From positions 1 to 51,559 of the forward strand of contig JAUSDP010000016.1 of the NCBI GenBank assembly GCA_030650605.1: DNA of 51,559 nt. The letters run 5' to 3'. The DNA is from a bacterium. GTDB taxonomy: Bacteria; Patescibacteriota; Minisyncoccia; Phycocordibacterales; Zambryskibacteraceae. The translations under genes were made by a program, and so were the position numbers. This document shows, piece by piece, positions 1 to 51,559 of this stretch. The notes beneath the pieces were generated by a model that did no database searches, was not told where the DNA came from, and saw only the letters and a list, made by a program, of their open reading frames with translations. The first letter of the stretch is position 1. Each line of letters opens with the position of its first letter.

Positions 1-79
1 ATAAGTAAACGCATTGCTTAACAGATACTACAGAAGCTTCCCATTTGCAAATACAGCTATCATTGATATAATTTGGTAT

Positions 80-274
80 ATGCCAATAAATTGGACTAAT
101 CTACAAAAGAAATATAAGGGTCTTTGGGTGGCTTTGGCTGATGATGAAATAACCGTTCTTGGTCATGGCAAGACTCTTAAAGAAGCTCGAGATAAAGCAA
201 AAAAAAATGGATACACAGATCCTATACTAACTCGTATGCCTGAGAGTCTGGTCACCTATGTGGGGTTGTCATGA
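80..274 (+). CDS. DUF5678-like small protein
   Basis: A 64-residue protein. Its WVAL-x-DDE-x-VLGHGKTLKEA pattern resembles the DUF5678 family, small proteins of unknown function often encoded beside aspartyl-protease-like genes. I chose the ATG at 80 over an upstream TTG because a TATAAT box (67-72) lies 7 nt before it, which suggests a leaderless message. Its stop overlaps the next start (ATGA at 271-274), so the two genes are probably translationally coupled. There is no signal peptide or membrane segment, so it should be cytoplasmic. The family call is from memory of the pattern only. Confidence 0.65.
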   Translation: MPINWTNLQKKYKGLWVALADDEITVLGHGKTLKEARDKAKKNGYTDPILTRMPESLVTYVGLS

Positions 275-666
275 AGTTTAAATATAAGATATATGGTTCT
301 ACATCAAGACCTGTCATAGAAAGCACGTTAAAGTATAAAAACAATTCTATTAGATACGAAGTTCTAATTGATTCTGGCGCAGATATTTGTTTGTTTGATC
401 AGAGTGTCGGCGAAGCAATAGGGATAGATGTTAAAATGGGCAAGGTGAGAGAGCTTTTTGGAGTTGGGGGAAAAGCATCTTTGTATTATTTGCATCCAGT
501 AACTATTAAAGTTGGCAAATGGGAATTTAAAATTGAAGCGGGATTTATGCCAGATGTTTCGGGTAAGGTTATGCCATATGGGATCGTCGGACAAAAAGGC
601 TTTTTTGAAAATTTTATAGTGAAGTTTAATCTTTCGAAAGGCGAAATAGAACTTAAACAGAGGTAA
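271..666 (+). CDS. Retropepsin-like aspartyl protease
   Basis: A 131-residue protein with a retropepsin-type active-site motif, VLIDSGADICLF, at about residues 31-42. The hydrophobic-hydrophobic-D-S-G-A context is the single-domain aspartyl protease signature, and the later GIVGQKGFF resembles the conserved Gly-containing strand of these folds. Such single-domain enzymes act as dimers. The length fits one lobe. It overlaps the DUF5678-like gene by 4 nt, so they form a two-gene unit. No signal peptide is visible, which implies a cytoplasmic role; the substrate is unknown. It could also be a non-proteolytic relative with the same fold. Confidence 0.75.
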   Translation: MKFKYKIYGSTSRPVIESTLKYKNNSIRYEVLIDSGADICLFDQSVGEAIGIDVKMGKVRELFGVGGKASLYYLHPVTIKVGKWEFKIEAGFMPDVSGKVMPYGIVGQKGFFENFIVKFNLSKGEIELKQR

Positions 667-684
667 GTCAGACCTGCTTTATTT

Positions 685-1635
685 GTGTAACCCAAAGATG
701 TTGAGTTGGCGTAAACTAATCAAGACCCTCGCAACACTTCCTGTGGAGTTTGATAATTAATTCCCATGTGTAATCTCTCTAGTATTGTAGTACTTTAAGT
801 ATTTCGGGATTTCGATTTTGAAGTTTTTCAAAGTGTTTGCGGTATGGTCCAAACACTCTTCCTGTATTGTTCTGTTAAATCTTTCAATATGAGCGTTGTC
901 ATTTGATTGCCTAACTCTGGAATGTCTGTGGTTTATTCCTACCGTTTTTAGCCTATGAGTAAACCAAGTCGAAAATTCACTACCATGATCAGTCTGGATC
1001 ATTTTGAAACTAAACGGAGCTTTTTTCTTTGCACGCGTGATGAAGCCAACACTTCTCTCGGCGCTGATGCGTTCCATCACTTCCGCATACGCCCAGCGAC
1101 TGAACAAATCAATCAACGTATACACATAGATTCTTGATCCGTCAGCCAACATTATATGCACCGTATCAGCCTCTAGGAGGGCTCCTGCAAAGGCCGCTTC
1201 CGGTCTTGGGGTGTAGTCATGAGGTCTTTTCCATGGGGAGCGTTTCTTGATGAGCCCACATCTATCAAGTGTTCTCTGCACGCTGGGAAGCGACACTAAT
1301 ATTCCATCTCGCAGAAGCTCTTGATGAATAACTTGCCCGCATCTTCTTCTGCCAATTCTTTTGTTGATAATGGCCCAAACAATTTCTTTCGTGAGCGCAT
1401 TCGGACTCGTTTTTGGGCGAGACGATTTTGTTGCAATCTCGTGCCAGCCGGTTGCCCAAGGATGTTTGCACCATCTTGATACAGTGCTTGGATATACTCC
1501 AAATCGTCTGGCGACTTTCCTGATCGACCACTTTCGATATTTCACTAAATTAACTGCGTCTCTTCTAACCTTTGGTATGTTTGGGTTTTTTGTATATGGC
1601 ATATCCCTCATATTAGCCCCTAGGTGTTGCAAAGC
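685..1635. mobile_element. Decayed insertion sequence (IS481/IS3-like)
   Basis: A roughly 0.95-kb segment made almost entirely of one rve-type transposase gene on the minus strand. The ends are not well defined. An imperfect match between TGTGTAACCC near 685 and the reverse complement of the region near 1632 (TTTGCAACACC) may be the terminal repeat. No clear target-site duplication was seen. The transposase is frameshifted, so the copy is probably immobile on its own. Confidence 0.55.
720..1611 (-). pseudogene. IS481/IS3-like transposase, C-terminal frameshift
   Basis: The protein starts MRDMPYTKN and has an N-terminal helix-turn-helix (WSIRKVARRFGVYPSTVSRW) followed by an rve integrase core. 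The DDE triad is visible: D in LEADTVHIM, D in IQTDHGSEF and E in NAHIERFNRTIQEE. In the main frame it ends early with THGN at 757. Shifting frame at an AGAGAG tract (about 775-781) restores a typical family C-terminus, ERLHMGINYQTPQEVLRGS, ending at a TGA at 720-722. Loss of one AG unit would explain this. The catalytic core is intact, but the conserved C-terminal TPxExL motif is out of frame. Programmed frameshifting is possible but less likely this close to the end. Confidence 0.8.
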
Positions 1636-1655
1636 TCATGATACATTACGGTTGG

Positions 1656-1685
1656 TTGACAAGAGATAGGCAAATGTAGTATAAT
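1656..1685 (+). promoter_or_regulatory. Consensus sigma70-type promoter
   Basis: TTGACA at 1656-1661 and TATAAT at 1680-1685, both perfect consensus, with an 18-bp spacer. It lies just outside the IS remnant and reads into the gene at 1727. Transcription would start near 1692, leaving a leader of about 35 nt with a GAGG element. Confidence 0.8.
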
Positions 1686-1726
1686 TGTAGGTAGAATGTA
1701 GAAAGGAAAGTGAGGTACACATTATT

Positions 1727-2026
1727 ATGAGTAGCATGCGCGAAGAAGTCCTGTTAAAGGAGGTACATGGATTCAAACTCTTCAGACTCAAATCAGGACC
1801 AGAGAGAGTCATCCGTATAACCAATGGCATGTTCTCTGTCCGTATTGGTCAGTTAATTACGGCGAGTGGTCGATACCATGTTCCTATAGGGACTGTGGGC
1901 ATTGTCACATCAATAGCCATTCCCTTCGAGGATGGCTACTCGAGTGACGTGATTGTCGTATGGTTTGAAGGGTGTGATTCTACGAGCTTCATGAAGTTTG
2001 CGGATCTTCAGCTCGAGCCCTTGTAG
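1727..2026 (+). CDS. Small hypothetical protein, beta-rich
   Basis: A 99-residue protein that I do not recognise. It is rich in beta-strand-like alternation with conserved-looking glycines (GTVGIVTSIAIPFEDG, VIVVWFEGCD), a pattern similar to small SH3-like barrels. It has no signal peptide or membrane segment. A consensus promoter lies upstream and a strong intrinsic terminator follows 26 nt after the stop, so it is a single-gene transcript. The start could be ATG 1727 or 1736; a weak GAGG lies at 1711-1714. Confidence 0.6.
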   Translation: MSSMREEVLLKEVHGFKLFRLKSGPERVIRITNGMFSVRIGQLITASGRYHVPIGTVGIVTSIAIPFEDGYSSDVIVVWFEGCDSTSFMKFADLQLEPL

Positions 2027-2052
2027 ATACATAAATATGGGGCAAAATTAAG

Positions 2053-2087
2053 AACCGTCTATTGGGAGGCATAGACGGTTTTTTTGT
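2053..2087 (+). terminator. Intrinsic terminator
   Basis: Stem AACCGTCTAT (2053-2062) with ATAGACGGTT (2071-2080), followed by a run of T. It ends the 1727 gene. Nearly the same hairpin, loop included (TGGGAGGC), recurs at 2425-2459. Confidence 0.9.
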
Positions 2088-2140
2088 TTTAATTTTTTAA
2101 ACTTAAAAAGTTTTTCTTCAACAACCTGCAAGGTATGAAC

Positions 2141-2167
2141 AACCTGCAAGGCAAGACCTTGCAGGTT
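2141..2167. repeat. Perfect hairpin with flanking direct repeat
   Basis: AACCTGCAAGG (2141-2151) pairs perfectly with CCTTGCAGGTT (2157-2167) around a 5-nt loop. The left arm with its flank is also repeated directly at about 2121-2133 (ACAACCTGCAAGG). There is no T-run after it, so it is not a standard terminator. It may be a small palindromic repeat or an RNA structure. Confidence 0.7.
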
Positions 2168-2173
2168 TACTCC

Positions 2174-2240
2174 TTGATTATCTCTTGGAATTAATGTAGA
2201 TTGATACTAGAACGCAAATCGACAAAAACTAAATAGGAGG
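2174..2240 (+). promoter_or_regulatory. Promoter and leader of the small membrane ORF
   Basis: TTGATT (2174-2179), a 17-bp spacer, TAGATT (2197-2202), then a leader with a strong AATAGGAGG Shine-Dalgarno (AGGAGG at 2235-2240). The spacing and much of the leader wording (AATGTAG.TT...ACTA..AGAA) match the region before the gene at 2538, so the two promoters look duplicated. Confidence 0.6.
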
Positions 2241-2250
2241 ATTTTTAATT

Positions 2251-2412
2251 ATGGATACTTTCAAGGAATTGTTTTGGGTTGTAATCCTGCCAGCATTAGC
2301 TATAGGTGTTATCGCCCTTGTAGCAATGGTGGTTTGTTATAATAATCCAAAATGGCGACATCTCGTTGGCCCCGATCCAGAATTGGCTACGAGGAAAAAG
2401 AAGAAGTTTTGA
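2251..2412 (+). CDS. Single-pass membrane microprotein
   Basis: A 53-residue protein with one central hydrophobic helix (about residues 8-34: WVVILPALAIGVIALVAMVV) and a basic tail ending TRKKKKF. The topology is likely N-out/C-in or a simple anchor. The AGGAGG at 2235-2240 sits 10 nt before the ATG, and a terminator follows directly, so it is a self-contained transcription unit. I do not recognise a family. A promoter, a ribosome site and a terminator all frame it, which supports it being real despite its size. Confidence 0.7.
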   Translation: MDTFKELFWVVILPALAIGVIALVAMVVCYNNPKWRHLVGPDPELATRKKKKF

Positions 2413-2424
2413 AAGATAAAATAA

Positions 2425-2459
2425 AAACCGTCTATCTGGGAGGCATAGATGGTTTTTTT
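2425..2459 (+). terminator. Intrinsic terminator
   Basis: Stem ACCGTCTAT / ATAGATGGT with one G-U pair and a TTTTTTT run. It is a near copy of the terminator at 2053-2087, including the loop, pointing to duplication of the whole small-gene cassette layout. Confidence 0.85.
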
Positions 2460-2465
2460 GTTTTC

Positions 2466-2494
2466 TTGACTTCTCTCATGAGGTAATGTAGGTT
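2466..2494 (+). promoter_or_regulatory. Promoter for the 2538 gene
   Basis: TTGACT (2466-2471), a 17-bp spacer, and TAGGTT (2489-2494), followed by a leader resembling that before 2251 and an AAAGGAG ribosome site. Confidence 0.55.
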
Positions 2495-2537
2495 ACTATC
2501 AGAAAACAAACCGACGGAATTTGAGAAAGGAGCTTTT

Positions 2538-2927
2538 ATGCCTAACGGTCATGGTCATAAGGAGTACGGAAAACACACGTATAGTGATGGAATACAGCAG
2601 TGTGAACACAAATGTGGTTGTTGGATGAGCGATTTTAGTTCGGGTGGACCGCTAGGACTCGATCCCTTTGGTACTTGTCCCGGGAATCCAGTAGATGGAA
2701 AACTTCTTGGTGGCCGAGCTGATTACGAACATGTCGTAACTGATCGAATTCAGAGCTTGGAATCAAAGCTCTTTCTAGCAGAAGAGCGACTAAAGAAAGT
2801 TACGCCGAGTAAAATTAAGCTCGCTGATAAATTGGAGTCTGTCCAGAAAGAGTTGTACAGGAAGAACCGACTTATTGGCGAATTCACTCGACTCATTCAA
2901 GCTGATGTCATTCAAACTAATGTTTGA
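2538..2927 (+). CDS. Hypothetical protein: Cys/His-rich head, coiled-coil tail
   Basis: A 129-residue protein that I do not recognise. The first half is rich in Cys, His and Gly (residues 3-7 GHGHK, then CEHKCGCW and later TCPGNP), which could bind a metal. The second half (about residues 65-125) is a charged helix with heptad-like spacing (RIQSLESKLFLAEERLKK), suggesting a coiled coil. There is no signal peptide. It has its own promoter, a good AAAGGAG ribosome site at 2526-2532 and a terminator. Confidence 0.65.
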   Translation: MPNGHGHKEYGKHTYSDGIQQCEHKCGCWMSDFSSGGPLGLDPFGTCPGNPVDGKLLGGRADYEHVVTDRIQSLESKLFLAEERLKKVTPSKIKLADKLESVQKELYRKNRLIGEFTRLIQADVIQTNV

Positions 2928-2944
2928 TGTGTGATTGGTTCGCC

Positions 2945-2985
2945 AAGGCCAGCTCGTGAAATTCTCGCGAACTGGCCTTCTCCTT
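2945..2985 (+). terminator. Terminator shared by convergent genes
   Basis: AAGGCCAG (2945-2952) pairs with CTGGCCTT (2972-2979), and the stem extends inward with two mismatches. It is followed by TCTCCTTTT and lies immediately before the dprA stop on the other strand, so it may serve both directions. Confidence 0.7.
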
Positions 2986-3843
2986 TTAAAACGTTTTTCG
3001 GACTTCACCTAGTTCTTCTACAATCAAACCTTTAATTTCCAGAAGCGAGAGGGTAGCGCTGGCAGTACCGATGTCGAGTTTTGATTTACGTATCAGTTCA
3101 TCTCGTGAGCATGGTTCCTCCATGATTTTTATAAAAACCTTTTCTTCGTTACTTAGTTCTTCTATATCTACTAGAGTTGGATTTTCATCCGTTCTCTTGA
3201 GTCCCAGAAGTTCACGCACATCATTGGCATCACGAATGAGAGCGGCACCAAGGCGAATCAGCATATGTGCTCCGTCTGAAGTGGGGGAATTAACTGGACC
3301 AGGGACACAACCAACATCGCGATTGTATTCGGTCGCAAGTCGCGAAGTGATGAGGGTGCCAGATCTTTTCTCGGCTTCAATAACTAAAGTGGCATGGCAC
3401 ATCCCCGCCATAATCCTGTTTCTTCTTGGGAAGGCCCATGCACCGGAAGGCATAGCGTCATCATATTCAGAAATCAGTCCTCCGCCGTTTTCAACAATTT
3501 CATTTGCAAGATTAACATGTGAATGGGGATGTAGAACTTTTCTATCAAGACCCGAGCCGGGGATAGCGATAGTTTGAAGTCCGGCTCGAAGAGCAGCACG
3601 ATGTGCTATAGAATCGATACCAAGAGCTAAGCCGGAAATAATTGTGATAGGAGAAGCGGAAAGGCCGGAAATAATAGATTCGCATACCTCTCTACCATAA
3701 CTAGTGTATTTTCTTGAACCAACTACAGCCAAGAGTTTATTTTCTTTTTTAGGTAACTCGCCCTCGTACCGTAATCGTAAAGGGGCGTCAGGGATCTCTT
3801 TCAAGAGTTCCGGAAAATCAGGGGGAAGAAGTTCGTGTATCAT
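2986..3843 (-). CDS. dprA: DNA processing protein DprA (Smf)
   Basis: A 285-residue Rossmann-like protein that in other bacteria loads RecA on incoming single-stranded DNA during natural transformation. Visible family motifs are VVGSRKYTSYGREV, ISGLALGIDSIAHRAAL, the IPGSGLD loop, ISEY, FPRRNRIMAG and the RSGTLITSRLATEYNRDVGCVPGP segment. The C-terminus (about residues 225-285) is a winged-helix-like DprA domain. I chose ATG 3843, whose product begins MIHELLPPDF; the further-upstream extension is unlike the family. There is no Shine-Dalgarno. It is divergent from serS with only 22 bp between the starts. Presence suggests capacity for DNA uptake and recombination. Confidence 0.93.
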   Translation of the reverse strand: MIHELLPPDFPELLKEIPDAPLRLRYEGELPKKENKLLAVVGSRKYTSYGREVCESIISGLSASPITIISGLALGIDSIAHRAALRAGLQTIAIPGSGLDRKVLHPHSHVNLANEIVENGGGLISEYDDAMPSGAWAFPRRNRIMAGMCHATLVIEAEKRSGTLITSRLATEYNRDVGCVPGPVNSPTSDGAHMLIRLGAALIRDANDVRELLGLKRTDENPTLVDIEELSNEEKVFIKIMEEPCSRDELIRKSKLDIGTASATLSLLEIKGLIVEELGEVRKTF

Positions 3844-3865
3844 TATGATAATATTGTATCGTATT

Positions 3866-5131
3866 ATGCTCGACATCAAGTTTATCAGGGAAAATAAAGA
3901 GTTAATTCAAAAAGCGGCTCAAAAGAAGCATATTGAATTTGATGTTGGCAAACTTATCAATATTGACGACAGACGCAGGATACTTATTGGAAAAGTGGAA
4001 GAGAAGCGTGCTGACCAAAATGTGGCCAATAATCAAATTGTCAAGGCAAGTTCCGAAGAGCGTCAGGCTATTTTAGAAAAGATGAAAATACTCAAGGGAG
4101 AACTTGAGCACGAAGAAGGGGAGTTGAAAATGATAATGAAGGAATGGCAGATGTTAATGCTTCTTGTGCCAAATGTACCGGATGTGTCCGTGCCGGATGG
4201 CGATAATGATGTTGATAATAAAGAACTAAAGAAGTGGGGAGAGATTCCTAAATTTAATTTCGAACCCAAGAATCATATAGAAATCATGACTAATCTCGGC
4301 ATGGCTGATTTCGAGCGCGGAGTTAAGGTAGCGGGTTTTCGGGGATATTTTCTGAAAGGTTCGGGAGCGATGCTCTCTTTTGCCGTTTGGCGTTACGCGC
4401 TTGATTTCTTTGTGTCGCGCGGCTTTTCTCTTTATATTGCGCCATCTATGGTCCGTCGCGAGCCGCTTCTAGGCACAGGCTGGTTACCACAGAGCGAAGA
4501 TGATCTCTATAAGGTTCAAGATGATAAATATCTGGCTGGCACAGCAGAAGTAGCAATCATGGGGCTTTATCAGAACGAAGTAATTCCTAAAGAAGAATTA
4601 CCAAAAAAGATTTTAGCTTTCTCACCTTGTTTTCGTAGGGAGATTGGTAGTCATTCTAAGGATGTAAAAGGTCTTATTCGAGTTCATGAGTTTTTTAAAT
4701 TCGAACAAGTGATTCTTTGTGAAGCGAGTCATGATGAGTCGGTGAAATATCACGAGGAACTCAATAGAAATACCGAAGAGTTTATTGAATCTCTAAAAAT
4801 ACCTTATCGCACAGTAGTGAATTGTGGAGGAGACTTAGGTCTTGGTCAGGTTAAAAAATATGATATCGAACTTTGGGTACCGCTCGAAAACACCTATCGT
4901 GAAATCGGTTCAGCTTCATATTTCCACGATTTCCAGGCTAGACGTCTTAACATTCGTTATAAAGATTTGGAAGAAAAATTAAAATATGCCCACTCTCTCA
5001 ATAATACGGCAATAGCCACCCCTCGCATTCTGGTTTCTCTAATTGAGAATTTTCAACAAGCCGATGGCTCTATAAAGATTCCCGAAGTATTGGTGCCATA
5101 CATGAATGGTCTTGCTGAAATAAAAAAATAA
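3866..5131 (+). CDS. serS: Seryl-tRNA synthetase
   Basis: A 421-residue class II synthetase that charges tRNA-Ser. The N-terminal 110 residues form the antiparallel coiled-coil arm (MLDIKFIRENKELIQKAAQKK) that grips the tRNA. The catalytic core shows GTAEVAIMGLY, motif 2 (FSPCFRREIGSHSKDVKGLIRVHEFFKFE) and motif 3 (NNTAIATPRILVSLIENFQ). The length is typical. I start at ATG 3866, which gives the conserved N-terminus. It has no Shine-Dalgarno; a TATGAT box at 3844-3849 would give a very short leader. Its promoter must lie inside or against the 5' end of dprA. Confidence 0.96.
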   Translation: MLDIKFIRENKELIQKAAQKKHIEFDVGKLINIDDRRRILIGKVEEKRADQNVANNQIVKASSEERQAILEKMKILKGELEHEEGELKMIMKEWQMLMLLVPNVPDVSVPDGDNDVDNKELKKWGEIPKFNFEPKNHIEIMTNLGMADFERGVKVAGFRGYFLKGSGAMLSFAVWRYALDFFVSRGFSLYIAPSMVRREPLLGTGWLPQSEDDLYKVQDDKYLAGTAEVAIMGLYQNEVIPKEELPKKILAFSPCFRREIGSHSKDVKGLIRVHEFFKFEQVILCEASHDESVKYHEELNRNTEEFIESLKIPYRTVVNCGGDLGLGQVKKYDIELWVPLENTYREIGSASYFHDFQARRLNIRYKDLEEKLKYAHSLNNTAIATPRILVSLIENFQQADGSIKIPEVLVPYMNGLAEIKK

Positions 5132-5153
5132 ATTTTTGATAATAAATTATTAT

Positions 5154-5181
5154 TTGACATATTTATTATTTAATATATAAT
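5154..5181 (+). promoter_or_regulatory. Consensus promoter
   Basis: TTGACA (5154-5159), a 16-bp spacer and TATAAT (5176-5181). It drives the two small ORFs at 5220 and 5343. Confidence 0.8.
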
Positions 5182-5219
5182 CACATACAGAAAGTAAAAA
5201 TTTGTTTGTTGGAGGATAT

Positions 5220-5327
5220 ATGATACTTTTCGTGAAGTATACGTGGACGCTGGTTATCGATGCGATTCAAGAATTCTTCCTGTGGAAACATTGGAAGAGG
5301 GGGAGAGAAAACGGAAAGAAAAAATAA
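5220..5327 (+). CDS. 35-residue amphipathic/basic microprotein
   Basis: Starts MILFVKYTWTLVIDAIQEFF and ends in a strongly basic tail (KHWKRGRENGKKK). The first 22 residues form a hydrophobic, possibly membrane-binding helix. GGAGG at 5211-5215 lies 4 nt before the ATG, and a consensus promoter lies upstream. The next small ORF begins 15 nt after the stop with its own Shine-Dalgarno, so both share one transcript. I recognise no family; the hydrophobic helix plus cationic tail would also fit a type I toxin-like or membrane-anchored regulator. Confidence 0.6.
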   Translation: MILFVKYTWTLVIDAIQEFFLWKHWKRGRENGKKK

Positions 5328-5342
5328 CGAAAGGAGAATGTC

Positions 5343-5516
5343 ATGGAAATTGTGAGTATACACGGAGTTTTTCTGAGCAAGGCGTTCGAAGAGAAGCTAA
5401 GACCAAATGATGAAGAGGAAGCGAGGATCTATGAAGTGGCTTCGGAGGCTGAAAGGAAATTTAAAGAGGTTCTTTCAGAAATTGAAGCGAGATATCAAAA
5501 GTTGATCGGACCATAG
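5343..5516 (+). CDS. 57-residue helical microprotein
   Basis: A charged, mostly helical small protein (RPNDEEEARIYEVASEAERK) with no signal peptide or membrane segment. AAAGGAG at 5330-5336 is well placed before the ATG. The stop codon lies at the first base of the terminator stem. It is co-transcribed with the 35-residue protein. The pair could be an antagonistic or regulatory pair, but the sequence does not say. Confidence 0.6.
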   Translation: MEIVSIHGVFLSKAFEEKLRPNDEEEARIYEVASEAERKFKEVLSEIEARYQKLIGP

Positions 5517-5570
5517 TCCCGCACAGAAGTTTCGTATAGAAATATACAAGCTCTCTGTGCGGGACTTCTT
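5516..5570 (+). terminator. Strong intrinsic terminator
   Basis: GTCCCGCACAGA (5516-5527) pairs perfectly with TCTGTGCGGGAC (5554-5565), followed by a T-rich tract. Confidence 0.85.
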
Positions 5571-5606
5571 TGTATATTAAGATTTTGAATTTGTTATACT
5601 TTCCTT

Positions 5607-6434
5607 ATGAGAATTATTTCAAGTGGTAAGGTTCTTAACTCGCGAGAATTTTATCAGAAAAAGACGAGAAAAAGGCGTATCCAGTTGATTTTTCTACTTA
5701 TTGGGTTTTTATCTATTCTTTCAGCGTTTATCTACTTTTCGCGACAGGAGCAATTTTTGATTACTGAAGTTGAGGTGCAGGGGGAAAATATTGTTGATAA
5801 AGAAGAGATGGCACAAACCGCACGTCATCTCTTATCTGGTTATTTTTTTTGGGTAATTCCTCGAGCCAATACTTTTCTCTATCCTCGTCGCTCTATTAAA
5901 AATTCTCTCATCAATGAATTTCCCAGACTCAAATCAGTTGATTTAAATTTGAGCGAACGACAAAAACTCATCATTACGATTGAGGAGCGTGTGCCTTTTG
6001 CCTTATACTGCGCGGATACTCTCAATAGTAAGTGCTTCTTCCTGGATGAAGAAGGGTTTATTTTTGCTTCCGCGCCCTCTTTTTCTAGTGGAGTTTACTT
6101 TGTTTATATTACCAAAGACACGATTGAAAATCCTATAGGTAAACGCCTTGTTACTATTGAAGAGTTCAATGTATTATCAAAATTCATAAAAAATCTTCTA
6201 GCGCTAAATATTCAATCCTTGGAACTGGAGGTTGATGATGACGAATATAGTCTTTATCTGTTGAATAACGGAAAAATTATATGGCGCAAAAATAGTGACC
6301 TCACTCTTATCTATTCAAACCTAGAAGCTTTTCTCTCTGATAAAACTATACAGGCCCAAAGTGATTTCTTTGATAGAATACTATACTTGGACTTACGGAT
6401 CGAAAATAAGGTATTCTACAAATTTAAAGAGTAG
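5607..6434 (+). CDS. ftsQ: Cell division protein FtsQ/DivIB-like
   Basis: A 275-residue bitopic protein. A basic N-terminus (KKTRKRR) precedes one membrane helix (about residues 28-46, IFLLIGFLSILSAFIYF), then a POTRA-type domain (EVEVQGENIVDKEEMAQTA) and a FtsQ beta domain (IEERVPFALY, FLDEEGFIFA). FtsQ-type proteins link early and late divisome parts. A TATACT box at 5595-5600 lies only 6 nt before ATG and there is no Shine-Dalgarno, so the message is probably leaderless. It heads a tight run with dus and dnaX. Confidence 0.85.
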   Translation: MRIISSGKVLNSREFYQKKTRKRRIQLIFLLIGFLSILSAFIYFSRQEQFLITEVEVQGENIVDKEEMAQTARHLLSGYFFWVIPRANTFLYPRRSIKNSLINEFPRLKSVDLNLSERQKLIITIEERVPFALYCADTLNSKCFFLDEEGFIFASAPSFSSGVYFVYITKDTIENPIGKRLVTIEEFNVLSKFIKNLLALNIQSLELEVDDDEYSLYLLNNGKIIWRKNSDLTLIYSNLEAFLSDKTIQAQSDFFDRILYLDLRIENKVFYKFKE

Positions 6435-6448
6435 TAGACAATAGATAT

Positions 6449-7405
6449 ATGTTGGGATTTTGGGAAAAATTAAACAGGCCGATTTTTGTACTCGCTCCTA
6501 TGGCCGATGTCACGGACGCGGCCTTTCGACGTATTATTGCAGAAGCTGGTAAACCTGATGTTATGTGGACAGAATTTGTTTCTGCTGATGGTTTGGCGCT
6601 GGCGCCAGAAGCAGGTAGAAAAAAACTTTTAAAAAGTCTTGAATATAGCGAAACGGAACGACCGATAGTGGCCCAGTTCTTTACATCCTCTCCTGAAAAT
6701 ATGAAAAAGGCCGCAGAACTAGCGCACAAGCTTGGCTTTGATGGTGTGGATATCAATATGGGTTGTCCGGATAAAAGTATAGAGAAACAGGGTGCCGGCG
6801 CTTCACTTATGAAAAATATAACACTGGCAAGAGAGCTTGTCAGGGCGGCCAAAGAAGGATCGGGTATGCTGCCCGTTTCGGTCAAAACTCGTACAGGATA
6901 TAGTCAGCCCGAACTCGAAAATTGGTTGCCAGAAATACTGAAGGAGGATGTGTCCGTTATCACTATTCATGCCCGTTCCAGAAGAGAAATGTCGAAAGTG
7001 CCGGCTCGCTGGGAGTTTGTTCGACGCGCTGTTGAAATTCGAGATGCATCTAGCAAAGAGACTTTAATTTTTGGTAATGGAGATGTCGTAGACATTGACG
7101 ACGCTAGGAGGAAATGCGATGAATTTGGTTGTGATGGCGTGATGCTTGGCCGTGCAGTCTTTGGTAACCCGTGGTTATTTACTGAATCGTGTCCGACTCG
7201 GGAAGAAAAGTTAAGGGTTTTAGTTAAACACGCCAAATTATTTGAAGAATTATTGAGCGGATACAAGAGTTTTGCCGTCATGAAAAAACACTTCAAATCC
7301 TACCTATTGGGTATGGCTGAAGCTCGGAATTTGCACACGAGACTTATGGACGCAGACAACGCAGACGAAGTCGAGAAAATAGTATCTGATATACTAATCT
7401 CATGA
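6449..7405 (+). CDS. dus: tRNA-dihydrouridine synthase
   Basis: A 318-residue FMN enzyme that reduces uridines in the tRNA D-loop. Visible motifs are the N-terminal FVLAPMADVTDAAFR, the Q in VAQFFTSSPE, NMGCPDKSI with the catalytic Cys, KTRTGY, ITIHARSRREM and the FMN phosphate-binding GNGDVVDIDDA and DGVMLGRAVFGNPWLF. The length is typical for DusB-like enzymes. It lies 14 nt after ftsQ, and its stop overlaps the dnaX start (ATGA). Confidence 0.95.
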   Translation: MLGFWEKLNRPIFVLAPMADVTDAAFRRIIAEAGKPDVMWTEFVSADGLALAPEAGRKKLLKSLEYSETERPIVAQFFTSSPENMKKAAELAHKLGFDGVDINMGCPDKSIEKQGAGASLMKNITLARELVRAAKEGSGMLPVSVKTRTGYSQPELENWLPEILKEDVSVITIHARSRREMSKVPARWEFVRRAVEIRDASSKETLIFGNGDVVDIDDARRKCDEFGCDGVMLGRAVFGNPWLFTESCPTREEKLRVLVKHAKLFEELLSGYKSFAVMKKHFKSYLLGMAEARNLHTRLMDADNADEVEKIVSDILIS

Positions 7406-8442
7406 AAAAGGAGAGAAGCGAGGGTGTGCTTTATCGCAAATATCGTCCGCAACATTTCAAAGATGTCATTGGCCAGGAACATGTTGTTAAGGTATTGGAA
7501 GGGGCGATTAAACTCGGTAATATTTCTCACGCCTATCTTTTCTCTGGACCACGTGGCACTGGTAAAACCTCCATGGCCAGAATTTTATCGCGTGAGATTG
7601 AGACTTCGGCTAATGACTTGATCGAAATGGATGCTGCCTCCAACCGCGGTATTGACGATGTTCGTGAGATCAGAGAATCCGTCAACACTCTGCCTTATGA
7701 GTCACGTTATAAGGTTTATATTATAGATGAAGTGCATATGCTTACTAAGGATGCTTGGAACGCTTTTCTCAAGACTTTGGAAGAGCCGCCGAAGCATGTT
7801 GTTTTCATCTTGGCGACAACTGAATTAGAAAAAGTGCCAGAGACAGTTATTTCACGCTGTCAGACTTTTTCGTTCAAACAGCCTAATCAAGCTATGCTAA
7901 AAGATTTCGTACTTTCTATAGCCAAGAAAGAGGGCTTTAATCTGGAACCGGCCGCCGCCGAACTCATAGCACTTTTAGGTGACGGTTCTTTCCGAGATGT
8001 GCATGGTATTTTAGAAAAGGTTATCTCTTCTACAGATAACAAAATTATTACCAGAATAGAGATAGAGCAAGTGACGGGCGCACCCAAATCAGAATTAGTG
8101 CGTAGTATTCTCGAGTCGTTAGTAGAAAAAAATCTTGAGAAAGGGTTGAGGGCAATTCAAAGTGCCGCTAGAGCAAACGCTGAGATGAAACTTTTTGCTA
8201 AGCTTATCCTCGAGCGTTTGCGCTTCCTCTTCCTTCTGCACCTCAAGGCTGGTATGGATGATTACATTAAGAAACAAGTTTCTGAAGATGATTTCATCTT
8301 TCTCCAAGCATTGGCGATTAAGGTTGGTTCGAATTTGACCGCCGAAGTGCTTCTTTCTTTTATTACCGCTTACGAAGATTCCGGTCGTACTTCTATTCCG
8401 GAATTAGCTCTCGAGCTTGCTTTAGCTGATTCAATTAAATAG
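7402..8442 (+). CDS. dnaX: DNA polymerase III gamma subunit (DnaX), zinc module absent
   Basis: The AAA+ clamp-loader ATPase subunit. It shows YRKYRPQHFKDVIGQEHV, Walker A GPRGTGKT (residues 49-56), Walker B IIDEVHML (about 107-114), the TLEEPP hinge, sensor 1 ATTE and the SRC arginine finger. Two things are unusual. The Cys4 zinc-binding insert that normally sits between Walker A and the DLIEMDAAS segment is missing: ARILSREIETSANDLIEMDAAS runs straight through with no Cys. The protein is also only 346 residues, so no tau-type C-terminus is present. The lid and oligomerisation domain remain (about residues 160-340). It overlaps dus by 4 nt. Confidence 0.93.
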   Translation: MKKERSEGVLYRKYRPQHFKDVIGQEHVVKVLEGAIKLGNISHAYLFSGPRGTGKTSMARILSREIETSANDLIEMDAASNRGIDDVREIRESVNTLPYESRYKVYIIDEVHMLTKDAWNAFLKTLEEPPKHVVFILATTELEKVPETVISRCQTFSFKQPNQAMLKDFVLSIAKKEGFNLEPAAAELIALLGDGSFRDVHGILEKVISSTDNKIITRIEIEQVTGAPKSELVRSILESLVEKNLEKGLRAIQSAARANAEMKLFAKLILERLRFLFLLHLKAGMDDYIKKQVSEDDFIFLQALAIKVGSNLTAEVLLSFITAYEDSGRTSIPELALELALADSIK

Positions 8443-8459
8443 GCCTGATTGATTAAAAA

Positions 8460-8708
8460 ATGTGGTACGTGTACATTATAAAAAGCCAGCTTAAAAAATG
8501 GTACTACGTAGGTAGTACTAATAGATTAGATATACGTCTAAAGGAGCACAATAATGGTCAGGTTACTTCGACAAAACTGTACTTACCATTCAATATGGTT
8601 TATAAGAAGAAATTTGATAGTGAAATGCTGGCTAGAGAATATGAAAGATTAATTAAAGACAAAAGAATTTTAAAAGAGTCTTTGATTAAGGATATAGAAA
8701 GTTCGTAA
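8460..8708 (+). CDS. GIY-YIG nuclease domain protein
   Basis: An 82-residue protein that is essentially one GIY-YIG domain: WYVYIIKS for GIY, YYVGSTN for YIG, then RLKEHNNG. It resembles the UPF0213/YhbQ-like group of short nuclease-like proteins. The catalytic-type Tyr, Arg and downstream Glu are present (EYERLIKD). It sits 17 nt after dnaX and 7 nt before tRNA-Gln. A second, divergent copy lies at 9023 on the other side of the tRNA pair. The role is unknown; DNA repair or a relict mobile-element nuclease are both possible. Confidence 0.88.
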   Translation: MWYVYIIKSQLKKWYYVGSTNRLDIRLKEHNNGQVTSTKLYLPFNMVYKKKFDSEMLAREYERLIKDKRILKESLIKDIESS

Positions 8709-8715
8709 GCAGAGC

Positions 8716-8786
8716 TGCGGGATCGTCTAATGGTAGGACATCGCCCTTTGGAGGCGAGTATCTTGGTTCGAATCCAAGTCCCGCAG
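8716..8786 (+). tRNA. tRNA-Gln (TTG)
   Basis: A complete cloverleaf: acceptor TGCGGGA (8716-8722) pairs with TCCCGCA (8779-8785), followed by discriminator G. The D arm carries the GTCTAATGGTAGGAC sequence. The anticodon arm is TCGCC-CTTTGGA-GGCGA, which puts TTG at 34-36. The T arm is CTTGG-TTCGAAT-CCAAG. The 3' CCA is not encoded. It is on the same strand as dnaX and may be co-transcribed. Confidence 0.93.
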
Positions 8787-8807
8787 CTCTGCTTAAGAGT
8801 CGGATCG

Positions 8808-8825
8808 CCTGCCTGCGCAGGCAGG
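8808..8825. repeat. 18-bp palindromic element, copy 1 (in tRNA D arm)
   Basis: CCTGCCTGCGCAGGCAGG, a perfect palindrome. The intact tRNA 90 bp upstream gives the empty site (GGATCG/TCTAATGG). The insertion is exactly 18 bp with no target-site duplication. Identical copies lie at 13216-13233 and 21071-21088. Confidence 0.93.
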
Positions 8826-8850
8826 TCTAATGGTAGGACATCGCCCTTTG

Positions 8851-8868
8851 CCTGCCCGCGCAGGCGGG
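8851..8868. repeat. 18-bp palindromic element, variant copy (in anticodon loop)
   Basis: CCTGCCCGCGCAGGCGGG, a diverged version of the same element that still forms a hairpin on the + strand with one G-U pair and one mismatch. The empty site is CTTTG/GAGG in the intact tRNA. Again exactly 18 bp are added. Confidence 0.88.
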
Positions 8869-9022
8869 GAGGCGAGTATCTTGGTTCGAATCCAAGTCCC
8901 GCAGCTCTTCGTCGCTTCGCTTCTCAGAGCCTTTGGCCGTAGGCCGACGGCCCTTCTTCTGCATGCGACGAAGATACCGAGCGAGTCCTGACAGAGGAAG
9001 GACGACGAGGTAGTATTAGTTA

Positions 9023-9271
9023 ATGTCCCACTTTGTCTATATTCTCGAATGCGCCGATAAGTCTCTCTATGTCGGTTGTACCAACAATCTTGAGAGAAGA
9101 CTGAAACAACACAATAATTCAAAGTGGGGTGCGCATTATACAAAGATAAGGCGTCCAGTTGTGCTTAGGTATAAAGAGGAGTTTAATACATTAAGAGAAG
9201 CAAGAAAGAGAGAATTAGAAATCAAGGGTTGGCGTAGAGAAAAGAAATTTGCTTTATTCAACTTGAGATAG
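9023..9271 (+). CDS. GIY-YIG nuclease domain protein (second copy)
   Basis: An 82-residue single GIY-YIG domain: FVYILECAD, LYVGCTNNLERRLKQHN, with a downstream Glu in REARKRELEIKGW. The family is the same as the 8460 protein and the length is identical, but the sequence is clearly different, so it is not a recent duplicate. It follows the tRNA-Gln pseudogene by about 120 bp. Its cellular role is unknown. Confidence 0.88.
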   Translation: MSHFVYILECADKSLYVGCTNNLERRLKQHNNSKWGAHYTKIRRPVVLRYKEEFNTLREARKRELEIKGWRREKKFALFNLR

Positions 9272-9334
9272 GCCATTCGGCTCTGAGAGTCTCGGTCTCG
9301 ATGAGTTCGGACTCCGAGGAGTATACTTTCAATA

Positions 9335-9793
9335 ATGGAAATAATAAAAGGTAACCTAATTGAGTTGGCCAAACAAGGAAGATTTGATGTTATTGTGCAT
9401 GGTTGCAACTGCATGTGCACTATGGATGCAGGTATAGCAAAACAAATAAAAAATGAATTTCCAGAAGCATACACCGTAGACCTCCAAACTATACCTGGAG
9501 ACAAAACAAAATTGGGTACCTGTTCGTACGGAGTTGTTTCCATTGAAGGAAAAGAACTTCATATTGTAAATGCTTACACCCAATACGATTGGAAAGGAGG
9601 CAGTGTACTAGTCGATTACAATGCACTACGTTCCTGTATGAAATTAATAAAACAGAAATACGCGGGGAGGAAGATTGGTATCCCGAAAATTGGTGCTGGT
9701 TTGGCTGGTGGGGACTGGGAGAAAATAAGCGCAATCATTGCAGAGGAATTTAAAGAAGAGAACTTTACACTAGTCATCAAAGAAGAAAATTAA
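9335..9793 (+). CDS. Macro-domain protein (ADP-ribose binding/hydrolase)
   Basis: A 152-residue single macro domain. The ADP-ribose pocket signature is visible: IIKGNLIELA, DVIVHGCNCMCTMDAGIAKQI, then IVNAYTQ and IGIPKIGAGLAGGDWEKI. Such proteins bind or remove ADP-ribose from proteins, RNA or metabolites. The length fits a stand-alone domain of the Poa1/ALC1-like type. A TATACT box at 9322-9327 lies 7 nt before ATG, so it is probably leaderless. It is not next to an ADP-ribosyltransferase, so there is no sign of a DarTG-type pair here. Confidence 0.88.
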   Translation: MEIIKGNLIELAKQGRFDVIVHGCNCMCTMDAGIAKQIKNEFPEAYTVDLQTIPGDKTKLGTCSYGVVSIEGKELHIVNAYTQYDWKGGSVLVDYNALRSCMKLIKQKYAGRKIGIPKIGAGLAGGDWEKISAIIAEEFKEENFTLVIKEEN

Positions 9794-9922
9794 TACGTCC
9801 TAAAGGAGGTCGAAATGGTAAGATAGAAAGTGTCAGAAAGACCTTGCGGGGTCTCGCTCTGTAATATCCGAGATCGAGGAGGCCAGCCAAAGAATTTGGG
9901 AGTGTTATAATTAAAAAATTAA
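9794..9922 (+). other. Gene-poor spacer with a stranded ribosome site
   Basis: Contains an excellent Shine-Dalgarno (AAAGGAGGT, 9802-9810) before an ATG (9815) whose frame stops after three codons (MVR). This looks like the remnant of a small SD-led gene. It is followed by a short hairpin (AGACC/GGTCT near 9839-9854) and a TATAAT box at 9906-9911 for the broken methyltransferase downstream. Confidence 0.45.
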
Positions 9923-10332
9923 ATGAAAAACGAACATCTAAGGAAAGAATATGCTCCTACTGCGCGTGGCATAGAGGAACATGCTATAGATCTTGGTCTA
10001 AATATTAACGACCTAAGAGGTAAGAAAATTCTTGATCCCAACTTATAGCAGGACGGAGTGAAGCACTTCCATTCGCCAATGAGTCATTTGACCTGATTAT
10101 TTCGCAGTATGGATCGCCATTTTATGCTGAAAATGTAGAAAAAATCAAACTATTCTTCTCGGAGCTCGATCGGGTTTTAAAAAGTGGTGGAGAGGCTAGA
10201 ATTTACCCAGCTTGGATAAAAAATTCAGAGACAGAAAAGTCTGCGGCGACGAAGAGTAGCTTAAAAGATCTTGAAGAAAAGGGTTTTCAAATCGAACAAG
10301 TTGGTGGCGCCTGGGTATTAAAGAAAGGATAA
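9923..10332 (+). pseudogene. Class I methyltransferase pseudogene (deletion + frameshift)
   Basis: The first frame (9923-10048) reads a methyltransferase N-terminus ending GKKILDPNL and then a stop. A second frame from about 10051 to TAA 10330-10332 reads the family's C-terminal half: ALPFANESFDLIISQYGSPF, LDRVLKSGGEARIYPAW, EKGFQIEQVGGAWVLKKG. The glycine-rich SAM-binding motif and about 40-50 residues that normally separate these parts are missing. So an internal deletion has removed the cofactor site and shifted the frame. It still has a TATAAT box 11 nt before the ATG. Confidence 0.8.
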
Positions 10333-10381
10333 AACGGTTCCCACGTCGTACCAGACGGCCAGCACGATAAATAGTTTTTAT

Positions 10382-10903
10382 ATGCTCACTCCCCAACAGG
10401 AAAGATGGATTAATAGTTTATCTAATGTCAAAAATATTAAAATACTTCCATTTGATACGGAATCAGATAAGAAGTTTGATAGGGTTAAAGAACAAATACA
10501 GTTTGTTTTGGGAACAGAAACAAAAGTAGTACATAAGGGTGCAACTAGCCTTGGAATTTCTGGCCAAGGAGAACTAGACATCTACGTTCCAGTATCACCG
10601 GAAAAATTTGATGTAATGGTAACTAATTTGGAAAAAATATTTGGTAAACCGGGGAGTCTCTATCCTCTTGAGCGGGCAAGATTCGTACATTCTGTAGATG
10701 AAACAAAAGTAGAAGTATTTGTTATCAACGAACAAGGAGAGGGGTGGTTAGATAGTGAAAAATTTGAGGGATATCTAAGATCACACCCGAAAGCATTGGA
10801 AGAGTACAAAATCTTAAAAGAAGCTGGGCACGGACTTACTGTAAGAGAATACTATCGAAGAAAGATTGAATTTATAAACAATATCTTAAGTAAAGCTGTT
10901 TAA
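10382..10903 (+). CDS. GrpB/UPF0157-like nucleotidyltransferase-fold protein
   Basis: A 173-residue protein. The VVHKGATSLGISGQGELDIYV segment corresponds to the GS...D.D core of the nucleotidyltransferase fold as seen in GrpB (UPF0157) proteins, followed by FVHSVDETKVEVFVI and the helical C-terminus ending YRRKIEFINNIL. The biochemical activity of this family is poorly known. It stands alone, followed by a short inverted repeat. There is no Shine-Dalgarno. Confidence 0.75.
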   Translation: MLTPQQERWINSLSNVKNIKILPFDTESDKKFDRVKEQIQFVLGTETKVVHKGATSLGISGQGELDIYVPVSPEKFDVMVTNLEKIFGKPGSLYPLERARFVHSVDETKVEVFVINEQGEGWLDSEKFEGYLRSHPKALEEYKILKEAGHGLTVREYYRRKIEFINNILSKAV

Positions 10904-10904
10904 T

Positions 10905-10925
10905 TACATAGGCGTGGCCTATGTA
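10905..10925. repeat. Inverted repeat after the GrpB-like gene
   Basis: TACATAGGC (10905-10913) and GCCTATGTA (10917-10925) form a perfect 9-bp stem with a 3-nt loop. There is no T-run, so terminator function is uncertain. Confidence 0.55.
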
Positions 10926-11060
10926 TGATATACGGTTGGTTAATTTGTGATAGGTCAATACGCTCGAGATGAGCTGATTAATATTTCATGGTTCTTGATT
11001 TTCTCGCCAATATTTGATAATCTTGTTATCAGAAAGTAATCAACAGTATAGGAGGTCAGA

Positions 11061-11639
11061 ATGCGCAAAGTTATTGTGACGGTGGGTCCGAGAGCGTCGG
11101 GAAAATCGAGCTTCTGTGAAAAAGCATGTGCTCTTGACCCTGCGATAGTTTGGGTCAGTAGAGATAAGGTGCTGATTGAACTCTTTGGTAAAACCTCGCT
11201 TGATCCATATACGGGTGGCCATGAGTATGCTTTGGAGCGAATGTGGAATATTGTAGAAGAAAAACTGCAGTTGGCTTCTAACATCACAATGATTCTCGAC
11301 ACATGGAATGGGTCTTCACGAGAAAGGGTCAATATCAATAGAAAACTCCGAGAATTTGGTACAAACCAAATTGAGGCATGGTACTTTGTGACTCCTATAG
11401 AAAAAGTGGATGAATGGTTCTGGAATAAGCCAGGGATCGCAAAGGTTGGAGAGATGAAAGTACACCAAGGAGCAGGGCTAACTTTCTTTTCCGAAGATTC
11501 GCCTCGGCGCGATTATGAACTCTTCCACAACCTTGCCTCGAGAATTAATTTTGATGGCTTCAGTGAAGTCGTCAGGATTAATCCGGTCATCATGGTACCA
11601 GAGCATCTGCTGAGATTCCAAACCAGCCTACCACCGTAG
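11061..11639 (+). CDS. P-loop kinase-like protein (PNK/AAA_33 type)
   Basis: A 192-residue P-loop NTPase. Walker A is TVGPRASGKSSF (residues 7-18), followed by WVSRDKVLIELFG and a Walker-B-like MILDTWNGSSRERV. This layout is that of small polynucleotide-kinase-like or predicted kinase proteins. The substrate is unknown. Unlike its neighbours it has a strong AGGAGG ribosome site (11052-11057), a recognisable promoter (TTGATT at 10995-11000, GATAAT at 11016-11021) and a terminator that overlaps the last codons. Confidence 0.78.
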   Translation: MRKVIVTVGPRASGKSSFCEKACALDPAIVWVSRDKVLIELFGKTSLDPYTGGHEYALERMWNIVEEKLQLASNITMILDTWNGSSRERVNINRKLREFGTNQIEAWYFVTPIEKVDEWFWNKPGIAKVGEMKVHQGAGLTFFSEDSPRRDYELFHNLASRINFDGFSEVVRINPVIMVPEHLLRFQTSLPP

Positions 11640-11651
11640 GCTGGTTTTTTG
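11621..11651 (+). terminator. Intrinsic terminator overlapping the gene end
   Basis: AACCAGCCTAC (11621-11631) pairs with GTAGGCTGGTT (11636-11646), then a T-run. The kinase stop codon TAG (11637-11639) lies inside the right arm, so the last six codons encode half the hairpin. Confidence 0.9.
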
Positions 11652-11710
11652 TGGCATGTGCTCGAGATGCGTCAAAATGTTAAAATAAAAACTGGTATAA
11701 TGGAAATATT

Positions 11711-12106
11711 ATGAATAACAAAATTACTGCAATAATTTTGTTAACCCCCGTTGTTATTGGGGGAGTTTTGTATTTTTATAATAAAGATACTTCAGTAATA
11801 AAAGAAGAAACAATAGCCGCTCTTAATCAGAAAATTTATAATGGGGGAGTATTTATTACTCCGCTTGAAGTAGTGTCAGATAGCCGATGTCCGATTGATG
11901 TGGTCTGTATATGGGCTGGCGAGGTTTCTTTAAAAGTAAAATTGGATAAAGGAATTATTAATAAAGAAGTGATATTTAAACAACAAATTCCACTTGTATT
12001 TGAAGGAAACACAATTTCTCTTATAGATGTTACTCCAGAAAATAATTCAAAACAGCCAATTAATAAAGAAGATTATCGTTTCACTTTTCTCATAACTTCG
12101 CTATAG
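11711..12106 (+). CDS. Membrane-anchored extracytoplasmic protein with Cys pair
   Basis: A 131-residue protein with an N-terminal membrane anchor (about residues 5-22) and a small outer domain. The segment DSRCPIDVVCIWAGEVSLKV matches a motif seen in many small bacterial lipoproteins of unknown function, where the two Cys probably form a disulfide. A TATAAT box at 11696-11701 lies 9 nt before the start and there is no Shine-Dalgarno. Confidence 0.65.
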   Translation: MNNKITAIILLTPVVIGGVLYFYNKDTSVIKEETIAALNQKIYNGGVFITPLEVVSDSRCPIDVVCIWAGEVSLKVKLDKGIINKEVIFKQQIPLVFEGNTISLIDVTPENNSKQPINKEDYRFTFLITSL

Positions 12107-12133
12107 AAAATTGTATGCTATACTAGGTATATT

Positions 12134-13036
12134 ATGAAAAACTTGATTATTATACTTTTGGTGCTTAGTTTTATCGGTTTTGGTATCTATCTATTTACTA
12201 AAACCTCATCTCTTAATACGAAGACTGTTACTAACACTACTTTGTCAGAAGACAAAGAACAAACCAAAGTCATAGAGAATATTGAACAAATCAAAGAGAG
12301 TACGGTGATAGGGAAATCTGTTCTAGGGCGTGATATTACTGCCTATCACTATGGTAGTGGCGATACAGAGCTACTATTTGTTGGTGGTATCCACGGTGGA
12401 TACTCGTGGAATACGGTTCTGGTTGCTTATGAGCTTTCAGATTACTTAAAGACAAATGCTGACATTATCTCCAAAAATATAAAAGTGACAATTATCCCAG
12501 TATTAAATCCAGATGGTTTAAATAAGGTTGTCGGTAATCTTAGTCGGTTTACCAAGACGGACGTTTCTTCATCACAAACTGTTAAAATATCTGGACGTTT
12601 TAACGCAAACAATGTAGATCTTAGTCGAAACTTTGATTGTAATTGGAAATCCGCTGGTGTGTGGCAAACCAAAACTGTAAGTGGAGGTAGTAAGGCGTTT
12701 TCTGAACCAGAAAGTCTGGCCATTCGAAATTACATAGAAACACAGAAACCTAAAGCGGTAGTAGTCTGGTATAGCGCCGCTGGCGGAGTATATGCCTCAA
12801 GTTGTAATGGCGAAGTTTTACCTCAAACTAGTATCATCACTAACATTTATGCTAAGGCATCTGGTTATCCGGCATATCAAAGTTTTGATTTTTATGAAAC
12901 TACAGGCGATATAGTAAATTGGCTTGCTAAGAACAATATTCCCGCTTTTAGTATTTTGCTCTCAACTCATGAGGATACGGAATGGGATAAAAATCGAAAG
13001 GGTATTGAAGCTCTTCTTCAATACTATGCGAAATAA
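12134..13036 (+). CDS. M14 carboxypeptidase-like protein, active site lost
   Basis: A 300-residue protein with an N-terminal anchor (about residues 4-21) and an M14 zinc-carboxypeptidase fold: FVGGIHGGYSWN, NPDGLNKV, VDLSRNFDCNW and FSEPESLAI. Against its tandem neighbour (13040) the key residues have changed. The acidic residue after HGGY is Ser91 (Glu83 in the neighbour), the third zinc-ligand His is Tyr213 (His204), and the catalytic Glu is Leu275 (Glu266). The substrate-side Arg165 and the Cys pair remain. It therefore looks like a folded but catalytically dead paralogue. A TATACT box lies 9 nt before the start. Confidence 0.83.
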   Translation: MKNLIIILLVLSFIGFGIYLFTKTSSLNTKTVTNTTLSEDKEQTKVIENIEQIKESTVIGKSVLGRDITAYHYGSGDTELLFVGGIHGGYSWNTVLVAYELSDYLKTNADIISKNIKVTIIPVLNPDGLNKVVGNLSRFTKTDVSSSQTVKISGRFNANNVDLSRNFDCNWKSAGVWQTKTVSGGSKAFSEPESLAIRNYIETQKPKAVVVWYSAAGGVYASSCNGEVLPQTSIITNIYAKASGYPAYQSFDFYETTGDIVNWLAKNNIPAFSILLSTHEDTEWDKNRKGIEALLQYYAK

Positions 13037-13039
13037 ATT

Positions 13040-14305
13040 GTGAGACGAGCTATTGTAACGAGTATTATTGTTGGTATAGGCTTACTTTTATTTTTTGTCT
13101 TCTACAATAGTCCAGAACCAGTTATTCCAAGTCTAGAACAGACAGGAAATCTCAAAGCAGTTCATAGTATCATCGGCACTTCTGTGGAAGGGAGAAATAT
13201 TGAAAAATACACATACCTGCCTGCGCAGGCAGGTGGAAGTGGGGGAGCACATATTGCATTTGTTGGTGGCATACATGGAGGTTATGAGTGGAATAGTGTC
13301 GTTTTAGCATATAACTTTATTGATTATCTTGATCAAAATCCTGAAGTTATTCCTAAAAATCTAACTATAACAGTTATTCCTTCTGCGAATCCTGATGGAG
13401 TATATAAGGTAATAGGTAAAGAAGGACGTTTTACCATAAAAGATGTTTCAAAAAGTGTAGCTAAGGCACTGGGTCGTTTTAATTCAAATAAAGTAGATCT
13501 TAATCGTAACTTTGATTGCAAATGGCAACCGAAAAGTATGTGGCAAGAAAAGATTGTAAGCGCAGGAACCAAGCCATTCTCAGAACCGGAATCTCTGGCT
13601 ATCAAAAGATTTGTATTAGAAAATAATCTCGATGCAATCATCTTCTGGCATAGTCAGTCGGGTGCTGTATATGCCTCTCAGTGTGAATCAGGGATTCTTC
13701 CTGAGACACTTAAGATTATGAATGTATATTCAATAGCATCAGGGTATCGTGCAGTTCCATCTTTTGATTCTTACCAAACAACTGGTGATGTTGAAGGGTG
13801 GCTCGCAAAAATTGGTGTCCCAGCGATTACCGTAGAACTTAAGACTCACGAGACTATTGAATGGGAAGAGAATTTGGCTGGTGCCAAAGCACTTTTTGAA
13901 TACTATGGAAATAAAACAATTAATGAAAATATTGGTAATGAACTTGATAAATCTGATCTTATTCGCCTCGATAATCCGCGTCCCAATCAAGTTATCGGTA
14001 GCCCACTTATTATCACTGGGGAGGCTCGGGGCTACTGGTTCTTCGAAGCCAGTTTCCCTGTCTTTCTAACTAACTGGGATGGATTAATAATTGCTCAAGG
14101 TATTGCTACAGCACAGAGCGACCCCGCCACATCGGGCGAGGTAAACTGGATGACAACAGAGTTTGTACCGTTTAAAGCGACGTTAAAGTTTGTTGTAGAT
14201 AAGAACGCTTATAGTAATAGAGGATTCCTGATTCTTCGCAAAGATAATCCGTCCGGTCTTCCAGAGAACGATAATGCACTTGAGATCCCGGTAAAGATAT
14301 TTTGA
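13040..14305 (+). CDS. M14 zinc carboxypeptidase with C-terminal Gmad2-like domain
   Basis: A 421-residue anchored protein. Residues 4-21 are a membrane segment. Residues about 40-295 are an M14 peptidase with His79 and Glu83 (GGIHGGYEWN), Arg156 in VDLNRNFDC, His204 (FWHSQSG) and catalytic Glu266 (ITVELKTHE). Note that Glu is at His+4, not the usual +3. Residues about 310-421 resemble a Gmad2 immunoglobulin-like domain (LDNPRPNQVIGSPLIITGEA). It probably trims wall or extracellular peptides outside the membrane. The start is GTG, 3 nt after the previous stop. An 18-bp palindrome has been inserted in frame as residues 59-65, just before the first core strand. Confidence 0.88.
   Translation: MRRAIVTSIIVGIGLLLFFVFYNSPEPVIPSLEQTGNLKAVHSIIGTSVEGRNIEKYTYLPAQAGGSGGAHIAFVGGIHGGYEWNSVVLAYNFIDYLDQNPEVIPKNLTITVIPSANPDGVYKVIGKEGRFTIKDVSKSVAKALGRFNSNKVDLNRNFDCKWQPKSMWQEKIVSAGTKPFSEPESLAIKRFVLENNLDAIIFWHSQSGAVYASQCESGILPETLKIMNVYSIASGYRAVPSFDSYQTTGDVEGWLAKIGVPAITVELKTHETIEWEENLAGAKALFEYYGNKTINENIGNELDKSDLIRLDNPRPNQVIGSPLIITGEARGYWFFEASFPVFLTNWDGLIIAQGIATAQSDPATSGEVNWMTTEFVPFKATLKFVVDKNAYSNRGFLILRKDNPSGLPENDNALEIPVKIF
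13216..13233. repeat. 18-bp palindromic element inside the M14 gene
   Basis: CCTGCCTGCGCAGGCAGG, identical to 8808-8825. It is read in frame as (L)PAQAG(G), a different codon phase from the MurA copy. The tandem paralogue lacks the matching residues (YHYGSGDTELLF against YTYLPAQAGGSGGAHIAF). Confidence 0.93.
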
Positions 14306-14318
14306 TTATAGCAAAAAT

Positions 14319-14999
14319 ATGTTTAAACTTTTTCTAACCCAAATAACCAACTTTGGGAAAGTACATATGTGGGGGCTGAAGCACCTTTTATTTTTTACTG
14401 TACTCTGTGCCGGACTCTTAATTATTTTTATAATTACTACTAATTTAATTATTTATACAGAGACAAGAACATATATATATGACGAAGAGATGGATGCTCC
14501 CAACGCTTTAGTGGCACTAATTCCCGGGGCGGCAATTTTTTCAGACGGATCCCTCTCATCAGTTTTCATAGATCGAGTGGATATGGCTATTACATTATAT
14601 GAAGCAAAAAAAGTGTCAAAAATTCTTGTTTCCGGTGACAATAGTACCGATAGTCACAATGAAGTAAATCCAGTTCGTATCTACCTTATCAGTAAAGGTA
14701 TTCCAGACCAGGACATTTTTCTTGACCATGCAGGTTTTGATACTTATAGCACCATGTATCGCGCTCGCGATATTTTTGGAATTTCTTCTGTCCTTATCAC
14801 TACGCAGTCATTCCATTTGCCTCGATCCGTTTTTATCGCACGCCAACTTGGGATAAAAGCTTTTGGAGTAAACGCTAATGTTGGCCATATTTTTTTCCGC
14901 AACTATCTACGCGAAATGCTAGCCAATGAGAAAGCACTACTCAACCTTATTTTTCATAGAAAACCAAAATATCTTGGAGAGAAAATTCCCATTAATTAA
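14319..14999 (+). CDS. SanA/ElyC-like DUF218 membrane protein
   Basis: A 226-residue protein with one membrane helix (about residues 23-46) and an outer DUF218 domain: ALVALIPGAAIFSDGSLSS, VDMAITLYEAKKVSKILVSGDN, EVNPVRIYLISKGIP, DHAGFDTYSTMYRA and LITTQSFHLPRSVFIA. SanA-type proteins affect envelope barrier function and wall precursor use; the exact reaction is not established. It follows the M14 pair by 13 nt, so it probably shares their transcript and an envelope role. Confidence 0.86.
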   Translation: MFKLFLTQITNFGKVHMWGLKHLLFFTVLCAGLLIIFIITTNLIIYTETRTYIYDEEMDAPNALVALIPGAAIFSDGSLSSVFIDRVDMAITLYEAKKVSKILVSGDNSTDSHNEVNPVRIYLISKGIPDQDIFLDHAGFDTYSTMYRARDIFGISSVLITTQSFHLPRSVFIARQLGIKAFGVNANVGHIFFRNYLREMLANEKALLNLIFHRKPKYLGEKIPIN

Positions 15000-15001
15000 T
15001 A

Positions 15002-15361
15002 TTATTTATTTTCGTTGTTTAGTTTTGCCGCAGCTTCTGGCGTAGATACTGTCTTACTCATAAAAAAGAGCCTAATGATACCTAGAGCTACAAGCCAGTA
15101 GACCAGCATGGCAAGAAGTGTCGTCCATTCAAAAATACTACCTGCTACTTGCGAAATACGAAACACGTTTAGGAACGGAGCGACAAAAAGTTTCGTTGAC
15201 GCATAAATAAAACTGGTAAATCCAGCCGCAGAGTTAGCACCAAGAAGTTTAAGTACGAATCGGAATGCTAAAAGCGCTTCTAATAGACCAAGAATGTACC
15301 AGACGATTTGAGTGCCACGATAGAGAGGTTTCGTGCTTGAAGAATTATATGATGAATCCAT
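15002..15361 (-). CDS. YggT-family membrane protein
   Basis: A 119-residue protein with two to three membrane segments (about residues 18-42, 48-70 and 78-102). The FRFVLKLLGANSAAGFTSFIYASTKLFVAPF pattern is typical of the YGGT family: a short turn between helices with conserved Asn/Gly and a Pro-Phe end. YggT proteins are linked to osmotic tolerance and division genes in other bacteria, but the mechanism is unknown. It is convergent with the DUF218 gene, with 2 nt between. Confidence 0.75.
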   Translation of the reverse strand: MDSSYNSSSTKPLYRGTQIVWYILGLLEALLAFRFVLKLLGANSAAGFTSFIYASTKLFVAPFLNVFRISQVAGSIFEWTTLLAMLVYWLVALGIIRLFFMSKTVSTPEAAAKLNNENK

Positions 15362-15428
15362 ATTTTTATAGCTTAGTTATCTATTAATAGACCTATAGTA
15401 AGTATATACTTATATTTACTTTAAATAT

Positions 15429-16031
15429 ATGACAAAGCAGGTAGTGATAATAAGTGGTGGAGATACATTTGAAACGTATGAGGAGTATTTAAATTTTTTA
15501 CATAACTACGAGATTGATATTGAAAGGTATAAAACAGACAAACATGATTGGAAACCGTGGTTAAGACAGAGATTGGGAAGTGACTACGAAGTTATTTTAC
15601 CGATTATGCCGAATAGAACCAATGCTCAATTTGGCGAATGGAAACTCTGGTTTGAGAAACTCAATCCTTTTTTATATCAAGATGTCATCTTGATAGGGCA
15701 TTCTTTAGGTGGAACTTTTCTAGCTAAATATTTGTCTGAAAACCAGTTTTCTAAAAAGATAAAAGCGGTGTTTCTGGTCGGCGCGGTTTATGATAAAGAT
15801 AGTGAGGGTTATCCGTTAGCCAGTTTTACTCTACCAACCAATTTGAATCTACAGACTGATAAAATCTATTTGTATCACAGTAAGGATGACCCCATCGTGC
15901 CATTCTCCGCCTTAGAGCAATATAAAAAAGCTTTACCAAAGGCTCAAACAAAAATTTTTGATGATCGAAAACACTTTAATCAAGAAGAATTTCCCGAGCT
16001 TGCGGAAGATATATTAAATCTGGATAAATAA
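15429..16031 (+). CDS. Alpha/beta hydrolase, RBBP9/YdeN-like
   Basis: A 200-residue cytoplasmic alpha/beta hydrolase. The nucleophile elbow is LIGHSLGGTFLAKYL (Ser in GHSLG), the acid is likely Asp in YHSKDDPIVPF and the base His in DDRKHFNQEEFPEL. The length fits the RBBP9/YdeN serine hydrolase group, whose natural substrates are mostly unknown. It starts a tight run of four genes with 4- to 5-nt gaps or overlaps. A TATACT box lies at 15405-15410. Confidence 0.85.
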   Translation: MTKQVVIISGGDTFETYEEYLNFLHNYEIDIERYKTDKHDWKPWLRQRLGSDYEVILPIMPNRTNAQFGEWKLWFEKLNPFLYQDVILIGHSLGGTFLAKYLSENQFSKKIKAVFLVGAVYDKDSEGYPLASFTLPTNLNLQTDKIYLYHSKDDPIVPFSALEQYKKALPKAQTKIFDDRKHFNQEEFPELAEDILNLDK

Positions 16032-16036
16032 AAACA

Positions 16037-16474
16037 ATGGATATAAAAGCTAAAATATTAGAGATTTTAAGCCGTGGACACTTGATGAGTTTGGCGACGC
16101 AGGACGAAGGTGGTTTGTGGGTAGCTGACCTAGTTTATGTTTATGATGAAGATTTAAATATCTACTGGATGTCGGATCCGGATGTGCGACACTCGAAGGC
16201 TTTGATTGAAAATAGTCAGGTAGGGGGAACTATTACTATCAGCAACAAGAGCAAGGAACCAAATTTGGGCATACAATTTTCTGGTAAAGCAGAAAAGATT
16301 GATGGAGCAAGATATGATCTAGCTATCAAACATTTAACTAAAAGGGGTTATCCGGAACCGAAAGAGACTGACGATGTTTTACAAGGAGATTCTTGGTATG
16401 TACTCCGACCAACTAAAATCGATCTAGTAGATGAAGAGAATTACGGTTATGATAAGAAAAGTATAGATTTATGA
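16037..16474 (+). CDS. Pyridoxamine 5'-phosphate oxidase-like flavin protein
   Basis: A 145-residue split-barrel protein. ILSRGHLMSLATQDEGGLWVADLVYVYDED and IYWMSDPDVRHSKALIENSQVGGTI are typical of the PNPOx-like FMN-binding fold. Such small members may bind FMN, F420 or heme; this one cannot be assigned a substrate. It lies between two hydrolase genes, and its stop overlaps the next start (ATGA). Confidence 0.8.
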   Translation: MDIKAKILEILSRGHLMSLATQDEGGLWVADLVYVYDEDLNIYWMSDPDVRHSKALIENSQVGGTITISNKSKEPNLGIQFSGKAEKIDGARYDLAIKHLTKRGYPEPKETDDVLQGDSWYVLRPTKIDLVDEENYGYDKKSIDL

Positions 16475-17046
16475 AGAAGATTTATTTAGTACATGGTTGG
16501 GAAGGAACTCCTGGAAAACTATTTATATGGATAGCCGATGAACTTAAAAAAGTGGGATTCGAAGTGAAAGCCCTATCAATGCCTAATCAGGATGAACCCA
16601 TAATTAAAGATTGGGTGGTAAAATTAAAAGAGACAGTAGGAATAAAACCAAATGAGAACATAATTTTTGTGGGTCATTCCATAGGTTGTCAAGCGATTTT
16701 GAGATATGTAGCGGGCTTGGAAAACCCGGGGTTATTTGGTGGTTGTGTCTTCATTGCGCCATGGCTAAAAGTATCAGGTCTAGAGACAAAGGAAGAAGAA
16801 AATATTGCCAAGCCATGGGTTGAAATTTCTATTGATGATAAGAAAGTTTTAAAACATATTCCCAGAAATAAAATTGTGGCGATATTCTCTGATAACGATC
16901 CCTTTGTACCGAAGGCAAATTGGGATTTATTCGAACGTCTTTTCGGCGCAAAAATAATAATGGAATCAGGAAAAGGTCATATTACTGAAAATGATGGAGT
17001 TAATACTCTACCCTCGGCTCTTGATGCTGTTCTAAAAATGAATTAA
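16471..17046 (+). CDS. Alpha/beta hydrolase, RBBP9/YdeN-like
   Basis: A 191-residue serine hydrolase: IYLVHGWEGTPGK at the start, nucleophile in FVGHSIGCQAILRYV, acid in IFSDNDPFVP and base His in ESGKGHITENDG. This is a closer match to the RBBP9/YdeN pattern than the 15429 protein. The two differ enough that they are not a recent duplication. It overlaps the upstream PNPOx-like gene by 4 nt. Confidence 0.88.
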   Translation: MKKIYLVHGWEGTPGKLFIWIADELKKVGFEVKALSMPNQDEPIIKDWVVKLKETVGIKPNENIIFVGHSIGCQAILRYVAGLENPGLFGGCVFIAPWLKVSGLETKEEENIAKPWVEISIDDKKVLKHIPRNKIVAIFSDNDPFVPKANWDLFERLFGAKIIMESGKGHITENDGVNTLPSALDAVLKMN

Positions 17047-17050
17047 GTCC

Positions 17051-17815
17051 ATGAAGTTGATAACTTTGAATACTTGGGGAGGTAGAGCGGGCAAGACACT
17101 CCTTCTGGATTTTTTTAGAAAATATAAAGATGTTGATATTTTTTGTCTCCAGGAGATATGGTCGGCTCCATATGAGCATTTGGAAGGACATCTCGCCGGC
17201 GGTCGGGCTATTAATCATGAGCAAATTATGACTAATGGTATGCAGGAAATATCAGAATTGCTATCGAACCATGTATCTTATTTTTGTCCTCTTCTCTTAG
17301 ATAATTACGGTCTTCAAATACTTGTAAAAAATAATCTAACTATTAAGGAAGATGGAGAAGTATTTGTTTATAAACATAAGGGGTATGTTTCAGAAGAAGA
17401 CGTTGGTGATCATGGTCGTCCTATTCAATATGTCACATTGAATTTAAAAGATGGTCCGATAACGATTATTAATTTCCACGGCGCTTGGATAAAAGGAATC
17501 AATAAGATTGATACGACTGATAGAATAAACCAGTCAAAAAAGATAGTCGAATTTATTAAAAATCTCAAAAATGATTTTATTCTCTGTGGTGACTTCAATC
17601 TCTTACCGGATACAGAAAGTATAGCCATTCTCGAAAGAGTTGGTTTAAGAAATCTAATTAAAGAATATGACATCACTTCTACCCGGACTTCTTTCTACAC
17701 CAAACCAGACAAATATGCTGACTACATCTTTGTTTCAAAAGGAATAGATGCTAAAACCTTTAAAGTGCTTCCTGAGGAAGTATCAGACCATTCTGCACTC
17801 TTTCTTGAAATATAA
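17051..17815 (+). CDS. Endonuclease/exonuclease/phosphatase-family protein
   Basis: A 254-residue EEP-fold metal-dependent phosphoesterase. Visible active-site pieces are LNTWGG (Asn), FCLQEIW (metal-binding Glu), NFHGAWI, FILCGDFNLLPDTES (Asp/Asn) and the final SDHSALFLEI (Asp-His). No signal peptide is visible, so it should act in the cytoplasm. The substrate could be nucleic acid, a nucleotide or a phosphoester. It follows the hydrolase by 4 nt. Confidence 0.88.
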   Translation: MKLITLNTWGGRAGKTLLLDFFRKYKDVDIFCLQEIWSAPYEHLEGHLAGGRAINHEQIMTNGMQEISELLSNHVSYFCPLLLDNYGLQILVKNNLTIKEDGEVFVYKHKGYVSEEDVGDHGRPIQYVTLNLKDGPITIINFHGAWIKGINKIDTTDRINQSKKIVEFIKNLKNDFILCGDFNLLPDTESIAILERVGLRNLIKEYDITSTRTSFYTKPDKYADYIFVSKGIDAKTFKVLPEEVSDHSALFLEI

Positions 17816-17834
17816 ACTCTGTTAGAATATATCT

Positions 17835-18617
17835 ATGATAAAAAATATTATATTTATCATTATTATTGTAGAAGTGGCGGTCTTAATCTATATGAAAAAA
17901 GATACTGGGCAAATAAAAAATGTGGAAATGCTTGCAAAGGAGGGCATATCTGTTGTCGGAGAAGATGTAACTTATTTTAATAATGTAAAAGGATTCTATG
18001 CTTATCCAGAAAAGGAGGGTGAATATCCTGGAGTAGTAATGATCCACGAATGGTGGGGACTCAATGACAACATTAAAGGTATGGCCAAAGAGTTAGCAAA
18101 AGAAGGTTACAAAGTATTGGCGGTAGATCTCTTTGGAAAAGTGGCGATTACTCCAGAGGAAGCGAGAGCGCAAACAACTGGACTTGATCAGGCTAAGGCT
18201 CTAGAAAATTTGAAGGCGGCGACAAATTTTCTACGGCAAGCGGGTGCACCTAAAGTAGCTTCTCTTGGGTGGTGTTTTGGTGGAAAACAATCTGTGGAAC
18301 TTGCTATTTCTGGTACAAACCTAGACGCAACGGTTGTGTATTATGGTAGCGGTTTGGCGACCACGACGGATAAACTCAAACCTATCACCTGGCCAGTACT
18401 CGGCATCTTCGGAGACAAGGACCAATCTATACCGGTTGAAACTGTGCGTGCTTTCGAAGCATCTTTGAACACACTAGGGATAAAAAATGAAATGTATATT
18501 TATCCGGGAGTTGGGCACGCCTTTGCCAATCCTTCAGGTATGAATTACGCGCCAAATGAAACCAAAGATTCTTGGGCAAAGACTCTTGTATTTCTGGAAA
18601 AGAATTTGAAGGAATAG
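17835..18617 (+). CDS. Membrane-anchored dienelactone hydrolase-family protein
   Basis: A 260-residue alpha/beta hydrolase with an N-terminal anchor (about residues 3-19). It has the dienelactone hydrolase triad: Cys in LGWCFGGKQS, Asp in FGDKDQSIP and His in GVGHAFANP, plus VMIHEWWGLND. It likely acts outside the membrane on small esters or lactones, but the substrate is unknown. A TAGAAT box at about 17822-17827 lies close to the ATG with no Shine-Dalgarno. Confidence 0.88.
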   Translation: MIKNIIFIIIIVEVAVLIYMKKDTGQIKNVEMLAKEGISVVGEDVTYFNNVKGFYAYPEKEGEYPGVVMIHEWWGLNDNIKGMAKELAKEGYKVLAVDLFGKVAITPEEARAQTTGLDQAKALENLKAATNFLRQAGAPKVASLGWCFGGKQSVELAISGTNLDATVVYYGSGLATTTDKLKPITWPVLGIFGDKDQSIPVETVRAFEASLNTLGIKNEMYIYPGVGHAFANPSGMNYAPNETKDSWAKTLVFLEKNLKE

Positions 18618-18618
18618 G

Positions 18619-18647
18619 TTGCTATTCTAGTTAACCTATTGTACAAT
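18619..18647 (+). promoter_or_regulatory. Promoter for the 18683 gene
   Basis: TTGCTA (18619-18624), a 17-bp spacer, TACAAT (18642-18647). It overlaps nothing coding and starts directly after the hydrolase stop. Confidence 0.6.
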
Positions 18648-18682
18648 GCGTGTTTAGAAAAGCTAAAAAAGGGGGTATGTTT

Positions 18683-19102
18683 ATGTGTATAAAGAGGATT
18701 CGTAATAGAGATTTCAGTATGATGGTTGACAACATCGCATTTGGAATCGTACTGGTTGGCATCACCCTTTTTATTGTGGGGGCAGGGGAGTTTGTGGAAA
18801 ATGCCCTGTTAGTTTTTGGGGGGTTATGCGTAGCACTTTTTGGGGTATGTATCCATATACTAGTCAAGCGCTTGATATACGGGCGAACATTTGAGGAGGA
18901 GTTTGCCACATGCGCACATCTAGTAGGGATCACGAGCACTTTGCCATCTATATTTATTGACAATGGATTCTGGTTTAATCTGTTGTCAATGGGAGCGGTT
19001 TGGACAATCTGGGGAGGAGTTGTCTTTTCAACTATTTCCCTTGAGCGATTGGGAAATAGGTTGGAGGAAAAATTTATTGCGTGGCATACGCGACACAACT
19101 AA
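18683..19102 (+). CDS. Small multi-pass membrane protein
   Basis: About 139 residues with three hydrophobic helices (DNIAFGIVLVGITLFIVGA, ALLVFGGLCVALFGVCIHIL, LLSMGAVWTIWGGVVFSTI). I recognise no family. I chose ATG 18683 because the GGGGG element at 18671-18675 sits 7 nt before it; starts at 18650 and 18677 are also open. It has its own promoter and terminator. Confidence 0.62.
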   Translation: MCIKRIRNRDFSMMVDNIAFGIVLVGITLFIVGAGEFVENALLVFGGLCVALFGVCIHILVKRLIYGRTFEEEFATCAHLVGITSTLPSIFIDNGFWFNLLSMGAVWTIWGGVVFSTISLERLGNRLEEKFIAWHTRHN

Positions 19103-19132
19103 GTGCGTTCCATGGTTGGTTTGTTCTATATA

Positions 19133-19164
19133 AGCGGCGAAGGTGTACCTTCGCCGCTGTTTAA
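19133..19164 (+). terminator. Intrinsic terminator
   Basis: AGCGGCGAAGGT (19133-19144) pairs perfectly with ACCTTCGCCGCT (19147-19158), followed by a short T-rich tract. Confidence 0.8.
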
Positions 19165-19238
19165 TTTAAATGTTGTTGACTTAGAGATTGTGATATACTG
19201 GTACAGTAATAACTTTTATTGAGTTAATCAATCAAACT

Positions 19239-20087
19239 ATGCAATCAAAAAAAATAATAGTACTCGCAATCAGTCTTACGCTGTCTTTTGGTGGATTGGT
19301 GTCGGTTGCGTACGCCAACCATTCGTGGGGCGATTATCATTGGGCACGAACCACTAATCCCTTTATGTTGAAAATTGGTAATAACGTCTCTTCCGCTTGG
19401 GTTCCTTACCTAAATGAAGCAATTAGCGACTGGAGTGTGTCTCCAATTCTTGATTTAACAAAAGTTACGGGAAGTACTAGTCCACGCAACTGCAAACCGA
19501 AGGCTGGACAGATCGAAGTTTGCTCGGAACGTTATGGCAAAACTGGTTGGCTAGGTATTGCACAAATTTGGGTTTCAGGTTCACATATTACTAAAGCTAT
19601 CACTAAGGTTAATGACACATACTTTAAAACGAGTACATACAACAAACCAGCATGGCGCAGATTGGTGATGTGTCAGGAACTAGCTCATGACTTTGGTCTC
19701 AATCATCAAGATGAGGTTTTCGGTAATACCAATCTAGGCAGTTGTATGGATTACACCAGTGATCCGGACGGTACACTGGCAAACCCGGATCAACTCACTA
19801 ACGAACACGCAAACACGCACGATTTCGATCAAATTGAGACCATTTATACTCATCTTGATAGTACTAATACCTTCGCTTCTTTAGTGACTAGTGCCAGGGG
19901 GAGCTTAAACGCTGTTAACAGCCAATTAAGAAGCAGATTAGAGGATTTAGATCAAGATATTGATTTAGATAATCCAGCCGAATGGGGAGGGGCGGTTAGA
20001 CGCGATGCGCGGGGTCGCAATACCCTTCATGTTCGTGATCTGGGAAGAGGGGAGAAAGTCTTTACTTTCGTAACTTGGGTTCAATAG
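19239..20087 (+). CDS. Secreted metzincin-like protein with QExxH site
   Basis: A 282-residue protein with a signal peptide (residues 1-26, cleavage near VAYA-NHSW). The zinc-site region reads VMCQELAHDFGLNHQDE (residues 143-159), then a Met-turn-like SCMDYT (about 169-173). This is the HExxHxxGxxH metzincin motif with Gln146 in place of the first His; Glu147, His150 and His156 remain. It may be a weak, altered or inactive protease. The C-terminal 80 residues are charged and may bind another factor. A TATACT box lies at 19194-19199. Confidence 0.72.
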   Translation: MQSKKIIVLAISLTLSFGGLVSVAYANHSWGDYHWARTTNPFMLKIGNNVSSAWVPYLNEAISDWSVSPILDLTKVTGSTSPRNCKPKAGQIEVCSERYGKTGWLGIAQIWVSGSHITKAITKVNDTYFKTSTYNKPAWRRLVMCQELAHDFGLNHQDEVFGNTNLGSCMDYTSDPDGTLANPDQLTNEHANTHDFDQIETIYTHLDSTNTFASLVTSARGSLNAVNSQLRSRLEDLDQDIDLDNPAEWGGAVRRDARGRNTLHVRDLGRGEKVFTFVTWVQ

Positions 20088-20093
20088 AAAAAT

Positions 20094-20513
20094 ATGAAAA
20101 AAATCACTTGGCTAGGATTGCGTCTGGCGATGGGTCTGATTTTTCTTTGGGCTTTTGTTGATAAACTGTTTGGGCTTGGATTCGCCACTAAGAGTGAGAA
20201 TTCATGGTTAAGTGGCGGATCACCTACTTCAGGATTTCTCATGAATGCTACTCGCGGACCTTTTGTAGAATTATTTAAAGGACTTGCAGGTGTGACTATT
20301 ATTGATTGGTTTTTTATGCTGGGGCTACTCTTTGTTGGACTAACAGTTACGTTTAATAGATATTTAAAATGGGGGGCCATGGCTGGTAGTGTCATGATGC
20401 TTCTGATGTATCTGGCTGTTTTTCCACCCGCTAACCACCCATTTCTCGATGACCATATTATTTATATCCTAGTATTAGCTTTATTGGCATATAAAAATAC
20501 AGACAGAATATAG
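20094..20513 (+). CDS. DoxX/DoxD-like membrane protein
   Basis: A 139-residue protein with four predicted membrane helices. The opening LGLRLAMGLIFLWAFVDKLFGLGF and the later FFMLGLLFVGLTVTFNRYLKWGA are typical of the DoxX/TQO small-subunit family. In other bacteria relatives take part in thiol or quinone redox balance; here the role is unknown. It is 6 nt after the metzincin-like gene and 2 nt before murA. Confidence 0.75.
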   Translation: MKKITWLGLRLAMGLIFLWAFVDKLFGLGFATKSENSWLSGGSPTSGFLMNATRGPFVELFKGLAGVTIIDWFFMLGLLFVGLTVTFNRYLKWGAMAGSVMMLLMYLAVFPPANHPFLDDHIIYILVLALLAYKNTDRI

Positions 20514-20515
20514 GG

Positions 20516-21856
20516 ATGAAAGACTGGCAAGACGAGAGAGACGACTTTGAGATAGATGGGGGACAAAAACTTTCCGGTTCTATTACCACTAACGCGTCCA
20601 AGAATGGTGCCACGCATCTCTTCGCTGCTGCTCTGGTTAACAAAGGTAAGACTACTTTCAAAAATATTCCGCGTATTGAAGAAGTGAATCGATTTATAGA
20701 AGTTCTCAAGAGCCTGGGTGTCAAAATAGTTTGGACTGACAAACACACTCTTACTATAAAACCACCAAAGACGTTTTCAGTATCAAATATAAACAGCCGC
20801 GCTACCGGCAAAATTCGTTCTGCTTTAATGCTTATCGGGCCTCTTTCTAACAGGCTAAAATCTTTTAAACTACCACATATCGGCGGTTGTCAGATGGGAG
20901 AAAGAACTATCACTGCTCATCGTTATGCTCTAGAAGATTTGGGTTTAAAAATATCAACAAAAGAAAATTATTATCATATTACTCGAAGTGGGCAAGTAAA
21001 GCATGAGGTAGTGATGTATGAGGCATCCGATACCGCTACTACCAATGCCATTTTACGTGCGGCTGTTTTGCCTGCCTGCGCAGGCAGGCCCCAGTGCACT
21101 ATTATTGATTTTGCTCAACAAAATTATATGGTGCTTGAAGTATGTTATTTTTTAAAGAAACTCGGTATTAAAATTGAAGGTATCGGTACAAAAACTCTCA
21201 CGATAGAAGGCAATCCAAATACAAACAGAGATATTGAATATGCAAACAGCGAAGATCCTATAGAAGCCATGCTCTTCATAACCGCGGCGATCATGACTCA
21301 CTCAAAGTTAAAAATCTTGAGAGCTCCGATTGATTTTCTAAAGGTGGAACTACTGAAACTGGAGAAAATGGGACTGCATTATGATATGTCCAAAACCTAT
21401 CTTGCACTTAATGGTCACACAAAGCTTGTCAATTTGACGATTAGACCTTCTAAACTTAAAGCGCTTCACGACAAAATTCATGCCCAACCATATCCCGGTA
21501 TTAATACCGATAATCTGCCATTTTTCGTCCCGATAGCTACGCAAGCCAAAGGTAGAACACTTATACACGACTGGATGTGGGAAGATCGAGCTATCTTCTT
21601 TACTGAACTTAATCGACTCGGGGCGAGTGTGCGTTTGGCCGACCCTCATCGTGTATTTGTCGATGGGCCATCTAAACTCAAGGGTGCACAGATTGTTTGT
21701 CCCCCAGCGCTTCGTCCTGCTGTAATGCTTATGGTGGCCATGCTCGGAGCGGAAGGAAAGTCGATTTTACGTAATGTTTATGCTATCAAACGCGGTTATG
21801 AAAATATCCTGGGACGTTTAAATAAAATCGGCGCTAAAATTAAAATACTTAATTGA
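20516..21856 (+). CDS. murA: UDP-GlcNAc 1-carboxyvinyltransferase (MurA)
   Basis: A 446-residue enzyme of the EPSP-synthase fold that transfers enolpyruvate to UDP-GlcNAc, the first committed step of peptidoglycan synthesis. Lys29-Asn30 (SKNGATH), the catalytic Cys125 (HIGGCQMGERTITAH), the Asp in NTDNLPFFVPIATQAKG and the Arg in AIKRGYENILGRL are all present. Cys at the active site predicts sensitivity of the fosfomycin-binding type. Residues 186-191 (PACAGR) are an in-frame insertion of the 18-bp palindrome in a surface turn. Removing it restores the usual loop length. Confidence 0.92.
   Translation: MKDWQDERDDFEIDGGQKLSGSITTNASKNGATHLFAAALVNKGKTTFKNIPRIEEVNRFIEVLKSLGVKIVWTDKHTLTIKPPKTFSVSNINSRATGKIRSALMLIGPLSNRLKSFKLPHIGGCQMGERTITAHRYALEDLGLKISTKENYYHITRSGQVKHEVVMYEASDTATTNAILRAAVLPACAGRPQCTIIDFAQQNYMVLEVCYFLKKLGIKIEGIGTKTLTIEGNPNTNRDIEYANSEDPIEAMLFITAAIMTHSKLKILRAPIDFLKVELLKLEKMGLHYDMSKTYLALNGHTKLVNLTIRPSKLKALHDKIHAQPYPGINTDNLPFFVPIATQAKGRTLIHDWMWEDRAIFFTELNRLGASVRLADPHRVFVDGPSKLKGAQIVCPPALRPAVMLMVAMLGAEGKSILRNVYAIKRGYENILGRLNKIGAKIKILN
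21071..21088. repeat. 18-bp palindromic element inside murA
   Basis: CCTGCCTGCGCAGGCAGG, identical to the copies at 8808 and 13216. It is read exactly on codon boundaries as PACAGR. Confidence 0.95.
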
Positions 21857-21942
21857 TAGTGGTATAAAAAAATCTGGGGTGTATTATGAAGACAGACTGA
21901 AGAGAGGTGTGTTTAAGAAACTTGGGATGAATGGAGGGTAAT

Positions 21943-22026
21943 ATGGACACCAAGAGAATCTGTGAAAACTGTGCGGCTCGATCGCAGTTGCAGGATCTTT
22001 TTCGTCAAGAAGGGAGTGGTGTATGA
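21943..22026 (+). CDS. 27-residue Cys-pair microprotein
   Basis: MDTKRICENCAARSQLQDLF then a short tail. The CxxC pair could bind zinc. GGAGGG at 21933-21938 is well placed. Its stop overlaps the start of the next small ORF (ATGA, 22023-22026), which supports translational coupling and hence both ORFs. Confidence 0.5.
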   Translation: MDTKRICENCAARSQLQDLFRQEGSGV

Positions 22027-22232
22027 AACAAGACAAACGGTCGAGAATCTCAGTGATTACTCTGGATATTACAGCTACGCGTCGGCAACCGTCGAACGCC
22101 ACCAGGAGATTTCAGACGCCAGACCCACAAGACGTCGCGATATTCTGCAGCGCTTTGGGGTTGGGAAGCACCGACGCAAGTTGGTATGATGACTTGATGG
22201 ATACTGACCCATTTTTTGCCGGACATTGCTAG
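22023..22232 (+). CDS. Small hypothetical protein
   Basis: A 69-residue protein with a basic first half and an acidic second half (WYDDLMDTDPFFAG). There is no signal peptide or membrane segment and I recognise no family. It is coupled to the upstream microprotein by the 4-nt overlap and followed by a terminator about 110 nt later. An overlapping frame (21962-22189) is open but lacks a ribosome site. Confidence 0.5.
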   Translation: MKQDKRSRISVITLDITATRRQPSNATRRFQTPDPQDVAIFCSALGLGSTDASWYDDLMDTDPFFAGHC

Positions 22233-22340
22233 AGAAAGGGGGTGATTTTATCTGCCACCTCACCAAGGGGTTTCCCAGCTCCTTCTTCCAAAGAGGAGCC
22301 GAGGACTGACGTTGTTGGTTCTTGGCTCCCTATCTAATAT
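22233..22340 (+). other. Untranslated tail with partial hairpins
   Basis: No gene seen. A GAGCCGAGGA...TTGGCTCC pair (about 22290-22330) can form an imperfect hairpin before the terminator, so this may be a structured 3' region. Confidence 0.35.
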
Positions 22341-22375
22341 ACAAGGACTACCTAGTCCTTGTATTTTTTTTTTAT
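22341..22375 (+). terminator. Intrinsic terminator
   Basis: ACAAGGACTA (22341-22350) pairs with TAGTCCTTGT (22353-22362), followed by a run of T. Confidence 0.92.
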
Positions 22376-22442
22376 AAAAATATGTATAATAAAAAAAGAC
22401 TTGTTAAATTGTAATAATTCAGTAAACGTGAAAGGAGACATC

Positions 22443-22721
22443 ATGAGTATCTGTGCTTATGTAAAGTGTCAGAAAGTAGTTAATGAGAAGAAGCCGCATT
22501 TTGAGGTCGTGGGACTCGGTGTTATGCACCTAGTCTGTCACAAAATCTATCTGACAGAAACGTCGTGTGCACATGCAAAGTGCAATAGGTCGGTAGACGT
22601 TACTGGTAGAAATGCGGTTGCCCATTCGGGCAAAATCTACCATGTGGACTGTTTTGGAGAAATATTTCCGAAAAAGCAGGAAGTACAGCCACAGTTAATT
22701 CTTAACTTAGAGGAGGTGTGA
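22443..22721 (+). CDS. Duplicated Cys/His zinc-finger-like small protein
   Basis: A 92-residue protein built from two similar units: CAYVKC...MHLVC and CAHAKC...YHVDC, each a CX4C...HX2C arrangement with about 17-20 residues between. This strongly suggests two zinc-binding knuckles from an internal duplication. There is no signal peptide. AAAGGAG at 22430-22436 selects the ATG at 22443 over the upstream open frame. I cannot match it to a named family; nucleic-acid or protein binding would fit. Confidence 0.65.
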   Translation: MSICAYVKCQKVVNEKKPHFEVVGLGVMHLVCHKIYLTETSCAHAKCNRSVDVTGRNAVAHSGKIYHVDCFGEIFPKKQEVQPQLILNLEEV

Positions 22722-22771
22722 ATGAAAAGGGTTAGATTGAGAACTGACTAATGACAGTTCTCAATCTAACC
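22722..22771 (+). promoter_or_regulatory. 9-codon ORF overlapping a 17-bp hairpin
   Basis: An ATG directly after the previous stop, with an AGAGGAGGTGT ribosome site, opens a tiny frame MKRVRLRTD (22722-22751). The same DNA forms a perfect stem GGTTAGATTGAGAACTG (22730-22746) with CAGTTCTCAATCTAACC (22755-22771). Translation would open the hairpin, as in attenuators, but a terminator follows rather than a regulated gene, so the role is unclear. Confidence 0.5.
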
Positions 22772-22782
22772 TAGTAGTTAGT

Positions 22783-22809
22783 CAAGGACCATTTGGCCCT
22801 TGTTTTTTT
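22783..22809 (+). terminator. Intrinsic terminator
   Basis: CAAGGACC (22783-22790) with GGCCCTTG (22795-22802), one mismatch, then TTTTTTT. A second hairpin, CCCAAAAGA/TCTTTTGGG, follows at 22813-22833. Confidence 0.8.
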
Positions 22810-22929
22810 ATTCCCAAAAGACGGTCTTTTGGGTAACTATTTTTAATAGTGGCAGGTAAAGAAAGATGGGTATATTATACGAACCAGATAGGCACAAAGA
22901 TTGAGTCGGAACAGAAATTGGAGGTTAAA

Positions 22930-23232
22930 ATGAAAACGTTGTTGGTTGTTTTGCTCCTCATCATTGATGTGGAGTTGGCTAGTACGCAAGTTCCGCAGAA
23001 TGTGAAAGAAGAGATGAGACTCGAAGAACCCGAGTATCGCGAATCAAAACCCATTTCAGCATTAGTGGAAGCAGTTGTGTTGTATTTTCCTAAAGCAAAG
23101 CTCTGGGTTGTCACAACAATTCGCATGGTTGGTCCCAACCATTGGATTTTTAAAGATAAAGACATCGAGCTCATTGTAAGGGAAGTAAAGGGGAAACTAA
23201 TAACTCTTTACGAAAAAAGGGAGGAAGCATAA
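22930..23232 (+). CDS. Small secreted protein
   Basis: A 100-residue protein with a signal-peptide-like start (MKTLLVVLLLIIDVELASTQ) and a compact mature part ending KGKLITLYEKREEA. I recognise no family. GGAGG at 22920-22924 selects ATG 22930; the frame is open upstream to 22849 but without a ribosome site. A TATATT box lies about 55 nt upstream and a terminator follows. Confidence 0.6.
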   Translation: MKTLLVVLLLIIDVELASTQVPQNVKEEMRLEEPEYRESKPISALVEAVVLYFPKAKLWVVTTIRMVGPNHWIFKDKDIELIVREVKGKLITLYEKREEA

Positions 23233-23256
23233 ATAAGATATAAGATGGTAGATATA

Positions 23257-23287
23257 AACGGAGGCGCTATTGCCTCCGTTTCCTTTT
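23257..23287 (+). terminator. Intrinsic terminator
   Basis: AACGGAGGC (23257-23265) pairs with GCCTCCGTT (23272-23280), then TCCTTTT. The core ACGGAGGC/GCCTCCGT stem is reused at 32039-32057 after the toxin gene. Confidence 0.85.
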
Positions 23288-23324
23288 GGTCATAATGGAC
23301 AAATATTACAATAAATAAAAGTCC

Positions 23325-23353
23325 TTGACTCATAACAGTCATAAGTGTATTCT
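23325..23353 (+). promoter_or_regulatory. Promoter for a candidate noncoding RNA
   Basis: TTGACT (23325-23330), a 17-bp spacer, TATTCT (23348-23353). Transcription from about 23360 runs straight into a long hairpin with no ORF. Confidence 0.65.
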
Positions 23354-23359
23354 ACGAAA

Positions 23360-23465
23360 GGAAATTTCAGCCCTAATATATAAAAACTCCCGGAAGGGAC
23401 GTTAGATTACTTACCCTGAAAGGGGTCAGTTTCCCAATCTAGCGTCCCTTCTGGGAGTTTTTCGT
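23360..23465 (+). ncRNA. Candidate structured small RNA
   Basis: About 105 nt with no ORF. Left arm 23382-23408 and right arm 23436-23462 pair over 27 positions with only two G-U or mismatched positions; the loop contains a further CCCTGAAAGGGG hairpin. The right arm ends in TTTTT, so the same structure would end transcription. A good promoter lies upstream. It could be a free small RNA or a long terminator. No known RNA family is recognised. Confidence 0.5.
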
Positions 23466-23569
23466 TACAGATTTAAATCAGTCTACTATGTAATAGCAAG
23501 AGTTACTGGACTATCGTACACATTATAGCTCGATCAAAGAATAGAAACCCTTCAAGTGTGGATAAGTCA

Positions 23570-23597
23570 TTGACAGTATAAAGGTCAGGTATAGAAT
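23570..23597 (+). promoter_or_regulatory. Promoter upstream of the surface island
   Basis: TTGACA (23570-23575), a 16-bp spacer, TAGAAT (23592-23597). It reads toward the island gene at 23761 but meets a terminator-like hairpin first. Confidence 0.65.
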
Positions 23598-23603
23598 AAG
23601 AAG

Positions 23604-23731
23604 GCTTTCAGAGAAAATATCTTTCGAGGGGAAACCGGAAGATATGGTGAAAAAGATATGAAACAGGTTTCCCACACAAAAGAAAAGTTTGAAATAAAAG
23701 CCACACGGTTTTCTCGTGTGGTTTTTCTGTG
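23604..23731 (+). ncRNA. Candidate leader RNA or attenuator before the island
   Basis: About 128 nt starting at the promoter. It contains a hairpin ATATCTTTCG/CCGGAAGATAT (about 23617-23646) and ends with CCACACG-CGTGTGG (about 23702-23722) plus TTTTT, a good terminator. The first island gene begins 30 nt later. It may be a separate small RNA, or a leader that controls read-through into the island. Short frames inside (for example ATG 23658) lack convincing ribosome sites. Confidence 0.45.
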
Positions 23732-23760
23732 TGTGAAGAATTATTAACTATTAAAAAAAT

Positions 23761-25146
23761 ATGACTAAAACATTTCCAAAACTTTCAAGAACAATGATCG
23801 TGGCATCGCTCGCGCTCATGGGTTTTCTTGTTAGTGTGACTCTCGCTCAAGCGCAAGTTGTAAACGGTTCATTCGAAACTCCGATAGTCAACGCGCCGGC
23901 ACTATGGGATATCTTTATAACTGCATCAGTACCAGGTTGGACGATTGAATGGATGCCTAGTTCGGGAAGTGGTGATCCAAAACTTGAATTACACAGAGGT
24001 GTAAACGGCTGGCTCCCACAAGAGGGACTGCAATACGCTGAACTCGATACTGATTGGGACGGACCTGGCGGTGGAATAAATAACGAAGCGGCATCTGTCC
24101 GTATCTCCCAAAATGTTCCGACGAAAACAGAATGTACTTATACCTTTAGTTATCAATTCTCACCTCGACCTGGAACTGCGACGGGAGACAATCACCTGAA
24201 AGCGTTCTGGAACGGAAGTGAAGTAGGTGATCACACGGGCGCAGGTGGCAGTCAGACTAACTGGACACAATACTCGCATACTGTTGTGGCAACAGGTGTT
24301 TCTACCGCCATCAAATTTGAAGACCACGGCACGCCAAACTCACTTGGTACCTTCCTTGATAATGTGGTCGTGACAGAGGACTCATGTCCTCCTCCACCAC
24401 CATGTGAATGCACGAATCAGGTTACTCAAACTATGTTTAGTGATACCTCTAATACGGTTGTAGGAGGAGGCAATGCCGTAGCGCTTACCTTTATTCACTC
24501 GGCTTGGACAGCATTAATTCCTGGTGCAACTTGGATTTGGGAAGAAAACCCAGTGAATCCCGTAATCGAAACAAAGAGTTTTGAAAAGAATTTCACAGTT
24601 AGTGGCACAGTGTTGTCAGCACAATTAGATATCGCTTCTGATAACAGCTACAAGGTCTTCATTGATAACGTACAAGTCGCCGCAGACCCGGCTGAAAATA
24701 ACTTCCAACTGTTAACGCAGGATATACACAATCTAACAGCAGTCGTAACTCCGGGAACGCATACACTCCGCATCGAAGTAAGTAATCACCCTGGCTCAAA
24801 CAATCCACAGAGTAATCCAGCAGGATTGCTCTATAAATTTGAAGTCAAAACTTGCCCAGACAAATGTTGCGGTGGAAGTGTAACTGTAACTAATAACAAT
24901 GTTGCTACTGTGACAAACAACGTCAGTACCCAAGCAAGTACTGGTAGCAATAGTGCCGGTGGATCGAGTGCTGGCGATGGCGGGAATGGCGGAAGTGTTT
25001 CCAGATCTAGCAATAACAATACTGGAGGTCACGGCGGCAGAGGTGGTAACGGTGGAGCCGGAGGTGTAGTGATTACCGGCAACGCTAATGCAAATTCTAG
25101 TGTGTTAAACAAGGTAAATACTAACGTTACTCGTATTCGAAGATAG
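23761..25146 (+). CDS. Secreted DUF642 + TGNA-tail surface protein
   Basis: A 461-residue protein. Residues 1-31 are a signal peptide (ending AQA). About 33-207 is a DUF642/galactose-binding-like domain (NGSFETP, YAELDTDW, NSLGTFLDNV). A proline hinge (CPPPPPCEC) leads to a second beta-sandwich module (about 215-370: WIWEENP, LDIASDNSYKVFIDNV, NPAGLLYKFEVKTC). The last 90 residues are Asn/Gly/Ser repeats with VTNNxxTxASTGSNSAGG and TGNANANSxVLNKVNTN, ending TRIRR. The second module and tail are nearly duplicated in the next gene. It is probably exported and part of a surface fibre or coat. Confidence 0.8.
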   Translation: MTKTFPKLSRTMIVASLALMGFLVSVTLAQAQVVNGSFETPIVNAPALWDIFITASVPGWTIEWMPSSGSGDPKLELHRGVNGWLPQEGLQYAELDTDWDGPGGGINNEAASVRISQNVPTKTECTYTFSYQFSPRPGTATGDNHLKAFWNGSEVGDHTGAGGSQTNWTQYSHTVVATGVSTAIKFEDHGTPNSLGTFLDNVVVTEDSCPPPPPCECTNQVTQTMFSDTSNTVVGGGNAVALTFIHSAWTALIPGATWIWEENPVNPVIETKSFEKNFTVSGTVLSAQLDIASDNSYKVFIDNVQVAADPAENNFQLLTQDIHNLTAVVTPGTHTLRIEVSNHPGSNNPQSNPAGLLYKFEVKTCPDKCCGGSVTVTNNNVATVTNNVSTQASTGSNSAGGSSAGDGGNGGSVSRSSNNNTGGHGGRGGNGGAGGVVITGNANANSSVLNKVNTNVTRIRR

Positions 25147-25180
25147 TTCTTCACCTGTACAAAATAAAATAACAAAATAT

Positions 25181-26635
25181 ATGAAAGCAGTAAATAAAAT
25201 TTCAACGGTTATCTTGGCTGCTACGCTTATGTTTGGTCTTTCTGTACCTACGCCTGCGCTTGCGGCGGCGACGCCATCTCTTGGAGCGGCGGCAACGTAC
25301 GGTGTTCTTTCTAGTACTTACACCAACACTACGGTAACGACCATTAATGGAGATGTTGGATTCACCACGCCACCGGCTGTGGCTCCCTTAGGCACGCATC
25401 CGAACTATGGTTCCGGCGCGTCGTATTCCACGGCAGGTCTAGATCAAGGTACTACCCTATCTGCCTTGGCTTCCCAAACCTGTACATTCTCTTTCGCGTC
25501 TGGAGCAATTGATCTCGCTACTGATACGACACACGGTCCTATTGGCGTGTACACACCCGGAGTCTACTGTGTGACAGGAGCTATGTCTGTGGGAACAGGA
25601 GGTATTACCTTGAGCGGCAACGGAACATATATTTTCAGGTCAACTGGTGCTCTTAATACAGTAGCTAACTCACACGTTACTTTGGATGGCGCATCATCTT
25701 GCGATGTATTTTGGACCCCAATCGCTACCACGCTGGGTGCCAACTCCACATTTATAGGAACAGTTATTGACGATGCGGGTATCACAGTAGGCAGTACCGT
25801 AACGTGGCTAGGAAGAGCCTTGGCATTTGGCGGAACGGTCACGACTGATACAAACACCATTACTATACCGACATGTGTGGTTCCTCCTCCGCCCCCTCCT
25901 CCGTGTGAATGCACGAATCAGGTTATCGAAACTATGGTAAGTGATTTGACTACTACTGTCGTAGGAGACAGTCCCGCAGTGATAGCCGTTCATCCAGCTT
26001 GGACTGCATCAATTCCCGGTTCTACATGGATCTGGAAATCTGGAGCCACAGCAAACAATGAAGTAGTGGCTTTTGAGAAAAATTTCACAGTCGTTGGCAC
26101 AGTGTTATCCGCGCAACTTGATATCGCTACCGATAATAGTTATGAGGTCTTCATTGACGGTGTACCAGTTGCGGGAAATGTCAATGACGTGAACTTCACA
26201 CTCGCTACACAGGATATCTACAATCTCACTGCAAATGTCACGCCCGGGAATCATACTCTCCGGATTGAAGTAAAAAATGTGGGCACATACAGTGTCGGTT
26301 CCAATCCAGCCGGACTCTTATATAAATTTGAAGTTAAAACTTGTCCAGACAAATGTTGCGGTGGAAGTGTGACTGTAACAAATAACAATGTTGCTACTGT
26401 GACAAACAATGAGAACACGCAAGCAAGTACTGGTAGCAATAGTGCTGGTGGATCGAATGCCGGCAATGGTGGGAATGGTGGAAGTATTTCGGGATCCGGT
26501 AATGGCAATAATACTGGTCATGGCGGGAGAGGTGGTGGTGGTGGAACCGGAGGTGTAGTGATTACCGGCAATGCCAACGCCAATTCAAGGGTGTTGAATA
26601 AAGTGAACACCAATATCACTCGCGTTCGAAGATAG
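25181..26635 (+). CDS. Secreted DUF3494 (ice-binding-like) + TGNA-tail protein
   Basis: A 484-residue protein. Signal peptide 1-28 (ending ALAA). About 30-235 is a DUF3494 domain: LGAAATYGVLSSTYTNTT, GDVGFTTPP, GVYCVTGAMSVGTGG, GTYIFRSTGAL and VFWTPIATTLGANSTFIGT. This beta-helix family includes ice-binding proteins, but many members are adhesins. A proline hinge and the same beta-sandwich module follow, then the TGNA tail ending TRVRR. It lies 34 nt after the first island gene. The two share their C-terminal 245 residues almost domain for domain, with different front domains. Confidence 0.82.
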   Translation: MKAVNKISTVILAATLMFGLSVPTPALAAATPSLGAAATYGVLSSTYTNTTVTTINGDVGFTTPPAVAPLGTHPNYGSGASYSTAGLDQGTTLSALASQTCTFSFASGAIDLATDTTHGPIGVYTPGVYCVTGAMSVGTGGITLSGNGTYIFRSTGALNTVANSHVTLDGASSCDVFWTPIATTLGANSTFIGTVIDDAGITVGSTVTWLGRALAFGGTVTTDTNTITIPTCVVPPPPPPPCECTNQVIETMVSDLTTTVVGDSPAVIAVHPAWTASIPGSTWIWKSGATANNEVVAFEKNFTVVGTVLSAQLDIATDNSYEVFIDGVPVAGNVNDVNFTLATQDIYNLTANVTPGNHTLRIEVKNVGTYSVGSNPAGLLYKFEVKTCPDKCCGGSVTVTNNNVATVTNNENTQASTGSNSAGGSNAGNGGNGGSISGSGNGNNTGHGGRGGGGGTGGVVITGNANANSRVLNKVNTNITRVRR

Positions 26636-26659
26636 TTCTTTGTCTTATATAAAGGGTTG

Positions 26660-26810
26660 CTCTTGATTTTTATGGAATTCAAGAGATAGGGGACGCAAGC
26701 ACGTCCTTTGTCTCTTGGATTTCAAGAATCCAAGAGGTTGATAAAAAAGAATTTTTCTTCAGTTAGCCCTTAAGGGACCGAAGAAAAGTTCTCATTATAA
26801 GTTAGTTAAT
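26660..26810 (+). promoter_or_regulatory. Structured leader of the 26826 gene
   Basis: The 190-nt gap holds a perfect hairpin CTCTTGGATT (26712-26721)/AATCCAAGAG (26727-26736), and a second one in which TTTTCTTC and GAAGAAAA flank the palindrome CCCTTAAGGG (about 26755-26793). There is no T-run, so a leader or mRNA-stability structure is more likely than a terminator. Confidence 0.5.
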
Positions 26811-26825
26811 TAAGTAAAGAAAAAA

Positions 26826-27530
26826 ATGAAGAAAATTACAGCAATCTTTGCTATCGCAGCCCTAATGAGCTTTGCTACACCAGCTTCTGCTTCTATGGAC
26901 TGGTCGCATTGGTCAAGTAGTAATGACATCACCGTTACTAACAACAGTAATGCTGACGTAAGCAATTATGTAGATGTGTCTGCAAAGACTGGAGGCAATG
27001 ATGCCGACGGCGGTACAGGCAGTTCCGCTGGCAATGGTGGAAACATGACCAACGAAAGCTATGGTGAAGATATCGAGAACAGTTCCACTGGCCATGGTGG
27101 TAACGGTGGCAATGGTGGTGACGGTGGTGTAATACACACCGGTAACGCTTCTGCAGTATCTCTGATAGCAAACGATGTTAACTACAATAAGACATCTGTT
27201 GTAGTAGGTTGCGACTGCGACGATGATAGCAATGTGGACGATGTTTCTGTCAGCAATACCAACACAGCAAACGTCAGAAATTATGTTGATGTTGATGCCA
27301 AGACCGGTCACAACAATGCAAATGGGGGTGACTCCGGATGTGGTTGTGATGGGGGTGGCAATGGAGGCAACATGACAAACGATGGCGATGACATAGAGCA
27401 CAGTACTACCGGCAATGGCGGTAATGCTGGCCATGGTGGATTGGGTGGAGAAATTACAACTGGCAGTGCTGGATCAGTATCCGACATTGTTAATCTCGTC
27501 AACCACAACATTACTCGTATTCGCAGATAG
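26826..27530 (+). CDS. Secreted two-repeat TGNA protein
   Basis: A 234-residue protein with a signal peptide (1-22, ending ASA-S). The mature part is two repeats of about 100 residues. Each runs NxNxADVxNYVDVxAKTGxNxAxGG, a Gly/Asn stretch (GNGGNMTN, STGHGGNGG) and then TGxAxxVSxIxNxVNxN, and the protein ends TRIRR. A GCDCDDD stretch links them. The pattern suggests a beta-solenoid. It lacks any extra domain, so it may be a structural subunit. The C-terminal tail matches the two upstream proteins. Confidence 0.75.
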   Translation: MKKITAIFAIAALMSFATPASASMDWSHWSSSNDITVTNNSNADVSNYVDVSAKTGGNDADGGTGSSAGNGGNMTNESYGEDIENSSTGHGGNGGNGGDGGVIHTGNASAVSLIANDVNYNKTSVVVGCDCDDDSNVDDVSVSNTNTANVRNYVDVDAKTGHNNANGGDSGCGCDGGGNGGNMTNDGDDIEHSTTGNGGNAGHGGLGGEITTGSAGSVSDIVNLVNHNITRIRR

Positions 27531-27541
27531 TTTCTTTCCGA

Positions 27542-27557
27542 AAGGCCCTCGGGCCTT
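27542..27557 (+). terminator. Short GC-rich hairpin after the 26826 gene
   Basis: AAGGCCC (27542-27548) pairs with GGGCCTT (27551-27557). There is no T-run, so it may attenuate rather than stop transcription. Confidence 0.45.
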
Positions 27558-27603
27558 CGGGTCCCGCCCTAGTTGCCAACAACTGGAGCTGGATTCGAGG
27601 GAT

Positions 27604-28116
27604 ATGCTGAAAATTACAAAACACATATTAAGAGTTTCTTTCACGCTAGGTCTTGCCTTGCCGGTTTATGCTATGGGTTCGACCCTTTCGATTGACTCAG
27701 GGCAAGCAAGCTCACCACAAGTGGAAATTATTAATAATGTTTCATCCTCGGCCTCAACCGGTGGCAATTCAGCCCCTTCGACAAGCTCAGGGCAAGCCGG
27801 TTCTGGAGAAGTTATCCAGGGCGAGAGCAAGGCAAACGTAAAGATTTACACCGAAGTTGACGGTGAGGTCGTTACTGACATTGATGAGACCATAGTGGCA
27901 CCTGTTGGTGAAAACGCAGTGATAGAGAAAAGTATTGAAGTAAATCTGCCTAACATTAACTCTTCAGCAAATGTGATTGCTTCGACCGACTTAGGACAAG
28001 CAAGCTCGAGTGTGACAACCACGGCTACGACAACTGTGGAAGCAGAGAAAACTAATCCCATAATAGCTTTCTTAAATAAAATTTTCAAATATGTTTTATC
28101 AATATTTAACGCCTAA
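27604..28116 (+). CDS. Small secreted TGNA-half-repeat protein
   Basis: A 170-residue protein. I chose ATG 27604 because it opens a signal peptide (MLKITKHILRVSFTLGLALPVYAMG); the open frame upstream overlaps the previous gene. It has one half-repeat (EIINNVSSSASTGGNSA), a charged middle and a hydrophobic C-terminal helix (IIAFLNKIFKYVLSIF) that may anchor it. Three stretches (IDSGQASS, STSSGQAGSG, STDLGQASS) are encoded by copies of a second palindromic repeat family. Confidence 0.65.
   Translation: MLKITKHILRVSFTLGLALPVYAMGSTLSIDSGQASSPQVEIINNVSSSASTGGNSAPSTSSGQAGSGEVIQGESKANVKIYTEVDGEVVTDIDETIVAPVGENAVIEKSIEVNLPNINSSANVIASTDLGQASSSVTTTATTTVEAEKTNPIIAFLNKIFKYVLSIFNA
27677..27720. repeat. 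REP-like TTCGA...CTCAGGGCAAGC repeat, copy A
   Basis: Contains GACTCAGGGCAAGC preceded by TTCGA, a decayed version of the unit at 27774. Read in frame as part of IDSGQASS. Confidence 0.6.
27774..27800. repeat. REP-like repeat, copy B (best preserved)
   Basis: CCCTTCGACAAGCTCAGGGC with CAAGC following; the CCCT...AGGG arms pair around TTCGACAAGCTC. Read as PSTSSGQA. Such peptides recur in CPR proteins because of these repeats. Confidence 0.75.
27981..28009. repeat. REP-like repeat, copy C (decayed)
   Basis: TTCGACCGACTTAGGACAAG then CAAGCTC; a diverged member of the same family, read as STDLGQASS. Confidence 0.5.
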
Positions 28117-28126
28117 AAATTTGGAG

Positions 28127-30907
28127 ATGCTTAAGCGTCTGGCAGCCGGATTCACTATCTCGGCTTTGATTCTTGCGCCGATGTACCCCTTGCAAGTCAT
28201 GGCCCAAGAGGCAGTTTCCGACTCCGCTGAAGCTACGACGGACATGGAAGAAATACCTGTGGAAGAAGTTACGCCTGAACCGCTTGCCCCGAGCGAAGTC
28301 GAGGGGGAACCGGAGCCAGCATCCGTAACAGAAATAGTGACAGGAGATGCAGAGGCTGAAACTGAAACTATCAGTGAAGTTAATACAAACATAGTTGAAA
28401 CGGAGACTCTGCCAGAAGAGAATGCAGAGATTATTTTAATTGACAACGAAGGGGTAGTAGAAAATGAAGCCACCACCACAGCTACCACGGGAGAGAACAA
28501 CGCTTCCTCAACAAGCGAGTCTATGATTACAACGGGCGACGCATACGCTTCCGCTAACGTTGTCTCGGTAGTCAATTTAAATTTAATTGAATCAAACGGT
28601 TTCTTGTATCTGCTCAATAATTTCCTTCGATCACTTGGACACGTTGATCTCCGTCCACTTGCCACTCCAACTTCTGATACTGCCTCTTCTTCCAATCCCT
28701 GTGGTACTCCAACTTGCGACGGTCTCGAATCCACTCTTTCCGTAGAAGCACAAAATAATGCCATGATCTCAAATATAGTTATCGTACGTTCTGCAACCGG
28801 ACAAAACTCTGCTCTAGGTAGCGATGGTGCTTCGATTAATACCGGTAACGCTTACGCTGGTGCGAATGTGGTCAACATTGCCAATACAAATATCATTAAT
28901 TCGAATTATTTGCTCTTCGCCTTCAATAATTTCGGCGGTTGGGACGGTGACCTCATCTTCCCCAATTCGGACTTCTTCTCCAATTTCTTCTCACCGTCAT
29001 CTTTGGCGAATGCGGATATTTCTACTACCAATTCAGCTAATATAGAGAATTCAGTAGAAACTTCCGCAGATACTGGAGCAAACGAAGCGGTAGGTGACGA
29101 AAGTTCGATTGAAACTGGTAATGCAGTTGCTGGTAGTAATGTTACAAATATTGTCAATGCGAATCTCTTGAATGCGCCCACATTCTATGTAGTCTTTAGA
29201 ATCTTCGGTAATTGGAATGGCTCGGTCTTTAACGCGCCGGAAGGTATAAGTTGGGCCGAAACTCCATCAGGTCTTGAGCTCTTTTCTACGGATAATGCAG
29301 GTGGCGGAGGGATTCTAGGTGGGGGTGGTATCAACGTGAATACAAATAATGCCGCCACTACTACAAATAATGTAAAAGTCTTTGCTCTAACGGGAGAAAA
29401 CAAAGCCACGAGTGCCAATGGTGATGCTTCTATCAATACCGGCAATGCTTATGCCGGCGCAAATGTGCTGAATGTTGTCAATACCAATATCATAAGTACC
29501 AACTGGATTATCGCGCTCATTAATATCTTTGGAGACTGGAGTGGTAATATCTCGTTTGGTCAACCCGACATCTGGGTTGCTACTCAAGTCGAAGGACCAG
29601 AGACTCTGAATCCGGGCTCGGTACCCATCTTTCATACCACGATTGCCAATCGCGGTGATGCCTCGGCTCACAATGTAAGGTTTAATGGAAGATTCGATTC
29701 AGAACACATCAGTTTTGAAGACGATGATCAAGATGGAACGTATTCCTCGGAAGTAGGGGATCTCGCGCCAGGAGAGATAAAAGAATTTTCCTACAGCGCA
29801 AGGGTAGGCGACAGTTTGCCGAACGGTGAGACTCTCATTGACCATACATTTGAAGTTTCAGCCAACGAGACTGACGGCAATCCAACTGATAACTCCGATT
29901 CAGTTTCTCTCTTAGCTTTTCGACCTCTACCAACTTTTGGAAGGATTTCTCACGAAAGCACTACGAAAACAACCACTTACCCAGGCCTTCAAATAACTAA
30001 AACAAATTCTGCTACCAGCACAGATATTACCGCTTCCAGTAGTGTGGATTATACGATTGTGGTACGAAACGAAGGAGGCTCCGCCTTTGAGGGAATTCTC
30101 TACGATGTTCTTAAAGATGAAAACGGCAAGATTATAACCAAAAATGATTGGGAACTGGGTGAAATCTTTCCAAATGAAGAGATTACTATTACCTACACAG
30201 CCATCTTTAATGCCAGCACGACTCCTGGGGTTTATACAAATACCGCTTGGGTTGAGGCATTGGGTGGGGATTACCTTCAAGATCCTGACTTAGGTACTGA
30301 CGCTTCTTCTGGTACTGTCTCTTCTCGAGTCACTGTCGCGGGAAATAATTTGGAAAACGAAGGCGAAGTTCTTGGCGAAAGTTGCGGTCTCTACATGGAT
30401 AAATTTATCCGTCAGGGTATGGACAATGATCGAGAACAAGTCATGAAACTGCAAGAGTTTTTGAACAAAGAGATGGGCGTTAATCTGCCTATCACTGGAT
30501 TCTATGGACCGCTTACCTTCCAAGTAGCCAAGGAATTTCAAGATAAATATCCAGAAGAAATTCTCGCGCCATGGGGTTTAAAAGATCCTACCGGTATCGC
30601 GTATCAGACAACTCTGCGTTGGATAAACATGCTAGAGTGCCCAGAACTCGCGCTTCAGATACCCCCTCTTGTCGCATGGTCAGATAACCCAAATGCCCCC
30701 GCCATCATTGTGAAGGTTAGGCAAAATCCGACTCTAAGTAAAATTCCTACAGCCAAACTAGATGATAACGAAATCCAATATAATCTCGAAAATAGCGATG
30801 ATACTCCAATAGAACCGCCCATCTCGCCATTAGATAAATTTATGAATAGACTGAAAAATATTTTTAGAAAAGGAAATATCTTCCAGTTCGTTAAAGCGGC
30901 CGAATAG
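28127..30907 (+). CDS. Large TGNA-repeat surface protein with wall-binding domain
   Basis: About 926 residues. I chose ATG 28127, which gives MLKRLAAGFTISALILAPMY as signal peptide; ATG 28091 also opens the frame. Four TGNA repeats follow (GDASINTGNAYAGANVLNVV, NTNI), each ending in a hydrophobic FGxWxG strand. A CARDB-like domain (about residues 505-590) and a DUF11-like domain (about 630-715) come next. A peptidoglycan-binding domain (about 750-830: MKLQEFLNKEMG, ITGFYGPLTFQVAKEFQ) lies near the C-terminus. It is probably the wall anchor for the repeat proteins upstream. The APSEVEG stretch comes from an inserted palindromic repeat. Confidence 0.82.
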   Translation: MLKRLAAGFTISALILAPMYPLQVMAQEAVSDSAEATTDMEEIPVEEVTPEPLAPSEVEGEPEPASVTEIVTGDAEAETETISEVNTNIVETETLPEENAEIILIDNEGVVENEATTTATTGENNASSTSESMITTGDAYASANVVSVVNLNLIESNGFLYLLNNFLRSLGHVDLRPLATPTSDTASSSNPCGTPTCDGLESTLSVEAQNNAMISNIVIVRSATGQNSALGSDGASINTGNAYAGANVVNIANTNIINSNYLLFAFNNFGGWDGDLIFPNSDFFSNFFSPSSLANADISTTNSANIENSVETSADTGANEAVGDESSIETGNAVAGSNVTNIVNANLLNAPTFYVVFRIFGNWNGSVFNAPEGISWAETPSGLELFSTDNAGGGGILGGGGINVNTNNAATTTNNVKVFALTGENKATSANGDASINTGNAYAGANVLNVVNTNIISTNWIIALINIFGDWSGNISFGQPDIWVATQVEGPETLNPGSVPIFHTTIANRGDASAHNVRFNGRFDSEHISFEDDDQDGTYSSEVGDLAPGEIKEFSYSARVGDSLPNGETLIDHTFEVSANETDGNPTDNSDSVSLLAFRPLPTFGRISHESTTKTTTYPGLQITKTNSATSTDITASSSVDYTIVVRNEGGSAFEGILYDVLKDENGKIITKNDWELGEIFPNEEITITYTAIFNASTTPGVYTNTAWVEALGGDYLQDPDLGTDASSGTVSSRVTVAGNNLENEGEVLGESCGLYMDKFIRQGMDNDREQVMKLQEFLNKEMGVNLPITGFYGPLTFQVAKEFQDKYPEEILAPWGLKDPTGIAYQTTLRWINMLECPELALQIPPLVAWSDNPNAPAIIVKVRQNPTLSKIPTAKLDDNEIQYNLENSDDTPIEPPISPLDKFMNRLKNIFRKGNIFQFVKAAE
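28283..28309. repeat. REP-like GAGCGAAGTCGAGGGG repeat in coding sequence
   Basis: CTTGCCCCGAGCGAAGTCGA followed by GGGGG; the CCCC/GGGG arms can pair. It is read in frame as LAPSEVEG in an acidic linker. This is a third palindromic family in the window. Confidence 0.65.
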
Positions 30908-30949
30908 TATACAATATCGAGGCTAACCCTTGATATATACTTATTGGGC

Positions 30950-31498
30950 ATGAAAAAAGGGATCAAATATAAATTTTTCGGTGTCATTCTATTGATGGTT
31001 GTCATGTTTGGTTTGGCGTTCTCTGTAAAATATCTTATTGTTAAAAATCAAGATCTCTTGTCGGCGGTTATAACGTCTGTCTTGGTTGACCTTACCAATT
31101 CAAATCGCGCGGAGAGAAATGTTTTGCCACTTGAAGTTAATCTAACTCTTACTGCCATAGCGCAAGAGAAGGCCAATGATATGGCAAAAAGAAGTTACTT
31201 TTCTCATAACACTCCAGAAGGTAAATCTCCTTGGCAATGGCTTAGGGAAGGTCAGTATAATTTCCGTTACGCCGGCGAGAATCTGGCAGTAAACTTCGCT
31301 GATTCCGAAGATGTTGTACAAGCATGGTTAAATTCTGAAGGACATAGGACCAATTTGCTAAATGACAGATTTACCGAAATCGGCATTGCCATTGCACCCG
31401 GTTTCTATAAAGGACGAGAAAGTATATTTGTTGTCCAATTTTTTGGTTATCCAGTTTCTGATGAAGTCAAGGTTCCGGTATTTATTTTTCCATATTAA
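30950..31498 (+). CDS. Membrane-anchored CAP/SCP (YkwD-like) protein
   Basis: A 182-residue protein: an N-terminal membrane helix (about residues 9-29), then a CAP domain with NSNRAERNVLPL, YFSHNTPEGKSPWQWL, YAGENLAVNF, VVQAWLNSEGHRTNLL and FTEIGIAI. The conserved His and Glu residues of the CAP cavity are present. Bacterial CAP proteins are secreted and of poorly known function. I start at ATG 30950 rather than TTG 30944; TATACT (30936-30941) lies 8 nt before it. It follows the large repeat protein by 42 nt. Confidence 0.88.
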   Translation: MKKGIKYKFFGVILLMVVMFGLAFSVKYLIVKNQDLLSAVITSVLVDLTNSNRAERNVLPLEVNLTLTAIAQEKANDMAKRSYFSHNTPEGKSPWQWLREGQYNFRYAGENLAVNFADSEDVVQAWLNSEGHRTNLLNDRFTEIGIAIAPGFYKGRESIFVVQFFGYPVSDEVKVPVFIFPY

Positions 31499-31558
31499 AA
31501 CGGTCTTTTGGGAAAGTGGAATGTTGAAACAAGGATGGACTTATGATATATTTTATAT

Positions 31559-31750
31559 ATGAGTACTGCCCTTAAAAATGAAATAAAAAAGCTCGCCCGC
31601 GAGAGTGTACGAGAAGCGCTTCAAGAAGAATTAACGTTGCTACGCGTATTACATTTACCGCTTGTTTCTAAAAGAGAACAAGAAAACATCGAGAAGCTCT
31701 ATAAGACCCCTTCTCGTTCTAGTGTGCGAAGCGTACGCGTTCGTATGTAA
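31559..31750 (+). CDS. Putative antitoxin
   Basis: A 63-residue charged, helical protein (ALKNEIKKLARESVREALQEE) with a basic tail. It is 9 nt before a RelE/ParE-like toxin gene, which is the reason for the call. It does not match a DNA-binding antitoxin family that I recognise. Confidence 0.65.
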   Translation: MSTALKNEIKKLARESVREALQEELTLLRVLHLPLVSKREQENIEKLYKTPSRSSVRSVRVRM

Positions 31751-31759
31751 ATGTAAAGC

Positions 31760-32029
31760 ATGGACTGGAAAATAAATTTTTCTAGGCAGGCCGAAAAATT
31801 TCTTCGTCAACGGCACTTGCTGGACGAGTTTGTCATTAATCCTGTAAAGTTGGCTATCAGGAAGTTGCGTGGGGAAACAGTAGCAATCAATCTGAAACGC
31901 CTTTCCGGAAAATGGGCAGGCTGTTACCGAGTAAGGGTTGGTAAAATTCGGATTATATTCGCAACTGATTTTAATGAACAAAAAATTCTTATTGAAGTAG
32001 TAGACAATCGCGGTGGCGCATATCGATAG
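31760..32029 (+). CDS. RelE/ParE-family toxin
   Basis: An 89-residue protein with the RelE/ParE layout: FSRQAEKFLRQR near the start, a middle LKRLSGKWAGCYRVRVGKIRIIF and a final IEVVDNRGGAYR. RelE-type members cut mRNA on the ribosome; ParE-type members attack gyrase. The core Arg-rich strand is present but the group cannot be fixed by eye. It forms a toxin-antitoxin unit with the upstream gene and is closed by a terminator, inserted between the two halves of the surface island. Confidence 0.85.
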   Translation: MDWKINFSRQAEKFLRQRHLLDEFVINPVKLAIRKLRGETVAINLKRLSGKWAGCYRVRVGKIRIIFATDFNEQKILIEVVDNRGGAYR

Positions 32030-32038
32030 ATTAAACCT

Positions 32039-32060
32039 ACGGAGGCATTGCCTCCGTTCC
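32039..32060 (+). terminator. Hairpin terminator after the toxin
   Basis: ACGGAGGC (32039-32046) pairs with GCCTCCGT (32050-32057). The T-run is weak. Confidence 0.65.
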
Positions 32061-32189
32061 ATATCTACTTGCTTAACTAAACAGTATTCACATTTTTTTA
32101 TAAAACTCTAGAAAGTATTATCCCTTACTTATCCACATTTCATACCCAGTAACTCACAGGTTAGTGAACAGAATTGGTTTTTTTATTTC

Positions 32190-32217
32190 TTGCACTTCAT
32201 ATTACACTTGCTACTAA
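32190..32217 (+). promoter_or_regulatory. Putative promoter of the TasA-like genes
   Basis: TTGCAC (32190-32195), a 16-bp spacer, TACTAA (32212-32217), about 70 nt before the first TasA-like gene. The rest of the 32060-32286 gap shows no gene. Confidence 0.4.
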
Positions 32218-32286
32218 CACACGTCTTGCGCTCGTGGGAAGAGTGAAAGTCTTTGTGATTAAAAGTTAATTAAAAGAAAATTATTC

Positions 32287-33624
32287 ATGAAAAGAATTTT
32301 ACTAAGTTTAGGAATGATAGTCTTCATCGGGGCAGTAGTAGCCGGAGCCACGGGCGCCTTCTTCTCTGATACAGAAACTTCAACCGGCAACACCTTTGCC
32401 GCAGGTGAGATTGATCTGACAGTAGACAGTACAGCTCACTATGCTGGTTTGATTTGTGATTCAACCACGCATTTGTGGGTGGACGACAATCCGACTGGCA
32501 CAACTCGGCCTGATTTAATCGGTCAACCATGTTCAGGTTCATGGACCTTAACTGATCTAGGAGTTTCAAATAAATTCTTTGATCTAGCTGATATCAAGCC
32601 TGGCGATGAGGGAGAAAACACAATTTCACTTCACATTGACAGTAACCCTGCTTGGGCGTGCGTGGATGTGAATATCACGAAAAACGATGATGTCAGCTCT
32701 GTTGAGCCTGAATTAGAGGCGGGGGACGTGACAAACACCGACAGCATTTTTGACGGTGAACTTGCTCAAAACCTTAAGTTCGCGGCATGGTTAGATCAGG
32801 GTGCAACTCTAGGTTTTCAAGGGTCAAACGATCCGACTGAAGGTGATAATATTTGGCAACAGGCATCCGAACCTCTTCTTTTCTCAAATCAATCCGGTCC
32901 TGCAAGTGATGTGCTCGGAGGAAAGACTTACAAACTTGCAGACTCGACTACCGGCTCCGGCCCTATTCCTGCAGGACAGACAAATTACATTGGCCTCGCA
33001 TGGTGTGCTGGTACACAGACAGTAGGGTCAACGATTACTTGTGACGGAGCTGGAATGGGCAACATTGCTCAAACTGACTCAATGGTCGCAGATATTGCGT
33101 TCCGCGTTGAACAATCTCGCAATAATTCAAACTTTGTTTGTGGGAACGTCCTTCCAGAGCCAGACACCACTCATAGCCTTCGTCTAGAAAACGAAACAGA
33201 AGTAACTGGAGGTCCTTGGATTGTCCATTCAAGTGATCAAATTTACGCAGATCTTGCATGGACTGGCGATGGCCTGACATTCAACTACACCTTAAATGGA
33301 ATCGGTTTGGCTCCGAGCACTGCTTACAGCTTAATCTATTACGCTGATGGCTGGCCAGGAAATAATCCTGGAGCATTCATTGGAAGTGGAACGAGTAATG
33401 GAAGCGGAAATATTAGTTTTTCTGGTACTCCTAACTTAGGAATAGATTTGCCAACTTCCCCTGATGGTAACCTCTCCGTTGGAGCAAAAATCTGGCTAGT
33501 CCGATCTTCAGATTACAACGGTGGTAGCCCGACAACCGGCCCGATGACAGCTTGGAATCCAAGCCAATACTTGTTCGAAGGTAACGTCTACATCCATTAC
33601 GACGATACTAACTCGCCTTCCTAG
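32287..33624 (+). CDS. TasA/camelysin-like SipW-dependent secreted protein
   Basis: A 445-residue protein. The N-terminus is a SipW-type signal: a hydrophobic stretch (VFIGAVVAGATGA) then FFSDTETSTGNTFAAGEIDL, the hallmark of TasA/CalY (PF12389-like) fibre proteins. The core has DIKPGDEGENTISLHI and ACVDVNITKNDD, then LAQNLKFAAWLDQG. The C-terminal 140 residues are a separate beta-sandwich with SLRLENETEV and LIYYADGWPGNNPG. In Bacillus such proteins form biofilm fibres; here the same is inferred from the signal and the downstream sipW-type gene. Confidence 0.85.
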   Translation: MKRILLSLGMIVFIGAVVAGATGAFFSDTETSTGNTFAAGEIDLTVDSTAHYAGLICDSTTHLWVDDNPTGTTRPDLIGQPCSGSWTLTDLGVSNKFFDLADIKPGDEGENTISLHIDSNPAWACVDVNITKNDDVSSVEPELEAGDVTNTDSIFDGELAQNLKFAAWLDQGATLGFQGSNDPTEGDNIWQQASEPLLFSNQSGPASDVLGGKTYKLADSTTGSGPIPAGQTNYIGLAWCAGTQTVGSTITCDGAGMGNIAQTDSMVADIAFRVEQSRNNSNFVCGNVLPEPDTTHSLRLENETEVTGGPWIVHSSDQIYADLAWTGDGLTFNYTLNGIGLAPSTAYSLIYYADGWPGNNPGAFIGSGTSNGSGNISFSGTPNLGIDLPTSPDGNLSVGAKIWLVRSSDYNGGSPTTGPMTAWNPSQYLFEGNVYIHYDDTNSPS

Positions 33625-33713
33625 AACTAATCTTCTCTAGCCGTTCACGAGCTCTTACTCTAAGGGCTTGTGCGGGCTGGATGGGAACCGGCATTACAAA
33701 TTAATATTTATCT

Positions 33714-35123
33714 ATGCGACGCATAATACTCGGACTCATCACTATCATCGGCGCGGGAGCAGTCATTGTTTCCGGAGCGACAGGCGCCTTCTTCTCTGAT
33801 ACAGAAACATCGGTCGGCAACACCTTCGCCGCCGGTACTATTGACCTCAAAGTTGACAACAAATCTTATTACAACGGTGTGGCAAATTCTAACTTGACTT
33901 GGCAACTGGACGATCTTCCGGGCCACTTATTTTTCAACTTCCTTGACCTAAAACCGGATGATGAGGGCGAAGATACAATTTCGCTCCATGTAGAGAATGA
34001 TGCGTGGGCATGCATGGACGTAACACTAACTTCAAATAACGATGTTTCTTCGAACGAACCTGAACTCGGATCTGGGGATACACAGGATGATCTCAATAAC
34101 AATTGGGACGGCGAACTTGCGCAAAATATCCAAATGTTCTGGTGGGCTGACGATGGTGATAATGTTCTTGAAGATGATGAAACTGCAAACGGACAAGGTA
34201 TATCTGGAGGCATCCAAACTCTCATGAATCTCGCCTCAACTACAGGGGCCTTCTCCGTTGCGCTGGCAGATTCAGACGACAACGTGTGGGGCACTCCCGG
34301 ACCAATGCCTGCAAATACAGAAGCATATATAGCTAAGGCATGGTGTTTTGGAGCATTAACACTTAGTCCTTTAGCCATAGGTACAGGCGTTAATCCATCT
34401 GCTAATTCGGGTATTCTCTGCGATGGAGCAAATCTTAATAATGAGACTCAAACAGATGGCGCTACTCTTGATGTTCAATTTGAAGCTATTCAATCGCGAC
34501 ATAATCCTGATTTCCAGTGTGAGGAGTGTACCTTCGATATCCTCGTGGATCTTCTAATAGACGGTAGGTTTGAAACTCCAGAAGTTCCGGGTAGTGGACA
34601 GTGGGACGTTTTCGCATCTGTTGCGGGTGGTTGGACAGTGGAGTGGCGCGGGGATATTCCAGCTTCATTTGGTCTACAAACTCGTCCAGTAATTGCCAAT
34701 CTTGAACTTCACGAAGGAGTGCTCGGTGCTGCGTTTGAAGGAGACCAGTACGCCGAACTTGATACTGATTGGGGCGGACCAAGTGATAGTGGTAATGGAG
34801 AGCCTGCATCAGTAAGTATTTATCGTAATTTTGCTACTGTGCCGGGAGCTAACTATACTTTGAAGTATCACTTCTCACCCAGGCCAAACACGGTTGCTGC
34901 AGACAATAATCTAGAAGTAAAAGTAGAAGGTACTTCTCTTGATACCACTGGCCCCACAGCGGGCGGAGGTGCTATCTCTTGGAGTGAGCGCACTGTTAAC
35001 TTTATCGCAGGAGACGCAAGCACCGAAATTCGATTCACTGACCTCGGTACAGCTAACTCACTCGGCACCTTCCTTGATAACGTACGTCTCTACCAAACAA
35101 GTTGTCCTTCTAGAATTCTATAG
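33714..35123 (+). CDS. TasA-like protein fused to DUF642 domain
   Basis: A 469-residue protein. Residues 1-285 are TasA-like with the same signal (GAFFSDTETSVGNTFAAGTI) and core (LKPDDEGEDTISLHVEND, LAQNIQMFWWADDGD). Residues about 290-460 are a DUF642-type domain (DGRFETPEVPG, YAELDTDWGGP, FSPRPNT, NSLGTFLDNVRLY). That domain closely resembles the one in the 23761 protein, sharing YAELDTDW and SLGTFLDNV. At DNA level the signal region is identical over 26 bases to the 32287 gene, pointing to recent duplication or gene conversion. Confidence 0.85.
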   Translation: MRRIILGLITIIGAGAVIVSGATGAFFSDTETSVGNTFAAGTIDLKVDNKSYYNGVANSNLTWQLDDLPGHLFFNFLDLKPDDEGEDTISLHVENDAWACMDVTLTSNNDVSSNEPELGSGDTQDDLNNNWDGELAQNIQMFWWADDGDNVLEDDETANGQGISGGIQTLMNLASTTGAFSVALADSDDNVWGTPGPMPANTEAYIAKAWCFGALTLSPLAIGTGVNPSANSGILCDGANLNNETQTDGATLDVQFEAIQSRHNPDFQCEECTFDILVDLLIDGRFETPEVPGSGQWDVFASVAGGWTVEWRGDIPASFGLQTRPVIANLELHEGVLGAAFEGDQYAELDTDWGGPSDSGNGEPASVSIYRNFATVPGANYTLKYHFSPRPNTVAADNNLEVKVEGTSLDTTGPTAGGGAISWSERTVNFIAGDASTEIRFTDLGTANSLGTFLDNVRLYQTSCPSRIL

Positions 35124-35144
35124 CTCTTATTAATTTATGAAGTA

Positions 35145-36026
35145 ATGCCAACGACAATCATAAAAATTGTTGGGCGCTTAATCCTCTTGACAGGATTTTT
35201 CGCGCTGATAGTGGGAGCGCTCTATGCTAGGGGAGTTGAACCCGGGGTAACATTTGCCACAAACGGCATTGACTTGAAAATTGATAGTACCTCGACGTAC
35301 AATAACGTCTCGGTACCTTCGGCGACGTGGGAGTTGAAAAATCTTACACCTGGGGTAGATAAATTCTGGAATTTTGATGATATCAAGCCTGGGGACTACG
35401 GCGAGAACACAATCAGTATGCATGTCAAAAAGGCGGACGCTTGGCTTTGTTTGGATTTCTCTAATCTTACAAGTCTCGACAATGACCAAAACGAGCCGGA
35501 GTCTCTAGATGACCCAGACGGTACTCTAGACGGCGAACTAGCGGAGGGCATGGAATTTTTCGGGTGGCTCGATGATGGCGACAACAAATTTGAGAAGGGG
35601 GAGAAACCCCTATTTGGCACCAGCACCCAGTCCGCTCTTGATGTTCTTGATGATACAACATATGTAATCGGCGACGCGAGGAATGGCAATTCGTGCAAGG
35701 TCAATCAAAGTCGTTATGTTGGAATCTATTGGTGCGCCGGCGATCTATCCGTAAATCTCTCGACAAATATAATTTCTTGTGACGGTTCAACTTTAGGCAA
35801 TGAGGCTCAAACCGATTCTATGTCAGTAGATGTTTCTATTAGAGCATTACCGGCCAAGGAGAACCCGAAATTTATCTGTAGTGGGACGAAGCCGCCCAAA
35901 CCTCCACATGACGATGGTGACGATGATGAGGAAGATGACGACGACGAGGATGATAATAGACCAAGAACTCCTCGCGAGCCGCGTGAACCGCGCGATTTTA
36001 GAAATCCAAGAGAATTTAGAATATGA
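35145..36026 (+). CDS. TasA-like protein with acidic tail, altered signal
   Basis: A 293-residue protein with the TasA-like core (FDDIKPGDYGENTISMHVKKADAWLCLDF, LAEGMEFFGWLDDGDNKF). The signal differs: after the hydrophobic helix it reads GALYARGVEPGVTFATNGID and lacks the SDTETS motif. The tail (about residues 255-293) is polyacidic (DDGDDDEEDDDDEDDN) and then Arg/Pro-rich (PRTPREPREPRD). Its stop overlaps the sipW-like start (ATGA), so both are translationally coupled. The acidic tail may bind Ca2+ or a basic partner. Confidence 0.82.
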   Translation: MPTTIIKIVGRLILLTGFFALIVGALYARGVEPGVTFATNGIDLKIDSTSTYNNVSVPSATWELKNLTPGVDKFWNFDDIKPGDYGENTISMHVKKADAWLCLDFSNLTSLDNDQNEPESLDDPDGTLDGELAEGMEFFGWLDDGDNKFEKGEKPLFGTSTQSALDVLDDTTYVIGDARNGNSCKVNQSRYVGIYWCAGDLSVNLSTNIISCDGSTLGNEAQTDSMSVDVSIRALPAKENPKFICSGTKPPKPPHDDGDDDEEDDDDEDDNRPRTPREPREPRDFRNPREFRI

Positions 36027-37474
36027 AAAAATTTCTAGCCAATACTCTATATGGACTCTTCATACTTCTCTTAGTGGGAGTGGCTACTCTCTTTTTCACT
36101 CCGCTTCTACCAATACCAAATAATATTGAAGTTAAAATCGTGAAGTCTGGTTCCATGGAACCTGCTATCAAAACAGGTGGCATTGTAGTAATTAAACCCG
36201 CTTCTCTCTATGGTGTGGGGGATATCATCACTTTTGGAGAAGACAGCCGTGCTACTTATCCCACGACTCACCGCATTGTTTCCATTAGCGAAGTACAAGG
36301 CAAGACCTTGTACCAAGTCAAAGGAGATGCCAACGAAGAAAGAGATCCAACGTCTGTCAAGGGAAGTGACGTCATAGGAAAGGTCATATTTACTGTGCCG
36401 AATGCCGGTTATCTTCTTGATTTTGCCAGACAGCCAGTTGGATTTATTCTCCTTATCGCGTTTCCTGCGGCACTTATTATTCTGAACGAAATTATTGACA
36501 TAGGAAAAGAAATTCGCAAAGTAATACGACGTAAAAAGAAAGTTCCTATGGAAAAGGAGAAAGTGCTCAAGCGAATTTATAAGATGGACGATGTCTTGCG
36601 CCCGATATATTTACAGAGTGTCAAGAAGGAGAGTAATTACCCTTTTGTAGCAAGTATTATAGCCCTTTTTGTCACTACAGGATTGATCTTGGCGAATCCT
36701 GGCGGTACAGTTTCGTATTTTAACGATACTGAAACATCTATCGGGAATTTACTTAATGCCGGCTCACTTGATTTTAGTGTCGCCCTGGCTCCACAGGAAT
36801 CGTCAAATATTAAACTTACTCCCGGAGTATCGGGAGTTACTATTATTCCAACGGTTACGGGAGGAGCAGGAGATTTTCTACTTGCGTACAAAGTTCATAT
36901 CGAACAAATAGGAGGAACATCTCCCGCTCTCTGTAACGCCATAGATCTACTTGCGAGCTCGACTCCCTTTACTTACTCGAACAAGCTCATGATGTTTTCG
37001 TATGGCACAACAACTAGTCTTGGCCCGTTATCTCTTAGTCTAAGTTTGCCTCCAGGTGGGGGATTTGTCCCGATAGATACGTGTCTCGTCGATGTAGTCT
37101 ATTCCGGATGGGTAGATGGGGAGACGGAGGGGATTGAGTATCATGATGTGGAGAGAGTATCACTTTCAATTTCTGATCCGCCGGTAGAAAATGTTTCTGT
37201 ACCTGAAGTTGTTGCACCAGTAGATGTTATAGACGTTGTGACAGAATTAGAATTGGAGATGGAATCAAATGAAGGCTCTACTACTCCTGAAACTATTTTA
37301 GAAATTATTCCTGAAATAGTTTCCGAAACAGAAGCCGAGCAAGAGCAACCGGAAGAAGTGGTGGAGATAGAGGAAGAAGTAGAAATAGAGGAGGAGGTAG
37401 AAGTGGAGGAAGATATAGAAGAAGAAACTCCTGAAAAAGAGCCGTTACCTCTTGATATTGACAAAATAAGCTAG
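36023..37474 (+). CDS. sipW: SipW-type signal peptidase fused to a substrate-like segment
   Basis: A 483-residue protein. TM1 is at 10-28; the catalytic Ser44 lies in KSGSMEPAIKTGG; the base is His83 (PTTHRIVS), the Ser/His type of SipW and ER peptidases, not Ser/Lys; GDANEERDP is at 101-109. Two more helices follow (about 132-158 and 208-226). Directly after the third comes SYFNDTETSIGNLLNAGSLD (231-250), matching the cleavage-region motif of its own substrates, then a beta domain and a Glu-rich tail (about 410-475). It presumably processes the TasA-like proteins encoded just upstream. The fusion suggests self-processing or that it becomes part of the fibre. Confidence 0.87.
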   Translation: MKKFLANTLYGLFILLLVGVATLFFTPLLPIPNNIEVKIVKSGSMEPAIKTGGIVVIKPASLYGVGDIITFGEDSRATYPTTHRIVSISEVQGKTLYQVKGDANEERDPTSVKGSDVIGKVIFTVPNAGYLLDFARQPVGFILLIAFPAALIILNEIIDIGKEIRKVIRRKKKVPMEKEKVLKRIYKMDDVLRPIYLQSVKKESNYPFVASIIALFVTTGLILANPGGTVSYFNDTETSIGNLLNAGSLDFSVALAPQESSNIKLTPGVSGVTIIPTVTGGAGDFLLAYKVHIEQIGGTSPALCNAIDLLASSTPFTYSNKLMMFSYGTTTSLGPLSLSLSLPPGGGFVPIDTCLVDVVYSGWVDGETEGIEYHDVERVSLSISDPPVENVSVPEVVAPVDVIDVVTELELEMESNEGSTTPETILEIIPEIVSETEAEQEQPEEVVEIEEEVEIEEEVEVEEDIEEETPEKEPLPLDIDKIS

Positions 37475-37560
37475 TTAGTATATTATAAGGGGGTAAATCA
37501 GTACTCGCGGGTTTTGTTAGACATGTGTCTGTAAACCTCAAGAGATTTACAGATTAGTAT

Positions 37561-38736
37561 ATGTTTTATCCTAAAAAGGGCCAAAGAGCGCCTAGAAAAT
37601 TTCATAGTAGAACTAAGTTTCCCAATCAGGGTGTTTATATCGACGTATCTAGATTTGTCAATAAGACTATCGTTGACTTAAAGACGGAAATATTCGTACC
37701 GAAAAATTCGTTTGCCGATTTTAAATTTCAAGAAATTCTCAAGAGAAATATTGAGACCAAGGGTTATGTCGCCCTCACCCCTATACAAGATCAAGCCATC
37801 CCCTGTGTCATTAAAGGTGAAGATCTCGTTGGTATTGCCAACACCGGTACAGGTAAGACTGCTGCGTACCTCATACCACTTATCAATAAGATAATTCTTG
37901 ACTCACGAGAGAAGGTACTTATCGTAGTGCCTACTCGCGAACTTGCTTGTCAGATTGAAGAGGAACTTAGATGTTTTGCTAAAAATTCCAATCTTTTTTC
38001 AGTCCTTTGTATCGGTGGCGTCGGTATGGGTAAGCAGATTAGAGAACTCTACCAAAGACATCACTTTGTCATCGGTACTCCAGGGCGCTTAAAAGATCTG
38101 ATAGAACAGAAGGTGCTTGACCTCTCGGGTTTCAAAACAATTGTTCTCGATGAAGCGGATAGAATGCTTGATATGGGTTTCATCCGTGATGTGCGATTTA
38201 TGATGTCAAAAATGCCCAAAGAAAGACAGGTGCTCTTTTTCTCTGCCACCCTTTCATCAGAAATAGAGAAACTCATTCATGAATTCTTACGCAATCCAGT
38301 ACGTATCTCGGTGAAAACGCAAGATACCGCGAAAAATGTGCATCAAGATGTAGTAAGAATTCCAAAAGATAAGAATAAGCTCGATATTCTTCATAATCTA
38401 TTAAATCAGAAAGAGTTTAGTAAAGTCTTGGTCTTTGGCCGGACTAAACATGGAGTTGAGAGACTTGCTCTAGAACTAGGAAAAAGGGGATTCAAGGCCG
38501 AATCTATTCATGGGAACAAAAGCCAACGTGATAGACAACGCTCTCTCGATTTATTCAAGCGTGACCACGCACAAGTTCTCACCGCCACTGATGTGGCCGC
38601 TCGTGGTCTTGATATCTCTGAAGTAACACACGTCATCAATTTTGACTTACCAGCCACCTATGACGACTACGTCCATCGTATCGGCCGTACTGGCCGTGGA
38701 GACAAGCTTGGGAAGGCTCTTACTTTTATTGAATAA
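37561..38736 (+). CDS. DEAD-box RNA helicase (RhlE-like)
   Basis: A 391-residue SF2 helicase. Motifs in order: the Q motif (GYVALTPIQDQAIP), I (ANTGTGKT), Ia (VPTRELACQ), Ib (GTPGRL), II (LDEADRMLDMGF), III (FFSATL), IV-V (LVFGRTKHG, TDVAARGLDI) and VI (HRIGRTGRG). The basic N-terminal 40 residues may bind RNA. It lacks a long C-terminal tail. It unwinds RNA, likely in ribosome assembly or RNA decay. A TATATTATA stretch lies about 75 nt upstream. Confidence 0.95.
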   Translation: MFYPKKGQRAPRKFHSRTKFPNQGVYIDVSRFVNKTIVDLKTEIFVPKNSFADFKFQEILKRNIETKGYVALTPIQDQAIPCVIKGEDLVGIANTGTGKTAAYLIPLINKIILDSREKVLIVVPTRELACQIEEELRCFAKNSNLFSVLCIGGVGMGKQIRELYQRHHFVIGTPGRLKDLIEQKVLDLSGFKTIVLDEADRMLDMGFIRDVRFMMSKMPKERQVLFFSATLSSEIEKLIHEFLRNPVRISVKTQDTAKNVHQDVVRIPKDKNKLDILHNLLNQKEFSKVLVFGRTKHGVERLALELGKRGFKAESIHGNKSQRDRQRSLDLFKRDHAQVLTATDVAARGLDISEVTHVINFDLPATYDDYVHRIGRTGRGDKLGKALTFIE

Positions 38737-38763
38737 ACCAATGATCTTTGATAGAATGGTTTT

Positions 38764-39042
38764 ATGAAAAAAGAACTAGAAACACATCTTAATGGAATGG
38801 AGAAGCGGTTATCTAAGAGTATCGAGGGGTCAGAGAAGAGGCTTGCGACGACTATCAGTGATGTGGTAACACTCATCGACAAACGTTTTGATGGTGTAGA
38901 TGAGCGTTTTGATGGTGTAGACGAACGTTTTAATGCTGTAGACAAACGTCTAGATAATATAGAAGAAAAGCTTGATCCTATGGTGAACCAAGTCTCTGGT
39001 CACGAGAAACGAGTGGCATTTATTGAGGAGAAAGTTCTGTAA
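38764..39042 (+). CDS. Small coiled-coil repeat protein
   Basis: A 92-residue, almost wholly helical protein. A 7-residue unit (FDGVDER) is repeated from about residue 44 to 66 (RFDGVDERFDGVDERFNAV), then KRLDNIEEKLDP. The DNA repeats are 21 bp, so unit number could change by slippage. Similar segments occur in many phage and bacterial coiled-coil proteins, but no function can be given. TAGAAT at 38752-38757 lies 6 nt before ATG, with no Shine-Dalgarno. Confidence 0.65.
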   Translation: MKKELETHLNGMEKRLSKSIEGSEKRLATTISDVVTLIDKRFDGVDERFDGVDERFNAVDKRLDNIEEKLDPMVNQVSGHEKRVAFIEEKVL

Positions 39043-39067
39043 TAATGTAGTAAGCAAAACAAATCAA

Positions 39068-39517
39068 TTAGCGGACAATCAGTTTCCCGACCATACCCAT
39101 GGCACGATGGTTACCGACCGAACAATAATAGTCGAACGTGCCTGTCTTATTTGCTAAGAAAGTAATTGTCTGTGTTTCTCCAGCATTAAGTATGCGAGTG
39201 GTGGCATTGAATTCGTCGATCTTCAAGTCGTGAGTGCCCTTGGTATTTTTAAGAGTAATCCTGACTGTATCACCCTTATTTACCGTCATGGTCGAAGGTG
39301 AGAAAGAGAAAGGAGCGGCGTCAACACTGAATTCTTTAATGACTACGGTCTCTACCACATCGCTTCCTGGGACCGGCATAGTGGTATTAACTATTGTTCC
39401 TGGATCTGATCCCGGATCAAAGTCATCAACCGGTGCCACTCCCTTATTCTGGAATAAAAAGAATCCTCCAATCGCTAAAACAACAACTACTATAATCGCA
39501 ATTAATGTATTGTTCAT
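39068..39517 (-). CDS. Membrane-anchored cupredoxin
   Basis: A 149-residue protein: an anchor helix (residues 4-22), an acidic linker (DDFDPGSDPG), then a cupredoxin domain (about 60-149). Type 1 copper ligands are visible: His in GTHDLKI and Cys, His and Met in YYCSVGNHRAMGM. It could carry electrons or bind copper outside the membrane. It is alone, on the opposite strand from the helicase region. Confidence 0.88.
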   Translation of the reverse strand: MNNTLIAIIVVVVLAIGGFFLFQNKGVAPVDDFDPGSDPGTIVNTTMPVPGSDVVETVVIKEFSVDAAPFSFSPSTMTVNKGDTVRITLKNTKGTHDLKIDEFNATTRILNAGETQTITFLANKTGTFDYYCSVGNHRAMGMVGKLIVR

Positions 39518-39551
39518 ATGATTTATTTTAAATTAAATTTATACTCTTATA

Positions 39552-40493
39552 TTATACTTTAAGATACTTTCTAATAGCAAGAGCGCTCGAAAGAGCGCCA
39601 ATACACACGCCAGAAACCATAATGATTATAGCAAGTTCCAGAAAATGACGCAGATAGTAAGAGAAGATATTAAAGCCGATAAAAAAGTTTTCAGTAGTGC
39701 CACCAATCCAGTAGGTCAGAGGTAAAAGTAAAAGTAAAGTCAAGATACCAGCCACAACGCCATAAATAATGCCCACCACCACGAAAGGTCCTCGAATGTA
39801 AGTGGTCGAAGCACCCACTAAACGCATGACACTTATCTCATCTCGAGCAAGATAGATTGTTAAACGAATAGTATTGAAAGCTATTATTACAGAAATAGTA
39901 GCTAGAAAGAACATTAAAACAAAACCAAGCCAGTCCGCAGAAGCAATGATTTGCGTCAGTTTATCAATAGCCGCTTTATTTTGAAAATAGTTGATACGAT
40001 CAACGATAGATAAACCGCTAGAGGAAAGCGCGTTATCACTTTCTAGAAATTTGGCTACAGAAGCATATTGGGAAGGATCTCTGGCTCTAACATTGAGAAC
40101 CGCCCCTAATGGATTATCATCAAGTTCATCTAGGGCCGAGAGAATTGTCTGATCGCTCGAATGTCTCTCTTTGAAAAGAGTCAGGGCCTCATCTCGCGAA
40201 ACGTAAGTAACCAATAGAACTTCTGGTAAAGATTCAATGACATGCTTAATATTCAAAACATCTTCTTCTTTAGCCGTGGTGATAAAGGTAACGTTGATAT
40301 CGATTTTATTTTTCAGTTCTGTCAGAGTGGTATCTAAGATAGCACTAGAAAAAGAAATGAGGCCGATAACAGAGAGAGTGACCATCATAATCAAAACGGA
40401 GGCAAGCGTGACTGTACCATCTCTCCAAAAATTGAAAAAACCTGTGCGTATTATCCTCTTCAATTTTGTCCAAAACATTTGTTTATTACTCAT
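39552..40493 (-). CDS. ftsX: Cell division ABC-type protein FtsX
   Basis: A 313-residue membrane protein with four helices: one near the N-terminus (about 29-50) and three at the C-terminus. A large outer loop (about 60-180) holds EVLLVTYVSRDEALTLF and a DNPLGAVLNVRARDPSQY segment typical of FtsX. With FtsE it senses or drives division-site peptidoglycan hydrolase activity. It lies 34 nt after ftsE in the same direction. Confidence 0.9.
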   Translation of the reverse strand: MSNKQMFWTKLKRIIRTGFFNFWRDGTVTLASVLIMMVTLSVIGLISFSSAILDTTLTELKNKIDINVTFITTAKEEDVLNIKHVIESLPEVLLVTYVSRDEALTLFKERHSSDQTILSALDELDDNPLGAVLNVRARDPSQYASVAKFLESDNALSSSGLSIVDRINYFQNKAAIDKLTQIIASADWLGFVLMFFLATISVIIAFNTIRLTIYLARDEISVMRLVGASTTYIRGPFVVVGIIYGVVAGILTLLLLLPLTYWIGGTTENFFIGFNIFSYYLRHFLELAIIIMVSGVCIGALSSALAIRKYLKV

Positions 40494-40500
40494 TTTTATT

Positions 40501-40523
40501 GTTTATGGTGAGCTTGTCGAACC
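40501..40523. repeat. REP-like GAGCTTGTCGAACC repeat between ftsE and ftsX
   Basis: On the minus strand it reads GGTTCGACAAGCTCACC, a relative of the TTCGACAAGCTCAGGG family at 27774. Here it lies in the ftsE-ftsX gap instead of in a coding region. Confidence 0.55.
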
Positions 40524-40526
40524 AAA

Positions 40527-41207
40527 CTATACAAAATATTTACCAGCTCTATCATCACGAACAATTTTTCCTCGATCCATAGCTACAACACGACGCTTTA
40601 ACAAATCAATTATACCTTTATTATGAGTGGCTAGTATCACGGTAGTACCGAGATCATTAATCTTTTTTAATATTTGAACTATATCGTAGGTATTAGCTGG
40701 GTCAAGATTACCAGTTGGCTCATCGGCGATAATGATGTCAGGTTCATTGACCAAAGCACGAGCGATAGCCACCCTCTGTTTCTCACCACCGGAAAGTTCA
40801 CGAGGAAAGTTCCAAATCTTCGGCGTTAAATCGACTAAGGCAAGTACGTGAGGAACGTCCGACTCTATCTCTTCGTCCGTTCGACCTGCCGCCTCCATGG
40901 TAAAGGCAATGTTTTCATAGACAGTCTTATTTGGTAGAAGACGAAAATCTTGGAAGACCATACCCACCTTTCGACGAAAAACGTCAATCGCTTTTTTGCT
41001 AAGGGTGTGGATGTTAATAGATTCATAATAAACCGCTCCATCAGTAGGTTTTTCTTCCGCAAGAAAAAGTTTAAGGAGGGTAGTTTTACCAGCGCCAGAT
41101 GGCCCAACAATAGATATAAATTCTTGGGGCTCGATAGAAAGCGTCACTTCCTCAAGAGCGATAGAATTATCCGGATACACTTTGGAAACTCGATCAAAGA
41201 CAATCAT
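40527..41207 (-). CDS. ftsE: Cell division ATP-binding protein FtsE
   Basis: A 226-residue ABC ATPase: Walker [12 protein letters not shown] (about 36-46), Q-loop [17 protein letters not shown], signature [19 protein letters not shown], Walker [13 protein letters not shown] and the H-loop ATHNKG. The order ftsE-ftsX and the QDFRLL motif fit FtsE rather than other exporters. It energises FtsX at the division site. Confidence 0.93.
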
Positions 41208-41269
41208 TATTCTTTATTCTATCATGTGCGCATATTCTCAACAAGATTTGTGTGATATAATTGTGAGTA

Positions 41270-41863
41270 ATGATTAAGAATACCATTGTTATTCTCGCCA
41301 TATTAGCTGTAGGCGCGATTCTTTTTAGAAGTAATCGTACCTTTGAATCAAAGGGTGACACTCCAACAAGTAACATTGCAGATTATTTTCCATCCTTATC
41401 TGTACCCACCCTTTCACTTCCTGGAAGCGAACAAGCTCTCGCCTCCGAGGCATGGACAATATTTCAGAACTATTTAGCTTTTGCTAAAGCTCATAATCTA
41501 TCTGGCATCAGAAGTCTTTCACACCAAATTTCCAATACATGCAATGATTCTCGAAAAGAAGCAGAGTGTTTTACTCTCATGGATAGTGTTTACTCTTTTG
41601 CTAGTCTTTATAAATCGAGTGACTTCTATCACATCCAATCAGATGAACGTCAGATAGTCATGTATACCGATGGACCTACTGTAGCCATTCTTTATTTCAC
41701 CAGAAATACAGAAGAGATTAAAGTGCTTGGTATGAGATTTTGCCTTGAAGGTGAAGCAACTATTGGTACTTGTATAGTAGCCGACCAGATTAAAAATGAC
41801 TCGGACGGCGATGGCTGGTGGGACGGTGTCGAATCTCTTTTCTACTCTAATTCGTCAAAGTAA
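41270..41863 (+). CDS. Membrane-anchored protein with Ca-binding-like end
   Basis: A 197-residue protein with an N-terminal anchor (about residues 4-19), an outer helical-beta domain with two Cys pairs (CNDSRKEAEC, CLEGEATIGTC) and a DSDGDGWWDGVESLF end that resembles a calcium-binding thrombospondin type 3 loop. I do not recognise the main domain. TATAAT (41256-41261) lies 8 nt before ATG, so it is likely leaderless. Its last 17 nt overlap the convergent gene at 41847. Confidence 0.68.
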   Translation: MIKNTIVILAILAVGAILFRSNRTFESKGDTPTSNIADYFPSLSVPTLSLPGSEQALASEAWTIFQNYLAFAKAHNLSGIRSLSHQISNTCNDSRKEAECFTLMDSVYSFASLYKSSDFYHIQSDERQIVMYTDGPTVAILYFTRNTEEIKVLGMRFCLEGEATIGTCIVADQIKNDSDGDGWWDGVESLFYSNSSK

Positions 41864-42860
41864 TAAATGAGTGTTCTGTAGTTGTAGCACTGTTGTGTGA
41901 TTTATCAGAGACATTGACCAAGTAGTAATAGGTAGTGGAAGCTGTTAGCCCTGTCAGAGTGTAAGAATGGGAAGTTTTTCTTGAATTGTTGTCTAACCTA
42001 ATTGCCGATGAAGTGTTTAGAGGAGTCGTGGTGCTGTACCAAAGTGTTGAAGTGGTCTTCTCATCTGTAGACCAAACTACGGAAGCCACGGAACTTGTAG
42101 TACTTGTAGCTACGAGATTACTTATAATTGGAGCAATTATGTCAGGTGTAGTTGTAGATCTCTGATTATCGTCATCGTCGTCATCATCTTCGTCGTCATC
42201 TAATTTTCGCTCAATACCCCCAGGTAGAGTTTGACATACTGGAACAATGAGTCTGTTTCCATCATGTTTCTTGAGCCAGCCAGAGGCAATTAAGTGTCCG
42301 GGAGGTACGATAGCACACGGTCGTTTATTCTCTCCTCTACCACCATGACCTCTATTACTACCATCATTACCTCTGTTACCACTTTCATCCCCATCATCGT
42401 CATCTTCAAATGCAATTGAATTTTCTCTGAGCAATCTGTTTAATAATTGACGAGTTCTGGGACCAACACGACCAATTTGTTCTAAACCATTTACTCTTTG
42501 TAGACGTTTTAGGGCTCGTTCTGTCGCTTTCCCAAAAAATCCTGTTATTAATCCCTCGGGATAAATATCTGGGTTTGCCGCAAGTAGGGCTTGTAGAGCT
42601 TTGACAGCATCTCCTTGTGATCCAAGACTTAAAGTGACAATAAAAGCATTAAACTCTGTAGCCACTTGTGTTTGTAGAGTCTGTTGGCTCGCTTTTAAAT
42701 CATCAATCTGTTTTCTTAGGGTTTGTAATTGTTGCAATAGTGTGGATATTGAATTAATTTGTGTTGTAGTTGCAGTAGACTGCGCCATACTAATAGCAGG
42801 TATAAGCATCGTACCCGCTGTAATCAAACCCAATATCGGTAAAAGTAACTTTTCTTTCAT
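41847..42860 (-). CDS. Secreted peptidoglycan-binding protein with Fn3-like domain
   Basis: A 337-residue protein. A signal peptide (ending SMAQS) and a coiled coil (about 32-68) precede a peptidoglycan-binding domain (about 75-147: LGSQGDAVKALQALLAANPDIYPEGLITGFFGKATERAL). A low-complexity acidic/Gly region (DDDDGDESGNRGNDGSNRG) and a second polyacidic stretch follow, then an Fn3-like domain (about 245-335: SNLVATSTTSSVASVVWSTDEKTT). It probably attaches to the wall and presents the C-terminal domain outside. Confidence 0.85.
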   Translation of the reverse strand: MKEKLLLPILGLITAGTMLIPAISMAQSTATTTQINSISTLLQQLQTLRKQIDDLKASQQTLQTQVATEFNAFIVTLSLGSQGDAVKALQALLAANPDIYPEGLITGFFGKATERALKRLQRVNGLEQIGRVGPRTRQLLNRLLRENSIAFEDDDDGDESGNRGNDGSNRGHGGRGENKRPCAIVPPGHLIASGWLKKHDGNRLIVPVCQTLPGGIERKLDDDEDDDDDDDNQRSTTTPDIIAPIISNLVATSTTSSVASVVWSTDEKTTSTLWYSTTTPLNTSSAIRLDNNSRKTSHSYTLTGLTASTTYYYLVNVSDKSHNSATTTEHSFITLTN

Positions 42861-42962
42861 AATATTATATTTGTCCAGTTAATTAATGCTGTTAATACTA
42901 ATGATAATTATACCTTATGTTGGATAAGCGTCAAAATACATCCTCTCTTAAATTAAATCTCA

Positions 42963-44177
42963 CTATTCGTATCTTAAGGCTTCGATAGGATTGAGTGATG
43001 CGGCTCTATGTGCAGGATAATATCCAAAGATGATACCTATTCCAGCCGATACTCCGAACGCAAGTATCACTGATCCTAGAGAGACTGATGCGTTAATACC
43101 AGCGAAAGTTGAAACTGCGAAAGATATGAGCCAACCGAGCACGATGCCTATTATTCCTCCAATAAATGTAAGGATTATTGATTCCACCAAGAATTGAAGT
43201 CTAATATCTCTTTGGGTTGCTCCAATAGCTTTGCGCAGGCCGATTTCTCTTGTTCTTTCTGTTACGGTAGTTAGCATCATATTCATAATACCGATACCAC
43301 CTACTAAAAGTGATATGCTAGCCACAGAAGCAAGGAAAATAGTGAGTGTAGTTGTAATTTGATTAAGCGTGCCCAAAATATCCGCCTGAGAAATGATAGA
43401 GAAGTCTGCATTTTCAGAATCTACTCGATGTTTTTGCAGAAGGGAATTAGTAAGCTCTTCCTGCACCTGAGACATCAACTCTTTATTTTCTACACTCACA
43501 GCTATAGATGAAAGGTAATCCGCGCCAGCAAGCACTTTTTGCATTGTAGATAATGGCACAAATACAGCATCATCTGGACTAGCAAATCCGGAACCACCTT
43601 TGGATTCTAACACTCCAATAACTTTGAAATTAATAGAGTTAATGCGAATACTTTTACCAACTGGATCCATTTCTCCAAAAAGATCACTGGCTACATTTGG
43701 ACCTAGTACCGTTACCTTTGCAACACTACGCACATTTGCATCAGTAATAACTGACCCTTGTCGAGGAGAGGTGTTATGAACAACAGCGTAATCACTCGTG
43801 ATACCAATGATAGTTGAATTAGTGTTATTACCTGCGGCGATAATTTGAAATCTACGATTAAGTTCAGGTGATACATATAGAACTCCGGAGATTTTTCGTA
43901 TAACATCCTCATCGTCATTCTTAAGTGTTTCTGCTGAACCTCTACCAGAAGACACTTGGCCACGTCCTGGTTCAAGTGCTCCGGGTATGATAGTAAGTAG
44001 GTTAGAGCCCAGACCCTCAATGCTTGATGTAATACTACCCGAAGCACCCTGACCCAAAGCAATCATCGCTATAACCGAGCCGATACCAATAACAATACCG
44101 AGCATGGTGAGTAGAGACCGCGTTTTATTAGCCGAGAGTGCGGTATACGTTTCTTGTAAAAGGTCGGTAATATTCAT
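42963..44177 (-). CDS. MacB-type ABC transporter permease
   Basis: A 404-residue membrane protein of the MacB/FtsX permease class: an N-terminal helix (ALSANKTRSLLTMLGIVIGIGSVIAM), a large outer domain (about 50-270) and three C-terminal helices with TERTREIGLRKAIGATQRDI. It is the membrane half of a tripartite-like exporter encoded with the next two genes in one operon (9 nt and 7 nt gaps). These systems export antimicrobials, peptides or lipids. Confidence 0.9.
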   Translation of the reverse strand: MNITDLLQETYTALSANKTRSLLTMLGIVIGIGSVIAMIALGQGASGSITSSIEGLGSNLLTIIPGALEPGRGQVSSGRGSAETLKNDDEDVIRKISGVLYVSPELNRRFQIIAAGNNTNSTIIGITSDYAVVHNTSPRQGSVITDANVRSVAKVTVLGPNVASDLFGEMDPVGKSIRINSINFKVIGVLESKGGSGFASPDDAVFVPLSTMQKVLAGADYLSSIAVSVENKELMSQVQEELTNSLLQKHRVDSENADFSIISQADILGTLNQITTTLTIFLASVASISLLVGGIGIMNMMLTTVTERTREIGLRKAIGATQRDIRLQFLVESIILTFIGGIIGIVLGWLISFAVSTFAGINASVSLGSVILAFGVSAGIGIIFGYYPAHRAASLNPIEALRYE

Positions 44178-44185
44178 AATTGTTT

Positions 44186-44851
44186 TTAAACGATACTGCC
44201 GTCTCGGATATGGATAATTCGTGACGCATGTTTGGCTACATCATGTTCATGAGTAATGAGAATGATGGTTCGACCTTCCTCGCGATTTAATTTTTGAAAA
44301 GTGTTAAGTACAATTTCTCCCGTTTTAGTATCGAGATTTCCCGTCGGTTCATCCGCTAGAATGATAGCTGGATGATTGACTAGTGCTCGAGCGATAGCTA
44401 CTCGTTGCATCTGACCTCCTGAAATTCGATTAGAAAGGTGTTGCCAGCGATCTGTCGGAAAGCCAGCTAAAGTGAGAGCTGTTCCGGCCAAACGTTCTCT
44501 TTCTTCTCTTGGAATACCAGCATAGACCAAAGGAAGCATGACGTTGCGAAGGACAGTGGTGCGACGCAAGAGATTGTATGCTTGAAATACAAATCCGATT
44601 TTATCCACTCGAATTGCGGCCAGTTTGTCATCGGAAATTTTTGAGACATCTTGACCATCCAGAACATATGATCCGCTGGTTGGTGTATCGAGACATCCGA
44701 GAATATGCATCAAAGTAGATTTACCTGACCCTGATGGACCCATGATAGCCACGAACTCACCCTCTTTAACTGTAAAAGAAATATTCTTAAGGGCTGGTGT
44801 CTCTTCGTCTCCGTTTTTATAGACTTTGAAAATATTTTTACACTCGATCAT
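44186..44851 (-). CDS. MacB/LolD-type ABC transporter ATPase
   Basis: A 221-residue ATPase: Walker A GPSGSGKSTLMHILG, Q-loop FVFQAYNLL, signature [19 protein letters not shown], Walker [13 protein letters not shown] and the switch His in LITHEHDVA. It is the split ATPase partner of the permease at 42963, and its closest group is LolD/MacB. Confidence 0.92.
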   Translation of the reverse strand: MIECKNIFKVYKNGDEETPALKNISFTVKEGEFVAIMGPSGSGKSTLMHILGCLDTPTSGSYVLDGQDVSKISDDKLAAIRVDKIGFVFQAYNLLRRTTVLRNVMLPLVYAGIPREERERLAGTALTLAGFPTDRWQHLSNRISGGQMQRVAIARALVNHPAIILADEPTGNLDTKTGEIVLNTFQKLNREEGRTIILITHEHDVAKHASRIIHIRDGSIV

Positions 44852-44857
44852 ATTGAG

Positions 44858-46519
44858 TTAACGTCGCCCGCCAAATAATCCCCCTCTTTGTGTATTTTGA
44901 GGCAAAACCTCTGTATTCCCCAAAAATATGCGAGTTACTACTACATCACCCTCAATCAGACCGCCGATAATTTCAGTAACCTCATCATTTGAAATTCCAA
45001 TTTCCACTACTTGTTTCTCTGGTAGATTCGGCAATGACAGAGCATTTACACTGGCTGTCATTGATAACTCCGAAGGAACGCTTCTCACTACTTCCACAAA
45101 ATTGTGGTCTTGAAACTTGACTGCCGTATTGGGTACGAAGAGAACACCCATTTTAGTATTAGTAATTATTTCAGCAGAAACACTCATACCTGACTTAATA
45201 CGTTCATCGCGTGAATCAAATGAAATTTTCGCTTGATATGTAACAACTCCTTGGTTTTCTGTACCTATAGCATCGATTTCTACAACCTTACCTTCAATAG
45301 TAAGATTTTCAATTGCATCGAGTACTAATAACGCTTTTTGTCCTAGGATCACTTTAGCGACATCCACTTCGTTAAGTGAAATTTCTGCGATTTTTTGTTT
45401 TGTGATAAGAGTAGCGATAGTTGTTCCATTATTTATATTCTGGCCCTTCCTAGCTTCAATGGAGGCAACGATCCCGTCGAAAGGCGCACGGATATAATGA
45501 AGGGCGAGGGCATCTTTTTTTTGACGGACAGAGAGTTCACTAGAACGAATGTCTAAAACATCTGCACCTTTTTTAATTTTTGCGAGGTTATATTTCGCAT
45601 CTTCAAAGGCTCGTTTAGTACTCATAATCAAGTTTTTGGAAGTGGTTAATTCTCCCACGACAGCATTGGCTGAAGACACTAACGGAGTTACTTGAGCATA
45701 AGCTTCATCTGCTTGGCTCTGTTCATGTTCATTGGCTCTATTCCGGAAATAAATAACAGCATCCTGAGTATATTTAGCAGATTCGCCTATTATGATTGCT
45801 AAATTACGAGTGCTTAATACAGCAGATTCGATTTCTTCTTTGGTTGATGTTTGTGAAATTGTCTGATACTTGGTTGATAATTCATCAAAAAGATTGTCTG
45901 CTCTATACCAGCTAGATTCAGCTTTTTGGAGATATTTTTTTTCCGTATCGCTTCGATTAGTTGCATGACAACTACTTAAATAACCAGTATTACAATTAAA
46001 CATCAGCTCTAATCCTTCCATTGCATCGGCCATCTCGGTAGATGCAGAGATTAGAGATGTTTGGGCACTGATGTAAGCATCTGCTAAGTCTTCCTCAGTT
46101 TCTATGAAAGCATTTTCTGCATCTCGTAGGTTATCTGGGTCGATAGTTGTTAGTTCTTCGTGTAAAATTCGCTCTTTTTCATAATTATAAAAAGCGTCAC
46201 CTGCATCAGTTTGGGCGATTATGGTTCCAGCTTTTATCTCTTGTCCAGTCTTCGCAGATACAGAAATAAGTTCCCCGCTAGTTTGACTAGAAACTTCAAC
46301 CTGATTTGAAGTAGAAATTTGTCCACTACCAGCAACTCTTACCTCGATAGTACCTTTTTGAACTAGAGCAAGAGCATACTGAATTTTTTCACCAGCAGTG
46401 AAGCTTTGGATGCCCCAATATCCACCTAAAATCATCATGACAACAAGTACCATAGCCCAATTTCTATGACTAGTAGCATATAGTTGAACCTTTTTTAATA
46501 TACTAAAGAGTATTTTCAT
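44858..46519 (-). CDS. MacA/HlyD-like adaptor protein
   Basis: A 553-residue protein with one N-terminal membrane helix (about 21-38), a split biotinyl-lipoyl-like domain (VEVSSQTSGELISVSAKTGQEIKAGTIIAQ and later IRAPFDGIVASIEARKGQNINNG), a long helical hairpin between them (about 120-330) and a beta-barrel end. This is the adaptor of a MacAB-like exporter. The hairpin is longer than in classic MacA. The C-terminus ends in a short RRG-type tail. No outer membrane is expected, so it may span or dock to the wall. Confidence 0.88.
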   Translation of the reverse strand: MKILFSILKKVQLYATSHRNWAMVLVVMMILGGYWGIQSFTAGEKIQYALALVQKGTIEVRVAGSGQISTSNQVEVSSQTSGELISVSAKTGQEIKAGTIIAQTDAGDAFYNYEKERILHEELTTIDPDNLRDAENAFIETEEDLADAYISAQTSLISASTEMADAMEGLELMFNCNTGYLSSCHATNRSDTEKKYLQKAESSWYRADNLFDELSTKYQTISQTSTKEEIESAVLSTRNLAIIIGESAKYTQDAVIYFRNRANEHEQSQADEAYAQVTPLVSSANAVVGELTTSKNLIMSTKRAFEDAKYNLAKIKKGADVLDIRSSELSVRQKKDALALHYIRAPFDGIVASIEARKGQNINNGTTIATLITKQKIAEISLNEVDVAKVILGQKALLVLDAIENLTIEGKVVEIDAIGTENQGVVTYQAKISFDSRDERIKSGMSVSAEIITNTKMGVLFVPNTAVKFQDHNFVEVVRSVPSELSMTASVNALSLPNLPEKQVVEIGISNDEVTEIIGGLIEGDVVVTRIFLGNTEVLPQNTQRGGLFGGRR

Positions 46520-46652
46520 ATAGTCACTGATTTATTATTGAGTGAGTTGGTAATTTTTTTATTAAGTTTGTATAGTTGCTCGAATTCTCGATCATTTAAA
46601 ACCTCAAATATACCAAGCAATTGGGGAAAGTCAAACGAGTGTAAAGTGAGGT

Positions 46653-47210
46653 CTATTTTTGAGCACTCATAATAAACATCGGTGGAATGTTACGAAGTTC
46701 AAATTGAGTATTTATGTTATTTGCATTAAAATATTTTTTTAACAAACTAAGTAAAATAGGGGAGTATTGAAAGACAATAAATTTTCCAGATTCTTCCAAC
46801 ATCTCAAATGTATTACTAACAATTTCTTTTCGATCCAAACGATTAAGAATGGAAAAAGGGATACTAGAAAGCACTAGATTAACGTTGGCATTATAATTAC
46901 TTTTTAATTCTTTTGAGGCAGTTTGAGCTGTTCCTTCTATAATTTTTAGTCGAGGATCTTCTATTTTTCTCAACACTTTCAAAAATTTCGGATTTGTCTC
47001 AATAACAATCATTTCTCCATCTCTTGGCATTCTTTTTAATATTTCCTTAGTGATTACACCGTCACCAGGACCATATTCTATAACCCGCCGTAATAATTGA
47101 CCACGCAAATTACGCATTACCGCCCTAACTACATACTTGGAACTACGTGTCATAGCGCCGATCTGGTGATCTGATAATGCTATTTTCAAAAAATTTAACT
47201 GTTCTTGCAT
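46653..47210 (-). CDS. Class I SAM methyltransferase, phospholipid or rRNA type
   Basis: A 185-residue methyltransferase. Motif I is VIEYGPGDGVITKEIL, acidic loop IVIETNPKF, motif with NLVLSSIPFSIL (a NPP[FY]-like position). This combination occurs in small phospholipid N-methyltransferases and in KsgA-like enzymes; the length and lack of an rRNA-binding tail favour the former. It lies 6 nt after the DUF5667 gene in the same direction. Confidence 0.75.
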   Translation of the reverse strand: MQEQLNFLKIALSDHQIGAMTRSSKYVVRAVMRNLRGQLLRRVIEYGPGDGVITKEILKRMPRDGEMIVIETNPKFLKVLRKIEDPRLKIIEGTAQTASKELKSNYNANVNLVLSSIPFSILNRLDRKEIVSNTFEMLEESGKFIVFQYSPILLSLLKKYFNANNINTQFELRNIPPMFIMSAQK

Positions 47211-47216
47211 ATGAAC

Positions 47217-48032
47217 TTAGTCCATGTCTTGGGGACGACTGGCGCGATTTTCAATTTCAAGATTTAATACAGCTTCAATCTGAGCACTTGTGAGAAGTGG
47301 AAATCTTTCAATAATGGCTTTCTTAATATCATCTCTGTTCTTCGCGCCTGTAGTAAATGTTGTTTTTACATCATTTATTTCAACTTTTACTGTGGTAATG
47401 TCGGTAAATACATCCGCTTCTATTTCAATTACGCTTCTCGTAGAAGTTGCATTATTTTGTGGATTTGAACTAGTGGCTGTATCATTGTCAAAGTTTGAAT
47501 TTGACCCTCGACCTGAGTTATTACTCTTAGATTTAATCTCTACTTTTCCATCTTTCACCTCGATTCTTACTCGACCTTCATCAGTATCAACTCGAACCTT
47601 AAGCTCACCTTTTTTAAGATCAACTCTTAATTTCTCTATCTCATCTGCTTGAATGTTGAATTGATTGATAATATTTTGGATTTGAGCAGTTGTAGAGGCG
47701 TTAGTAGATGTGCCTATTTGTAAAGCAACATTTTCTAGAAATATTTTAGCTACTGCCGCAGCTTCAACCGTACGCGCATGATTATCTTCACTACTCTTGT
47801 TTTTTTCCAAGTCCTCTTCCTCTTTAAGTTCTTTAACTTCTCTTATTCTTTCTTCTGCAAATTTTATTCTCAAATCATCTTTATTTTCTTTTAGCGCAAG
47901 AGAAATACGGACATTTTCTACCCCTCTATCTATACCGAAAAGAGCATCTCCCGGTCTCGCATTATCAGCAACGACTACAGTACCCCCTATTCCTAAAGCA
48001 ATAATAAATCCAATAATTATTGATGCCAACAT
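47217..48032 (-). CDS. DUF5667-family exported protein
   Basis: A 271-residue protein with an N-terminal helix (MLASIIIGFIIALGIGGTVVV) and the DUF5667 start (ADNARPGDALFGIDRGVENVRISLAL), then a long charged helix. The second half is a low-complexity Ser/Asn region (KSKSNNSGRGSNSNFDNDTA) and a small beta domain (EIEADVFTDITTVKVEINDV). DUF5667 is common in CPR and Actinobacteria, often near sigma factors, but none lies here. Confidence 0.8.
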   Translation of the reverse strand: MLASIIIGFIIALGIGGTVVVADNARPGDALFGIDRGVENVRISLALKENKDDLRIKFAEERIREVKELKEEEDLEKNKSSEDNHARTVEAAAVAKIFLENVALQIGTSTNASTTAQIQNIINQFNIQADEIEKLRVDLKKGELKVRVDTDEGRVRIEVKDGKVEIKSKSNNSGRGSNSNFDNDTATSSNPQNNATSTRSVIEIEADVFTDITTVKVEINDVKTTFTTGAKNRDDIKKAIIERFPLLTSAQIEAVLNLEIENRASRPQDMD

Positions 48033-48191
48033 AGTTTTTTGAGTTAAGATTAAATTTAATCAATTTCTATTATATAATATCCTGATTATCTTGGATAGTA
48101 GAATATAATCAACAGGTGTCCATGGTTGTTTAAAGTATGGACGTGATATACTTTAAGTGTATTGGTTAATATTTTATTTTAAAAATTATAT

Positions 48192-48461
48192 ATGGATGAA
48201 ACACAACAATACGTGGCGTTAATAAGTGAAATTATTAAAAAACAAGCCATTATTTTAGGTCCGGAGATTGCTATCTTAAAGGCTCGTAGCGTCAACGGTC
48301 TCATGGTTGATAATGAAGGAAAAGTTACCGGAGTCGGTGTTAATCCGAAAGAAACACTCCAAAATCTTGTTGATCAGTACGTCGAACTTTCTGGTCAGAT
48401 TGTCAAAAATGCCCTTGGTTCGATCTTCGCCAAATATCCTAATATAAACATTAATAAATAA
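48192..48461 (+). CDS. Small hypothetical protein of the signalling cluster
   Basis: An 89-residue protein: ALISEIIKKQAIILGPEIAILKA then GVGVNPKETLQNLVDQYVELSGQIVKNAL. The second half looks like a helical hairpin. I recognise no family. TATACT lies at 48147-48152, and the 7-TM gene follows 4 nt later, so it belongs to the signalling operon and may regulate or bind one of its products. Confidence 0.6.
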   Translation: MDETQQYVALISEIIKKQAIILGPEIAILKARSVNGLMVDNEGKVTGVGVNPKETLQNLVDQYVELSGQIVKNALGSIFAKYPNININK

Positions 48462-48465
48462 TTAT

Positions 48466-49191
48466 ATGAGTTTAGAAACGCTTATCACACTTGGTTACTA
48501 CCTGTCTTCCTTAGGATTTCTTGTTGCGAGCATTATGACAGCTATTGCTGCTATTAAATTTGGCAAATCTACTCTTGGTTCAATCTTCTCTTACTTGTTT
48601 ATCGGAACAGCCATATTTTTTATTATCACTATTTTCCAAAAACTAGGCGCCGATTTCTTCGCTATTTCAGATGAATCGGTGGATATTTGGTGGCATTTAA
48701 TGTTTTATATGGCTGTTTTATCTTACTACTTTGGGTTTAGGCCATTGGTCAATTTAGGCAACTCAGATGGGCAAACTGAAGAGGCCGTAGGAATGGAGAA
48801 AAAATGGGGAATCTTTTCGCTAATAGTATTAGCACTTATTTTTATCATTCCAAATATGGCAGAACCCGTGGTAACAGCATACGAAACATCGCCAGTTGGC
48901 CAACTTGGTTTGCACCACTTTATTGCTTTCATATTATCTGGGATGGTTGGCTCGTATTTATTGAGTGTAAAAAAGAGTTTTGGTCAAATTGGCACTGCTA
49001 TTGCCAATCCGATGATCGTGGCTATCTGGGCATTTGGCCTTCAACACTTTTGGGAATTACTGGCTGAAAGCTGGAAAATAATTGACATTACTAGTCAGAA
49101 TATAGAAGGTGTTGAAAGAATATTTTTGATCATTGCTTCATTGTCTATCGCGTATGCCGCTCTACGAGTAAAATCATTTGCCAAAAAGTAG
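48466..49191 (+). CDS. Seven-helix membrane protein, likely sensor input
   Basis: A 241-residue protein with seven predicted membrane helices (about 5-30, 36-60, 70-90, 108-127, 145-165, 172-200 and 213-236). A 7-TM sensor domain is often fused to a histidine kinase; here it is a separate gene 3 nt before one. I infer a membrane receptor for the kinase. No known family can be assigned. Confidence 0.65.
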   Translation: MSLETLITLGYYLSSLGFLVASIMTAIAAIKFGKSTLGSIFSYLFIGTAIFFIITIFQKLGADFFAISDESVDIWWHLMFYMAVLSYYFGFRPLVNLGNSDGQTEEAVGMEKKWGIFSLIVLALIFIIPNMAEPVVTAYETSPVGQLGLHHFIAFILSGMVGSYLLSVKKSFGQIGTAIANPMIVAIWAFGLQHFWELLAESWKIIDITSQNIEGVERIFLIIASLSIAYAALRVKSFAKK

Positions 49192-49194
49192 TAA

Positions 49195-50952
49195 ATGCTA
49201 CTGACAATCACAATTATATCCATTCTGCTTGCTGTTGGAGGTCTATCTTCCACTGTTTATTTTATTATAAAAGATCGTCAGGCTAAAGAAATTTTAATAA
49301 AAAGAGAGCAAGATATTTCGAGAAGGATGTATGAGCTCGCTATTTTAAAAGAATTGGGTGATCGCATCGGTTATTCTCTTGATGTTCAGCAAATTATCGA
49401 TATTATCACCAATTCTCTACATCAGTTTATCGACTATGCCGCGGTTTCATATATGCTTTTAGGGCCGGAAAAACTTATTTTCAAAATGCACCTTGAAAGG
49501 TCGGTACACCAAAGGTTTGTAAATGATATTAGGGATCGAATGCTTAATTCACTCTCCGCCCTTCTTGATAGGGAATTCAATAAAAAAAATGTCAAAGAAA
49601 TTATTTCTGGCGCTATTATTATTGAGGAATTGGACGAACCAGTGCGTTCCTTTTTTAACATTCCCTTAGTTATTGATGAAAAAGTGGTTGGAGTATTAAC
49701 GGTAGCTGACACAAAGGCTGGACTTTATAAAGAAGAGGAAATGACGATTTTGTATAAAATTATTCAACAAGCTTCGAAGGCGGTTACTAGCCTACAAAGT
49801 GTTGTTAAAACAGAACAAGCAAAGGTCAATGCCATGGTAGAGAGTATGGCTGACGGAGTCGTAATGACAGATATTGATTATAGAATTATGGTAATCAATC
49901 CAAGTGCCAGAGCCATTATTGGCTTACCCAAAAAAGAGGATGTGACTATTTTTGATTTTATCGATAATCTCGAAGGCAAGTTTGATATCAGAGGCAGACT
50001 TGAGGAAAGTGTAAAATTAAATAAACCTTTTAAATCTGAAGAAGTGCTTATTAGAGACAAGTTTTATAAAATTTTCGTTTTTCCGGTTAACACCAGCACA
50101 GCGGGAGAATTAAGTGAGAAAGATGCGGTGGGAGGAGTGGTTATTTTTCACGATGTTACGGCAGAAAGATCAATAGAACAAATCCGCGAACAATTTACCT
50201 CAATGATTGTACACGAATTACGTACTCCACTCTCTGGTATTAATAAAATCAGTGAGCTCTTACGTGATGGTCAACAAAAAATCGAGAAAAAAGATTTTGA
50301 TGAGTATATTAGACTCATCAATGCCGACAGTACTGGTATGCTCGAGCTGGTCAATGATATTTTGGATATCGCAAAACTTGAAGCAGGAAAATTTGATGTT
50401 AAAAAAGAGCCTGTGGATATAAGGAAGGTGATAGACAATCGTGTGGAATTCTTTAAACCCAGCATTCTTGATGCCAAGTTAACTTTGAATGTTGTGTACG
50501 ATACAGAATTGCCAATCCTTGTCTCTATGGACCAGGCTGGCATAAAACAAGTATTAAACAATCTAATTTCTAATGCTCTTAAATTTACCAAATCTAATGG
50601 CGTGGTGGATATCCTAGTCATGTATCATAAGAAAGATAAGAAAATAAATGAGGAATTCGCAAAACTCCCGACAAAAATTAATCTTCTTTTACCAGAAGAA
50701 AAATTTGTGAATTCTAGAGAATCCGTTGTAGTGCTTGTTCAAGACACTGGTTCTGGTATTAATCCAAGTGAAATAAAAGAATTGTTTAATAAATTTAAAC
50801 AATTAAACAATAAATCTGAAACAGGTGTCAAGGGTACCGGATTAGGTCTCGCTATTGTCAAAGGAATAGTCGAAGGACACGGTGGCTCGGTGGGGGTCAT
50901 ATCAGAAGTTGGGGTTGGAAGTATATTCTTCTTTGTGCTACCATTAGAATAA
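49195..50952 (+). CDS. GAF-PAS sensor histidine kinase
   Basis: A 585-residue kinase: one N-terminal membrane helix (about 2-22), a GAF domain (about 45-200), a PAS domain (about 210-320: MVESMADGVVMTDIDYRIMVINPSARAIIG), HisKA with the H-box VHELRTPLSG (about 342-351) and HATPase_c with N-box (LNNLISNALKF), G1 (DTGSGI) and G2 (GTGLGLAIVKGIVEGHGGSV). The phospho-acceptor His is present. It presumably phosphorylates the two receiver proteins that follow. Confidence 0.93.
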   Translation: MLLTITIISILLAVGGLSSTVYFIIKDRQAKEILIKREQDISRRMYELAILKELGDRIGYSLDVQQIIDIITNSLHQFIDYAAVSYMLLGPEKLIFKMHLERSVHQRFVNDIRDRMLNSLSALLDREFNKKNVKEIISGAIIIEELDEPVRSFFNIPLVIDEKVVGVLTVADTKAGLYKEEEMTILYKIIQQASKAVTSLQSVVKTEQAKVNAMVESMADGVVMTDIDYRIMVINPSARAIIGLPKKEDVTIFDFIDNLEGKFDIRGRLEESVKLNKPFKSEEVLIRDKFYKIFVFPVNTSTAGELSEKDAVGGVVIFHDVTAERSIEQIREQFTSMIVHELRTPLSGINKISELLRDGQQKIEKKDFDEYIRLINADSTGMLELVNDILDIAKLEAGKFDVKKEPVDIRKVIDNRVEFFKPSILDAKLTLNVVYDTELPILVSMDQAGIKQVLNNLISNALKFTKSNGVVDILVMYHKKDKKINEEFAKLPTKINLLLPEEKFVNSRESVVVLVQDTGSGINPSEIKELFNKFKQLNNKSETGVKGTGLGLAIVKGIVEGHGGSVGVISEVGVGSIFFFVLPLE

Positions 50953-50978
50953 TCTAAATTAGATTTTCGGATATATTT

Positions 50979-51347
50979 ATGAAAAAAATCCTTATTATCG
51001 ATGATGACGTAGTATTTCAAAAGACAATGTCCACAAAATTGGAACTTATAACTTATCAAGTTATTACGGCGTCGGATGGCGAGGAAGGTTTAAACAAGAC
51101 TATTTCAGAGAAACCAGATCTTATCCTTTTAGATATAAAAATGCCGAAGTTGGATGGCATTGGTTTCTTAAAAAAACTTCATGCGGATAAAAACACATCT
51201 CATCCTCCCATCTTAATTACCTCAAACCTATCTAGCATGGATCAAATAAGTGAAGGAGTTTCTCTTGGGGTCAGAGGTTATATCATAAAATCTAATGAAA
51301 CTTTAGATTCTATTGTTCAAGAGATAAAAACTATCCTCAATACCTAA
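50979..51347 (+). CDS. Stand-alone response regulator receiver
   Basis: A 122-residue REC domain without an output domain. Acidic pocket IIDDD (residues 6-10), phospho-acceptor Asp in LLDIKMPKLDG, switch Thr/Ser in ILITSN and Lys in YIIKS. CheY-like. It lies 26 nt after the kinase. A close paralogue follows. Confidence 0.92.
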   Translation: MKKILIIDDDVVFQKTMSTKLELITYQVITASDGEEGLNKTISEKPDLILLDIKMPKLDGIGFLKKLHADKNTSHPPILITSNLSSMDQISEGVSLGVRGYIIKSNETLDSIVQEIKTILNT

Positions 51348-51357
51348 TCTATAAAAT

Positions 51358-51559
51358 ATGAAAAAAATCCTTCTGATAGATGATGACAGATTATTTCAAA
51401 AAACCTTAAAAGATTCTTTAGTTACTAAAGATTATGAAGTTAAGGTAGCAAATGACGGCGAAGAAGGTTTGAAAATTACAAAAAAAGAAAAACCAGATCT
51501 AATTTTACTGGATGTATTAATGCCAAACATTGGGGGGATGGAATTTCTCAAAATAATTA
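51358..51559 (+). CDS. Second receiver protein (cut by window edge)
   Basis: A partial REC domain: MKKILLIDDDRLFQKTLKD, then LLDVLMPNIGG with the phospho-acceptor Asp. It closely resembles the protein at 50979 (both start MKKIL-IDDD and have KPDLILLD), so the two are a tandem duplication. The gene runs past base 51559; its C-terminus and any output domain are not visible. Confidence 0.88.
   Translation, partial: MKKILLIDDDRLFQKTLKDSLVTKDYEVKVANDGEEGLKITKKEKPDLILLDVLMPNIGGMEFLKII

Follow-up and report, generated by a model that had tools for sequence, protein, structure and literature searches.

The tRNA-Gln pair of the window

The window, that is, the whole stretch of 51,559 nucleotides analysed here, belongs to the patescibacterial genome bin G000. 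It carries a tandem pair of tRNA-Gln genes with a small nuclease ORF on either side, and two protein genes hosting further copies of the same short palindrome (Table 1). The intact tRNA represents the empty site, while its broken neighbor holds two 18-bp inserts whose sequences differ by two mismatches. Within the window, palindrome matches with at most three mismatches number four, against 0.01 expected from shuffled sequences.

Table 1. Palindrome copies and associated features of the window
Feature	Position	Strand	Support
Small GIY-YIG nuclease ORF (82 aa), directly upstream of intact tRNA-Gln	8460..8708	+	PF01541, E 4.6e-15
tRNA-Gln (anticodon TTG), intact; empty site	8716..8787	+	ARAGORN; Rfam RF00005, 63.1 bits
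Broken tandem tRNA-Gln copy holding both inserts; 5' acceptor strand unmatched	8802..8903	+	
18-bp palindrome CCTGCCTGCGCAGGCAGG in D-stem (nt 10^11) of broken tRNA-Gln	8808..8825	+	
18-bp variant CCTGCCCGCGCAGGCGGG in anticodon loop (nt 36^37) of broken tRNA-Gln	8851..8868	+	
Second small GIY-YIG nuclease ORF (82 aa), downstream of broken tRNA-Gln	9023..9271	+	PF01541, E 6.8e-19
Peptidase_M14 gene, host of third copy	13040..14305	+	
Third palindrome copy, in frame (YLPAQAG)	13216..13233	+	
EPSP_synthase-family gene, host of fourth copy	20516..21856	+	
Fourth palindrome copy, in frame (PACAGR)	21071..21088	+	

As the sequence stands, ARAGORN finds no tRNA in positions 8790-8960; once both 18-mers are deleted by script, a tRNA-Gln(TTG) is detected there. 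With the second insert taken out, the broken copy is identical to positions 10-72 of the intact tRNA (63/63 in BLAST), and the placement of this insert is ambiguous by one G. The 5' acceptor strand does not match (AGTCGGATCG against TGCGGGATCG in the intact gene), and the broken tRNA-Gln is therefore a dead copy. Its near identity outside the 5' end points to a duplication that was probably recent. The two elements inside it are able to pair with one another.

The first-pass annotation, made before any comparison, had claimed that what distinguishes the two tRNA copies is a pair of insertions, each exactly 18 bp long and without target duplication, one of them in the anticodon loop. The first of these claims holds only from about nt 5 onward, because the 5' acceptor strand is also unmatched. 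No flanking duplication is visible at either insert site, as had been claimed. The position in the anticodon loop was likewise confirmed, although the sequence there is a variant and not the identical 18-mer. The same variant occurs in a relative, G007 (locus L015). Near the end of a tRNA-synthetase-like ORF of L015, CCCTTCGACTCCGCTCAGGG lies in frame (FDSAQG) and resembles another dispersed palindrome family.

Six exact copies of the palindrome are present in G000. This bin measures 1.14 Mb, compared with 0.4-0.6 Mb in relatives of the same genus, and may be composite.

Filled and empty sites in related genomes

Orthologous genes with and without the palindrome were then compared. The M14 peptidase of the window has an empty ortholog in G001 (L397), and the two genes are co-linear after 18 bp, or six residues, are taken out. 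In class II fructose-bisphosphate aldolase, G000 alone contains a copy, a decayed one (CATGTCTGCGCAGGCAGG), and 29 orthologs without it are exactly 18 bp shorter at the same codon. The prepilin peptidase genes of G000 and G007 carry the identical 18-mer, with flanks that share only 65-77% identity; those of G001, G016, G003 and G011 have the empty site. G000 and G007 do not group together in a two-gene tree, whose support is low. As for TopA, one LPAQAG of the Nomurabacteria locus L116 is absent from L088, a second one is common to both, and L086 bears a further 21-bp form (LPGRQAG) at a place empty in the other two. A 36-bp case (L012) consists of one element nested at the center of another.

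The phosphoglycerate kinase (PGK) gene is less simple. Its site holds a 20-mer and shows a net gain of 18 nt, so that the 20-mer form may lose target bases on insertion. The codon occupied by this 20-mer is the same in two non-sister species, G253 and G433, which stand apart in the PGK gene tree with 89% support; the 20-mer is absent from G310 (of the same genus as G253), G395, G438, G184 and G263. Two insertions at this site, or several clean losses of the insert, would explain the pattern alike; one site cannot decide, and we favor neither reading.

The palindrome is dispersed throughout the class. The pattern CCTGCCTG-N(1-6)-CAGGCAGG is present in 168 of 384 genomes, with up to 28 copies in one of them, while the reversed pattern, used as a control, gave no match in any of the 384. 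Two forms dominate, the 18-mer and CCTGCCTGCCGGCAGGCAGG. Sister forms are 20 and 21 bp long; copies within coding sequence measure 18, 20 or 21 bp with a single exception of 22, and all five 21-bp forms are coding. Among named genomes, the exact 18-mer is found mainly in Patescibacteria (tiny bacteria whose genomes are reduced); two Bacteroidota bins have at least several loci, and the other occurrences are scattered. The data are assemblies, mostly of metagenomes, and sampling by exact match misses decayed copies. Chance matches to the 18-mer also exist, as in L070, which we take to be a CLRRQVGAV motif native to a dCMP-deaminase-like protein.

Taken with this dispersion and the matchless control, the empty orthologous sites in aldolase, prepilin peptidase, M14 peptidase and TopA uphold the initial proposal that the palindrome is a precisely inserting unit rather than a chance repeat. 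The flanks are unrelated, which excludes segmental duplication, an outcome that would have refuted the proposal. The expectation that insertion always adds 18 bp is met for the 18-mer only, given the sister forms and the PGK site. The insertion reading is thus right, and more general than first stated.

Reading frame, target preference and tRNA hotspots

Frame and target preference were determined on 108 distinct exact 18-mers in Patescibacteria, frames being counted from copies in clear ORFs. The frames LPAQAG, PACAGR and CLRRQ are represented in the ratio 57:9:8 (p 1.6e-14). All reading frames of the 18-mer are open, and the bias therefore reflects selection on the peptide and not on stops. 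In genes, the palindrome survives almost only in the LPAQAG frame and hence stays translated; intron-like removal at the RNA level, considered as a candidate, is ruled out by this bias for coding copies.

At the insertion junction, a purine-pyrimidine step (R^Y) is found in 58% of copies against 23% of background (p 3e-15) and in 49% of those outside the favored frame, GC and AT being the commonest steps. Target site duplication was not seen: the exact 18-mers rarely have duplications of 2 bp or longer at their junctions, and the filled tRNA and aldolase sites are exactly 18 bp longer than the empty ones.

With the element taken out, 13 of 276 copies turn out to lie inside a tRNA, compared with 5 of 5520 positions drawn at random, an excess of about 50-fold. 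These inserts lie mostly at D-arm positions 10/11 or 21/22 of tRNA-Gln, Lys, Thr, Asn and Leu, and the two inserts in the single dead tRNA-Gln of the window fit this wider pattern. The palindrome thus goes in as one block of exactly 18 bp, duplicates no target bases, favors R^Y and hits tRNA D-arms far above chance.

Many of the copies inserted in tRNAs share one layout: a 5' tRNA fragment with the element in its D-arm, next to it a small GIY-YIG ORF, and behind that an intact tRNA. The succession of fragment, nuclease ORF and intact tRNA recurs in different lineages (L039, L271, L197, L044, L097). Those GIY-YIG ORFs of the cassettes that were tested match PF01541; the ORF of L044 looks HNH-like by eye and matched no Pfam family. 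A GIY-YIG ORF is found no more than 300 bp away from 10 of 126 noncoding copies, compared with 1.2% of random positions, whereas coding copies show no enrichment (2/148). Within-family pairs of high- and zero-copy genomes show only a weak difference in GIY-YIG counts (p 0.058). We regard the nucleases beside the tRNA cassettes merely as a lead and not as a mechanism.

The 5' tRNA fragments of these cassettes cover about nt 1-25, and the arrangement, seen also at positions 8460-9271 of the window, resembles a tRNA-targeting nuclease cassette. Another tRNA-Gln(TTG), in G001 (L397, positions 1455-1700), carries GC-rich hairpin inserts in its D-, anticodon and T-loops, and its D-loop insert holds an entire tRNA-Gln(CTG) between palindrome halves.

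Possible origins and proposed spread of the palindrome

Several other origins can be envisaged. The palindrome might be a REP-type element moved as single-stranded DNA by a RAYT/Y1 (IS200/IS605-like) transposase. A PF01797 profile screen of 80 genomes, followed by inspection of hairpins around 30 Y1 genes, found Y1_Tnp in 33 of the 43 high-copy genomes and in 19 of the 37 that have no copy (Fisher p 0.02), and a single-stranded route would likewise leave no target duplication. However, no PF01797 match exists in the high-copy genomes G404 (28 copies), G210 (22), G298 and G398 (15 each), the Y1 genes examined carry different flanking hairpins (e.g. TGTTGAACATTGAATGTTCAACA), and the CCTGCC palindrome occurs near Y1 genes at background rate (3/30 loci, none closely flanking). 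The palindrome also has no GTAG or CGTC tag. This route is already weakened and we consider it unlikely, other transposase families being outside the screen. No more probable is a by-product of homing endonucleases, in which a GIY-YIG (or HNH) enzyme would cut tRNA D-arms and other sites, an 18-bp duplex being captured at the break or selected for destroying the cut site. The enrichment of noncoding copies near GIY-YIG ORFs, the repeated cassette layout with GIY-YIG or putative HNH ORFs and the recurrent D-arm positions speak for it; the lack of such proximity for in-frame coding copies and the weak difference in GIY-YIG counts speak against it, and the dead tRNA fragments may be just neutral ground beside cassettes.

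A local origin, in which template switching at replication turns imperfect inverted repeats into perfect ones, could draw on two copies (L059, L289) placed exactly in the center of longer perfect palindromes, and on the inverted-repeat character of the PGK site. It is largely refuted by the aldolase and prepilin peptidase empty sites, since empty orthologs hold no such sequence; the same 18-mer moreover stands at unrelated sites, and flank complementarity barely exceeds that of shuffled pairs. We hold this origin to be very improbable. Finally, an artefact of assembly or library oligonucleotides, or copying within larger duplications, must be borne in mind with data consisting solely of assemblies. 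It is all but eliminated by the occurrence of the palindrome in independent studies and many species, by the TopA insertion common to different genomes, by a frame bias that requires selection and by the unrelated flanks.

Among known systems, the closest are Rickettsia palindromic elements (RPEs), which are dispersed, lie in frame inside unrelated protein genes whose product is apparently kept, and have no known mover (PMC10969869; PMC3733652). The palindrome described here is likewise dispersed and in frame in unrelated protein genes. RPEs, however, are about 100-150 bp long, with a reported CGTC tag at one end (PMC3733652), whereas our palindrome is near-perfect, measures 18-21 bp, starts with CCTG, ends with CAGG and lacks that tag. 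It occurs in Patescibacteria, prefers R^Y targets and has tRNA D-arms as its hotspots. REP elements of the GTAG and CGTC families are short hairpins, some within genes, thought to be moved in trans by RAYT or TIRYT transposases (PMC3733652). In contrast to them, the palindrome has neither tag, lies at or under the lower end of the 20-40 bp REP range, is frequent in coding sequence and has no adjoining Y1 transposase. With MITEs it shares the state of a non-coding inverted-repeat unit and, by inference, movement in trans, but it is far shorter and makes no target site duplication; no parent transposon was found in the PF01797 screen, which covered this single transposase family. Unlike IS200/IS605 elements, its insertions have no fixed tetra- or pentanucleotide beside them, only a weak symmetric R^Y preference. 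Most probably, then, the palindrome is a variant of this broad kind and not a member of a known family: it resembles RPEs in its working, yet fails their length and tag and the REP and MITE criteria tested. No relevant earlier description of its sequence or its peptides was found in the open literature searched.

We therefore favor, as the likely explanation, an ultra-short insertion unit of RPE-like character (18 bp; sister forms of 20 and 21 bp) spreading through Patescibacteria genomes. Having no coding capacity, it would depend for its movement on an enzyme supplied in trans, which would recognise the palindrome itself or its hairpin and make a blunt insertion into a target of two-fold symmetry; both the enzyme and the copying mechanism are unidentified. 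Coding copies would persist as an innocuous in-frame insertion of six residues in a loop, which the protein tolerates, and tRNA copies only in redundant or broken tRNA genes. Mobility is inferred from sequence comparison alone, no insertion event having been observed. Against this explanation stand the unidentified mover and the PGK 20-mer, with which clean addition is not simple for every form. A bolder reading, no more than possible, sees here a class of mobile DNA that is new, self-contained and ultra-short. Its members would be perfect palindromes of 18-21 bp, and undescribed machinery common to Patescibacteria and some Bacteroidota, perhaps driven by tRNA-associated GIY-YIG nucleases, would insert them bluntly and more than once at the same positions (tRNA D-arms, one PGK site).

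As an insertion unit, the palindrome would rank among the shortest pieces of DNA for which filled and empty sites demonstrate insertion as a block. Core genes in which it is seen include those of central metabolism and information processing (GAPDH, aldolase, PGK, TopA, arginyl-tRNA synthetase) and alters many predicted proteins in Patescibacteria, one of the largest bacterial groups. Its fixed size, known empty sites and frame filter make it a clean system for studying the spread of a non-coding hairpin, and also allow one to ask how often natural proteins tolerate insertion of a fixed peptide.

Some minor observations concern individual loci. In L059 and L289, insertion extended an existing hairpin; these are striking single cases, and general insertion at the tips of existing hairpins was rejected, flank complementarity being only marginally above that of shuffled pairs. 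Ten loci (L207, L209, L213, L217, L219-L221, L226, L227, L230) contain patescibacterial Y1 genes between their own paired, lineage-specific hairpins, in a TIRYT-like arrangement. Palindrome-flanked phage genes (L153/L154, L168/L195) were considered as an autonomous parent and dismissed as ordinary phage ORFs in repeat-rich spacers, without transposase. In the viral contig L153 (positions 5704-6377), the phage gene lies between inverted repeats of about 30 bp, each of which contains the 18-mer.
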